The notes beneath the pieces are model-generated. The model saw only the letters and a program-made list of their open reading frames with translations. It was not told the origin of the DNA and searched no databases. Of a stretch of DNA of 45,707 nucleotides, positions 1 to 45,707 are shown piece after piece (within the stretch, counting starts at the first letter, position 1; every line of letters starts with the position of its first letter). A program made the position numbers and the translations under genes. The DNA comes from Phycisphaerae bacterium (GTDB taxonomy: Bacteria > Planctomycetota > Phycisphaerae > Sedimentisphaerales > SM23-30), in assembly GCA_016342495.1 (NCBI GenBank), contig JAEIOG010000035.1, positions 1-45,707 on the forward strand. Reading direction: 5' to 3'.

Positions 1-134
1 TTGGTATACCCAATGTAATCGTAGGCTCAGGTCATACGATCGCCCGTCTTAAAGGTGTGCCTTGTATTGTAATCCCATGTACATGTAAAATGGGAAATTT
101 CGCTGTTGAAGTAAATATCAAACAAATAGCATAA
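1..134 (+). CDS. CheX-like chemotaxis phosphatase, 3' end only
   Basis: Only the last 43 codons are present; the reading frame is open from base 3 to the TAA at 132-134 and the gene begins outside the window. The visible tail contains the segment IPNVIVGSGHTIARLKG and then a strand pair ending NFAVEVNIKQ. This resembles the C-terminal sheet of CheX/CheC-type CheY-P phosphatases, where a conserved LPxVxxGxGH segment is followed by an IPF-type strand and a final xIEV strand. CheX removes phosphate from CheY in the cytoplasm, and a CheY-like gene follows 16 bases downstream, which supports the call. The catalytic E-x-x-N region lies upstream and cannot be checked, so the family assignment is tentative. 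Confidence 0.55.
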   Translation, partial: GIPNVIVGSGHTIARLKGVPCIVIPCTCKMGNFAVEVNIKQIA

Positions 135-150
135 TGCCCGGAGAAATAAT

Positions 151-528
151 ATGAAAATCCTACTTGTCGACGACTCGCGTACCATGCGCAATATATGGAA
201 AAAAGTTTTATCTGCTATGCCTGGCACTGAATGCTTTGAAGCAGGCGATGGTCTGGAAGGGTTAAATGCAATCACTGAACAAGGCCCTTTTGACTTAATG
301 CTGGTAGACTGGAATATGCCAAATATGGATGGCTATACCATGATTACCAAGGTCAGAACCTCTGATAAGACTACCCCGATCATCATGGTCACCACCGAAG
401 CAGAAAAACCTCGTATAATTGAGGCCTTAAAAGCTGGCGTTAATAACTATGTAGTCAAACCATTTACGCCAGATGTTTTATTACAAAAAATCGAAGAAAC
501 CTTGAAAAAAGCTGGACAATTGACCTAA
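151..528 (+). CDS. cheY: CheY-like single-domain response regulator
   Basis: This is a 125-residue stand-alone receiver domain, the normal length for CheY, with no output domain. All conserved residues are visible: acidic pair D7-D8 after the first strand, phosphoacceptor D53 in LMLVDWNMPNMDG, T81 in IIMVTTEAE and K103 in VVKPF. In the family, phosphorylation by CheA changes binding to the flagellar switch or another partner. A GGAG-type ribosome binding site lies 8 bases before the ATG. The upstream fragment resembles a CheY-P phosphatase and the downstream gene is a FapA-domain protein, so the three genes are probably co-transcribed. Whether it controls flagella, pili or a developmental pathway cannot be told from this window. 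Confidence 0.93.
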   Translation: MKILLVDDSRTMRNIWKKVLSAMPGTECFEAGDGLEGLNAITEQGPFDLMLVDWNMPNMDGYTMITKVRTSDKTTPIIMVTTEAEKPRIIEALKAGVNNYVVKPFTPDVLLQKIEETLKKAGQLT

Positions 529-564
529 ATCTGAAAGCTGTTTCCTGGGGGGGACGAGCATCTA

Positions 565-2079
565 ATGAAGATTATACTGACCCCGGACAAATTATTGAAA
601 CTGCAAGTAAATGATGATGCAACAGAAGCAATTTTAGCGGTTAATGATGAACACAAAACCTCTTCATTAACTCTATCTGACCTTTTGAATTATCTAAAAG
701 CATTTAAGGTTTGCTATGCCCAGGATAAAATCGGCTCAATACTTGCGCCTTTCATTTCCAGCATTGCCAATAATCAAAAGCCTGAACCGGTTATTGTGGC
801 TATTGGCCTACCACCAAAACACGATACTCCCGGAAAAATAGTTAAGTTGTTTGAGCAAAACGATGAGCCAGAACAATCAGCTCAACAAGATGATCAAAAG
901 AGTCATTATGACAACTCAGACATTATAACGACTAAGAAGGATGATCCCCTGGTTCGTTTGGAACAACCAATCACAGGTTGTGATGGCACTAATATTTTTG
1001 GCCAGCCGATACCTAGAAAGCTTGGCAAAGAAGTCAAGATAAAACTCGGTGCCAATGTTCGTCAACAAGGCGATACCATCTACTCGGAAGTGGATGGCAA
1101 AGTTGATTTTAACTCAAATCTTATCAGAGTGGAAAAAATACTCGAAATAGGCTGCGATGTTGATTTCTCAGTTGGTAATATTGATTTTGATGGCGATGTA
1201 GAAATACATAAAAATATTCTGGATTTGTTCAAAGTCCAGGTAAGCGGCAACTTAACCGTACACGGTATTATTGAAGCAGCAGATATTTCGGTGGGCAATG
1301 ACCTGCTGGCCTTAGGCGGTATTTCAGCTAAAGAAAAAGGGCATATCAAATGCGCTGGCAATCTCCAATGCAAATATTTAACTAACAGTGAAATTGAAGT
1401 TGGTGGAAAAATAGATGCTTCCGGAGAAATCATCAATTGCACAATCAATTGCAATGGTCAGCTGACCACAAAAACCAGCGAAGTTTCGGGCGGAACATAT
1501 AATATCAAAGGCGGGCTGGTCTGCAAAGACCTCGGAGCTGAATCAGAAGTTAAAACCTTAGTAGAAATAGGGTATGACCGGCAGCTCGAAGAAGATGCAA
1601 AAACCATGATACCACAAATACGAACATTTCAGAAAAAATCTGAGAAAGTTCGCATGACAGTCGAGCCTTTATTAGCTAATGCCAAACAGCTGAATAATGC
1701 TCAGAAAGAAAAAGCTACAGAATTATTATACAATACTTATGAACTGGATGAAAAATCAGATGATCTTTATAATAAATTAAAAGAAGGTCATGATTCCGCT
1801 GAAAAAACATGTGTTCAGGAAGTGCTGGTTTTAGACAAACTTTATCCGGGTGTAACAATACAATTCCCAAGAGTTCAGACAACGATAAAACGCCAAATAG
1901 ATGGCCCAGTTAGAATTGTGCCAGAACGATTGAGAAAAAACAGTTATCGAGTTGTGGCAATTTTTCAAGGCAGTGACAAAGTTGTTCCTTTGCCTAGCAG
2001 ACTCTCAACTGAAGAATGCTGGGAGCAGCTCGATGACCTGCTAAAAGAATTCGAACCGGAACCAGTTTCTGCTAAATAA
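565..2079 (+). CDS. FapA/DUF342 domain protein
   Basis: The protein has 504 residues and no signal peptide. Residues about 115-330 form a FapA (DUF342) region: a run of short beta strands with regular glycines, asparagines and aspartates (for example VSGNLTVHGIIEAADISVGN) typical of a stacked beta-helix. Residues about 340-430 are charged and lysine/glutamate rich and look like a coiled coil, followed by a short basic C-terminal domain. FapA-domain proteins were named from flagellar assembly protein A of Vibrio, and the receiver gene 36 bases upstream fits a motility or surface-organelle role, but the molecular function of the family is poorly defined. A run of seven G's precedes the ATG and probably contains the ribosome binding site. 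The 3' end abuts a decayed transposase without obvious damage to the reading frame. Confidence 0.8.
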   Translation: MKIILTPDKLLKLQVNDDATEAILAVNDEHKTSSLTLSDLLNYLKAFKVCYAQDKIGSILAPFISSIANNQKPEPVIVAIGLPPKHDTPGKIVKLFEQNDEPEQSAQQDDQKSHYDNSDIITTKKDDPLVRLEQPITGCDGTNIFGQPIPRKLGKEVKIKLGANVRQQGDTIYSEVDGKVDFNSNLIRVEKILEIGCDVDFSVGNIDFDGDVEIHKNILDLFKVQVSGNLTVHGIIEAADISVGNDLLALGGISAKEKGHIKCAGNLQCKYLTNSEIEVGGKIDASGEIINCTINCNGQLTTKTSEVSGGTYNIKGGLVCKDLGAESEVKTLVEIGYDRQLEEDAKTMIPQIRTFQKKSEKVRMTVEPLLANAKQLNNAQKEKATELLYNTYELDEKSDDLYNKLKEGHDSAEKTCVQEVLVLDKLYPGVTIQFPRVQTTIKRQIDGPVRIVPERLRKNSYRVVAIFQGSDKVVPLPSRLSTEECWEQLDDLLKEFEPEPVSAK

Positions 2080-2089
2080 GTAACTCAGA

Positions 2090-2620
2090 CTGCCCGACAG
2101 TCAGTTTTAAAGTTAAAATACGAATGTCGAGATCTATTGTTCGGGCCAACTCTTGGGCTTTTATCTCCTGGCCTTGAGACAGAATCTTGCTATTAAATTT
2201 CAGATCGCCAACATAATTGCGATTATGGCCGTGGATATAGTTGAGATTGTCCTTGTGCGTAAATCAGCTATCAAAAGTAAAGTCTCCCAGAATATCATTG
2301 GCAACACTCCAGTCAACCAGATGGCGGATAAGGACATTGTGGTTCTGAAATTCTATCTCTTTCTTCTGGCATTCATCCTTTTTATTGATCAGCATTGAGG
2401 GTTTCGGCGTCCCAGTTAACTTCAGTGATAAAGCGATTCAGGCAGGATTGATCAGTGGTAAAAGCGAACTCCCGAGTTATCGCCGAAACATTCTTTTTGC
2501 GGACAATAAACAAACCGGTGATGCATTCAGCAAAGTGACGTCGCTCCGGATCATTCTGAAAATGATAGCCGAATCGGTCTAACGCTTGCTGGACGACGGT
2601 TATGACAACTTGCTTTTTTA
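2090..2620 (-). pseudogene. Decayed IS701-like DDE transposase
   Basis: No intact gene lies here, but the minus strand translates into two recognisable transposase pieces in different frames. From about 2620 down to 2382 the frame reads RFGYHFQNDPERRHFAEC, then TGLFIVRKKN and TTDQSCLNRFITEV, ending in a stop. From about 2393 downward another frame reads VDWSVANDILGDFTFDS, an in-frame TGA, then NRNYVGDLKFNSKILSQGQE. These match the N-terminal and central motifs of DDE transposases of the IS701 type as I remember them. The segment between the pieces that should carry the first catalytic Asp is missing, and the TGA replaces what is usually a tyrosine codon. The element is therefore a deleted, frameshifted and stopped relic. 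No terminal inverted repeats were identified. Confidence 0.75.
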
Positions 2621-2741
2621 TAATACAAGCCTCATTTTAAACCCAAAAACACCCGCAATAATTTAGATGCGTAGGCTCTTTGAATAGACAAGGTTTTGGC
2701 CTTTAGCTATGATTTGATGTCTGGTTAGACGCAATGGTTTT

Positions 2742-2762
2742 GGGCACCCACAAGGGGTGCCC
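2742..2762. repeat. Short GC-rich hairpin, possible dispersed repeat
   Basis: GGGCACCC and GGGTGCCC form a perfect 8-bp stem around a 5-base loop. It sits in the non-coding stretch between the transposase relic and the zinc-ribbon lipoprotein gene. There is no T-run on either side, so it is more likely a small repeat element than a terminator. A second hairpin, AACTGGC-ATT-GCCAGTT, follows at 2785-2801, just beyond the 3' end of the minus-strand gene. Confidence 0.5.
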
Positions 2763-2821
2763 CTACCGATAGCAATATTCATCGAACTGGCATTGCCAGT
2801 TATTAAATTTAAGATAAGTTT

Positions 2822-3262
2822 TTATTCGGGTTTGCCAAAGCCACAATCAGTACAGCCGGTTTTGGTGTCGAAAGGTTTTTTGCATTTTTCGCAATAGCCT
2901 ACAGTTGGCAGACGACGATACTGTTTTTTCTCATCGCAATAAGTACCTTTGACAATGGTTTTTCCTGATTTGTCACATTTGATTTCAGTGTTCAGCAAAA
3001 AACGATTGCACTTGGCACAATAAGTACCGGCATCTTTGTCCATGCCACATTTATCGCAATGAACCTTGTCAGGAACAGTAGCAATAGCGTTACATTTAAC
3101 ACAATATGTATCCTGAGGCATTTCAGCGTCACAAACTGGACATTTGCATTTAACGACAGGTTCGGTGGGGTCGCTAGCAGTTTCTTTTTCTGATTTGCAA
3201 CCAACGATACAGCCAGCAGCGGCACAGGCGGTCAGGCTAGCTAAAAATTCTCTACGTTTCAT
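2822..3262 (-). CDS. Cys-rich zinc-ribbon lipoprotein, Tat-like signal
   Basis: The 146-residue product begins MKRREFLASLTACAAAGC, with a twin arginine at residues 3-4 followed by a hydrophobic stretch, as in a Tat signal. IVGC at 19-22 fits a lipobox, so C22 may be lipidated. The mature part has 15 cysteines in about 110 residues, many as CxxC pairs (C41/C44, C54/C57, C69/C72, C82/C85, C124/C127, C137/C140). This suggests three or more zinc ribbons or another metal site. A Tat signal would fit export of a folded, metal-loaded protein. An AAGGG ribosome binding site precedes the start. The function is unknown and I do not recognise a named family. The gene appears to be transcribed alone, with the ahcY terminator region upstream of it. 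Confidence 0.75.
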   Translation of the reverse strand: MKRREFLASLTACAAAGCIVGCKSEKETASDPTEPVVKCKCPVCDAEMPQDTYCVKCNAIATVPDKVHCDKCGMDKDAGTYCAKCNRFLLNTEIKCDKSGKTIVKGTYCDEKKQYRRLPTVGYCEKCKKPFDTKTGCTDCGFGKPE

Positions 3263-3417
3263 GTTATTACCCTTTCAAGAAAATTCTATAGAAAAAACAA
3301 CAGTTCTATGGCAAAACATTTTGTCATATTCAATTCGTACAATTAATTCTTATAGTATATTTATGGACATATGACAATAACTTTTTATGAAATATTTGCA
3401 ATACTCGGCAATATATG

Positions 3418-3456
3418 AAAAAAAGCGAGGTTTGAAAATATCAAAACTCGCTTTTT
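3418..3456 (-). terminator. Intrinsic terminator after ahcY
   Basis: AAAAAGCGAG at 3420-3429 pairs with CTCGCTTTTT at 3447-3456. The stem is extended by GTTTGA/TCAAAA with one mismatch around a short loop. It begins 21 bases beyond the ahcY stop, and on the minus strand the 3' arm continues into a T-run. Confidence 0.8.
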
Positions 3457-3476
3457 GGGTTGAATTTATTGATTCA

Positions 3477-4781
3477 TTAATAACGATAATGATCGGGTTT
3501 GTAGGGGCCTTCTTTATCAATACCAAGATAACTGGATTGTTTTTCAGTTAAAGTTTCCAGTTTGACATCGAGTTTATTCAGGTGGAGCCTGGCGACTTCT
3601 TCATCGAGATTCTTAGGCAGGCAATAAACAGCATTTTTATAATTTGCTGAATTATTGAACAGTTCCATTTGAGCTAATACCTGATTGCTGAATGAGTTAC
3701 TCATAACAAAGGAAGGATGGCCAGTAGCACAGCCCAGATTGACCAATCGGCCTTCGGCTAAAACAATGATACAATGACCATCAGGGAAAGTCCATTTATC
3801 GACCTGAGGCTTGATTTCAAGCTTATGGACACCTGGGAATGATTCCAAGCCAGCCATATCAATTTCAATATCAAAATGGCCAATATTACAGACAATAGTC
3901 TGATCTTTCATTTGCTCCATATGCTTGACAGTCAAGACATCACAGCAGCCTGTAGTGGTAACAAAGATATTGCCTTCGGTGACAGCTTGGTCCATGGTCT
4001 TAACTTCATAGCCTTCCATCGCAGCTTGCAATGCACAGATAGGATCAATTTCTGTAACAATGACACGAGCACCAAAGCTGGACATTGCCTGTGCACAACC
4101 TTTGCCAACATCGCCATAACCAGCGACAACAACAACCTTGCCAGCGATCATAACATCGGTAGCACGTTTGATGCCATCGGCCAGAGATTCACGGCAACCA
4201 TACTTGTTATCAAATTTGCTCTTAGTGACTGAATCATTAACATTGATGGCAGGACAAAGAAGCTTGCCAGCTTTAGCAAGCTTTTCCAGATTATGGACAC
4301 CGGTGGTGGTTTCTTCTGAAACGCCGCGGACATCTTTCATCAGGTGGATGTATTTTTCCGATAGCATCATATTAGTTAAATCGCCACCATCATCGAGAAT
4401 CATGTTTGGACCTTTGCCATCAGGGAAGTTGATAGTCTGCTCAACGCACCAGTCATATTCCTGAAGAGATTCGCCCTTCCAGGCAAAAACCGGTATACCT
4501 TTAGCGGCGATGGCAGCGGCGGCATGATCCTGAGTTGAAAAGATATTACAGCTTGACCAGCGAACTTCAGCGCCAAGGTCAATTAAAGTTTCAATCAAAA
4601 CAGCGGTCTGGATAGTCATATGGATACAACCGGAGATGCGTGCACCTTTGAGAGGTTTTTCATCGCGGTATTTTGCGCGGATAGCCATCAGGCCCGGCAT
4701 TTCAAATTCAGCGACATCAATTTCTTTTTGGCCCCATGGTGCTAATGCCAGGTCGGCTACTTTAAAGTCTTGTTTTTCCAT
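3477..4781 (-). CDS. ahcY: Adenosylhomocysteinase (SAH hydrolase)
   Basis: AhcY reversibly hydrolyses S-adenosylhomocysteine to adenosine and homocysteine using bound NAD, clearing the product inhibitor of methyltransferases. The 434-residue protein is full length and lacks the ~40-residue insert seen in many proteobacterial homologues. Visible motifs are the substrate-binding [17 protein letters not shown] region (50-66), K187 and D191 in [15 protein letters not shown], the NAD-binding GYGDVG at 221-226 and the family-typical C-terminus KPDHYRY. An AAGGA ribosome binding site sits 8 bases before the ATG. The gene is followed by a strong terminator and preceded by a 218-base non-coding gap, so it is probably monocistronic. 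No SAH or SAM riboswitch core was recognised in that leader. Confidence 0.97.
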
Positions 4782-4999
4782 TTAGTAATTCCTTATATAT
4801 TCGATAGTTATATTCTTAATAAAATCAGCACCATAATATATCGTCAAAAATATGATTTTCCAACAAAAATGCCTGTCAAAACCAAGATATAATGATTAAA
4901 TCTTGTAGAAAACAGTTTTTTATGGCATTTAAGTGAAGTTTAATGCAATTGATTGAGGCAACGGGACACCACCAGTTGAATAGTACATTGAGATTATCA

Positions 5000-6466
5000 T
5001 TAACGTATTGCAGTTATTTTAAGTAATTTTTTGGTTTTGGTGGTGGCTTTGACGCGATCGGCTATTCTGTGACCCATTAGCCACAGGATGCCTTTGTTAT
5101 CGCAAACCATGGCAATCTGATCGCGACGAATCGGTGACAGTTTTATATCAGTAAAAATATCGCTAACAGATTTTTTACCTGATGAGCCTAAGGGTTTGAA
5201 TTTATCACCGGGTTTGCGGGCGCAGACATATAACTGGCCCTCGATTTTGTCGGCGTCAATCATTTCAGATTCAAAAGTTTTATTTTTTTGAAATGTACGC
5301 ACATCATCTAAACCACCATCAACAAATTCCGTTGCGATCTGGCTATATGAACCGGTAGCGTTAACTACAGCGAAGCTATCCATTATCACTGTAGCGCCGG
5401 GAACAGGGAGTGTAACCCTGTAGGGCAAACGGAAAAGTTCGGGCGTGGCTTTGCGGATAGACAATAAATCATTATGTAATGAAATATTGACATGGCCGGG
5501 CAACTCAATACTGTCACCACTGTGGCGGCCACGAGAAATTTTTATTACATTATCGATATGGCTAAAACTTATGTGGCGCTGGCTGATGCCCAGCTTAGCT
5601 AATGCCAACCGGATAAGTTCAGATAAATCATTATCATCGAGCTGACCTATCATAACATTGTCAAAAGATAAAGCATTAGAATCTATTTCGGCCAGGCAGT
5701 CGGCAAATTGATTTTCCAGATTGATATCAAACTTTCGCTGCATGCGGTTGGCAATCAAACTTAGACGATTGATGGCTTCGGAAACCTTTGGGTTGTATTT
5801 ACGCAATAAAGGCAAAAGCTCGAGCCGAATACGGTTACGAGTATATTCTGTCGAAAGATTAGAACGGTCAAGACGATATTCTATATTATTTTCAGCAGCA
5901 AAGTTTTCTATTTCGCTACGGGTAAGATGCAATATCGGACGAATAACCTTTAATTGCTTTTGATTTTCAAAATCTCGTACAGGCGGGATGCCAACTAAGC
6001 CTTTAACGCCAGTGCCCCGAATAATACGATGCAAAACAGTTTCAGTATTATCATCGGCATTATGGGCAAAGGCAACCTTAGTACAATTATAACGATTGGC
6101 GACATCAGCTAAAAAAAGATAGCGGCAATTGCGGGCGGCGGTTTCGATTGATTCATTATTTTCGGACGCATAAGCATTGACATCGATTTCTTCGATTATA
6201 CATTTAAGAGAAAGTCGATTGGCCTGGGCCTGCACGAATTGGGCATCTTCTATACTTTCATCGCGCAGTTTATGGTCGAGATGGGCGATGAAAAGCTGGC
6301 CGATGTTTAACTGTCCAGAGGCGCCAAGCATATATAAAGCGTTGGTCATGGAAATACTGTCACAGCCACCAGAAACTGCCAAAAGGACATTTTCGCCATC
6401 GGCAATCATTTCATGTGAATTGATCTGGTCGGAAATACTGTTAAGGAATGTAGAGTTATTATTCAT
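5000..6466 (-). CDS. tilS: tRNA(Ile)-lysidine synthetase
   Basis: TilS attaches lysine to C34 of the AUA-decoding tRNA-Ile in an ATP-dependent reaction, changing both codon reading and charging. The 488-residue protein has the PP-loop signature SGGCDS at residues 32-37, the HNADDNTETVLHRIIRGTG segment of the N-type ATP pyrophosphatase fold, and a C-terminal substrate-binding domain (about 415-485) containing RKPGDKFKPLG and MGHRIADR. Length and domain order are normal for the long form. No strong ribosome binding site precedes the ATG. The gene lies 42 bases downstream of panE on the same strand, with a small hairpin in the gap, so the two may share a transcript. TilS is essential in most bacteria. 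Confidence 0.95.
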   Translation of the reverse strand: MNNNSTFLNSISDQINSHEMIADGENVLLAVSGGCDSISMTNALYMLGASGQLNIGQLFIAHLDHKLRDESIEDAQFVQAQANRLSLKCIIEEIDVNAYASENNESIETAARNCRYLFLADVANRYNCTKVAFAHNADDNTETVLHRIIRGTGVKGLVGIPPVRDFENQKQLKVIRPILHLTRSEIENFAAENNIEYRLDRSNLSTEYTRNRIRLELLPLLRKYNPKVSEAINRLSLIANRMQRKFDINLENQFADCLAEIDSNALSFDNVMIGQLDDNDLSELIRLALAKLGISQRHISFSHIDNVIKISRGRHSGDSIELPGHVNISLHNDLLSIRKATPELFRLPYRVTLPVPGATVIMDSFAVVNATGSYSQIATEFVDGGLDDVRTFQKNKTFESEMIDADKIEGQLYVCARKPGDKFKPLGSSGKKSVSDIFTDIKLSPIRRDQIAMVCDNKGILWLMGHRIADRVKATTKTKKLLKITAIR

Positions 6467-6485
6467 TGGTAATTCTGTCTTTATT

Positions 6486-6501
6486 TAGCACGGCGGTGCT
6501 A
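6486..6501 (-). other. Small hairpin between panE and tilS
   Basis: TAGCAC-GGCG-GTGCTA is a perfect 6-bp stem with a 4-base loop in the 42-base panE-tilS spacer, about 20 bases before the tilS ATG. It lacks a T-run, so it could be an mRNA processing or stability element rather than a terminator. Its significance is uncertain. Confidence 0.35.
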
Positions 6502-6508
6502 TATTAAG

Positions 6509-7414
6509 TTATTTATTATTTATCTCATTTAAGGCCTGGTATAGTTTTTTAAGTTCTGGCATTGCGATGCCCTTTTCGGTGCCAGCGGCCAGGGGAGCTT
6601 TTAAGATAGAATCTATTTCCATCGGATGGCCATTAATGCGGTCCAGGTGCATGGAAGTGTAATAAGGTTCCATGACCCGGGTATATTCGATCATCTGGTC
6701 AATAGCGGCATCGTCAAGTATCGCACCATTAGCTGCGGCGGCAGCCTGAGTTTCTTTCATCAGAGCAAGTACAACTCTGGATAGTTCTTTATCGATGAAT
6801 AATTTATCGACAGTCATGTCCAACAATGCCGATAAACCATTAAATGGGATATTCCACATCAGTTTTTTCCAGCGGGCCTGATTTAAGTCATCTACAACTT
6901 TGCAATCAATGCCCGCGTCGTTGAATAATTGTCCGAGTTTTTGGATAATAACATCTGGTGCTCGATTAAAATTTCCCATGTGGACATGGCCATAATCAAG
7001 GTGGTCGATAATACCGGGGGCAATTCGATTAGCACAGAGAAAAGCCAGAGCCCCGGCGATCTGATTGGGAACAAAAAGATTCGCCAACAATTGTTCGTTG
7101 CCCAGACCATTCTGAGCGGTGACAATGCGAGTTTTGCTGTCGACCAATGGAGTGACTAATTCTTTATAACAATGATTGGCAGTGGTTTTAAGGCCAATAA
7201 AAACAATATCGGCGATACCAATGTCGACGGGGTTATTATAGCAGTTGACTTTATCAAGATGGAAATCACCATTGGGGCTTTTTATAGTAAGGCCATTGGC
7301 TCTGACAGTTTCATAATCGCTGCGCATAAGAAAATGGATGTCGGCTCCATTGCGAGCTAACAATCCGCCATAATAACAGCCCAGGGCTCCAGATCCTACT
7401 ATTGCTATTTTCAT
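6509..7414 (-). CDS. panE: 2-dehydropantoate 2-reductase family
   Basis: KPR family enzymes reduce ketopantoate to pantoate with NADPH, a step towards pantothenate and CoA. I place the start at the ATG at 7414, giving MKIAIVGSGALGCYYGG and 301 residues. This puts the Rossmann GxGxxG at the extreme N-terminus as in the family, and an AGGA site lies upstream. The longer in-frame start at 7450 would add 12 polar residues without precedent. The C-terminal helical half has the conserved RWKKLMWNIPFNGLSALLD segment, with the catalytic lysine region, and a late PxEIDSILKAP region (HPMEIDSIL here). KPR homologues include enzymes with other 2-keto-acid substrates, so pantothenate synthesis is likely but not certain. 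No other pan gene is nearby; tilS follows. Confidence 0.88.
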   Translation of the reverse strand: MKIAIVGSGALGCYYGGLLARNGADIHFLMRSDYETVRANGLTIKSPNGDFHLDKVNCYNNPVDIGIADIVFIGLKTTANHCYKELVTPLVDSKTRIVTAQNGLGNEQLLANLFVPNQIAGALAFLCANRIAPGIIDHLDYGHVHMGNFNRAPDVIIQKLGQLFNDAGIDCKVVDDLNQARWKKLMWNIPFNGLSALLDMTVDKLFIDKELSRVVLALMKETQAAAAANGAILDDAAIDQMIEYTRVMEPYYTSMHLDRINGHPMEIDSILKAPLAAGTEKGIAMPELKKLYQALNEINNK

Positions 7415-7500
7415 TTTTATATCCTGTTCATCAGGGCGATCATCAGTCAAAACATCAGGTCAATCGCATGAAATTCAAACCATGATTTTGTCTCGAAGAC

Positions 7501-7529
7501 TGGATTCCCGCCTGCGCGGGAATGACACA
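7501..7529. repeat. REP-like palindrome, copy 1
   Basis: TTCCCGC-CTGC-GCGGGAA (7505-7522) is a perfect 7-bp stem flanked by TGGA on the left and TGACACA on the right. The same core occurs twice, in opposite orientations, at 10639-10665 and 10698-10727. It lies in the 201-base gap between the regulator gene and panE. Confidence 0.7.
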
Positions 7530-7615
7530 ATTAATTCAATGCATTAGCCTTAAGGGAACCTTAACTAAAACACCCTATTGCCTGCCAATTTTATCAATTC
7601 CTTATAAATTAAAAA

Positions 7616-8785
7616 CTAAATTTTAGAAAACCGGTATCGACACTGCTGAGGACTGATGCCACGTTCCTTTTTGAAAGCCCGGCCCATTGACTTAGGGTTC
7701 GCAAAACCCAGCAATCTTGCTATTTGAGCAATTGTCATATTAGTTTCAGTCAGATATTTTACAACCTGTTCATTTTTATGCCGATGAATTTCTTCCAGGA
7801 CTGTCCGGCCAATATTACTTTTGAATTTGCGTTCCAGCGACCTTCGCGAAACAGCTACCTCTTTGGCGACATCTTCAACTGAAATGACCTGTCGATAACT
7901 TCGCGAAATAAAAGTAATAGCCGCTGCAATAACATTATCTTCGACAGCTACTACATCCGTTGATTGGCGTGAAACCACCTGTATAGGCTCAACTGTCATC
8001 ACAGCATTATCTAATTTTTCTCCTTTGAAAATTCTGTCCATAGTTTCAGCTGCTTCATAGCCACCTTTTTCGAAATTTCTTGAAATACTTGATAATGGCG
8101 GGTTGGTCATTTCACATACCAGTTCATCATCATCGACCCCCAAAACCGCAATATCTGATGGCACATTATAAGGAGTCAGCTTATCGCAAATATCAACTAT
8201 CTGCCGCCCTCTTTCATCATTGCTGGCTAATATTGCTACCGGCTTAGGTAAATCCATAATCCATTGAGCTATATTATTCTCTTCCTGAGCTACAGCTAGT
8301 GCTTCTTCGGGAAATTCAATTTTGGCAACAGAAAAACCCTTGGCTTCAAGATGATTTTGAAAACTGGCCCCACGCATTTTAGACCATTTTATCCCGGAGA
8401 AACCACAATAAGCAAAATTTTTAAAACCTTTAGATATGAAATGTTCTGCAGCCAATCTTCCAATAGCTTCGTTTTCGCTGACCACATTTGGAATACCTTC
8501 GATTATTTGATCGACACCTTTGACAATTATTACTTTACCGCTATCTTTAATCGCCTGAACATTTTGGACATCGGCATAAATATCAGCGATAAAAACACCA
8601 TCAATATCAAATTTTTCGATGTCGTATTCCTTCACAGATTTATTGGAATAACTGGGGAATTGATGATAGATTCGCCAGGGGCCATGCATCTGGGAATATT
8701 TCACAAATCCCTTGATGAGCCCCCGCCCATAGGCACGGGACATGTCAACAAATAATATTACTTTGCGAGTTTCGTTCTGGTCCAT
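7616..8785 (-). CDS. XylR-type regulator: LacI-like sensor + AraC HTH
   Basis: The 389-residue protein has a periplasmic-binding-protein-like sugar sensor at about 8-275 (VILFVDMSRAYGRGLIKGF at the start; ILASNDERGRQIVDIC and IAVLGVDDDELVCEMTNPPLSSI later). A double helix-turn-helix AraC domain occupies about 284-389 (VSRRSLERKFKS and IAQIARLLGFANPKSMGRAFKKERGISP). This order is that of XylR, which activates sugar-use genes when it binds its pentose ligand. There is no N-terminal LacI HTH, so all DNA binding must come from the AraC part. It is not adjacent to glycosidase genes; the nearest, GH105, is 8 kb away, so its target is unknown. Only a weak ribosome binding site precedes the ATG. It lies 137 bases downstream of pyk on the same strand. 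Confidence 0.9.
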   Translation of the reverse strand: MDQNETRKVILFVDMSRAYGRGLIKGFVKYSQMHGPWRIYHQFPSYSNKSVKEYDIEKFDIDGVFIADIYADVQNVQAIKDSGKVIIVKGVDQIIEGIPNVVSENEAIGRLAAEHFISKGFKNFAYCGFSGIKWSKMRGASFQNHLEAKGFSVAKIEFPEEALAVAQEENNIAQWIMDLPKPVAILASNDERGRQIVDICDKLTPYNVPSDIAVLGVDDDELVCEMTNPPLSSISRNFEKGGYEAAETMDRIFKGEKLDNAVMTVEPIQVVSRQSTDVVAVEDNVIAAAITFISRSYRQVISVEDVAKEVAVSRRSLERKFKSNIGRTVLEEIHRHKNEQVVKYLTETNMTIAQIARLLGFANPKSMGRAFKKERGISPQQCRYRFSKI

Positions 8786-8922
8786 ATTCTGCTCTATTTT
8801 TGTCTGGAAAAAATTGGTATCTTTTTACCATTATGCCTCTTATAGGACAAATTGCGACAAAAAAATCTGCTTTTTTGCTGAAAATATCTTCAATTAAAGG
8901 CACCAAAAGGGGCGAGAAGGCA

Positions 8923-9954
8923 TTATTCGCATAGTTTTTTACTGTTTTTTTCGGTATAAGTGACAATATTTTTCATCATTTCAACAGTTGCAACCGGGTG
9001 ACGGCCTGCGGCGGTCTCACCAGATAGCATAACATAATCCGTGCCATCGAGTATGGCATTGGCAACATCGGAGACCTCTGCCCTGGTAGGCCTTAGGTTT
9101 TCAGTCATGGATTCGAGCATCTGGGTGGCGGTAATTGCAAATGTTCTATGAGTAGAACATTTCCTGATAATCATCTTCTGCACCATTGGCACCTGATAAA
9201 TCGGTAGTGAAACCCCCATGTCGCCACGGGCTATCATAATACCGTCGGAGACATCGAGTATTTCATCAATATTATCTATGCCCTGCTGATTTTCAATTTT
9301 GGCAATTAATGGGCATTTATATTTGTGAGCTTTCATGAAGTCACGGACACTTAAGATATCATCTTTATTACGAACAAAAGACTGAGCTACATAATCAACT
9401 TTATTTTTGATACCAAAAAGGAGATTTCTTTTATCTTTTTCGGTCAGGCAATCGAATTGCAGACTTACGCCGGGGATATTGATACCTTTGTGTTCTTTGA
9501 GAATCCCGCCAACAATAACCATTGCTTTAATGGCGTTTTTGGTGTGGGATTTGACTTTTAAGGCCAAATTGCCATCATCGATAAAAATGGAGCAGCCAAC
9601 TTTGATATCAGCTAATGAACCTTCATAGTCCATTGGGATGGTATTTTTTTTGTCAGTAACTGGTTCTTTAATAAGCGTAACGGTAGAATCTTTAACAAGT
9701 TCAATGGCCTTGCGTGGGCCTTTGAATAAGCCAACCCTTATCCGAAAACCTTCGAGATCCTGAAGAATTTTAATTTTTTTACGACTGTTTTTATTAATCT
9801 TGCGTATATTATCGATAGTTTTCTGGTGTGTTTTATGGGTTCCGTGGGAAAAATTCAAACGGGCGACATTCATTCCTGCTTCAATCATTTTTCTCAAAAT
9901 CGGTATAGAAGCACTAGATGGGCCTAGTGTACAAATTATTTTAGCTTTACTCAT
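8923..9954 (-). CDS. pyk: Short pyruvate kinase (A and B domains only)
   Basis: Pyruvate kinase transfers phosphate from phosphoenolpyruvate to ADP, ending glycolysis. The catalytic barrel is recognisable from the start: KIICTLGPSS, MNVARLNFSHGTH, LIAKIENQQGIDNIDEI with the catalytic lysine and metal-binding glutamate, MIARGDMGV, and TATQMLESM with the catalytic threonine. It ends at the LSGETAAGRHPVATVEMM helix after 343 residues, whereas usual enzymes have about 470 and a C-terminal effector domain. The frame simply stops and no remnant of that domain follows. The usual GP-E/K motif reads DLEGFRIRVG, placing Arg where the residue linked to K+ dependence lies. A good AGGAG site precedes the ATG. 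It may be a natural unregulated short form or a specialised paralogue. Confidence 0.88.
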   Translation of the reverse strand: MSKAKIICTLGPSSASIPILRKMIEAGMNVARLNFSHGTHKTHQKTIDNIRKINKNSRKKIKILQDLEGFRIRVGLFKGPRKAIELVKDSTVTLIKEPVTDKKNTIPMDYEGSLADIKVGCSIFIDDGNLALKVKSHTKNAIKAMVIVGGILKEHKGINIPGVSLQFDCLTEKDKRNLLFGIKNKVDYVAQSFVRNKDDILSVRDFMKAHKYKCPLIAKIENQQGIDNIDEILDVSDGIMIARGDMGVSLPIYQVPMVQKMIIRKCSTHRTFAITATQMLESMTENLRPTRAEVSDVANAILDGTDYVMLSGETAAGRHPVATVEMMKNIVTYTEKNSKKLCE

Positions 9955-10119
9955 ATTTATCTCCTGTAAATTCTATGGTTAAGGGAGGTATTATAGCAAG
10001 ATCGCCTGCTAATAATAGGAAAAATTTGTTGTGCTTGTATATTTAAAAATTTAAGGTAAAATGCAAACTTACATAAAAGCTTTATTCACAATATTTTACA
10101 GGATTGGAGTTTTTCATAG

Positions 10120-10515
10120 ATGTTTAAATATCCAACATTTATTCGACTGGGCCATACAGATGCGGCGGATGTGATTTATTTTGTCAATGTTTTTGATTTA
10201 GCTCATCATTGCTATGAAGCTATGCTTTACGAGCATATTTCGATTCGAGAAATGATCGGTAAAAAGGAAATTATTGCTCCGATAGTTCATGCCGAAGCAG
10301 ATTATCATAAGCCTCTGAATGTCTCGGATAAAGTTGAGATTCAGATGACCCTGGCTAAAATGGGAACCAGTTCATATACGTTTAATTATGATTTCATCAA
10401 TGAAGCCAACGAACTGGCGGTATCGGTGCGGATAACCCATGTGGTTATTGATGTAAAGACTAAAAAAGCGATTGAAATACCGGAGAAGATAAAAAAGATA
10501 TTGACTGGGGTTTGA
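10120..10515 (+). CDS. menI: Hotdog acyl-CoA thioesterase, probable MenI
   Basis: The 131-residue protein is a single hotdog domain of the 4-hydroxybenzoyl-CoA thioesterase type. The opening RLGHTDAADVIYFVNVFDLAHHCYEAML matches in pattern the family's catalytic loop and central helix (split here: RLGHTDAADVIYF, then VNVFDLAHHCYEAM). The rest alternates strands as expected (HAEADYHKPLNVSDKVEIQ). It faces the menF-D-B-C-E operon across 294 bases. MenB's product, dihydroxynaphthoyl-CoA, must be hydrolysed by a hotdog thioesterase, so assignment as DHNA-CoA hydrolase is reasonable from context. Family members also cleave other acyl-CoAs, and sequence alone does not fix the substrate. GGAG lies about 11 bases before the ATG. 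It is transcribed divergently from pyk. Confidence 0.78.
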   Translation: MFKYPTFIRLGHTDAADVIYFVNVFDLAHHCYEAMLYEHISIREMIGKKEIIAPIVHAEADYHKPLNVSDKVEIQMTLAKMGTSSYTFNYDFINEANELAVSVRITHVVIDVKTKKAIEIPEKIKKILTGV

Positions 10516-10638
10516 TTAAGTGCCTGACAGGCGACAGATTTCACAGATTGATAAATACGAATATTGTACGCTGATGAGAATAAGAGAATTAAAACTAGTG
10601 CTTGGTCATGCTTAAATAATTGGGCTGAAATGCGAATT

Positions 10639-10727
10639 GTCATCCTCGCGTATGCGGGGATCTAGTAATCATAATTTATTGTTTTGACTTAAAAAGATGG
10701 ATTCGGCGTCTGCGCGGGAATGACACA
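10639..10727. repeat. REPIN-like pair of inverted GC-rich palindromes
   Basis: Two copies of the REP-like palindrome at 7501-7529 face each other here. One is reversed (GTCATCCTCGCGTATGCGGGG, read as GTCATCC then GCGTATGCGGGG, 10639-10660 with flanks to 10665). The other is forward (TGGATTCGGCGTCTGCGCGG onward, 10698-10727). About 32 AT-rich bases separate them. The pair could fold into a long hairpin on either strand. It lies between the convergent ends of menI and menE, a usual location for REP doublets. Confidence 0.65.
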
Positions 10728-10809
10728 ATCCTAATGCAAACCAACTCCAATATTTAGTCTTGACGAAGCACTAGAGAAAAGGCAGAGGATGGGTATTTGT
10801 GTTGCCCTT

Positions 10810-12153
10810 TCAGGGCGTATGAATGTGGAAGTTGGCATAGTCGATGAATTTTTGGCGATTTATTTTGATAGAGTCTTGTGAAAAGTCGGGCCAGGGTATA
10901 ATTGCAACTGGGATTTTATAGTTTTCGATTTTACCGCTTAATTCATTAATTATATAATCAGTATCGAGATTATCTGTTTTGGTTTTGATAAAAGCGACGG
11001 GACGCTGGCCATAGATTTTGTCGCCGACGGGGACTACGAGGGTCTGGCAGATGCCATCGATAGTTTCCAGAGCCCTTTGAATTTCTTCGGGATAAATATT
11101 TTGGCCACCGGAGATAAACATCAAGTCTTTCCTACCGGTTACAAAGAGGTTTTCATTTTTGATATAGCCAATGTCGCCAGTGTGGAAATAGCCCTGAGGG
11201 TCGAGATTTTGGTCGATGTTATTATTCTTTATATAGCCAACAAACATAGTCTGCCCTTTGATGAGTATTTCGCCATCATCGGCTATTTTGAGTTGACGGT
11301 GGGAGAGAAGGCGGCCTGAGGTATTTTTATGAGTTTTTATATCCGGTAAAGAAGTTGTGGTGATTTGGGATGCTAATTCCGTGGAGCCATAGGTTGTGTA
11401 AATATTGAGATCATGAGCTAAGGCGCGGTCTATTAGTGATTGAGGGATAGCGGAGCCACCAATGAGGATGGCTTTGGTTTGCTTTAAGGCGACTACAGCG
11501 TTAGGGCTATCGAGCAGTTTTGCCAATTGGGCGGCAACGAGGGAAATATGGGTGGGATTTTGAGTTTCTATTGATTTGGATAAGGTAGAATCAGCCACCG
11601 GAAAAACAAGCGTGCCCTGGTTTAGCAATGCCCGCATAATCAGAGAAAAGCCGCTGATGTGGTACATTGGCAGCGACATAAGCCAACGGTCAGGTTTGGC
11701 AAAAGGGATGTTTGCAGATGAACCTGCAGCACTATAATAATGATTAGCGATGGTATGCAGGACAGCTTTGGGGGTAGCGGTGCTGGCAGATGTGAAAATT
11801 ATGCTGGCATGATTAGTAAAATTTAGATCTAGAGTATCAGATGCGGGCGGGGTGAATTCGGAGGAATCGATACTGGAAAAATCTTCTATTTGGAATGTTT
11901 CGATAGCGTGAGAGACAAATTTTTTATCCGCTTGAAGAAAAAGCTTATTGCAGCCAACCACTGGCAAGACTTTATTAATCATATCGTGGGGATATTTAGT
12001 CGAAATTGGGACCACGGTAATACCGAGTTTCCAACATGCTAAAATTAACGCAGAATAGGCAGCACTATTATCGCTTAAGATGGCAATTCGTTGGCCAGGG
12101 GCTATGTTGGCGTTTTGGAGTTTATCAATTATTTTGTTTATTTCAGAGATCAT
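10810..12153 (-). CDS. menE: o-succinylbenzoate--CoA ligase
   Basis: MenE activates o-succinylbenzoate with ATP and CoA in menaquinone synthesis. I choose the ATG at 12153 ([12 protein letters not shown], 447 residues), which overlaps the menC stop by 11 bases and has a GGA upstream, over the ATG at 12207 that would overlap menC by 65 bases. The ANL-superfamily layout is clear: phosphate-binding loop TSASTATPKA, TTYGSTELASQ, TGDIGYIKNENLFVTGRKD hinge (split: TGDIGYIKNEN, LFVTGRKD), and FISGGQNIYPEEIQRAL. The loop departs from the usual TSGTTGKPK by replacing both glycines with alanines. It is the last gene of the men operon; a GCCCT-GAA-AGGGC hairpin overlaps its stop codon. Confidence 0.92.
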   Translation of the reverse strand: MISEINKIIDKLQNANIAPGQRIAILSDNSAAYSALILACWKLGITVVPISTKYPHDMINKVLPVVGCNKLFLQADKKFVSHAIETFQIEDFSSIDSSEFTPPASDTLDLNFTNHASIIFTSASTATPKAVLHTIANHYYSAAGSSANIPFAKPDRWLMSLPMYHISGFSLIMRALLNQGTLVFPVADSTLSKSIETQNPTHISLVAAQLAKLLDSPNAVVALKQTKAILIGGSAIPQSLIDRALAHDLNIYTTYGSTELASQITTTSLPDIKTHKNTSGRLLSHRQLKIADDGEILIKGQTMFVGYIKNNNIDQNLDPQGYFHTGDIGYIKNENLFVTGRKDLMFISGGQNIYPEEIQRALETIDGICQTLVVPVGDKIYGQRPVAFIKTKTDNLDTDYIINELSGKIENYKIPVAIIPWPDFSQDSIKINRQKFIDYANFHIHTP

Positions 12154-13135
12154 GCAATAAGTCCATATCAGGTATCGGGGGTTGCTGAGAGATGTTAATC
12201 GCTCCATTGATTATTGTCAAAGGAGGGGTGAGTATATCCTGAGCGAACCATTTGGCAGTGTCAAGGCCATGGGCTGTGGTTGAAATATTATGTTTAATCG
12301 CAAAAGCGGCCAGTGCCTCTAAGGTGAGAGAAGATTCGAAAGTGCTGGAAAGACAGATTTTCTTATTATTTTGCCGGGCCCAGTTGATTAGCATTGCTGA
12401 GCGTTTCAGGCCACCCAAGATTGCAGGTTTGAGGATAAGTGCATCGACAATAGCTATGTTGTTGATATTCCAGGGATCACATTCAGCTAGGGTCTCATCG
12501 AGTGCGACGGGCATTTTAACAGCGTTTAAATCAGCAATATTTTTTAGTGGTTCTTCGATATATTCTATTGAATTCAGGTCAATGGCATCAGTTAAAGTGT
12601 TAACATCGGAAAGGGAAAAATTGCGGTTGGCGTCAAGGCGGAGTTTGACTTTGCCATCGGTAAGTTTCTGAATTTGCTGGATGGTTGTTATGTCGTCAGA
12701 GAGAGGTTGCCGCCCTACTTTAATTTTGATGGTTGAGAAGTTTTGTTCGATGAGATTTTGCACTTCGGTGATGATATTTTCATTAGGGATTATTAAAGCA
12801 TTTATCGCTACTGGTTGTTTTGGAGTATTGACAAAAGGGGCTTCAATTTGTCGTGATAAATTAAAATAAGCTAATTCAATGCCAAAATTGACTGAAGGGT
12901 ATAATTCAGGGGATGAGATTATTTTTTTTAGAGATTTAAGCTGGGCGATGGCCTGGGACAGAGTTTCTTGATGGAGGCCCGGCAAAGGAGCGACTTCGCC
13001 ATAGCCAACCAGGCCATCGGGGTTGGTGATAGATATAATCGCCCCACTACGGCTGTTGAGGTGATGAGTGCCAACAGTTAAAGTTTTGGCCAGATTAATA
13101 TCATATCGCTTTATTTTAAAATCTAATATTCTCAT
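12143..13135 (-). CDS. menC: o-succinylbenzoate synthase
   Basis: MenC, an enolase-superfamily enzyme, dehydrates SHCHC to o-succinylbenzoate. The 330-residue protein shows the catalytic-lysine motif TIKIKVGRQ, metal ligands in [17 protein letters not shown] and VALDETLAE, and the second lysine in [11 protein letters not shown]. Length is normal, with an N-terminal capping region containing [10 protein letters not shown]. Its ATG overlaps the menB stop in a four-base ATGA, and menE begins inside its last codons, implying translational coupling through the operon. Some members of this family also racemise N-acyl amino acids, but the operon makes the menaquinone role clear. Confidence 0.95.
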
Positions 13136-13944
13136 TTATGATCTTTGAAGTTTGGTTTGCGTTTCTGGACAAAAGCATCACGGCCTTCTTTGGCCTGATC
13201 GGATTGATAGAAAAGCATGGTAGCACAGCCTGCTAATTCGGCTAAGCCAGCCTGACCATCACAATCGGCGTTCAGTGCGGCTTTGAGACATTGGATCGCG
13301 ACGGGGGATTTATCGAGTATTTCACGACACCACTGAACAGTTTCAGCTTCAAGCTTATCATAAGGGACGACAACATTGACCAGCCCCATTTCTTTGGCTT
13401 CCTGAGCAGAATATTTTCGACAGAGAAACCAGATTTCTCGAGCTTTTTTCTGGCCCACTACGCGAGCCAGATAACCGGAGCCATAGCCACCATCGAAGGA
13501 GCCAACGACAGGACCGGTCTGACCGAAAATCGCATTGTCAGCGGCGATAGTCAGGTCGCACATCAACTGCAAGACATTGCCGCCACCGATAGCATAGCCA
13601 GCGACCATGGCGATAACGGGCTTGGGGCTGCGGCGTATCTGACGTTGGAATTCCAGCACATTGAGGGATTCGTTGCCATGAAAATCTTTATAGCCACTAT
13701 GGCCACGGATTTTTTGATCGCCACCAGCGCAAAAAGCTTTTTCTCCCTGGCCAGTGATGACAATAACGCCGATTTCGGGGTCAGCTTCTGCCTGCCGAAA
13801 TGCCTGAGACATTTCAGTTACTGTTTGAGGACGAAAGGCATTGCGGACTTCAGGGCGGTTTATGGTTATTTTGGCGATGCCTTCAAATTTTTCAAATTTA
13901 ATATCTTCGAATTTTTCGGTTGTTTGCCAATTAAATTCACTCAT
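13132..13944 (-). CDS. menB: 1,4-dihydroxy-2-naphthoyl-CoA synthase
   Basis: MenB cyclises o-succinylbenzoyl-CoA to dihydroxynaphthoyl-CoA by a Dieckmann-type reaction. The 270-residue crotonase-fold protein carries the family signatures [32 protein letters not shown] and [20 protein letters not shown], and ends with the conserved RKPNFKDH-type tail. Length is typical. It overlaps menD upstream and menC downstream by four bases each (ATGA), a tightly coupled arrangement. Confidence is high because the motifs distinguish MenB from enoyl-CoA hydratases. Confidence 0.97.
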
Positions 13945-15704
13945 TTGTTTATTTCCTTGTCTAGGAGATTTATGATCTTTTTCTTTATGTCTCGTCTGGA
14001 TTTCAAATTTGCAACCCTATTAGTTATTGCTTCGATGACGGTAGGGGATGATTTTTTTATTGCTTTGCGATAGGCATTGATAAAACCTTGTTTATCGGAT
14101 ACCTGACAATGGTTAATGCCAAAAGTGTTGCAGGCACCTGCAAAAGTGAATTGGTGGCTGGCAGCGAAATGTTCCTGGAAAATATCTTTGTCACATTTTG
14201 AGACGGGCAGAAAATGGAATATTCCGCCACCGCCATTATTAATCAGCACGATAACAAATGGTAAGTTAAGTTTTTTAAGGGTAGCTAAGGCATTTATATC
14301 ATGCATAAAAGCTAAATCGCCAATGATCAGGGTTGTGGTTTTCTTGTTGGCCTGAGCAAAACCTATTGCACTGGAAATAATGCCATCAATGCCGCTTACG
14401 CCACGATTGGCGGAAACGGTTATTTTTTTAAGACCAGATTGACTATATAAATCCATGTCCCTTATGGGCATGCTATTGGATAAAAACAAATTGCTATGAT
14501 CGGGGATGTCAGTTGAAATTTGCCTGGCGATAAAAGCTTCGCTTAAAATTTCTTCATTATTAATACTATCAGCGATGAGTTGATCAACTGCTTTAGCTTT
14601 TTGAGTGAAAAATCTGGAATAATTATTTGCTTTAGGTTTAAGTTGTTTTACTAAATTATCGGTCAAGACCGGAAGATCGGCCTGAATATATCTTGTGACG
14701 ATATGAATCGGGTCAAGACGATTGGGATTATCTTTTATCAGGATATAGTGGGTCGGGCGATTCTGGTCTAAATATTCGTTTACTCTTTTGGATGTTATGC
14801 GGGAGCCTAGATGCAAAATAAGGTCGGGTTTGGTTTTTGTATTAAATTCAGCAGATAGAAGCTCCTGATCGAAATATCGCATTATGTGGGTTGGACAATC
14901 TGTCAATCTCAGGCCTGATGTGATGTCGGCATATACTGTACAATTTAGTTTATTGATAATCGCTAAAGCCGCTTTGCGGTCAGGGTCGCTATTGATCTTG
15001 CCAACAAGGATCATTGGACGCTTGGCTCTATTTATGTCAGTTGCTAATATTTTTATGATAGAATCATCAATTGTGGGGATCGGGTTTACGTAATGAGTAT
15101 AAGGATTATTGTCATTGAGCCAGGTAGTGATATTTTGCATGTATGTGGGTTTTGCCGTCGCCCCTGGGGCTTCCAGAGGTTTGCGATAACGGCAATTCAA
15201 ATGCACAGGGCCGGGATTATTATTTCTACTTTGATAAACGGCCTGATCGACAGTGCTAAGAACTGCTTCAGGGGGGAAATCTTCAGTTGGCGTGGGGAAA
15301 TCAAAAGCATAGCGAGTATACTGGCCAAATATATTGACCTGATTTATTGTCTGGTTGGCAGCTGTGTCGATTAATTCTAAAGGACGATCTGCCGAAAGGA
15401 TAATCATGGGGACATGATCTTGTGATGCTTCGATTACCGCCGGGTATAAATTGGCAACAGCAGTGCCGGAAGTTGTAACTATCACCGCCGGTTTGTTGGC
15501 GGCTTTGGCATAACCTAAGGCATGAAAACCGGCGCCACGTTCATCGATTAAAGTAACAGATTGAGCTTTAGCATTTTCGGCGATGGCTAAAACCAAAGGA
15601 GTAGAACGGGAACCAGGACATATACAAAAGTAATCGATGCCATTGCGGATTAATTCTTCTATAATAATTTCGGCCCAAAATAGATTTAAATTTTTCTTAG
15701 CCAT
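13941..15704 (-). CDS. menD: SEPHCHC synthase
   Basis: MenD is a thiamine-diphosphate enzyme joining 2-oxoglutarate and isochorismate to SEPHCHC. The 587-residue protein has the N-terminal [19 protein letters not shown] motif, the catalytic glutamate in [15 protein letters not shown], and the ThDP motif starting [15 protein letters not shown] and ending [17 protein letters not shown]. All three domains of the family are present. Its ATG lies inside the last codons of menF (8-base overlap), and its stop overlaps the menB start, so it is translated as part of the operon. Confidence 0.97.
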
Positions 15705-17073
15705 AGTGCTCCAGCAATTTCAAAAATGGTTTAATTTTATATTCAATTTCATCCCATTCCTTTATCGGATCTGATGAATGGACGATGCCGGCTCCGGCAA
15801 ATAGAAATATTTTGTTTTCCTGTACTAAAGCTGAGCGGATAGCAACGGCGAATTCGGCGGTGTCCTTGCCGAGCCACCCAATAGGTCCAGCATACAAGCC
15901 TCTATTGAAATCTTCATATTTGCCGATAGCGGCCTTAGCGGCTTTGCGTTGATAGCCATTAACTGCGGCGGTTGGGTGAAGCGTTTGAATAATTTCAGCT
16001 AAGTTAACATTATTTTTTAATTTACCGGAAAATCGGCTACGGAAATGCTGTAGACTGCTTAATGAAACAATGTCGCGTCGATCAATTGCCGTTATTTCAC
16101 TGCAAATTCTATTTAGAGCCTCATTGATGTCATCAATAACATATTGATGCTCCTGCGTATCTTTCGCTGAGTTTGTCAGGACATTTCCGTAATGCCGCTT
16201 TTGAATATCATTGTCACCAGTGAGACAGGTTCCGGCTATAGCTTCGGTATAAATATTATCATTATTCTTTCTAAAAAGGCATTCAGGTGATGATCCCATA
16301 AATGCAATATTAATATCTGGCTGATAATAAAAATCGTAAGTGTTGATACTTTCAGAAAATAAATATTTTGCGAGACTAGGGGCATCAACAGAAGTATCTG
16401 ATTGTAAAACCGTTTTACGCGCCAGAACTATTTTACCCAGTTCATCAGAATTTAACGATTCAATCGCCCTGCTGACATTGGAATTCCATTGAGATTGCGT
16501 TGGCTGGTCGACCCTGTCTTGAGGGTTGATTGTGAAAGGAGGAGGCCGATAATCATTTTTAAAATTTAATTTCATTATCGAATTTTGGAAATTAGCGATG
16601 ATTTCTTCAAGACTTTCACCTTGTTTGGGCATAAGGTTATAAGCAAAAGTGGTTTTATGGTTCTCGAATCTAAGCTCAAATTTAGGCAGTATAAAATTAA
16701 ACCGGGCAAATTTTTGCCATTCGGGGGAAGATTGACCATCCTTATCAAAAGCAATGCTGGCAAAATAGCGGGGGGCACCTTCGGCGGTATTCAGATTGGC
16801 CTGGATAATTGATATTGACTCATTAAAATCAGCACATGATCTATCCGTTAGCATATCCGCTATGCCTAATGCCGCTAATTGAGAGGTATTTTTCCGGTTA
16901 GAAAAATAAAATTTGGGATACCGGCCCTGGCAAATCAGCCAGTCAAAAATGAGAATATCATCTATGTCGGCCTCAAAACGGTAAATTTTTGGGCCATGCC
17001 GGTCATATTTCGGTGCTAAAGCTCTGATTTTGGCTATGAGCTCATTAGCGATTATATTAATAGCTGCGGGCAT
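15697..17073 (-). CDS. menF: Isochorismate synthase
   Basis: MenF isomerises chorismate to isochorismate, committing it to menaquinone. The 458-residue protein has a variable N-terminal half and the conserved chorismate-binding C-terminal half: LGKIVLARKTVL with the catalytic lysine, GSSPECLFRK, TEAIAGTCLTG, LHPTAAVNGYQRKAA and YAGPIGWLGKDTAEFAVAIRS. The start has a good AAAGGA site and lies about 20 bases from the predicted transcription start. It is the first gene of menF-D-B-C-E. The entC-type siderophore role is excluded in practice by the operon partners. Confidence 0.95.
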   Translation of the reverse strand: MPAAINIIANELIAKIRALAPKYDRHGPKIYRFEADIDDILIFDWLICQGRYPKFYFSNRKNTSQLAALGIADMLTDRSCADFNESISIIQANLNTAEGAPRYFASIAFDKDGQSSPEWQKFARFNFILPKFELRFENHKTTFAYNLMPKQGESLEEIIANFQNSIMKLNFKNDYRPPPFTINPQDRVDQPTQSQWNSNVSRAIESLNSDELGKIVLARKTVLQSDTSVDAPSLAKYLFSESINTYDFYYQPDINIAFMGSSPECLFRKNNDNIYTEAIAGTCLTGDNDIQKRHYGNVLTNSAKDTQEHQYVIDDINEALNRICSEITAIDRRDIVSLSSLQHFRSRFSGKLKNNVNLAEIIQTLHPTAAVNGYQRKAAKAAIGKYEDFNRGLYAGPIGWLGKDTAEFAVAIRSALVQENKIFLFAGAGIVHSSDPIKEWDEIEYKIKPFLKLLEHYG

Positions 17074-17099
17074 AATTATCCTTTGTCAATCTGGTCAAC

Positions 17100-17127
17100 A
17101 TTATACTTTTCCAGACCAGATTTGCAA
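17100..17127 (-). promoter_or_regulatory. sigma70-type promoter of the men operon
   Basis: On the minus strand TTGCAA (17122-17127) is followed after 16 bases by TATAAT (17100-17105). Initiation would fall near 17093, leaving a leader of about 20 bases with the AAAGGA ribosome binding site before menF. Confidence 0.65.
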
Positions 17128-17179
17128 GGGATAATAAAGTTTGGATAAAACCACAGCAGGGTCTTAATAAACAGATTAT

Positions 17180-18307
17180 TTAGCGAATTTCGGCTAATTT
17201 ATACATTTCATGTCCTGTCAGCAGAAATGCTCCTACGCCATAGACTTCTGTTGAGTCGGGATCGAATTTGCGTGGGTCAGCACCAATAGGTTGCACTGAT
17301 GTCAATTTGCCTTCTTCTGTAACACAAGAAAGCAAAGCATTCCAGGCCTTATCTACAGCTGGAAGATATTGCTCTTTGTCAAGAATGCCATTATTAACAC
17401 CCCACGCCAAGGCATAACAATAAAAACCTGAGCCACTGGTTTCTTTTTGCGGATAACTTGCCGGGTCAAGCAAGCTGGAATGCCAAAGCCCATCTTCCTG
17501 CTGAATGCTGACTATTCTGGCAGCCATCTCTTTATAGAGTTCGATATAGCGAGGACGTGAAGGGTAATCCTGTGGCATTGATTCTATTACCCGGGCTAAA
17601 CCGCCCATCACCCAGCCATTACCTCTAGACCAGAAAACTTTGGCGCCATTAGCTTCTCTTTTATTAAAATATGCCGCATCACGATAATAAAGGCTTTCAT
17701 CTTTATCAAAAAGAAAATCATAAGTCTTCCACCATTTTTTATCCATAAAATCGAGATACTTTTGTTCACCGGTCGCCTGGGCAAGTTTGCTCCAAACCGC
17801 CGGGCCCATATAAAGCGAATCACACCATGACCACTCACCCTTATAACAAACCTGCATATGATGAGTCATATCACCATCAACCGGTTTAGCCATCATGCTG
17901 TCAAGGACCTTTTGAGTATTGGCAATCATTGCCGGATCTTTTTTGACATTCATGTATAAATCAAGATAAGTCTGAGCGATACATTGATCATCAGCAAATA
18001 GTGGGCTGCGGCCAACTTTCCATTGTGTCGTAGTTTCCATAGCCATCAAAGGTTTTAAGAATTCAGGATTCTTTGTTAAATCATAAGCTGCGTAAACCCC
18101 GGAATACCAGGCCCCGACAGTCCAGTTGGTATCATGGCGTTTGCCCCCGGCAGTTTCGGTGCGATTATCCAGCATCCATTTACAAACTTTAGAAACAGTT
18201 TGTGCGATCTTAGCCTGCTCTTGGGTGACCTGAGCTTTAGAGCCAAATGTATTACAGCCTGTAAAAAGAAACATAGCAATCAATAACAACGAAATCTGTT
18301 TAAGCAT
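17180..18307 (-). CDS. GH105 unsaturated rhamnogalacturonyl hydrolase
   Basis: GH88/GH105 enzymes remove unsaturated uronic acid residues left by polysaccharide lyases, for example from rhamnogalacturonan. I start at the ATG at 18307, which has GGAG eight bases upstream and begins with a lipoprotein signal: MLKQISLLLIAMFLFTGC, with lipidated C18. An upstream in-frame ATG at 18334 would spoil that signal. The (alpha/alpha)6-barrel motifs include WTVGAWYSGVYAAYD, DDQCIAQTYLDLY, SWCDSLYMGPAVW, FWSRGNGWVMGGLARVI and SGSGFYCYALAWGVNNGIL. The mature enzyme of about 355 residues is normal for the family and probably faces the periplasm. A pectin- or ulvan-like substrate is inferred from the family and not shown here; no lyase gene is visible in the window. 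Confidence 0.87.
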   Translation of the reverse strand: MLKQISLLLIAMFLFTGCNTFGSKAQVTQEQAKIAQTVSKVCKWMLDNRTETAGGKRHDTNWTVGAWYSGVYAAYDLTKNPEFLKPLMAMETTTQWKVGRSPLFADDQCIAQTYLDLYMNVKKDPAMIANTQKVLDSMMAKPVDGDMTHHMQVCYKGEWSWCDSLYMGPAVWSKLAQATGEQKYLDFMDKKWWKTYDFLFDKDESLYYRDAAYFNKREANGAKVFWSRGNGWVMGGLARVIESMPQDYPSRPRYIELYKEMAARIVSIQQEDGLWHSSLLDPASYPQKETSGSGFYCYALAWGVNNGILDKEQYLPAVDKAWNALLSCVTEEGKLTSVQPIGADPRKFDPDSTEVYGVGAFLLTGHEMYKLAEIR

Positions 18308-19287
18308 TATTATTCTCCAATAATTATAATTCATATTTGAAGCAGTAAGAATAGCTTCATTAACAGGATTTTGATTATTGGTGAATTTTGTAGCGGTGTC
18401 AAGGGTGATTGCATGATATTATGGAAAAATATGTATAATTATTATGCAAAATCCAAATGTGAATAAAAACAGCATTATAAATCGAAAAATTAATAATAGT
18501 GTAGAGATGGGCCGGATTAACCCGAATCGATTGGGCAACTATTTAAGTGCCAACATTGGGTTTGAATTTCTTGCTGAGTGGCAAAGAAGTCATGAGAATT
18601 GTAAACTTGTGGTACTTTAGATTGTGAGTGAGATTTTTTAGTGGCAGGGTAAAAATATAAGAATAGCACACGGATTTTGACGGATCTGGCGGATTTTCGC
18701 GGATTTGATTGGGCAATAGCCAACGATTGTTTTAATGGATTTGTGGATTTTTTAGCTGGCAAGGCCTGTTTTGATGCAATTGGTTTTTAATTGTTTGTTT
18801 TGAAATTGTCAATTTGTGATTGATTATCACTGATCAAACCAGATTTTTTTTATGGCTATTGTTGGTTACAAGCCCGGAAGACCAATTTTAAGCACGAGTC
18901 ATTTGCTAAGTTGATATTGGATATGGCTTTAGGTTTGCCACCAAATAAACTCGCTCACCTTTAGATTTTAGTGTGGATTTTAGGCTTGATTTCAATTATA
19001 ATAAAGGGGTAAAGCTAGCGAATATTAAAGACGATACAAGATTATGAGCCTTATTTTATTTTGTATTTAAGGATATTCAAAACAGGAGGGATGCATAAAG
19101 GCTTATTTAACAAGACATTATGCCAATAGTTGTATAAATACAAACCCACTCCAAAACCCGGTGGTAGCACCGCTGATTAAGAATTATCCGCTAAAATTAC
19201 CAGTTTTACAAAAACGTAATCCCCTGCGTTTAAATAATTTTGACTGAATATCCGGCAATAGACAGCCCCAGATTATAAGGTTAGGCA
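18308..19287. other. 980-base AT-rich intergenic region
   Basis: No convincing gene was found on either strand between the divergent GH105 and CotH/LTD genes. A cluster of four imperfect direct repeats of about 10 bases, each a variant of CGGATTTT(G/C)G, lies at 18671-18707. Open frames here are short and lack ribosome binding sites. The region presumably carries both promoters and possibly operator sites for the two carbohydrate genes, but no clear sigma-70 consensus pair was seen. Confidence 0.6.
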
Positions 19288-22200
19288 ATGAAATCTATAC
19301 TAAATCGAATTATTTTGACAGCAGCAATGGCTTTGACCCTAACGGTGCAATCAGCACTGGCGGCCTGCCCGGACGGGGATATTAATAAGGATTGCAAAGT
19401 AGACATTCAGGATTTGGCGATATTATCGCAAGAATGGATGCAAGGTGCTTCAAGCCCAGCTGACATAGCCAAAGACGCTGAAGGTAAAGTCAATATTGCC
19501 GACTTTTCCATGCTGGCCAACAATTGGAGCAAGGTTGGCTCTGCCGATATAATTATCAACGAAATCCATTATGATCCATCACCTGAAACTGATCTGACTG
19601 AATTTATTGAACTTTATAATCCTATGAATTTTGAAGTAGACTTATCGGACTGGTATTTTGATGATGGGATCACCTATATTTTTCCAGCTGGTACAAAAAT
19701 AGCATCAGGTCAGTATCTAATAGTTTCTCAAAGCCCTGTGGCTATGTCGAACAAATTCGGTGTTTCGGCTTTAGGCCCTTATGCTGGTAGACTGTCAGGT
19801 GATGGTGAAAAAATTGTATTAAAAAACAATCTGGGCCAAACCGTCGATGAAGTTGACTATGGAACCAGTTTCCCCTGGCCAATAGCCAGCGATGGCGATG
19901 GGTGTTCCATGGAGTTAATGAATCCTTCATTAGACAATGATCTGGGTTCCAGCTGGCGTGCTTCAGGCTATGGCATTGAAGTTGAAGAACAAATTACTCT
20001 GATCAATGCAGAAGAACAATGGTATTATCGCAAAGGAGAATCAGAGCCGCCAGCCAATTGGAATCAGGTCGGTTATATACCTGATCTGCTGTGGTCTCAG
20101 GGTCAGGGTGGATTTGGCTACGATTATAGTTTTAACAATACGATTCTCAGCGATATGGAAGATAATTATGTTACCATTTATCTACGTAAAGAATTTGATA
20201 TATCTGCCCAAGCGGCAAATAATGACAAACTCGAACTTATGGTTCGAGTTGATGATGGATGTATTATCTGGATTAATGGTACCGAAGTGGCCCGCCCTCA
20301 TGTAGGTGATGGTCCAAAAGATTATGATTCAACCGGCATCAATCATGAAGCTGAAATTGAAACTATTACATTAGAAAACGCTGGTTCTTATCTAGTAGCA
20401 GGAACAAATACAATTGCTGTACATGTACTTAATACCAGAATTGGTTCCAGTGATTTAACTTTTGACATGACACTAAAGACCTTGCCAGACAGTTTGCATA
20501 ATCAATTCAGTCCAACACCAAAAGCAAAAAACAAATCGTTTAAGGATAATGCTCCGCCAAATATTCGCCAGGTGAAACATTCGCCAAAGGTGCCAACAAC
20601 ATCAGAGGAAACTACTATTACCGCCAAAGTGACAGACCCCGATGGAGTGGCCTCTGTAATGCTTAGCTATCAACTGGTTATGCCAGGATCTTATATACCA
20701 TCACATCTACCTTTATCCATAAGCGTATTGAATTCCAGCCCCAGTACACCGTTCACTGATAATGCCGCTTATGAAAATCCTGCAAACTGGACTACAGTGG
20801 AAATGGACTTGACCGAAGAGGACATCTACAGTGCAGTAATACCGGTTCAAACTTCAAACCGAACACTTGTCCGCTATCGAATTAGTGTTACTGACAATGA
20901 AAACAATACAGTTAGAGCACCTTTTACCGATGACCCATCGCTCAATTTTGCATATTATGTTTATGATGGTGTTCCGGCATATACAGCATCATACAAATCG
21001 GTTAGTCCTGGCGGTGCCGGATATGTATATCCAAAAGAAGTTATGACTTCATTGCCGGTGTATTCTCTCATTACCAGAGCTACGGATATGACAACATGCG
21101 TGGCGTATAATTCTTCCGACCGCGTTTCAGGAACTGAAGCAATGGCTAAATTTAATTGGCCTGCTACCATGATATATGATGGAGTAGTTTATGACCACAT
21201 TCATTATCGCCTGCGACAAAGAACCCAGCGTTATGGCGGGGCTGGCAAGCGACCTTTTAGATTCCGATTCAACAAAGGCAACTATCTACAGGCCCATGAC
21301 AGATACGGTAATGAATTTCCGGAAAAATGGCGTTCGCTCAATTTTGGTAAGATGTGCGATACCGCCCTGGGAAATGGTAACTTTGGTTTAACTGAAACCA
21401 TGAACAATGACTTATGTGAATTAGTTGGAGTACCGGCGGCACAAATGTTTGCTGTGCACTTTAGAGTTGTTGATGGTGTAGAAGAAGCTCCCAATACGTC
21501 ATTTGGCCAATATTATGGTGATTTCTGGGGCATGTTCCTGGGCACCGAAGATTATGATTCAAGATTTATAAAAAGTCGTGGGCTTGAAGACGGCAATATG
21601 TATAAATTGAAATATGGTACAAAAGATGGAAATGAAATAAAAAGGAATCAAGGTTTATATTCGACAACTGGTGATGAAGATTTTCAAAATATCAGGAACA
21701 ATCTAGACCCAGACAAATCGGGCGATTGGCTCAATACCTATGTCGATTATGATCACTGGTATCGTTATAATACCATTTGTGAATTTGTCAGACATCGTGA
21801 TTATGCCCCAACAGATAACTGGTTAAAAAACCGGGTGTGGTTCTTTACTATCCCTGATGCTGAGCATCCCTATGGGCAAATGAGAACTTTCATACATGAT
21901 TCAGATGCATCCTGGGGGCCAACCTGGGCGTCTGATGAAAGCGCTAAAGGCGACTATCCAGAAGAAGCAATTTATGCGGATCATCCTGGCAATCCTGGCG
22001 GATATTTTTATTATGATGGCGTTTATCCGCCGAAACCGGATTTTAAGCAGGAACATCGCAATACCATGCGGCATTTAGGCGATATTGTCTTCCAGCCGGA
22101 AATTATCAATACCATGATCGATGATTTAGCTGAAATCATCTCTGAATTCAGCCGGGCTGACCGCGACCGCTGGAAAGATGGGCCAGCAACCACGGGTAAT

Positions 22201-24186
22201 CAGGACTGGGGGACTATGGAAAACCGAGTTTATTTAATGAAACAATTTGCTTTCACTGGTGGTGTTTACTCTACTCAGACTGGTGGCCATGCTGCTTATA
22301 TCAGGGATTTTGCTGACTCCGAAGGTGATGCAGATTCAATACCGGATACTCCCATACTAAGCTATATTGGAACTGAAGGTTATCCAACTAATGATTTACG
22401 GTTCAGCTGTTCAGAATTTTCTGACCCGCAGGGCAATGACACTTTTGCGGCAATGCAATGGCGAATTGCTGAAGCCAGCCATACGTCTAATCCAATTTAT
22501 GAAGGAGTAAGGCCCCGGATTTATGGATATGTGCCGGCATGGCAATCTGAGGAACTTACTACTTTCCAACAAACGCTGACATTCCCTGCTTCAAAAATTA
22601 AAGCCGGGCATACCTATCGTGTTCGTGTTAAATTCAAAGATAATACTGGCAAATGGGGCCATTGGTCTGAACACATTCAAATTATCGCTGGTGAACCTAT
22701 TGCTATTGGCAATATGGCATCACTACGCATTACTGAATTAATGTATGACCCCGCCGAAGGCACTGATTATGAATTTGTTGAATTAAAAAATACAGGTGAT
22801 GAGGATCTGGATATTTCCACTGTATCATTCACCGAAGGTATTACCTTTGATTTTGCTGGTTCAGATATCACTACCCTACAACCAGGAGAATTTGTACTTA
22901 TCGTAAAAGACCGAGTTGCTTTTTTAAGTAAATATCCTGCAATATCTTCAATAATCGCAGGTGAATATGATGGTAAACTCAGTAATTCTGGCGAAGAAAT
23001 CAAACTGGAAGATTACTGGAATGGGACAATCGTTTCCTTTACTTATGCCGATAGCCGTCTGTGGCCTTTAGCTGCTGATGGCAATGGGCATTCTCTTGTG
23101 CCGCTGGTTTCGGCTATACCGGGTGAACCTGATGGCACACTCCAATGGCCATTCAATTGGCAAGCTTCAACATATATCAATGGCTCACCCGGGGCAGATG
23201 ACCCTATCGCTGCTGAAAATCTTATGATAAACGAGATCGCTGCCCATACCGATTTTGATAATCCGCCTTATGATTCCAATGACTGGTTCGAGCTTTATAA
23301 TGCATCTGAGCAATCGATTAATATTGCCGCGGATACCTGGTATGTTTCTGATAACCCAGATAACCTAAAGAAATGGACATTACCTGCAACTACAATTGCC
23401 AGCGGTGATTATATTTCTTATGATGAGATAAATGATTTTCATAATCCGATAACTTCTGGTTTTGGCTTAAATAAAGCAGGTGAACAATTACTGCTTAGTT
23501 ATCTGCCAACGGGACAACCGGGGCGGATCGTCGATGTTATCAGATTCAAAGGTCAGGCCAATGGTTTAACCTATGGCAGGTATCCATCCGGGGCGCCATA
23601 TTTATTTACTTTGAGTCCTTCCCGTGATACCCAGACTACCGAGATACCAGCCCATTTGACTATTTCCGAAGTGATGTATCATCCGGTTGATGGCAAAGAT
23701 GAATATATCGAAATCTACAATAATACTGGTTCGGCGGTGATGGTTCAGAATGAATCTGGCACTTTCAGGCTGGATGGTGCAGTACAATTCAGTTTTGCCC
23801 CTGGCACTGCATTAACTAATGGCCAAAGGATTATCATTGTACCATTTGACCCGATAGCTGAACCTGCTAGTCTGGCGGCATTTGAACTGGCTTATGGGGT
23901 TTCAAATTTAACCGCTGGCACTGACATTGTTGGGCCATGGATTGGCTCGCTGTCTAATCGGTCTGAAAGAATTTCCATTGAAATGCCTCAGGCCTCTGAT
24001 AACCCGGATTTGCCTGCTGATATATCCTGGATAATTGTCGATGAAATGCTCTATGCCGACACCGAACCATGGCCTATCGAAGCAGATGGTCAGGATTATT
24101 CTCTAACGCGGGAATCTGCCTATCCAGGTAATTCAAGCTATGCTCCGGAAACCTGGAAAGCAGCGATACCAACGCCAGGATTATAA
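19288..24186 (+). CDS. Giant secreted dockerin-like/LTD/CotH protein
   Basis: This 1632-residue protein has a signal peptide cleaved near AALA/QSALAA (residues 1-26). Next comes a dockerin-like pair of calcium loops: DGDINKDCKVDIQDLAIL at 29-46 and AEGKVNIADFSML at 64-76. Then follow a lamin-tail domain (LTD, about 85-215), a carbohydrate-binding-like jelly roll (235-395), an Ig-like segment (about 425-555), and a CotH-kinase-like region (about 600-900; HYRLRQRTQRYGGAGKRPFR and HDSDASWGP). A fibronectin-III-like segment (1025-1140) and three more LTDs (about 1145-1275, 1309-1430, 1454-1620) complete it. Each LTD starts with a variant of INEIxYxP followed by D-x-x-E-x-x-E-L-x-N. No C-terminal sorting signal or anchor was seen. 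CotH kinases phosphorylate proteins in Bacillus spores; activity here is untested. AAGG lies before the ATG. A strong terminator follows. Confidence 0.85.
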   Translation: MKSILNRIILTAAMALTLTVQSALAACPDGDINKDCKVDIQDLAILSQEWMQGASSPADIAKDAEGKVNIADFSMLANNWSKVGSADIIINEIHYDPSPETDLTEFIELYNPMNFEVDLSDWYFDDGITYIFPAGTKIASGQYLIVSQSPVAMSNKFGVSALGPYAGRLSGDGEKIVLKNNLGQTVDEVDYGTSFPWPIASDGDGCSMELMNPSLDNDLGSSWRASGYGIEVEEQITLINAEEQWYYRKGESEPPANWNQVGYIPDLLWSQGQGGFGYDYSFNNTILSDMEDNYVTIYLRKEFDISAQAANNDKLELMVRVDDGCIIWINGTEVARPHVGDGPKDYDSTGINHEAEIETITLENAGSYLVAGTNTIAVHVLNTRIGSSDLTFDMTLKTLPDSLHNQFSPTPKAKNKSFKDNAPPNIRQVKHSPKVPTTSEETTITAKVTDPDGVASVMLSYQLVMPGSYIPSHLPLSISVLNSSPSTPFTDNAAYENPANWTTVEMDLTEEDIYSAVIPVQTSNRTLVRYRISVTDNENNTVRAPFTDDPSLNFAYYVYDGVPAYTASYKSVSPGGAGYVYPKEVMTSLPVYSLITRATDMTTCVAYNSSDRVSGTEAMAKFNWPATMIYDGVVYDHIHYRLRQRTQRYGGAGKRPFRFRFNKGNYLQAHDRYGNEFPEKWRSLNFGKMCDTALGNGNFGLTETMNNDLCELVGVPAAQMFAVHFRVVDGVEEAPNTSFGQYYGDFWGMFLGTEDYDSRFIKSRGLEDGNMYKLKYGTKDGNEIKRNQGLYSTTGDEDFQNIRNNLDPDKSGDWLNTYVDYDHWYRYNTICEFVRHRDYAPTDNWLKNRVWFFTIPDAEHPYGQMRTFIHDSDASWGPTWASDESAKGDYPEEAIYADHPGNPGGYFYYDGVYPPKPDFKQEHRNTMRHLGDIVFQPEIINTMIDDLAEIISEFSRADRDRWKDGPATTGNQDWGTMENRVYLMKQFAFTGGVYSTQTGGHAAYIRDFADSEGDADSIPDTPILSYIGTEGYPTNDLRFSCSEFSDPQGNDTFAAMQWRIAEASHTSNPIYEGVRPRIYGYVPAWQSEELTTFQQTLTFPASKIKAGHTYRVRVKFKDNTGKWGHWSEHIQIIAGEPIAIGNMASLRITELMYDPAEGTDYEFVELKNTGDEDLDISTVSFTEGITFDFAGSDITTLQPGEFVLIVKDRVAFLSKYPAISSIIAGEYDGKLSNSGEEIKLEDYWNGTIVSFTYADSRLWPLAADGNGHSLVPLVSAIPGEPDGTLQWPFNWQASTYINGSPGADDPIAAENLMINEIAAHTDFDNPPYDSNDWFELYNASEQSINIAADTWYVSDNPDNLKKWTLPATTIASGDYISYDEINDFHNPITSGFGLNKAGEQLLLSYLPTGQPGRIVDVIRFKGQANGLTYGRYPSGAPYLFTLSPSRDTQTTEIPAHLTISEVMYHPVDGKDEYIEIYNNTGSAVMVQNESGTFRLDGAVQFSFAPGTALTNGQRIIIVPFDPIAEPASLAAFELAYGVSNLTAGTDIVGPWIGSLSNRSERISIEMPQASDNPDLPADISWIIVDEMLYADTEPWPIEADGQDYSLTRESAYPGNSSYAPETWKAAIPTPGL

Positions 24187-24212
24187 CAGCACTTACTTCT
24201 CATAGATATATC

Positions 24213-24255
24213 ATAAAACATTACACTTGACATAACAACAAGTGTAATGTTTTAT
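24213..24255. terminator. Bidirectional intrinsic terminator
   Basis: A perfect 17-bp inverted repeat, core AAAACATTACACTTG and CAAGTGTAATGTTTT, encloses a 9-base loop. It lies between two convergent genes (CotH/LTD protein and GH2). The A-rich and T-rich ends give T-runs in both directions, so it probably ends both transcripts. Confidence 0.9.
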
Positions 24256-24283
24256 TGGATAAATCAATAATGTAAAATGTACT

Positions 24284-27214
24284 TCATTTTTTAAATCTAC
24301 GAATATTTGAACCAGTCGATATCTCCAGAATATCTGCCTTCTGAGAAATCAATGTCAATTTAGACACCTGCCCTGAATTAATCCAGCGCAACTGCCCTGC
24401 TCCGGCAAAATCGGGATTCTCAAAAGTATCATTGGGGAAATCATACCACCAGTATGCCACCGGCGATTGTTTGTTGGAATTAACTCGATATAATAAGCCA
24501 TCTTTTTTGAAGATAAAAATCTGGGCATTCTCTTGCCACTTGCCAAGAATTTCAGTATCAAATGGTCCATTAAATTTATCCGGTTTATTGGCAGTTTCCC
24601 ATCTTGGATCAGTTATATACGGCTCCGGTCCTTTTTTAAATTCGGCCTGCAAATTAAGCCATGAATCGCCATCCTTAACAACCAGCACCTTAACAACGGT
24701 TGACTTATCTATTGCAAAAGGTTTTGTGTAAATCATTGATGACATATCAGGTTCTGAACCATCTATTGTGTAATATATCATCATTTTGCAATTTTTTTTC
24801 TGGCCCCGGAGCATCGCCCTTTCCACATCAACAGCAACTAGAGTTTTATCCTGGAATAGTTCATCGCCCAGTATCGCTGCCACAGTAATTTCAATCGGTC
24901 CAGTCTGGCCATTGCTTTGGAAATAACCCCGAGCCATTCCATAGAAAAGTTTGCGCCAATGCTCTCCATTATTGGTACCATCCATAGGATCGCCATTTTC
25001 AAAACCTAAAAGCTTTACCGGCCCATCAATGCGACAATCAACCCGACTATTGCACCATGGCACCATTATACCTTCAGAATCAATAGCACTGAGAGTTATT
25101 AGACTAACATCTCTTCTGTTGGCATTAAGGTTATTATTTGACACTTCAACCTTTATATCAACTGGCTGGTCAGCAGTTTTGACAATTGTACTGGCTTTTA
25201 GAATTCCTTTAATATAAGCATTTGCTCTAAGAATTCCTGCCTGCCAGGGAACATGCCAGACAAAATCCAATAATTCACCGGGTTTCTGTTTTCCAAGGCT
25301 TTTGTCATTTAGAAATAACTCAACTTCATCGCAATTAGAATAAGCTACGACAGGAATTTCTGTTCCCACTTTAAGGTGAGGATGTGTCCAGTGGGGCAAT
25401 AGATGAACCATCGGTTCTTTAGTCCACTGGCTTTGATAGAAGTAATAATGATCCTTGGGAAAACCCGCCAGATCAATCACACCAGAATTATAAATACGTT
25501 TGGGGAACTCGGCACCCATAAAATGAGCTTCGCCAAAACAATCAAAACCTGTCCAGCGAAATTCGCCGCTTATCCACGGTAAGTCACGAGTACGCTTCCA
25601 ACTGGTTCTGGCATTAATACGCACTCCAGCATTATCATAAGAAGATTTATACCGTGGATGTCCATCAAAGAAAATCTGCTCATCGGCATAAGGTTCATAA
25701 TCATGACGTTTGCCGCCTTTGTCACGCCACCAGTTTCTAACCCGATAAAATCCGCGAGTTTGAATAGTATGCGGAACTTCAGTAAGCACAACAGGCTGAT
25801 CAGGATTATCTTTGTGGAATTTTTCCAGCACACCCGGCATGCCGCCGGGGCCATTAAAACCGGATACATCTACTCCATAAAAAACTGTACCGCCGGTTGA
25901 CGGGCGAGTTGTATCATACTTTCTAATCTCGCCAGTTATATCATTTGTATCTTTATGACCAGTTTCATTCCCAATACTATAGATCACAATACAGGGATGA
26001 TTTCTGTCACGTCTAACCCAATCTTTGACATCCTGTTTCCACCATTGGTCAAAGAAACGTCCGCCATAATCATTGGCGCCCTTGCGATGCCATCCATCAA
26101 AAATCTCATCCATCACCAAAATACCCAATTGGTCACAAATTTTATAAAACGCTGGAGTAAAAGGATTGTGGGCTGTTCTTATAGCATTGCAGCCCATACT
26201 CTTGAGCTGCTTAAGTCTCCATTCTATCAGCGCATCAGGGACAGCAAGACCAACAGGCATGAGTTCCAGATGTTCGCATACCCCCTTGAGCTTGATATTT
26301 TTGTCATTAAGCCAGAATCCAGTATCGGCATCAAAGCGGATAGTTCTGATTCCCACCGATGTCTGGACCTTATCGATTTGGACATCATCTTCTTTTACAA
26401 TGGTTTCTAGACTATAAAGATATGGGCTTTGGGTCGACCATAATACCGGATGCTCAACATGAAGTTCCTGTTGAGCAATTCCAGTTTGACCGGGTTTAAT
26501 AACTATTTTCTCAGGATTAGATTGAGCGATTACCTCATCAGCAATATTGCGTAGTTTCTGACAAATATTAATCGAAACAGGAATGTCCTGATTATTTAAT
26601 ACTTCGGTATCAATTGCCAGCAAAGCTTCAGAGCTATCAGCCCTGATCGTTCTGGCAAATATTCCACCATTGGGAACAATATGCGTTTTGGGCATAATCA
26701 GCAATTCAACATGGCCATAAATCCCACTGCCATGATAGAACCTTGATGTTGGCACAGGAGTATTATCAACCCGAACAGCTATGACATTGACACCAGCTTT
26801 CAAATATTCAGTTAAATCACAGGAGAAACTCATAAAGCCATAAGGCCTGCCACCAATAGCATTGCCATTAATAAAAACCTGGGAATTCATAAAAACACCA
26901 TCAAAGCAAAGCAGAATTTTGCCTTTTAGCCATTGTTCGGGAACATCAATGGTCTTGCGATACCACCCAATCCCTCCTGCAAGCCATCCGTTCTGAGGGG
27001 TATTCTCTGGTGAATATCCATTTTCAACACTCCAATCATGTGGCAAATCAAGTATACGCCAGTCAGAGTCATCAAAATCCAGCTTACTGGCAGATGAGAT
27101 ATCCTTGCAGATAAATTTCCAGTCAAAATCTATATTATGAGCTTGTCGCTCCAAACCTGCGTTAACAGTTGATACAAAAAACAATATCAAATATAAATAT
27201 CCCATTCTAAACAT
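24284..27214 (-). CDS. Exported GH2 beta-galactosidase-type enzyme
   Basis: The 976-residue protein starts with a signal peptide (residues 1-19, cleaved after VNA). The GH2 sugar-binding domain follows (20-175, including PHDWSVENGY and GGIGWYRKTIDVP), then the Ig-like domain (about 180-295) and the TIM barrel (about 300-600). The acid/base is E417 in YSIGNETGH and the nucleophile is E479 in VVLTEVPH. A DUF4982-type domain comes next, and residues about 795-865 look like a chitobiase C-terminal domain (YYTIDGSEPDMSSMIYTKPF). The last 100 residues are unassigned. The family releases terminal beta-galactose or related sugars; the exact linkage cannot be predicted. AAGGA lies nine bases before the ATG. 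It is convergent with the CotH/LTD gene and probably acts in the periplasm or outside the cell. Confidence 0.92.
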   Translation of the reverse strand: MFRMGYLYLILFFVSTVNAGLERQAHNIDFDWKFICKDISSASKLDFDDSDWRILDLPHDWSVENGYSPENTPQNGWLAGGIGWYRKTIDVPEQWLKGKILLCFDGVFMNSQVFINGNAIGGRPYGFMSFSCDLTEYLKAGVNVIAVRVDNTPVPTSRFYHGSGIYGHVELLIMPKTHIVPNGGIFARTIRADSSEALLAIDTEVLNNQDIPVSINICQKLRNIADEVIAQSNPEKIVIKPGQTGIAQQELHVEHPVLWSTQSPYLYSLETIVKEDDVQIDKVQTSVGIRTIRFDADTGFWLNDKNIKLKGVCEHLELMPVGLAVPDALIEWRLKQLKSMGCNAIRTAHNPFTPAFYKICDQLGILVMDEIFDGWHRKGANDYGGRFFDQWWKQDVKDWVRRDRNHPCIVIYSIGNETGHKDTNDITGEIRKYDTTRPSTGGTVFYGVDVSGFNGPGGMPGVLEKFHKDNPDQPVVLTEVPHTIQTRGFYRVRNWWRDKGGKRHDYEPYADEQIFFDGHPRYKSSYDNAGVRINARTSWKRTRDLPWISGEFRWTGFDCFGEAHFMGAEFPKRIYNSGVIDLAGFPKDHYYFYQSQWTKEPMVHLLPHWTHPHLKVGTEIPVVAYSNCDEVELFLNDKSLGKQKPGELLDFVWHVPWQAGILRANAYIKGILKASTIVKTADQPVDIKVEVSNNNLNANRRDVSLITLSAIDSEGIMVPWCNSRVDCRIDGPVKLLGFENGDPMDGTNNGEHWRKLFYGMARGYFQSNGQTGPIEITVAAILGDELFQDKTLVAVDVERAMLRGQKKNCKMMIYYTIDGSEPDMSSMIYTKPFAIDKSTVVKVLVVKDGDSWLNLQAEFKKGPEPYITDPRWETANKPDKFNGPFDTEILGKWQENAQIFIFKKDGLLYRVNSNKQSPVAYWWYDFPNDTFENPDFAGAGQLRWINSGQVSKLTLISQKADILEISTGSNIRRFKK

Positions 27215-27347
27215 GTCTATAATTCCTTTTAAAACGCAGTATAATAATATGTAACAAATGTGTAATTCTCATAATTTCACTCTCAAAACAATAATAAGAG
27301 TTAAAACTCAGGTATTTAACTTTAGCAAATATTCAAACCCAAGTCTA

Positions 27348-27377
27348 TTGACTTTTGATTTCAATAATAAATATATA
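27348..27377 (+). promoter_or_regulatory. Candidate promoter for ilvA
   Basis: TTGACT (27348-27353) and TATATA (27372-27377) are separated by 18 bases. Transcription would start about 130 bases before ilvA. The 299-base gap between the divergent GH2 and ilvA genes holds no gene. An alternative pair closer to the gene (TTGCAA, 17 bases, TATGAC) is also possible. Confidence 0.4.
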
Positions 27378-27513
27378 TTTATCCTCATAGAAAGAACCCA
27401 TTGCTTTTACCTGAATATTTAAGTAATATAGACATTAATATCCAGATATTGCAACAGTAGTAAGTTCGAAATATGACACTGGACATCACCAAAAAATCAG
27501 ATAGTTAAATAAA

Positions 27514-28743
27514 ATGATAAATAAGCAGGATGTAGAAAAAGCATACAGTAAAATCCACGAATATATTGTCAATACACCAGTAAGACGTTCGCATGTATTA
27601 TCTGGTATGTGCAATTGCGATATGCTGTTAAAGATGGAAAATCTGCAAATGTCCGGGGCATTTAAGGAACGTGGTGCCCTGAATCGTTTACTGAAATTAA
27701 GCCCTGAAGAGAAAAAGTGCGGGGTAATTGCCGCCAGTGCTGGCAATCATGCTCAGGGGGTAGCTTACCATGCCAAGCGTATGGGTATTCGCGCCCGGAT
27801 TGTAATGCCTGAAGGAACGCCCCTGATAAAGGTGATGGGGGTTCAAAGCTGGGATGCCGATGTTATCCTCAAAGGTGAGACTTATGATGATGCCTATGAA
27901 TATTCCCTAGAACTGGAAAAAGAAGAAGGGGCGATATTCATTCATCCCTTTGCAGATATTCATGTAATAGCCGGCCAGGGAACCATCGGCATGGAAGTGC
28001 TGCAGGATAATTTATGCAAAGATATAGATGCCATCGTAGTGCCGGTGGGAGGCGGCGGGTTAATAGCCGGGATTGGAGCTTATGTCAAAAAAGTCAATCC
28101 AAAAATTAAGATTATAGGCGTGGAAGTCGAAGGTCTGGATTGTATGAGAGCATCGCTTGCTAAAGGTGAAATCCAGGATGTTGTCGGTAAAGGCACTATC
28201 GCCGATGGAATCGCAGTCAAACGAGTATCGCCATTGACTCTGGAAATGGCCCAACGTTATGTCGATGAAATTGTAACGGTAAATGATGATGAAATATGTA
28301 ATGCGATTCTGTTGCTTTTGGAAATCGAAAAAATCGTTGTCGAAGGTGCCGGCGCTGTTGCGATAGCTGCCCTGCTGAACAAAAAAATTCCCGCACTCGA
28401 AGGCAAAAAAGTGGTCTCAATTATTTCAGGTGGTAATATCGATGTTAATATTCTATCGCGTATTATCGACCGCGGTCTGGATTTTGGAGGACGTATCGCC
28501 CAGATGTCAACAATGCTCAAAGATAAACCCGGGGCATTAGAAGAAGTTATCGCAGTTTTCCATAAAGAAAATGCCAATATTCTGGAAGTTTATCAGCATC
28601 GCTATTGCGGCGGAGCTCCGGTAGGCGATGTCAAAGTATCATTCACTATCGAAACCAAAAACCGGCTGCATATCAAGGATATTCAGAGGCAACTGGAAAA
28701 ACATGGCTATGAAGTTACCCATACCCAGCATAAAAATGATTAG
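27514..28743 (+). CDS. ilvA: Threonine ammonia-lyase
   Basis: The enzyme deaminates L-threonine to 2-oxobutyrate with pyridoxal phosphate, the first step to isoleucine. The 409-residue protein has the PLP lysine K51 in MSGAFKERGALNRL, SAGNHAQGVAYHAKRMG, the phosphate-binding VPVGGGGLIAGIG loop, and a C-terminal ACT-like domain at about 330-405 (LKDKPGALEEVIAVFHKENA). This single-ACT form is shorter than E. coli IlvA, which has a larger double regulatory domain. It could serve biosynthesis or catabolism; no other ilv gene is near. No clear Shine-Dalgarno sequence precedes the ATG. Translation of the product ends 17 bases before a hairpin. Confidence 0.93.
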   Translation: MINKQDVEKAYSKIHEYIVNTPVRRSHVLSGMCNCDMLLKMENLQMSGAFKERGALNRLLKLSPEEKKCGVIAASAGNHAQGVAYHAKRMGIRARIVMPEGTPLIKVMGVQSWDADVILKGETYDDAYEYSLELEKEEGAIFIHPFADIHVIAGQGTIGMEVLQDNLCKDIDAIVVPVGGGGLIAGIGAYVKKVNPKIKIIGVEVEGLDCMRASLAKGEIQDVVGKGTIADGIAVKRVSPLTLEMAQRYVDEIVTVNDDEICNAILLLLEIEKIVVEGAGAVAIAALLNKKIPALEGKKVVSIISGGNIDVNILSRIIDRGLDFGGRIAQMSTMLKDKPGALEEVIAVFHKENANILEVYQHRYCGGAPVGDVKVSFTIETKNRLHIKDIQRQLEKHGYEVTHTQHKND

Positions 28744-28760
28744 CTGGGGCCAGCCAACCG

Positions 28761-28789
28761 GGTTTATCAGGCATATTTCATGATAAACC
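28761..28789 (+). terminator. Weak hairpin after ilvA
   Basis: GGTTTATCA pairs with TGATAAACC around an 11-base loop, 17 bases beyond the ilvA stop. There is no downstream T-run, so it is a doubtful terminator and could instead protect the 3' end. Confidence 0.4.
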
Positions 28790-28846
28790 TATTGCTCACA
28801 GGGCTTTATATGGATTAAACCCCTGCCCATACGCCGCATTATGGTA

Positions 28847-29098
28847 CATATCACGGGTAATATGCCTCATCTTACGCTTTATATGTGACATATCACGCTT
28901 CATATGAGGCATATCACGCTTCATATGTGACATATCACGCTTCATATGCGACATATCACGCTTCATATGCGACATATCACGCTTCATATGAGGCATATCA
29001 CGCTTCATATGCGACATATCACGCTTCATATGCGGCATATCACGGGTCATATGCGACATCTTACGCTTCATATGTGACATAACACGGGGCATCTATGG
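28847..29098. repeat. 21-bp tandem repeat array, about 12 units
   Basis: About twelve 21-bp units run head to tail. Each is a form of CATATCACGCTTCATATG followed by NGA or NGG; central units are near identical and outer ones diverged (for example CATCTTACG and CACGGGTCATATG variants). Every unit contains CATAT and ATATG arms that form a short palindrome. Because 21 is divisible by three, frames stay open on both strands. On the minus strand an ATG at 29092 gives a 98-residue product of heptads (M-S/P-H-M-K-R-D). No ribosome binding site precedes it, so I annotate a repeat and not a gene. Confidence 0.9.
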
Positions 29099-29150
29099 CA
29101 GATCAGCAGTGATTTATGGCAAACATTGCTTGCAATATCATCATCTGCAC

Positions 29151-30179
29151 TTAACTCCCACAGATTTTATAAGCACTGGTGATAGCCAGAAGGTACCACA
29201 CTATACTTAACAATCCCATATTAGCTCTGAACCGTTCAAAGACCGGGGTTGACTGGTAGTTGTCAACAGCTTGATGCCGATAATACAAATTGTACTCGTA
29301 CAGGGTTTGCTTTTTGGTATCGAAATCCATCTTTCTTATGACAGTGAGATTATCATCGAGAATTTTTGCAATGCCTGCTTTCTGCTCATCGGCAATATCA
29401 TAGAAGGAAAGCTCATCAACCTGTAATTTTTGGAATATTTCTTTTGTCTTAGATTTCAATTTTGCATTTTTATTGATATACCATATCAAAACATCATCGC
29501 CCTGAACCCGCATGGCAATATTTGAAGTGCTGTCGGTTATCATTTGGGCATGGCTTTCGGCTCTTGACCGGAGTTCCGCTCCTACCCATATCACAAAGAG
29601 TAAATTAGCCAGTATCAGACCCGTAAAAGCGGCAGCAGCAGCAACTACGCCAAGACTGCGATTGTGTTTCTGGCACAACAATAAGCCGCCAACACCAGAG
29701 CCAATGCCGACAAACCATGAATAAATTCCCCATGATACCCCGGTCATCTTTGATAGCCATGCCCAGGCAACTGCTACGATAAATGCCCCGGCAAAACAGG
29801 CCGCTGAAGCCTTATAAAATACCGGTTTATCAATAGGGTCATCAACAGGGATACTGCTGTTTTTATGATGGACAAAATAACTGGCACTTTGCGGACGAAA
29901 ATCAGCTTTGCAATGCGGACAGGTAGTTTCTTTTTCCTGGATGGTTATTTCCAGGCCACAATCCGGGCAATATTCATTGCTGTCAAGGGACTTGGGTTGA
30001 TTCAGGGTTTCATTAATCAGCTCATCAGTCCAGATGCTTTCTGGTTCCTCCCGCTGGCAAGATTGCTCGGCAGGAACGATCAACCTGACCTTGCAATGCG
30101 GACATTTTACCGCTTTGCCCTGATACTGAACCGGAGCAGAAAGCTTTTTATCGCAACTATCACAAATAAATTTAATCAT
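29151..30179 (-). CDS. Double zinc-ribbon membrane protein, unknown role
   Basis: I start at the ATG at 30179 (MIKFICDSCDKKLSAP, 342 residues), which has GGGAG in the right place; a start at 30218 would add 13 residues without one. The N-terminus has a zinc ribbon (C5, C8 with CPHC near 25-28). A second follows (CPDCGLEIT to CPHC, about 70-92). Two or three membrane helices follow (about 120-205: AGAFIVAVAWAWL, VGIGSGVGGLLL, VVAAAAAFTGLILANLLFVI), then a soluble segment (about 210-315) and a last hydrophobic helix near the C-terminus (LLSIVWYLLAITSAY). Such zinc-ribbon membrane proteins are common in planctomycetes, but I do not recognise the function. The gene appears monocistronic. Confidence 0.75.
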   Translation of the reverse strand: MIKFICDSCDKKLSAPVQYQGKAVKCPHCKVRLIVPAEQSCQREEPESIWTDELINETLNQPKSLDSNEYCPDCGLEITIQEKETTCPHCKADFRPQSASYFVHHKNSSIPVDDPIDKPVFYKASAACFAGAFIVAVAWAWLSKMTGVSWGIYSWFVGIGSGVGGLLLCQKHNRSLGVVAAAAAFTGLILANLLFVIWVGAELRSRAESHAQMITDSTSNIAMRVQGDDVLIWYINKNAKLKSKTKEIFQKLQVDELSFYDIADEQKAGIAKILDDNLTVIRKMDFDTKKQTLYEYNLYYRHQAVDNYQSTPVFERFRANMGLLSIVWYLLAITSAYKICGS

Positions 30180-30463
30180 TAAAATTCTCCCATCAACAGC
30201 AAAAATATTATATCCCAAATTCTAATATAGCTAAAATTTACCAGAAAAAACATGATATGTCCAGTATTTTTACTCGGATATCAGGGCTAAATGCCGAGAT
30301 GAATTTATTTTTCTACTAGTGAATTATCTGGATGAGCCGTGACATGCCCAGTATCTACGAGGGAACATTCGAATTAAAATTTCCAAAAAATCAGGTTTAT
30401 CACGGAAAAAAGCTATAGACAGGGAAAATATACGGAAATTTACATAAATTTGCCATTTTGGCA

Positions 30464-30491
30464 TGGACATTGCTCGGAAATTTATTATATT
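30464..30491 (+). promoter_or_regulatory. Promoter of the SRP RNA gene
   Basis: TGGACA (30464-30469), a 16-base spacer and TATATT (30486-30491) predict initiation at about 30498, just before the first paired base of the SRP RNA. The rest of the 30180-30463 gap shows no gene or clear structure. Confidence 0.65.
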
Positions 30492-30497
30492 GTTCTA

Positions 30498-30592
30498 CGC
30501 AGGTCCCGAACAAACGGACGACATGAACCTGGTCAGACCCGGAAGGGAGCAGCCATAAGTGTGCGGTTCGTTGTGTTCGGGTAACCTGCACT
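30498..30592 (+). ncRNA. ffs: Bacterial small SRP RNA (4.5S)
   Basis: The conserved apical loop reads GGTCAGACCCGGAAGGGAGCAGCC split as GGTCAGACCCGGAAGG and GAGCAGCC (30531-30554). Outer strands pair: CAGGT and CCCGAACA at the 5' end (30500-30512) with TGTTCGGG and ACCTG at the 3' end (30574-30588). This is the short form without an Alu domain, about 95 bases long. It binds the M domain of Ffh to target membrane and secreted proteins. It lies upstream of dnaX-ybaB-recR, an arrangement seen in many bacteria. Ends are estimated to within a few bases. Confidence 0.95.
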
Positions 30593-30821
30593 ATTAAGCT
30601 TAGGGCTGAATGTTGTGGAAATGACATTGTTGGCCGGCTCCGTTGTCGCCTTGACCCCTATACTGAGTGCTGACAATTGAGATAAAATAATAGAATATTT
30701 AATAGCGTTGGTTTTAATCCATGCCCGGCGCTTTGGTTTCGGGCTCTGTATGAGTCTTTTTTTTTGGACTTTTTTAGCTACTTCAAGAATTTATTTTTAG
30801 AGAAGCACTTTAGAGAATATC

Positions 30822-32555
30822 ATGTCCTATACAGTTTTAGCAAGAAGATACCGATCTGACTCATTTGACGATGTAGTTGGCCAGGAAGCCATAGCTCAAA
30901 CTCTGAAAAACGCTATAGCTACCAATCGAGTTGCACATGCTTATCTATTTACTGGAACCCGAGGCGTGGGCAAAACCTCAATGGCCCGAATTCTGGCCAA
31001 AGCCCTGAATTGCTCAGCCTTTGACAATGCTACCACAGAACCCTGTTGCAAATGCGACAGCTGTGTCGCTATCAGCGAAGGCAATGACATAGATGTTATC
31101 GAAATCGATGGTGCTTCCAATACTGGTGTCGAGCATATTCGTGAGCTTCGCCAGAACGCTATCTATAGCCCGGCTCGCAGCCGCTATAAAATATATATTA
31201 TCGATGAAGTACATATGCTCTCGACCAGTGCGTTTAACGCATTATTGAAAACTCTGGAAGAACCGCCAGAACATGTCAAATTCATTTTTGCTACTACCGA
31301 AGCTCAGAAAATCCTGCCTACGATTCTTTCCCGTTGTCAGCGTTTTGATTTTCGCAATATTCAAACCGAAGATATCGCTAAACACTTAACTGAGGTGCTC
31401 AAAGGCGAAGGTGTTAAAGCCGACGAAGATGCGGTGCGCCGTATCGCCAGGTTAGCACGCGGGTCGATGCGGGATGGTTTGTCACTACTGGACCAGATGC
31501 TGAGCATGTCGGCGGAAAATCTTACGCTGGAATCTTTAAATGAATTACTGGGAGTGCCAAAGCACCAGGTCATTATTGATTTGGCCCAGGCGATGGGCAA
31601 TGGCGATCTTGCATTAGTGCTGAAAAAAATCGATCAGGCAATCAATGAAGGGCTGTCACTGGAAGCATTAGCAGGTGCCCTCCAGGATCACTATCGTGAT
31701 TTAATGGTATTGAGTAATTGCGGTGCTGATACTGAACTAGTCGAAATAATCGACAAGCCAACGCGTGATACGATGGTAAATCAGGCTAAAAACTTCGACA
31801 GTGCAGCCCTGGTATATTATATAACCGTTACCGAAGAGCTAAGACGTTCATTGAAGTCTGGCACATCGGGCCGGGCACTGCTGGAAGCGGCCATTGTGAG
31901 ACTGACCGCCGCGGATCGCTTTATGGATACCAAGGTTTTAATCGACCGCTTAGGTAAGATTGGAACCGCCGGGGCAACAAATGTGTCACGACCAGCTCAG
32001 CCACCAGCCAACCGCCCTGTCGCGTCAAAACCCGCTGGCAGCTTCAATCAATATAAGCAGGCACCAAAAACAGCTACAGCCAGACCTACAGTACAAGCCC
32101 CTGCTGAATTGTCCATCCAATATTTTCAACAAAACTGGTCAACAATTCTGGCCGGGCTTAATAAAGCCGGAGCGATGAGCCAGGGCTTTTCCTTAAAGCC
32201 ATCCAGCCCGCATAGCTTCGAGGGTAATGTGCTGACAATAGCCTATAAAGAAAAAGATCAGGGATTTAAGAAAAATCTGGAAGAACAAGAAGGCGGCCTG
32301 ACCATTGTCAAAAAGGCGATGACAAAAGTAATAGGCCATGATATTGAGATAAAACTTATTGTTTCAAATGAGTCTATGGCTATATCTGAAACTAAAGAAT
32401 CAACAAGTAAAAAAAAACAGCTGATCGCTCCAGGGGCCAAGCCTAATACCGAACAGGTTCAGGCAGCCAACAATGACCCTAATGTGCAAAAAGTCATTAA
32501 AGCCCTGGAAGGCTCAGTAATCAGTCTGGAACGAATTGGCAAAAATAATAAATAA
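30822..32555 (+). CDS. dnaX: DNA polymerase III subunit gamma/tau
   Basis: DnaX is the ATPase of the clamp loader, which opens the beta clamp and couples polymerases to the helicase. The 577-residue protein has Walker A GTRGVGKT at 45-52, a zinc-binding cysteine group (C64 and C75-C81), DEVHML, and the sensor motif ILSRCQRFDF. A proline/alanine-rich linker (about 380-425) precedes the C-terminal tau-type region. A run of nine A's at 32409-32417 encodes K530-K532. Loss of one A by slippage gives a stop at once (533 residues) and a gain gives a stop after nine codons (541 residues). The translation start has only a weak AGAGAA site. The gene is the first of dnaX-ybaB-recR, downstream of the SRP RNA. 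Confidence 0.96.
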   Translation: MSYTVLARRYRSDSFDDVVGQEAIAQTLKNAIATNRVAHAYLFTGTRGVGKTSMARILAKALNCSAFDNATTEPCCKCDSCVAISEGNDIDVIEIDGASNTGVEHIRELRQNAIYSPARSRYKIYIIDEVHMLSTSAFNALLKTLEEPPEHVKFIFATTEAQKILPTILSRCQRFDFRNIQTEDIAKHLTEVLKGEGVKADEDAVRRIARLARGSMRDGLSLLDQMLSMSAENLTLESLNELLGVPKHQVIIDLAQAMGNGDLALVLKKIDQAINEGLSLEALAGALQDHYRDLMVLSNCGADTELVEIIDKPTRDTMVNQAKNFDSAALVYYITVTEELRRSLKSGTSGRALLEAAIVRLTAADRFMDTKVLIDRLGKIGTAGATNVSRPAQPPANRPVASKPAGSFNQYKQAPKTATARPTVQAPAELSIQYFQQNWSTILAGLNKAGAMSQGFSLKPSSPHSFEGNVLTIAYKEKDQGFKKNLEEQEGGLTIVKKAMTKVIGHDIEIKLIVSNESMAISETKESTSKKKQLIAPGAKPNTEQVQAANNDPNVQKVIKALEGSVISLERIGKNNK

Positions 32556-32580
32556 TTTTGACTATATTGAGGATATAAAC

Positions 32581-32919
32581 ATGTTTGGATTTGGCGACAT
32601 TATGGGTAAGGTTCAGGAACTTCAACAAAATATGAAGGAAATGAAAGAACAGCTGGCAAAAGAAATTATTGAATCTTCCAGTGGCGGTGGTATGGTCACT
32701 ATCAAAATGAATGGAAAATTCGAAGTAGTCGAACTGAAAATCGATAAAAACGCGGTAGATGTCGAAGATTTGGAAATGCTCGAAGACCTTGTCAAGGCCG
32801 CAGTAAATTCAGCAGTTACAAAGGCCGCCGAAGTAGCCAAAGAAAAAATGGCTCAGGCGACCGGTGGACTCAATGTCCCTGGCATCGGTAATATCTCCGA
32901 TATGCTCGGCAATATGTAG
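32581..32919 (+). CDS. ybaB: YbaB/EbfC nucleoid-associated protein
   Basis: I start at the ATG at 32581, preceded by GAGG at the right distance, giving 112 residues beginning MFGFGDIMGKVQELQQNM. A longer frame upstream overlaps dnaX and has no ribosome binding site. The family forms dimers that bind DNA with little sequence specificity. The typical pattern is present: a helix rich in Q/E/K, then SSGGGMVTIKMNGKFEVVEL, then a second long helix (LVKAAVNSAVTKAAEVAKEK). It lies 25 bases after dnaX and before recR, the usual arrangement. Confidence 0.94.
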   Translation: MFGFGDIMGKVQELQQNMKEMKEQLAKEIIESSSGGGMVTIKMNGKFEVVELKIDKNAVDVEDLEMLEDLVKAAVNSAVTKAAEVAKEKMAQATGGLNVPGIGNISDMLGNM

Positions 32920-32941
32920 GCACTATGCGTGCAACGTAATT
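32919..32941 (+). repeat. GCACTAYGCGTGC repeat, copy A
   Basis: GGCACTATGCGTGCAACGTAAT begins at the last base of the ybaB stop codon (key part GCACTATGCGTGC). It is a diverged copy of the element seen after recR at 33651 and 33763. GCAC and GTGC form a small palindrome. Confidence 0.5.
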
Positions 32942-33015
32942 ATATTGATATTTAGTGTTGAAAGCTACAACCGTTAGCTCCGTGCATACGATTTCGAAAG
33001 AAAGTATAAGGTAGG

Positions 33016-33030
33016 ATGGGCTTTGCCCAT
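33016..33030 (+). other. Hairpin just before recR
   Basis: ATGGGC-TTT-GCCCAT is a perfect 6-bp stem 11 bases before the recR ATG, next to its weak GGGAA ribosome binding site. It could reduce recR translation or be part of a dispersed repeat; there is no T-run. Confidence 0.4.
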
Positions 33031-33041
33031 GCTGGGAAAAC

Positions 33042-33650
33042 ATGAGTAACAAAATACATACAGAAAGTATCAATAAGCTGATGGCTCAGTTTGCGAATCT
33101 ACCCGGTATAGGCTCTCGGACAGCTGAACGACTGGCGTATTTTGTGCTCAAACAACCTGCTGAAGAAGCGCTGGAACTGGCAAGAGCAATCCACCAGGTA
33201 AAAACAAAAATTCGTCATTGCAACCGCTGTTATAATCTCAGCGAAACTGAACTTTGCCCTATATGTAGTGATACTCGAAGGGATCAAACAGTGATTTGTG
33301 TCGTGGAACAGCACAAAGACCTGATAAACCTGGAAGAAACCGGGGTTTGCAATTGGGGCTATCATGTATTACTAGGCCATCTGGCGCCACTTGAAGGTAC
33401 AACACCGGATGATCTTACAATTGATGCCTTGATTAAACGTATACAAAATGATGGCATAAAAGAAATCGTGATGGCCACCAACCCGAATATGGATGGGGAC
33501 GGAACATCGCTTTATATCAGCTCGCTGATTAGCGATCTGGGTGTAAAAATTACCCGGCTGGCCCGAGGGTTGCCGGCTGGTGGGTCAATTGAGTATGCAA
33601 ACAAAAATGTGCTGATTGACGCTATCACTGGCCGCACAGAAATGCGCTAG
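33042..33650 (+). CDS. recR: Recombination mediator RecR
   Basis: RecR works with RecF/RecO to load RecA at single-strand gaps. The 202-residue protein has a helix-hairpin-helix (FANLPGIGSRTAERLAYF, about 17-34), a four-cysteine zinc finger (C60, C63, C72, C75), a Toprim domain (about 83-180; VICVVEQHKD, ATNPNMDGDGTSLYI), and the C-terminal RLARGLPAGGSIEYAN motif. The length matches the family. It lies 122 bases after ybaB, with a repeat copy and a hairpin between them, so expression may be partly separate. Confidence 0.96.
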   Translation: MSNKIHTESINKLMAQFANLPGIGSRTAERLAYFVLKQPAEEALELARAIHQVKTKIRHCNRCYNLSETELCPICSDTRRDQTVICVVEQHKDLINLEETGVCNWGYHVLLGHLAPLEGTTPDDLTIDALIKRIQNDGIKEIVMATNPNMDGDGTSLYISSLISDLGVKITRLARGLPAGGSIEYANKNVLIDAITGRTEMR

Positions 33651-33675
33651 GCACTACGCGTGCGGCGAGATTGTT
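33651..33675 (+). repeat. GCACTACGCGTGCGGCGA repeat, copy B
   Basis: GCACTACGCGTGCGGCGA followed by GATTGTT starts directly after the recR stop. It is nearly identical to copy C at 33763; the two differ at two positions over 25 bases. Confidence 0.75.
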
Positions 33676-33762
33676 GTTGATTGTTGGTATTTTTGCCGCT
33701 TCCGGTGGAAGCTACTTCCATACGCTTCGTGCTTGAGGTTGTGCCAAAAATATCAAACTAGA

Positions 33763-33787
33763 GCACTACGCATGCGGCGAAATTGTT
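33763..33787 (+). repeat. GCACTACGCATGCGGCGA repeat, copy C
   Basis: GCACTACGCATGCGGCGA followed by AATTGTT is a direct repeat of copy B 112 bases away. Between them lies a GCTTCC-GGT-GGAAGC hairpin (33698-33712). The stretch 33651-33865 contains no gene. Confidence 0.75.
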
Positions 33788-33865
33788 TTTGTTAGTGAAT
33801 TTTAGGGGTTTAATTGTCGATATTGTTAATATTGTAATTGATATTGTTATTTTTGAGGGATTTTA

Positions 33866-35350
33866 ATGCGTCTTGATATGTCGCAACAAATGAAAATGGA
33901 CCAGCGAATGGTGCTGGCTCCACGCATGATCCAGTCGATGGAGATATTGCAGCTTCCACTGCTTGCGCTGCAGGAACGCATCGAACAGGAGCTTTTGAGC
34001 AATCCTACCCTTGAACTGGAAGAGCCCAGCTACGATGAAGAAGTGGCTTCTGAAGACAATCCCGATACAACTGAAACCGAAAAGGACATAGTCGTAAAAG
34101 ATGACAGTAATAATGCTGACGATTTTGAGCGGATGGCCAATCAGGAAGGCGACTTTAGCGATTATATGAATCGTGACGAATATATCGCAAAAAAACGCTC
34201 TTCTAACGAACCAGACCGCAAACTTGAAGCTATGCAGAATACCGCTGCCCGCGAGAAAACTCTGCACGAGCATCTTACCGATCAATGGACTTTTATAGAA
34301 TGCGACGAAACTATTCATGAAATTGGCCTGGTCATTATAGAATTAATTAATAATAATGGATATTTCACCGAAGATTTAGCAAAAATCAAGGAACAGCTGG
34401 GTTTAAGAGCCAACAACCCGCTGGAAGTTTCCATCGAACAGGTCAAAAATACCCTGGAACTGATACAAGAACTCGAGCCGATAGGCATAGCGGCCAAAGA
34501 TTTAGCCCAATGCCTGTTATTGCAGTTAGAAGCCGACAAAGCTGACAACTTTCTGGAAATCGAGCTGGTTAAGCATCACCTCAAAGATATTGAAATGAAT
34601 CGCTATCCCCAGATTGCCAAACGCATCGGCTGTAGCATCGAAGATGTCAAAGATGCAATCAAGAATATTTCCAAGCTGGACCCCAGGCCCGGTCTACAGT
34701 TTTCTGGTATGCAGACTGAATATATCATCCCGGAAATCATCGTCGATTACGATGAAGAAAATGATTTATATTCGGCAAGATTAGCCGATGGCAGCACCCC
34801 AATATTAAAACTAAATAAAACCTACACTGACATGATAAAAACCGGAAAAATGGCTGGCGATGCCAAAGAATTCCTGCAAAACAGTGTCAGGTCCGCCCAA
34901 TGGCTGATAGAATCGATTCAACAGCGCAAAGCGACACTTATGCGGGTAGTCAATCACGTAATCAAGACCCAGCGGGATGTTTTTGATTTCGGCGATCAGC
35001 ACCTAAAACCGCTGCCAATGGTCGAAGTAGCAGAAAAAATCGGCGTACATGTCGGTACTGTTTCAAGAGCGGTATCCGGTAAATATATGCAGACACCATC
35101 GGGGATTTTCCCACTTCGGTATTTCTTCAGTCAGGGCACGGCAAATGCCGATGGCGAATCGATGTCATGGGATGCAATCAAGGCCAAACTTCAGGAAATC
35201 GTCGATAAAGAAGATAAGGCCAAGCCATTCAATGATGATCAGTTGGTCGAAGAACTGGGAAAAAGTGGGATAACCGTAGCCCGTCGAACTATAGCCAAAT
35301 ACCGTGGTCAAATGAACATCCCTCCTGCCCGTCGCCGTAAAGAGTACTAG
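33866..35350 (+). CDS. rpoN: RNA polymerase sigma-54 factor
   Basis: Sigma-54 directs RNA polymerase to -24/-12 promoters that need an enhancer-binding ATPase. The 494-residue protein has the glutamine-rich N-terminal activator region (MSQQMKMDQRMVLAPRMIQSMEILQ, split as MSQQMKMDQRMVLAP and RMIQSMEILQLP), an acidic region II (about 50-110), the core-binding domain, a helix-turn-helix in VAEKIGVHVGTVSRAVSGKY, and the RpoN box ARRTIAKYR at 472-480. All domains are present and the length is normal. A GAGGG ribosome binding site precedes the ATG. No enhancer-binding activator gene is visible in the window. Confidence 0.97.
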   Translation: MRLDMSQQMKMDQRMVLAPRMIQSMEILQLPLLALQERIEQELLSNPTLELEEPSYDEEVASEDNPDTTETEKDIVVKDDSNNADDFERMANQEGDFSDYMNRDEYIAKKRSSNEPDRKLEAMQNTAAREKTLHEHLTDQWTFIECDETIHEIGLVIIELINNNGYFTEDLAKIKEQLGLRANNPLEVSIEQVKNTLELIQELEPIGIAAKDLAQCLLLQLEADKADNFLEIELVKHHLKDIEMNRYPQIAKRIGCSIEDVKDAIKNISKLDPRPGLQFSGMQTEYIIPEIIVDYDEENDLYSARLADGSTPILKLNKTYTDMIKTGKMAGDAKEFLQNSVRSAQWLIESIQQRKATLMRVVNHVIKTQRDVFDFGDQHLKPLPMVEVAEKIGVHVGTVSRAVSGKYMQTPSGIFPLRYFFSQGTANADGESMSWDAIKAKLQEIVDKEDKAKPFNDDQLVEELGKSGITVARRTIAKYRGQMNIPPARRRKEY

Positions 35351-35413
35351 TCTTTCTTTGCAGATGTATTTTTAATTGCATCACTTTTCCCTCTCAATTA
35401 ACATTTCCTGCAA

Positions 35414-35442
35414 TTGACTGCCTATTATGAGTATGCTATAAT
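35414..35442 (+). promoter_or_regulatory. Strong sigma70-type promoter of hisC
   Basis: TTGACT (35414-35419), a 17-base spacer and TATAAT (35437-35442) are close to consensus. The predicted start at about 35449 lies only three bases before the hisC ATG, so the mRNA would be essentially leaderless. Confidence 0.75.
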
Positions 35443-35451
35443 ATTGGCACT

Positions 35452-36513
35452 ATGAGTTACAATTTCCGAGAAAATATAGAAAAAATGCAGGGCTATGTAC
35501 CGGGTTTCCAGCCCACCGGCCCTGATGTTATTAAAATAAATAGCAATGAAAACCCCTGCAGCCCTGCTCCGGGAGTATTTCAAGCCCTGGCGAATCTGGC
35601 AAATCCTGCTAATGCGGGTAAATTCCAGAAATATCCACCAGTTATGTGGGACGATTTTCGCAAAGTCGCCAGCAAGCTTCACGATGTCCCCGAAGAGCAA
35701 ATCATCTGCGGCAATGGCGGCGATGAGATTTTGACCATGCTGGTGCGCTGCTGCTGCGATGAGAATCGCCCGATGGCTTATCCGGTGCCAACTTATACCC
35801 TGTATCCGATATTGGCGGATATTCAAAACTGCCCGGTTATTGAGATTCCTTTTGAGGAAGATTTTGATATACCCAAAGCTTTGTTCGAGACCGATGCAGC
35901 TTTGACGATTCTATGCAATCCCAATGCCCCGACTGGCACCTTTGTCACGCCGACTAAAATTGCGGAACTGGCAAAGGCGGTTAAGGGCGTGTTGCTGATC
36001 GATGAAGCTTACGCTGACTTTGCCCCGGATAATTGCCTTAAGCTATTACAGACCTGCGACAATATCGCCATCCTGCGTTCGATGTCCAAAGGCTATTCGT
36101 TGGCGGGGATGCGGTTTGGGTATTGCCTGACTTCGCCTCGCATCGCCAAGGCCATGACCAAGGTCAAGGATTCTTATAATATCAATATCGCCGCTCAGGT
36201 AGCTGCTACCGCAGCATTGAAGGACCAGAAGCACTTCCAAGCCAACCGTGATTTGATAATTACCCAACGGGCACGAGTAACCAACGTCCTGCGTGAACTA
36301 GGTTTCAAGCTAAGCGACAGCAATACCAATTTCCTGTTAGCTACCGTACCTGCTGCAACCACAGCTGCAGACATCTTCGAAAAGCTGACCGAGAAGAATA
36401 TCTACATTCGCTATTTCAACACCCCGGAGCTAGCCGATAAACTAAGAATATCCATCGGCACCGACCAGCAGAACACCAAGCTGATCGAGGCTTTGCAGGA
36501 AATACTTAAATAA
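35452..36513 (+). CDS. hisC: Histidinol-phosphate aminotransferase
   Basis: HisC transfers an amino group from glutamate to imidazole-acetol phosphate in histidine synthesis, using PLP. The 353-residue fold-I enzyme has SNENPCSPAPGV, CGNGGDEILTMLVR, CNPNAPTGTF, DEAYADFA, the PLP lysine in RSMSKGYSLAGMRFGY, and a C-terminal LRISIGTDQQN motif. The start is fixed by conserved N-terminal spacing and by the promoter ending just upstream. No Shine-Dalgarno sequence exists, consistent with leaderless translation. hisB follows after one unknown gene. Related aminotransferases have other substrates, but the hisB neighbour supports the call. Confidence 0.94.
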   Translation: MSYNFRENIEKMQGYVPGFQPTGPDVIKINSNENPCSPAPGVFQALANLANPANAGKFQKYPPVMWDDFRKVASKLHDVPEEQIICGNGGDEILTMLVRCCCDENRPMAYPVPTYTLYPILADIQNCPVIEIPFEEDFDIPKALFETDAALTILCNPNAPTGTFVTPTKIAELAKAVKGVLLIDEAYADFAPDNCLKLLQTCDNIAILRSMSKGYSLAGMRFGYCLTSPRIAKAMTKVKDSYNINIAAQVAATAALKDQKHFQANRDLIITQRARVTNVLRELGFKLSDSNTNFLLATVPAATTAADIFEKLTEKNIYIRYFNTPELADKLRISIGTDQQNTKLIEALQEILK

Positions 36514-36575
36514 GCGAATAATTAGCCCCATGAAATTATGAAATACATAAAGATAATTAAGAAAGGGAAAAACAA

Positions 36576-36965
36576 ATGAGAACCACATTACGAAAAACTT
36601 CGGCATGGATACCAGTAACTTACGGAAACACATATTCCAATAATTTAACTGGCCAACAGTTTACCGCTGATATTGATAACAATAATCATTCATGCACATT
36701 AAGCATTGACCTTTCAATCAATCTTAATAAAAGAAATCAAAATCAAAATTGTGTTAACGATGCAAATGAACTTGCAGAAAACCACGAGCAATTAAAATCA
36801 CTACACATCCATGACCAACAAGTAACAAAAGGCATAAGAAAGCTGGATAAAAACAATACTATTAATGATTGGATATTAGAAATCATATTAGGCAGCAAAG
36901 GCCCTTATAGCTACTCCGCGTCACTTGACATAGAGAACGATATCACAAAAATAACAATCAAATAA
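36576..36965 (+). CDS. Hypothetical protein between hisC and hisB
   Basis: The product has 129 residues, is rich in Asn, Ile, Lys and Asp, and has no signal peptide or membrane segment. I do not recognise the family. It looks like a small mainly beta protein: strands such as SCTLSIDLSINL and YSASLDIENDITKITI flank a charged middle (QLKSLHIHDQQVTKGIRKLD). A GAAAGGG ribosome binding site lies before the ATG and spacing to hisC (62 bases) and hisB (48 bases) fits an operon. Composition appears more AT-rich than the his genes around it, suggesting later insertion. A role in histidine synthesis should not be assumed. Confidence 0.6.
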   Translation: MRTTLRKTSAWIPVTYGNTYSNNLTGQQFTADIDNNNHSCTLSIDLSINLNKRNQNQNCVNDANELAENHEQLKSLHIHDQQVTKGIRKLDKNNTINDWILEIILGSKGPYSYSASLDIENDITKITIK

Positions 36966-37013
36966 TTAAACTTCATGCTCTTCATGCCTTCATGGTGAAA
37001 AAAGGAATTAAAA

Positions 37014-37601
37014 ATGAGCAGAATTGAAACAATCGAACGTAAAACCAATGAAACCGATATCGCCTTGGAGATCAATCTTGATGGCTGCGGTAAATCCGAT
37101 ATCGCCACTGGCATTGGCTTTTTTGACCACATGCTGACCCACATCGCCAAGCATGGCCGCTTTGACCTGAATGTCAAATGCAAAGGCGACCTGCACATCG
37201 ATGCCCATCACAGCGTCGAAGACATCGCTATTGTTCTGGGCCAGGCATTTAACAAGGCCCTGGGCGATAAACGCGGCATAACCCGTTTTGCTTCGTGCAG
37301 TCTGCCTATGGAAGATGCCCTGGCAAATGTTGCAATCGACCTCTGTGGCCGCCCTTTCTGCATATATAATGTAAAATATACCAGCGGTAAAATTGGCGAA
37401 TTTGATGTTGAACTGGTAGAAGAATTCTGCCGGGCATTTACCAATAATGCCAGATTGAACCTCCACATCAATGTCCCCTATGGCACCAATAACCACCACA
37501 TTGCCGAAGCGATCTTCAAAGCCATGGGCCGTGCCCTAAGCGATGCGGTCAAGATTGATCCAACCCACAATGATGTCCCCAGTACAAAAGGAATGTTGTA
37601 A
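37014..37601 (+). CDS. hisB: Imidazoleglycerol-phosphate dehydratase
   Basis: HisB removes water from imidazole glycerol phosphate to form imidazole acetol phosphate, the substrate for HisC. The 195-residue monofunctional form lacks the phosphatase domain of E. coli HisB. Its manganese-ligand motifs are present: GFFDHMLTHIAKHGRFDL, DAHHSVEDIAIVLGQA and NNHHIAEAIFKAMGRAL. An AAGGAA ribosome binding site precedes the start. The stop lies five bases before the left arm of the inverted-repeat element, so the element sits immediately after the gene without damaging it. Confidence 0.96.
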   Translation: MSRIETIERKTNETDIALEINLDGCGKSDIATGIGFFDHMLTHIAKHGRFDLNVKCKGDLHIDAHHSVEDIAIVLGQAFNKALGDKRGITRFASCSLPMEDALANVAIDLCGRPFCIYNVKYTSGKIGEFDVELVEEFCRAFTNNARLNLHINVPYGTNNHHIAEAIFKAMGRALSDAVKIDPTHNDVPSTKGML

Positions 37602-37606
37602 AATAT

Positions 37607-37657
37607 AGCGAGTAAGTGAGAAAGCGAGAAAGTGCTCGGTGTTGCTTCGCGTACCTT
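37607..37657 (+). repeat. Left inverted arm of IVS-like element
   Basis: The 51-base arm pairs with 38280-38338 along its length with a few mismatches and one 8-base gap. It is itself built from short GCGAGTAAG/GCGAGAAAG units, and its outer end lies six bases after the hisB stop codon. Confidence 0.8.
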
Positions 37658-37687
37658 ATTTTAAATTAGCGGAAAGGAAGATTAGTT

Positions 37688-38056
37688 ATGGCGGGACAGA
37701 CTTATCGTGACTTACTGATTTGGCAAAAAGCAATGAACCTGGTGACCATTTTGTACAAACTGACAGCTTCCTTTCCCGATGATGAGAAATTCGGCCTGAC
37801 CAGCCAAATGCGTCGGGCAGCAGTTTCTGTGCCAAGCAATATCGCAGAAGGCTATGGCCGCAGCAGCAAAAATGATTTCGACCGCTTTTTGCATTTTTCG
37901 CTTTCCTCGCTTTACGAACTCGAAACACAGCTGCAAATCGCCTGCAATCTAAATTATATCGATAATAACAAAACTGAAGACGCATATTCATTATGCCACG
38001 AACTGGAAAGAATGCTCAATAGCTTCATAAAAACCGTACAAGCCAAAAAAAAGTAA
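37688..38056 (+). CDS. Four-helix-bundle (S23/IVP) protein
   Basis: The 122-residue protein belongs to the four-helix-bundle family named from 23S rRNA intervening-sequence proteins and related to the Avd accessory protein of diversity-generating retroelements. The start reads TYRDLLIWQKAMNLVTILYK, helix two includes the signature SQMRRAAVSVPSNIAEGYGR, and two further helices follow, ending in a lysine tail. Basic residues fit nucleic-acid binding. GGAAAGGAAG precedes the ATG and lies inside the element. The gene is enclosed by long inverted arms, so it is likely cargo of that element. No reverse transcriptase or variable repeat is nearby, so an Avd role is not supported. Confidence 0.88.
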   Translation: MAGQTYRDLLIWQKAMNLVTILYKLTASFPDDEKFGLTSQMRRAAVSVPSNIAEGYGRSSKNDFDRFLHFSLSSLYELETQLQIACNLNYIDNNKTEDAYSLCHELERMLNSFIKTVQAKKK

Positions 38057-38279
38057 AAACTCAGCGATTAAGTTAAAAAATACTAAAGAGATATTCTTAT
38101 GGACAAACCAGTTTCTTTTGCAACAACAATAGGTATTTTTATTATCGACGAATTTTTTTGAAAAAATGGCAATATTGCAATAGCTTTTGTATGCAGAGAT
38201 TTTTTTCTTTTTGTGTATCATATTATGAAAAACAGTGATTAATATCAAAGTTTATCCAATATCACCAAAAAATTAAAAC

Positions 38280-38338
38280 AAGATACGCGAAGCGACATTG
38301 AGCACTTACTCGCTTTCTCGCTTACTCACTTACTCGCT
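38280..38338 (-). repeat. Right inverted arm of IVS-like element
   Basis: The 59-base arm is the inverted partner of 37607-37657. It ends 13 bases before the start codon of the endonuclease III-like gene, leaving almost no host leader for that gene. Confidence 0.8.
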
Positions 38339-38351
38339 TTTTGAAATTATC

Positions 38352-39023
38352 ATGACAAACAAAAAAAACATCCTACAACAATTCTACGACACCATGCTAA
38401 CCGCTTTTGGCCATCAGCACTGGTGGCCGGGGGATTCTCCATTTGAGGTTCTTGTCGGGGCGGTCCTGACCCAGAATACCAACTGGACCAATGTCGAAAA
38501 AGCTATCACTAATCTCAAAAATGCAAATGCTCTTGACCCGTTTATTATTCGTGATATGCCCAATGAGCAATTAGCTGCACTGATTAAGCCATCGGGGTAT
38601 TTGAATCTTAAAACAAAAAGGTTGAAAAACGTCATCGCTTTCCTCTGTGAAAAACACGAAGGCGATATCGAAAACCTAAAGAATTATCCCGTTTATCAAT
38701 TACGTGAAGATCTCGTCAGCATCAATGGCATAGGCCCTGAAACCGCCGACAGCATCATCCTCTATGCCCTGGAGAAACCAACATTTGTCATCGATACCTA
38801 TACCCACCGTATCCTGACCCGCCATCAGCTAATCGACCCTGATGCTCAATATGAAGATCTAAAAGAATACTGCCAGTATAATCTGCCGGAAGATACCCAG
38901 CTATACAATGAATGCCACGCCCTGCTGGTGCAAATCGGTAAAAACTACTGCAAACCCAAACCAAAATGCGAAAACTGCCCGTTGAATAAATACCCACATC
39001 AGCTGGAAGAATTATATACATGA
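38352..39023 (+). CDS. Endonuclease III-like DNA glycosylase
   Basis: The 223-residue protein (start at 38352, MTNKKNILQQFYD; upstream codons lie in the repeat arm) is an HhH-GPD base-excision glycosylase. It has VLTQNTNWTNVEKAI, the hairpin INGIGPETADSIILYAL, and the catalytic aspartate in VIDTYTHRI. The lysine that lets endonuclease III act as an AP lyase is replaced by Glu (GPETAD against the usual GRKTAN), so it should be a monofunctional glycosylase, perhaps of the MagIII-like group. The C-terminus has CKPKPKCENCPL, part of an iron-sulfur loop, but a fourth cysteine in standard spacing is not evident. No good ribosome binding site remains; the inverted element ends 13 bases upstream. Confidence 0.87.
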   Translation: MTNKKNILQQFYDTMLTAFGHQHWWPGDSPFEVLVGAVLTQNTNWTNVEKAITNLKNANALDPFIIRDMPNEQLAALIKPSGYLNLKTKRLKNVIAFLCEKHEGDIENLKNYPVYQLREDLVSINGIGPETADSIILYALEKPTFVIDTYTHRILTRHQLIDPDAQYEDLKEYCQYNLPEDTQLYNECHALLVQIGKNYCKPKPKCENCPLNKYPHQLEELYT

Positions 39024-39170
39024 AGAAGGTAGAACAAAACAGTAGCGAACGGTAGCGATCCGCTAAGCAAGCGTGAGTCAGATTATAAATGTTAAATCTG
39101 CATCTAATGTATTAATTCCCATATCGCCAATCAATTCTTCACATGGTGAAGTTGTTACAAAAAAAACCAT

Positions 39171-39199
39171 TTTACAACCCACTCAATCAGGGTTATAAT
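39171..39199 (+). promoter_or_regulatory. Promoter of the amidohydrolase-NSS operon
   Basis: TTTACA (39171-39176), a 17-base spacer and TATAAT (39194-39199) predict initiation near 39206 and a leader of about 70 bases. Confidence 0.7.
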
Positions 39200-39225
39200 A
39201 CTTAAATCTTATATTTATCAGATAC

Positions 39226-39242
39226 TATACCCATCGGGTATA
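39226..39242 (+). promoter_or_regulatory. Palindrome in operon leader
   Basis: TATACCC-ATC-GGGTATA is a perfect 7-bp inverted repeat about 20 bases downstream of the predicted transcription start and 33 bases before the start codon. It could be an operator or an RNA hairpin. Confidence 0.5.
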
Positions 39243-39274
39243 TAACGTGAAAAATCATTTTCAGGATGGAAAAT

Positions 39275-40123
39275 ATGATAATAGATTGTCATAGCCACAT
39301 TTGGCCCAGCACGGATTGCTTAGGGCAGGCAGAGCGTTTTTCTTGTATTTCAGGCCCAAAAGCGACTGAAAAGGAGTTTTTTGAACATCTGGAAGCGACC
39401 GAGCCAGCGGATATCACCTTTGTTTTAGGATTTGTAAGCGACCTTTTGGGCTCGGAAATTCCCAATAATTATATCAAAGAGTATATGGCCACTGCTCCCG
39501 ATAAACTGATAGGCTTTGCCGGAATCGATCCACATCGGCCCGAAAGCGTCGAAAATGTGCAAAAATATCGCGAAGAAGGCTTCTCTGGCCTCGTTTTGAG
39601 TCCTGCCTGTCAGGGTTTTCATCCTTGCCATACCCGGGCAATGGAAATCTATTCCCTGGCGAGCGAATTTGGGATGCCGGTATACTTACTGTATGGCGAT
39701 ACGCTGCCAAGCTCGGCGATTATGGAAAATGCTGAACCACGGGCACTGGATGAAGTGGCTCGAAACTTTCCCGATTTGAAAATCATCATTTCCCACCTGG
39801 GTTTTCCATGGATCGAGCAGACTGTCGCATTGCTGGCTAAGCATAAAAATATTTTTGCGGATATCGCAGGTTTGACCGACAAACCATGGCAAGCGTACCG
39901 CTCTCTCAATATTGCCTATGAATATGATGTGATCGACAAGCTGTTGCTAGGCAGTGATTATCCGAAATTCACTATCGCTGAAGCTATTGAATCACTTTAT
40001 AATCTCAATAAACTAACACTGGATATGAGCCTGCCTGCTGTGCCACGCGAAAACCTGAAAAACATAGTAGAACGGGACGCGATGACTTTGTTAGGTTTAA
40101 ATGAAGTTAATGAAAAAGAATAA
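39275..40123 (+). CDS. Amidohydrolase (PF04909-type metal hydrolase)
   Basis: The 282-residue protein is a TIM-barrel amidohydrolase of the amidohydrolase-2 group. It has the metal-binding DCHSHIWP near the N-terminus, IIISHLGFPW with a later histidine, and the conserved aspartate in LLLGSDYPKF. I use the ATG at 39275 because AGGA lies eight bases upstream; the ATG at 39266 overlaps that site. Family members hydrolyse or decarboxylate small cyclic or aromatic substrates; the substrate here is unknown. It is the first of six closely spaced genes and precedes a transporter by 14 bases, suggesting it acts on an imported compound. Confidence 0.8.
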   Translation: MIIDCHSHIWPSTDCLGQAERFSCISGPKATEKEFFEHLEATEPADITFVLGFVSDLLGSEIPNNYIKEYMATAPDKLIGFAGIDPHRPESVENVQKYREEGFSGLVLSPACQGFHPCHTRAMEIYSLASEFGMPVYLLYGDTLPSSAIMENAEPRALDEVARNFPDLKIIISHLGFPWIEQTVALLAKHKNIFADIAGLTDKPWQAYRSLNIAYEYDVIDKLLLGSDYPKFTIAEAIESLYNLNKLTLDMSLPAVPRENLKNIVERDAMTLLGLNEVNEKE

Positions 40124-40137
40124 TTGGGAAATAAACT

Positions 40138-41673
40138 ATGGCTGAAATAAGAGAAAACTGGGGATCGCGAGCTGGATTTATTTTAGCGGCAGTGGGTTCG
40201 GCGGTAGGTCTGGGCAATGTGTGGCGTTTTCCGCACGAATGCTATAGCAATGGCGGATCGGCTTTTTTGATACCCTATATTATCGCAATGATCATAATCG
40301 GTATACCACTTTTGATTATGGAATTTTCACTAGGGCACCTGACCCAGCTGGCTGCTCCGGGGGCATTTCGTAAAGCCGGACCCAAATGGGAATTTGTAGG
40401 CTGGTGGCCTATCGCTCTTAGCTTTGCCATTGTTTGCTATTATGCAGTGATTCTGGCATGGTGCCTGAATTATCTTTATTTCAGTTTTCAAAGTGAGTTG
40501 CCCTGGAAAGGTGATGCTGAGAATTTTTTCTTCAAGGAATATCTCAATTACAGCGAAAACTATTCACTTTCGGGGATTCGCATAGAAATCATGGCATCAC
40601 TGGCTATTATCTGGGCCCTGATGTTTATATCAATAGTAAAAGGCGTAAAAATTGTCAGCAAAATTGTTTTATGGACGGTACCTATACCCTGGGCTATGTT
40701 GCTGATACTTATGTTTAAGGGCGTAAGCCTACCGGGAGCGATTAATGGTCTGGAATATTTTCTAGAACCGGATTTTTCTGTACTGGAAAAATCACATGTG
40801 TGGCGTGCGGCCTTTGGACAGGTATTTTTCTCTATGACTATCGCATTTGGGGTAATGATAACTTATGCCAGTTTTTTGCATCGCAAGAGCGACATCAATA
40901 ATAATGCACTAATAATCGGACTAGCGGATTTAGCTACCAGCGTAATTGCCGGCATTGCAGTTTTTGCGACAATGGGATATCTGGCAGTACAAACTAATCA
41001 GCCAGTCGATCAGGTACTGGAAGGTGGCAAATCGCTGGGTTTAGCATTTGTAGCTTTTCCCGAAGCTCTAAGCCATCTGGGACCTCATGCCAGCATTTTC
41101 GCGGCTATATTTTTCATCGCCTTGATATTATTGGGTATTGATTCAGCATTTTCTATTACCGAAGCGGCTCTGGCGAGCATGATCGATAAAACCGGCTGGA
41201 AACGTTCAACTGTGTTGGCAGTTATGAGTATTACAGGATTTTGCATAGGACTAATATTCCTTACTCGTGGTGGACTATCATGGCTGGATACTGTTGATTC
41301 ATTTGTCTCGGAAGGAACCTGGGGTATTATGTTAGTTGGGTTGATTGAGTGCCTGGTGGTGGGCTGGGTATTCGATTTGAAAAAGCTCCGTGCTCATGCC
41401 AACAAAAACAGTGACTGGAAAATTGGTGTTTGGTGGGAATGGTCCATAAAGCTGATAGTTCCTGCTATTTTATTGGCTCTTACCATCTGGAGTATATATG
41501 ATAATACCCAGGAAGGTTTTATTATCGATGCCGAAGGCAATTTGATTGGATCAAATATCCTGGGGCTGAGTCTTAATGTCTTCCTGTTCATGCTGGCAGT
41601 TATACTGGCACTCTGGAACCCACACAAAAAAACCAATAATAATCAACCAGACGCGGGTATTTTAACAAAATAA
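40138..41673 (+). CDS. Sodium-dependent NSS-family transporter
   Basis: The 511-residue membrane protein is a neurotransmitter:sodium symporter (SNF/LeuT fold). The family's first helix is evident: WGSRAGFILAAVGSAVGLGN then VWRFPHECYSNGGSAFLIPY, holding the unwound sodium-binding site. Eleven or twelve helices follow (for example FFIALILLGIDSAFSITEAAL for helix 8). Bacterial members import amino acids or derivatives. It is followed after 11 bases by a 52-residue single-helix gene resembling MetS, the small subunit needed by the methionine transporter MetP, so the pair may form a two-part carrier. GGGAAA precedes the start. The substrate cannot be read from sequence. Confidence 0.93.
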   Translation: MAEIRENWGSRAGFILAAVGSAVGLGNVWRFPHECYSNGGSAFLIPYIIAMIIIGIPLLIMEFSLGHLTQLAAPGAFRKAGPKWEFVGWWPIALSFAIVCYYAVILAWCLNYLYFSFQSELPWKGDAENFFFKEYLNYSENYSLSGIRIEIMASLAIIWALMFISIVKGVKIVSKIVLWTVPIPWAMLLILMFKGVSLPGAINGLEYFLEPDFSVLEKSHVWRAAFGQVFFSMTIAFGVMITYASFLHRKSDINNNALIIGLADLATSVIAGIAVFATMGYLAVQTNQPVDQVLEGGKSLGLAFVAFPEALSHLGPHASIFAAIFFIALILLGIDSAFSITEAALASMIDKTGWKRSTVLAVMSITGFCIGLIFLTRGGLSWLDTVDSFVSEGTWGIMLVGLIECLVVGWVFDLKKLRAHANKNSDWKIGVWWEWSIKLIVPAILLALTIWSIYDNTQEGFIIDAEGNLIGSNILGLSLNVFLFMLAVILALWNPHKKTNNNQPDAGILTK

Positions 41674-41684
41674 GGAACAAAATC

Positions 41685-41843
41685 ATGTTAGAAAGAAGTA
41701 TCAATGGCCAACTGGACAGCTCGGCCTGGATTGTATTATCGAGTATTATATTCATAATTGTTGGCGGTTTGGCGTGGTGTTTTTATCGGGCCATTACTGC
41801 CGGACAAAACGAAACATCCGAACAATTACCAGACGAAGTTTAA
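41685..41843 (+). CDS. MetS-like small subunit of NSS transporter
   Basis: This short gene encodes 52 residues beginning MLERSINGQLDSSAWIVL. One hydrophobic helix spans about residues 14-37 (IVLSSIIFIIVGGLAWCFY) and a short acidic tail ends TSEQLPDEV. An AGGA ribosome binding site lies nine bases before the ATG, and spacing to the transporter gene is 11 bases. In MetPS-type systems a single-helix protein of this size directly follows an NSS gene and is needed for transport. Size, topology, the GG-x-x-W pattern in the helix and location all fit, but short membrane proteins are easy to misassign. Confidence 0.72.
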   Translation: MLERSINGQLDSSAWIVLSSIIFIIVGGLAWCFYRAITAGQNETSEQLPDEV

Positions 41844-41860
41844 TCTATAGTGGAGCACAA

Positions 41861-42262
41861 ATGCGTAAAATAATATTCAGTTTTTTAATTGCGGTTATAA
41901 TCATCAGCACCGGCTGCAAGCCCAATCGCTATCAGCGTTATATCACGATCAAATCCAATCCCAGTGGGGCTGTCGTCTGGCTAAATGATCAGGAAATCGG
42001 GACAACGCCGGTAACAACGCCTTTTACCTGGTATGGCGACTATGATGTAATTCTACGCAAAGACGGCTACCAAAGCCTGCACACCAACCAAAAGACCAAA
42101 AGACCTTTTACCCAGTGGGTAGGGATGGATTTCTTTTTTGAAGTTATCTGGCCATTTTCGATTACCGATCAGCAGAATTTCTCATTTACGCTGGAACCAT
42201 TAGCTAATCAGAATGACGAGATGCTGATCGAAAAGGCTAAGAAATTACAGCAGGATAAATAG
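41861..42262 (+). CDS. PEGA-domain lipoprotein
   Basis: I start at the ATG at 41861 (MRKIIFSFLIAVIIISTGC, 133 residues); a longer frame upstream overlaps the MetS-like gene and would bury the signal. The lipobox STGC places the lipidated cysteine at residue 19. Residues about 27-70 form a PEGA-type beta domain (ITIKSNPSGAVVWLNDQEIG, TTPVTTPF, YDVILRKDGYQ). The rest has a hydrophobic aromatic patch (VGMDFFFEVIWPF) and a lysine-rich tail. PEGA domains are common in surface-associated proteins of unknown exact function. It follows the transporter small subunit by 17 bases, suggesting operon membership. Confidence 0.82.
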   Translation: MRKIIFSFLIAVIIISTGCKPNRYQRYITIKSNPSGAVVWLNDQEIGTTPVTTPFTWYGDYDVILRKDGYQSLHTNQKTKRPFTQWVGMDFFFEVIWPFSITDQQNFSFTLEPLANQNDEMLIEKAKKLQQDK

Positions 42263-42271
42263 GGAGCAAAT

Positions 42272-42484
42272 ATGAAATTATTAAAAATTGGTAATGGCAA
42301 ATATATTAATACAGAACGTGTTACTTATATTGAAGCTAAAAAAAGCGACAAAGTTATTGTTCAATTTCAAACTGAAGTTGATTGCGGCGGTTGCGGCAGG
42401 CCAGCATCATTTATCGAACTGAAAGGCAGCGAAGCAGAACATTTTATTCTGTGGCTGGATACTAATTCAGAACAATCAAAATAA
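42272..42484 (+). CDS. Small conserved-looking protein, unknown
   Basis: The product has 70 residues and starts MKLLKIGNGKYINTERVTYI after a good GGAG site, nine bases beyond the preceding gene. It has no signal or membrane segment, so it is probably cytoplasmic. A CGGCGR segment (VDCGGCGRPASFIEL) might bind metal, but two cysteines alone are not enough to say so. The layout of alternating strands and a C-terminal helix (SEAEHFILWLDTN) suggests a compact fold. I do not recognise a family. Tight spacing suggests co-transcription with the genes on either side. Confidence 0.6.
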   Translation: MKLLKIGNGKYINTERVTYIEAKKSDKVIVQFQTEVDCGGCGRPASFIELKGSEAEHFILWLDTNSEQSK

Positions 42485-42510
42485 TATCAACATATCAACT
42501 CGGTATCATA

Positions 42511-44028
42511 ATGAAAAAAACAATAAAGTTCATCATTTGTATAATTTTTACTCTGGCAATTTATGTTCAGGCATCGACACTAAACGTCATTAATGTCCAC
42601 AGCGACAAAATGAATAAAGATGTTCCAGTCAACATCATTTTGCCGGACAGTTACCAAAACAGTATTCGCCCTTTTGCGGTTCTATACCTGCTGCATGGTG
42701 CTGGTGATGACTATACCGGCTGGGTGAAAAAGACATCAATTGAACAATTAGTCGATCAGCATAATATTATCGTGGTCTGCCCCGATAGCGGACGAACGAG
42801 CTGGTATTTTGATAGTCCCATCGACCCGACCTATCAATATGAAATTTTCACCGCTGTCGAACTGGTGAAATATATTGATAAGAACTATCGCACATTAGCT
42901 TCACGGGATTTTCGGGCAATCACCGGTTTGAGCATGGGGGGCCATGGGGCAATGTTCCTGGCTATCCGACATAAGGATGTATTTGGTGTTGTTGGCTGTC
43001 AAAGCGGCGGCGTTGACATACGGCCCTTCCCTGACAATTGGGATATCAAAAAAAGACTGGGGCCATTAACCGAAAATAAAGAACGCTGGAATGAATTAAC
43101 CGTTATCAACCAGGCCAAAACATTAAAAGATAATGATCTGCAAATTTGTATCGATTGCGGTACAAGCGATTTCTTCCTCAATGTCAATCGGGCACTGCAT
43201 CAGCAATTGTTAGATGACAAAATATCGCATGTATACACCGAAAGACCCGGGGGGCACAGTTGGGACTACTGGAGTAATTCAATAAAGTATCAAATGCTGT
43301 TTTTTACCGAGTGTTTTAATAAAGCAAAAATAAAGGTTCAAAAGGATAAAACCTTCAATACCGCATTAATTGCGGTGCCAAAGCTGGAGAATGATTTTTA
43401 TGACTGGTATCAACGCCATAGCGATATATTGAAAATAAAAAACAAAATTAACCCACAAATTATCATAGTTGGCGATTCAATTACGCATATGTGGGCAGGT
43501 GATCCGAAGTCTAAAATCGCTCGTGGCCAACAGCAATGGAAAAATGTTTTCGGAAAATATCGGGTATTAAATTCAGGCTTTGGCTGGGATCGAATCCAGA
43601 ATGTGCTTTGGCGCATCGACAATGGCGAGATTGACAATATCCGCCCGGATGTGTTTATCATTAATATAGGCACCAATAATCTTGCTGCTCATAATGCCCG
43701 GGCTAATACACCAGCTGAAATCACCGAAGGCATCAATGAGATATGCCAGCAAATCAAAAACAGGCACCCTAGAGCACGAATAATCCTAATGAGTATATTT
43801 CCACGCGGTCAACATTCAACCGATAATTTTCGGAGTAAAATCCTGGAGACCAATAAGCTACTGAAAACTTTAAGCGTGAAACAGCAACTGGAATTTCTGG
43901 ATATTCACGATGAATTTCTCGATAAAGATGGCAATATCCCTCAGGAGCTAATGGGTGATTTTCTGCACCCTACAGCTAAGGGCTATGATATCTGGGCTGA
44001 TGCATTACAGCAGAAGCTGGCTGAATAA
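42511..44028 (+). CDS. Secreted two-domain esterase: esterase D-type + SGNH
   Basis: The 505-residue protein has a signal peptide (about 1-21) and two catalytic domains. The first (about 24-270) is an alpha/beta hydrolase of the esterase D/feruloyl esterase type: LLHGAGDDYTGW, nucleophile S141 in GLSMGGHG, D220 in CGTSD and H249 in PGGHSWDYW. The second (about 310-505) is an SGNH hydrolase: S323 in GDSITHMW, N390 in IGTNN, and D483-H486 in DFLHPTAKGYD. Such fusions release acetyl or feruloyl groups from plant or algal polysaccharides; the exact ester is unknown. No good Shine-Dalgarno sequence precedes the start. It is last in the presumed operon and meets a convergent gene after 13 bases. 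Confidence 0.9.
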   Translation: MKKTIKFIICIIFTLAIYVQASTLNVINVHSDKMNKDVPVNIILPDSYQNSIRPFAVLYLLHGAGDDYTGWVKKTSIEQLVDQHNIIVVCPDSGRTSWYFDSPIDPTYQYEIFTAVELVKYIDKNYRTLASRDFRAITGLSMGGHGAMFLAIRHKDVFGVVGCQSGGVDIRPFPDNWDIKKRLGPLTENKERWNELTVINQAKTLKDNDLQICIDCGTSDFFLNVNRALHQQLLDDKISHVYTERPGGHSWDYWSNSIKYQMLFFTECFNKAKIKVQKDKTFNTALIAVPKLENDFYDWYQRHSDILKIKNKINPQIIIVGDSITHMWAGDPKSKIARGQQQWKNVFGKYRVLNSGFGWDRIQNVLWRIDNGEIDNIRPDVFIINIGTNNLAAHNARANTPAEITEGINEICQQIKNRHPRARIILMSIFPRGQHSTDNFRSKILETNKLLKTLSVKQQLEFLDIHDEFLDKDGNIPQELMGDFLHPTAKGYDIWADALQQKLAE

Positions 44029-44041
44029 AACCTGCCAACTA

Positions 44042-45631
44042 CTATTTACCATCTGCCTGTCGGGTGACAATCGGAACATATCCTGTTTCAAATCCTTTTG
44101 GCGGTTCCACTAGCAGAGCCGGGTCCAGGTCAGCAAGTTTGCCAATCTTTGGCGGTGATAGATACTGCTGGTCTTTTTTCCAGTTTTGGTGGAGTTTCTC
44201 GACGCGTTTTTGAATAATTTCCCTTTCGGCATCAGTTAGGTCAGCATTAAGCAATGCAGGCTGATCGGCGAAACGATACCAGTAATAGGTCAGCACACTG
44301 CCATCACCCAGCTTTGTTGTAAAAGGTCCGGCAACGGGGCCGGGGGTTTTCCAGCAGCTATTGGAATCATCGGGGGTAATATAGGGTTCTTGTTTGTTTT
44401 TTTTGATTTTGTTAAAACTAACATCGGCAAGACCCGTTTCAACCGGGACATCCTGCGGCTGGACGACAATCCATTGGGGCTTATTGTTTTTATCTTTTGT
44501 TAAACGATAGAATTGCGGTAATATCGCCAGAGGACCTTCCTTAGATTCCATTTTGGTAGCCATTTCATAATTCCAACGGAATCCAAATGTGGTTTTGTCA
44601 AAGGCGGTGGCAGTCGCAAACGAATTCCATGCAAGAGGGACCTTTTCATCTCGGGGAACTGACGGGGTATAAATTTTCCATGTCGCCCCACCTCGTCCAG
44701 GGAATTCATGCAAACTTGCCCCGCTCGGGTCAATAACGCCACTGGCGACCGGACCACCTGAAAACCATACCTTAACATCGTCCCAAAGAGCTTTCCTATT
44801 GTAAGAAGTAACCTGATGAACAACTACTGAATCATCTTTATTGTTGCGTGGGAATAATGTTGGAGCTATTCGGGCATAGGTATCACCATTTTCATCAATG
44901 GCCTGAACACTGGGGACATATTGAGTCTCCATCTGCAAAGCCCGGTTGGGCTGAGATGGCCGGGTATCCAGAAACAAGCCACGTAAGTCTGGATTTTCCG
45001 CAGATGCACGAGACCAGAAATATGGAGTGAAGAAAGCAACTGGCCCTTTAAAATTCCCTGTATTCAAAAATAAAGTCCAACATTGATTTCCTGTTGGAAC
45101 GTCTTTGCCAGCAGTCATTGATTTTGGTTCAGTAAGCGGTAGCGGCAGATACCCATAGCCAAAAAGTTCGCCACAGGTACCTTGTTTCAGATTTAAGCCA
45201 TCCGGTGGCCACAGCAGCCATGGACTAAGCTGTGCAATAGCATATTTCCCTTGCGGTTTATTCCAATCTCTGCCTTTGCCAGCACCTGGACCATTAGCCC
45301 ATGCGCTGAAATTCCAAGCAACTCCTCCCATTATAAACTTTGGCGTTTCGGTGGCAAAGCGTGTATCACGCCACCAGCCAAGGCCACCTTCGATATCTGA
45401 ATACATTTTTTCTGGCTTTCGGTCATCATATTGAGCATGCATCCAGGTTCCGAAAAGACCGGTCTGGAAACGATTGCCGGGGTAATCCTGTAATAATGGC
45501 CAGGCAGCGACATACATGGAAAACCCGGCATTATAAGATCGGTCAACTCTATCATTTGGAACCAGCAGATAGCCGGCCATCTCTCCTTTTTCGATATTTT
45601 TATCCTGAGCAAATATTTGCGATATAAACAA
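44042..45631 (-). CDS. Exported protein, unrecognised family, uncertain start
   Basis: The frame is open for 529 residues from a possible TTG at 45631. Before it come three more codons (ALA) and a stop. The beginning reads ALALFISQIFAQD, the second half of a signal peptide with cleavage after AQ, yet no ATG or ribosome binding site lies in frame upstream. An ATG at 45648 is in another frame and soon stops, so a short frameshift at the 5' end is possible. The mature part is rich in Trp, Tyr and Pro (GLFGTWMHAQYDD, GGLGWWRDTRFA, LSPWLLWPPDGL), as in extracellular beta-rich proteins. I recognise no named domain. A carbohydrate-related role is only a guess from the neighbouring esterase. Confidence 0.65.
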   Translation of the reverse strand: MFISQIFAQDKNIEKGEMAGYLLVPNDRVDRSYNAGFSMYVAAWPLLQDYPGNRFQTGLFGTWMHAQYDDRKPEKMYSDIEGGLGWWRDTRFATETPKFIMGGVAWNFSAWANGPGAGKGRDWNKPQGKYAIAQLSPWLLWPPDGLNLKQGTCGELFGYGYLPLPLTEPKSMTAGKDVPTGNQCWTLFLNTGNFKGPVAFFTPYFWSRASAENPDLRGLFLDTRPSQPNRALQMETQYVPSVQAIDENGDTYARIAPTLFPRNNKDDSVVVHQVTSYNRKALWDDVKVWFSGGPVASGVIDPSGASLHEFPGRGGATWKIYTPSVPRDEKVPLAWNSFATATAFDKTTFGFRWNYEMATKMESKEGPLAILPQFYRLTKDKNNKPQWIVVQPQDVPVETGLADVSFNKIKKNKQEPYITPDDSNSCWKTPGPVAGPFTTKLGDGSVLTYYWYRFADQPALLNADLTDAEREIIQKRVEKLHQNWKKDQQYLSPPKIGKLADLDPALLVEPPKGFETGYVPIVTRQADGK

Positions 45632-45707
45632 AGCTAGTGCTTAGTCATAATTAAAGGTTTGGGTCAATATTGCCGATACATCTCCATATGAAGATAACTG
45701 TTATTTG

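What the first reader, a model, noticed from the sequence alone, without database searches (positions are those of the whole stretch)
37607..38338. IVS-like element with an S23-family gene outside rRNA
A four-helix-bundle gene lies in the loop of a potential ~50-bp stem made by arms 37607-37657 and 38280-38338. Intervening sequences in 23S rRNA have this architecture and this protein family, and are cut out by RNase III. Here the unit sits between hisB and a glycosylase gene, with its outer edges six bases from one stop codon and 13 bases from the next start codon. This suggests a small autonomous element that inserts between genes, possibly processed at the RNA level. No transposase is present, so the mobility mechanism would be unknown.
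Basis: partly seen in the sequence, partly recalled or inferred. Interest (0 to 1): 0.82.

Follow-up and report, generated by a model that had tools for sequence, protein, structure and literature searches.

The report
Mobile S23-gene element between genes
A small gene known from inserts in bacterial ribosomal RNA lies here between two unrelated genes, wrapped in mirrored arms of short tandem repeats, and comparison of many genomes shows it is one of a very common, apparently undescribed class of tiny mobile elements that drop into gene junctions without an obvious transposase.

Summary
Confirmed and generalised. The window holds a PF05635/S23 gene (37688-38056) between 61-nt inverted arms (37607-37667 / 38270-38330, 85% complementary, far above chance), exactly between the hisB stop and a DNA-glycosylase start. 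About 59 of 92 S23 loci from the same order, and 61 of 89 from other phyla, have such arms. They repeat every 7 nt (sometimes 8), while the unit differs between elements. Unit sequence follows S23 relatedness across sites and genera (two Mantel tests, 0/2000 permutations each). Filled and empty sites occur at def|fmt within a genus, at a V-ATPase junction and, reciprocally, on two plasmids of one Nostoc strain. Insertion is nearly always in sense with both neighbours (58 against 1). The Coxiella 23S rRNA IVS has heptamer repeats too (PMC4990558), so rRNA IVSs look like special cases. Reverse transcriptase is not generally required. RNase III processing, the role of S23 and the recombinase remain inferred.

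The parts
37607..37667 (+). Left arm: 8-nt tandem repeats (AGCGAGTAAGTGAGAAAGCGAGAAAG) followed by an inner conserved stretch
   Evidence: the repeat finder I1; alignment score 38.5 vs at most 16 in 5000 shuffles; same repeats as solo arms elsewhere in the genome
37634..37651 (+). Inner sub-arm motif GCTCGGTGTTGCTTCGCG; related to GCTCGGTGTCGCTTGGCGAC of the solo arms, which holds a mini-hairpin GTCGC..GCGAC
   Evidence: sequence reading
37688..38056 (+). S23-family (PF05635, TIGR02436) gene, 122 aa, four-helix bundle
   Evidence: Pfam E 1.1e-40, NCBIfam, PDB 2gsc E 6.5e-26, AF2 pLDDT 94, Foldseek 2gsc TM 0.91, Avd 4dwl TM 0.78
38286..38303 (-). Inner motif of the right arm (mirror of 37634-37651)
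   Evidence: sequence reading; alignment
38270..38340 (-). Right arm: inverted 8-nt tandem repeats; pairs with the left arm in two registers
   Evidence: the repeat finder I1, I2, D2; RNA fold
37014..37601 (+). hisB, upstream neighbour (host gene, not part of the element)
   Evidence: PF00475; NF002109
38352..39023 (+). HhH-GPD DNA glycosylase / endonuclease III-like, downstream neighbour (host gene)
   Evidence: PF00730

Best explanation
The segment from about 37602 to 38345 is one copy of a widespread class of small mobile elements. Each consists of an S23-family gene between two inverted arms made of short tandem repeats (usually 7 nt, here 8). The elements insert at junctions between genes, mostly in operons and in the sense direction, so that the host stop and start codons stay intact. 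SHOWN by comparison: the architecture, the repeat period, presence at many sites and in many phyla, filled and empty sites, arms and gene travelling together, purifying selection on S23. INFERRED: in the operon transcript the arms fold into a long hairpin that RNase III cuts, as for rRNA IVSs, which makes the insert nearly harmless. INFERRED: the S23 ring protein recognises the repeats of its own arms and takes part in copying or inserting the element. NOT KNOWN: which enzyme breaks and joins the DNA; none is encoded, so it is probably supplied in trans. My own split of the confidence: mobile element of this class about 0.9, RNase III step about 0.55, S23 recognising the arms about 0.5.
For: All four S23 genes of the genome have repeat arms with different units at different sites. 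Period 7/14/21 and 8/16 in arms, not in controls. 47% of loci beat the 99th percentile of swapped arms vs 2% of control genes. 61 of 89 loci of other phyla. V-ATPase B|D junction mostly empty but occupied by five different S23 elements; same genus, different element; def|fmt filled/empty; reciprocal filled/empty in Nostoc plasmids; none after hisB in 17 relatives. Unit sequence follows S23 protein at different sites: Mantel 0/2000 twice. Sense orientation 23:0 and 35:1. dN/dS 0.06-0.11. Coxiella IVS: tandem heptamers before the S23 ORF, RNase III excision (PMC4990558). Fold z -6.5.
Against: No transcript or protein data. No recombinase found. About 40% of S23 loci show no clear arms. Compensatory change between the two arms was not demonstrated: in same-site pairs own-arm scores (mean 11.2) hardly exceed cross scores (9.6). 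Some same-site elements in different genera are sisters, so part of the distribution is vertical. Exact ends and target duplication stay unclear.
Confidence: 0.72

Rival explanations
1. A non-autonomous DNA element moved by a single-strand (Y1: IS200/IS605 or REP-associated) transposase in trans; S23 is cargo or an accessory, and the arms are hairpin substrates.
For: Y1 genes occur in 33 of 35 genomes with three or more S23 genes, rank correlation 0.33. Solo arms carry a mini-hairpin.
Against: Two S23-rich genomes lack Y1; the arm units differ between elements in one genome, unlike fixed transposon ends; sense orientation relative to genes is not expected from such transposases.
Confidence: 0.15
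2. Retrotransposition: S23, like its relative Avd, helps a reverse transcriptase given in trans copy the excised hairpin RNA into DNA.
For: Fold match to Avd alone (4dwl) and within the DGR ribonucleoprotein (8ube, 8ub7) with TM 0.76-0.78; sense orientation fits an RNA step.
Against: 22 of 35 genomes with three or more copies have no detectable reverse transcriptase, and copy numbers do not correlate (rho 0.09). The gene fails the Avd model cut-off (37 vs 80 bits).
Confidence: 0.1
3. A cellular regulatory or RNA-processing module (for example an mRNA-cutting hairpin with its own binding protein) kept for a host function and not a selfish element.
For: Strong purifying selection on S23; some sites shared between genera.
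Against: Site turnover, very different genes next to it, different elements at one junction, and absence in many relatives.
Confidence: 0.08
4. Ancient fixed gene; the repeats arose locally by replication slippage and have nothing to do with S23.
For: Tandem repeats do expand by slippage; heptamer number varies among Coxiella strains (PMC4990558).
Against: Slippage does not make matching inverted arms on both sides of one gene family, nor empty sites, nor clade-linked units at unrelated sites.
Confidence: 0.03

Closest known systems
rRNA intervening sequences (IVS) with S23 ORF (Coxiella, Leptospira, Xanthomonas, Brucella; 23S_rRNA_IVP also in 16S/23S inserts of CPR bacteria, PMC11270868)
   Same: S23-family gene in a stem made by inverted arms; in Coxiella tandem heptamers (GACAGAT) stand before the ORF (PMC4990558)
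   Different: Here and in all loci studied the element lies between protein genes, not in rRNA; RNase III excision not shown
Orphan heptamer repeats: TAACTGA of Beggiatoaceae (PMC4679880), GGGAATC of Xanthomonas and GGGGA(C/T)T of Nostoc (PMC4692102)
   Same: Period 7, intergenic, next to start or stop codons; in Xanthomonas 70-75 convergent inverted pairs; several S23 arms have TAACTGA-type units
   Different: Those papers do not mention S23 genes or an element; whether their repeats enclose S23 genes was not tested here
Avd of diversity-generating retroelements
   Same: Same fold, TM 0.78; weak bAvd model match
   Different: Below the Avd cut-off; no reverse transcriptase on this contig; no template/variable repeats looked for or seen
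MITEs, REP/BIME elements
   Same: Short, dispersed, inverted arms, solo copies, intergenic
   Different: Own conserved gene that is no known transposase; arms are tandem repeats whose unit differs from element to element

Membership tests
rRNA intervening sequence (IVS) | Located inside a 16S or 23S rRNA gene | tested here: not met
   No rRNA at the site (Rfam); E. coli 23S finds nothing in any fetched locus
rRNA intervening sequence (IVS) | S23-family ORF (in the ORF-bearing kind) | tested here: met
   PF05635 E 1e-40
rRNA intervening sequence (IVS) | Inverted ends that form a stem | tested here: met
   61 nt at 85%, fold z -6.5
rRNA intervening sequence (IVS) | Cut out of the RNA by RNase III without ligation | not testable with these tools
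   No transcript data
DGR Avd | Scores above the Avd equivalog cut-off | tested here: not met
   37.3 bits vs 80
DGR Avd | Neighbouring DGR reverse transcriptase | tested here: not met
   Reverse transcriptases of G000 lie on contigs C48, C9, C78 and C80, not on C201
Transposon / insertion sequence | Encodes a transposase | tested here: not met
   Only the S23 gene lies between the arms
Transposon / insertion sequence | Target site duplication | tested here: inconclusive
   Possible short duplications (TTCTA; TAATG/TTATG) at two Nostoc sites, not decisive
Transposon / insertion sequence | Filled and empty sites in relatives | tested here: met
   For the class. For the window site only absence after hisB

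The most novel reading that the evidence does not exclude
S23 elements are a new class of transposase-less mobile elements in which the protein family sets the repeat period of its own arms (7 nt for S23, 9 nt for the nuclease-like GxxExxY family found in the same setting). They are the source of the long-known orphan heptanucleotide repeats of bacterial genomes, and rRNA IVSs are the copies that happened to land in rRNA.
Probability: 0.4. Interest if true: 0.9.

Novelty: new variant of a known kind. Interest (0 to 1): 0.78.

Why it matters
The origin and mobility of IVSs have been open since the early 1990s, and the S23 protein has had a solved structure since 2006 but no function. Finding S23 genes in matching tandem-repeat arms at many junctions outside rRNA gives a ready comparative system. 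It links three separate puzzles (IVSs, the S23 protein, orphan heptamer repeats) and makes direct questions testable: does S23 bind its own repeats, is the hairpin cut from operon mRNA, and what moves the element? It also affects annotation, since these inserts sit inside many essential operons.

Tried and rejected
Empty site at the window's own hisB|glycosylase junction: no relative keeps that gene pair, so only absence of S23 after hisB could be shown. rRNA location for sites shared between genera: rejected, they are protein operons. Phage collection: no match. Reverse transcriptase dependence: rejected as a general rule. Compensatory covariation between arms in same-site pairs: not demonstrated. 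The L078 site in G037 is not empty but holds another insert with a larger, GNAT-like gene (my reading), so it was not used as an empty site. Papers: nothing in the open-access library describes S23 genes in repeat arms outside rRNA; subscription journals were not searchable, so an earlier description cannot be excluded.

Full report
OBSERVATION. The described structure is real. The arms 37607-37667 and 38270-38330 are 61 nt long and 85% complementary; their alignment score of 38.5 compares with at most 16 in 5000 shuffles. The arms are 8-nt tandem repeats plus an inner conserved stretch. Between them lies a single gene, 37688-38056, of family PF05635/TIGR02436. It is modelled at pLDDT 94 as a four-helix bundle and matches the Xanthomonas S23 structure 2gsc by sequence (E 6.5e-26) and by fold (TM 0.91); that protein is a homopentamer (PMC4990558). 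The unit lies between the hisB stop and the start of a DNA glycosylase. As RNA it folds better than shuffled sequence (z -6.5) with the arms paired. No rRNA is present.

THE SAME GENOME. There are four PF05635 genes. All four have inverted arms made of short tandem repeats directly around the gene, with different units: AGAGAGTA, AAGGCAT, TAGGCGA-like, and the window's 8-mers. The window gene and the copy on contig C213 are 78% identical and sisters with 100/99 support. Both have 8-nt units. Synonymous sites between them are saturated, so the duplication is not recent. Arms of the window's kind also occur without a gene at several further places. In the eight with a clear upstream gene the solo arm lies in sense direction, mostly within about 65 nt after its stop codon; one is between genes that read as atpA and atpG.

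RELATIVES. Of 59 genomes of the family and order, 49 carry PF05635 genes, up to 13 copies. Of 92 loci scored, about 59 (my count at z of 4 or more) have inverted arms. Autocorrelation shows period 7 with multiples 14 and 21, and a smaller period 8, all but absent in control stretches. By a stricter test, own arms beat the 99th percentile of arms swapped between elements in 47% of loci, against 2% of control genes.

OTHER PHYLA. A scan of named genomes gave 80 loci from Bacteroidota, Clostridia, Planctomycetota, Acidobacteriota, Pseudomonadota, CPR bacteria and an archaeal bin; ten loci from cyanobacterial plasmids were added. Of 89 scored, 61 have z above 4 with the same kind of arms. On two plasmids the S23 gene sits inside a CRISPR operon.

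MOBILITY. (a) The V-ATPase B|D junction was fetched from 30 genomes. Most have 2-117 nt there, while five hold S23 elements of different unit sequence, one holds another four-helix-bundle-like gene, one a GxxExxY-like gene, and one or two hold gene-less remains. Two genomes of one genus hold different S23 elements in nearly identical flanks. (b) def|fmt is filled in G034 and empty in G037, same genus. (c) In Nostoc ATCC 53789 two related plasmid operons are filled and empty reciprocally at two neighbouring junctions. (d) hisC-hisB is conserved, but no S23 follows hisB in the 17 relatives whose downstream sequence could be read.

ARMS AND GENE TRAVEL TOGETHER. At different sites in different genera, similarity of repeat units rises with S23 protein similarity: r 0.18, 0 of 2000 permutations reach it. 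The named set, with every pair sharing a homologous flank removed, gives the same (r 0.18, 0 of 2000). Several elements at the V-ATPase site resemble elements elsewhere in both S23 and unit. S23 is under purifying selection, dN/dS 0.06-0.11 where not saturated.

ORIENTATION. With arms present and two clear neighbours, both neighbours run with S23 in 23 cases and both against in 0; in the named set 35 and 1. This suggests a step that depends on transcription direction, or strong selection against the other orientation; the two cannot be separated here. Exceptions exist, for example two cyanobacterial plasmids.

A SECOND PROTEIN FAMILY. GxxExxY (PF13366, PD-(D/E)XK-type) genes of the same genomes also lie in inverted arms, but with period 9. 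The repeat period therefore goes with the protein family, which fits recognition of the repeats by the protein but does not prove it.

MECHANISM. Shown: an inserting element with gene and cognate arms. Inferred from the Coxiella IVS, which has GACAGAT heptamers before its S23 ORF and is cut by RNase III within the stem (PMC4990558): the hairpin is cut from operon mRNA and the insertion is thereby tolerated. Inferred from coupling of unit and protein clade: S23 recognises the repeats. The recombining enzyme is unknown. Reverse transcriptase is missing from 22 of 35 genomes with three or more copies. Y1 transposase correlates weakly.

WHAT IS KNOWN. Heptamer repeats were described in Beggiatoaceae (PMC4679880), where no mechanism was evident, and in Xanthomonas and Nostoc (PMC4692102), with many convergent inverted pairs; neither text mentions S23. 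IVSs have been called possible mobile elements (PMC4990558). I found no paper that joins these. By location the window element is not a member of the rRNA IVS family; by anatomy it looks like one.

LIMITS. MAG contigs may carry binning errors. The z tests use simple shuffles. Gene neighbours were called by longest open frame. Compensatory change between arms was not shown. About a third or more of S23 loci show no clear arms and may be decayed or different.

Noticed in passing
window 36514-37013: Between hisC and hisB, adjacent in relatives, lies an orphan 129-aa ORF (36576-36965) found in no relative. It is flanked by weak inverted arms with CATGAA every 9 nt (11 of 2000 shuffles reach the score): probably a second element of the period-9 kind in the same operon.
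   Followed up: partly
L262-L281; L147:1033-1410: GxxExxY (PF13366) genes sit in inverted arms with period 9 (ACCACGAAG-like units), at least once at the same V-ATPase junction used by S23 elements.
   Followed up: partly
L283, L286-L292, L011: Solo copies of the window's arm without S23 gene, in sense direction after upstream stop codons, several with a GTCGC..GCGAC mini-hairpin.
   Followed up: partly
L141 and L153, V-ATPase B|D junction: Gene-less inserts with repeat arms at the junction, possible deletion remnants or arm-only elements.
   Followed up: no
L176, L180: On cyanobacterial plasmids S23 genes lie inside CRISPR operons (cas6|S23|cas4; cas10|S23|cmr3).
   Followed up: no
L259 (Planctomycetota bin): Very long, nearly identical arms of ACGGTGG units (alignment score 130), perhaps a recent insertion.
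   Followed up: no
L004: The fourth S23 gene of this genome lies in opposite orientation to its neighbours, next to genes that look phage-like by sequence reading only.
   Followed up: no
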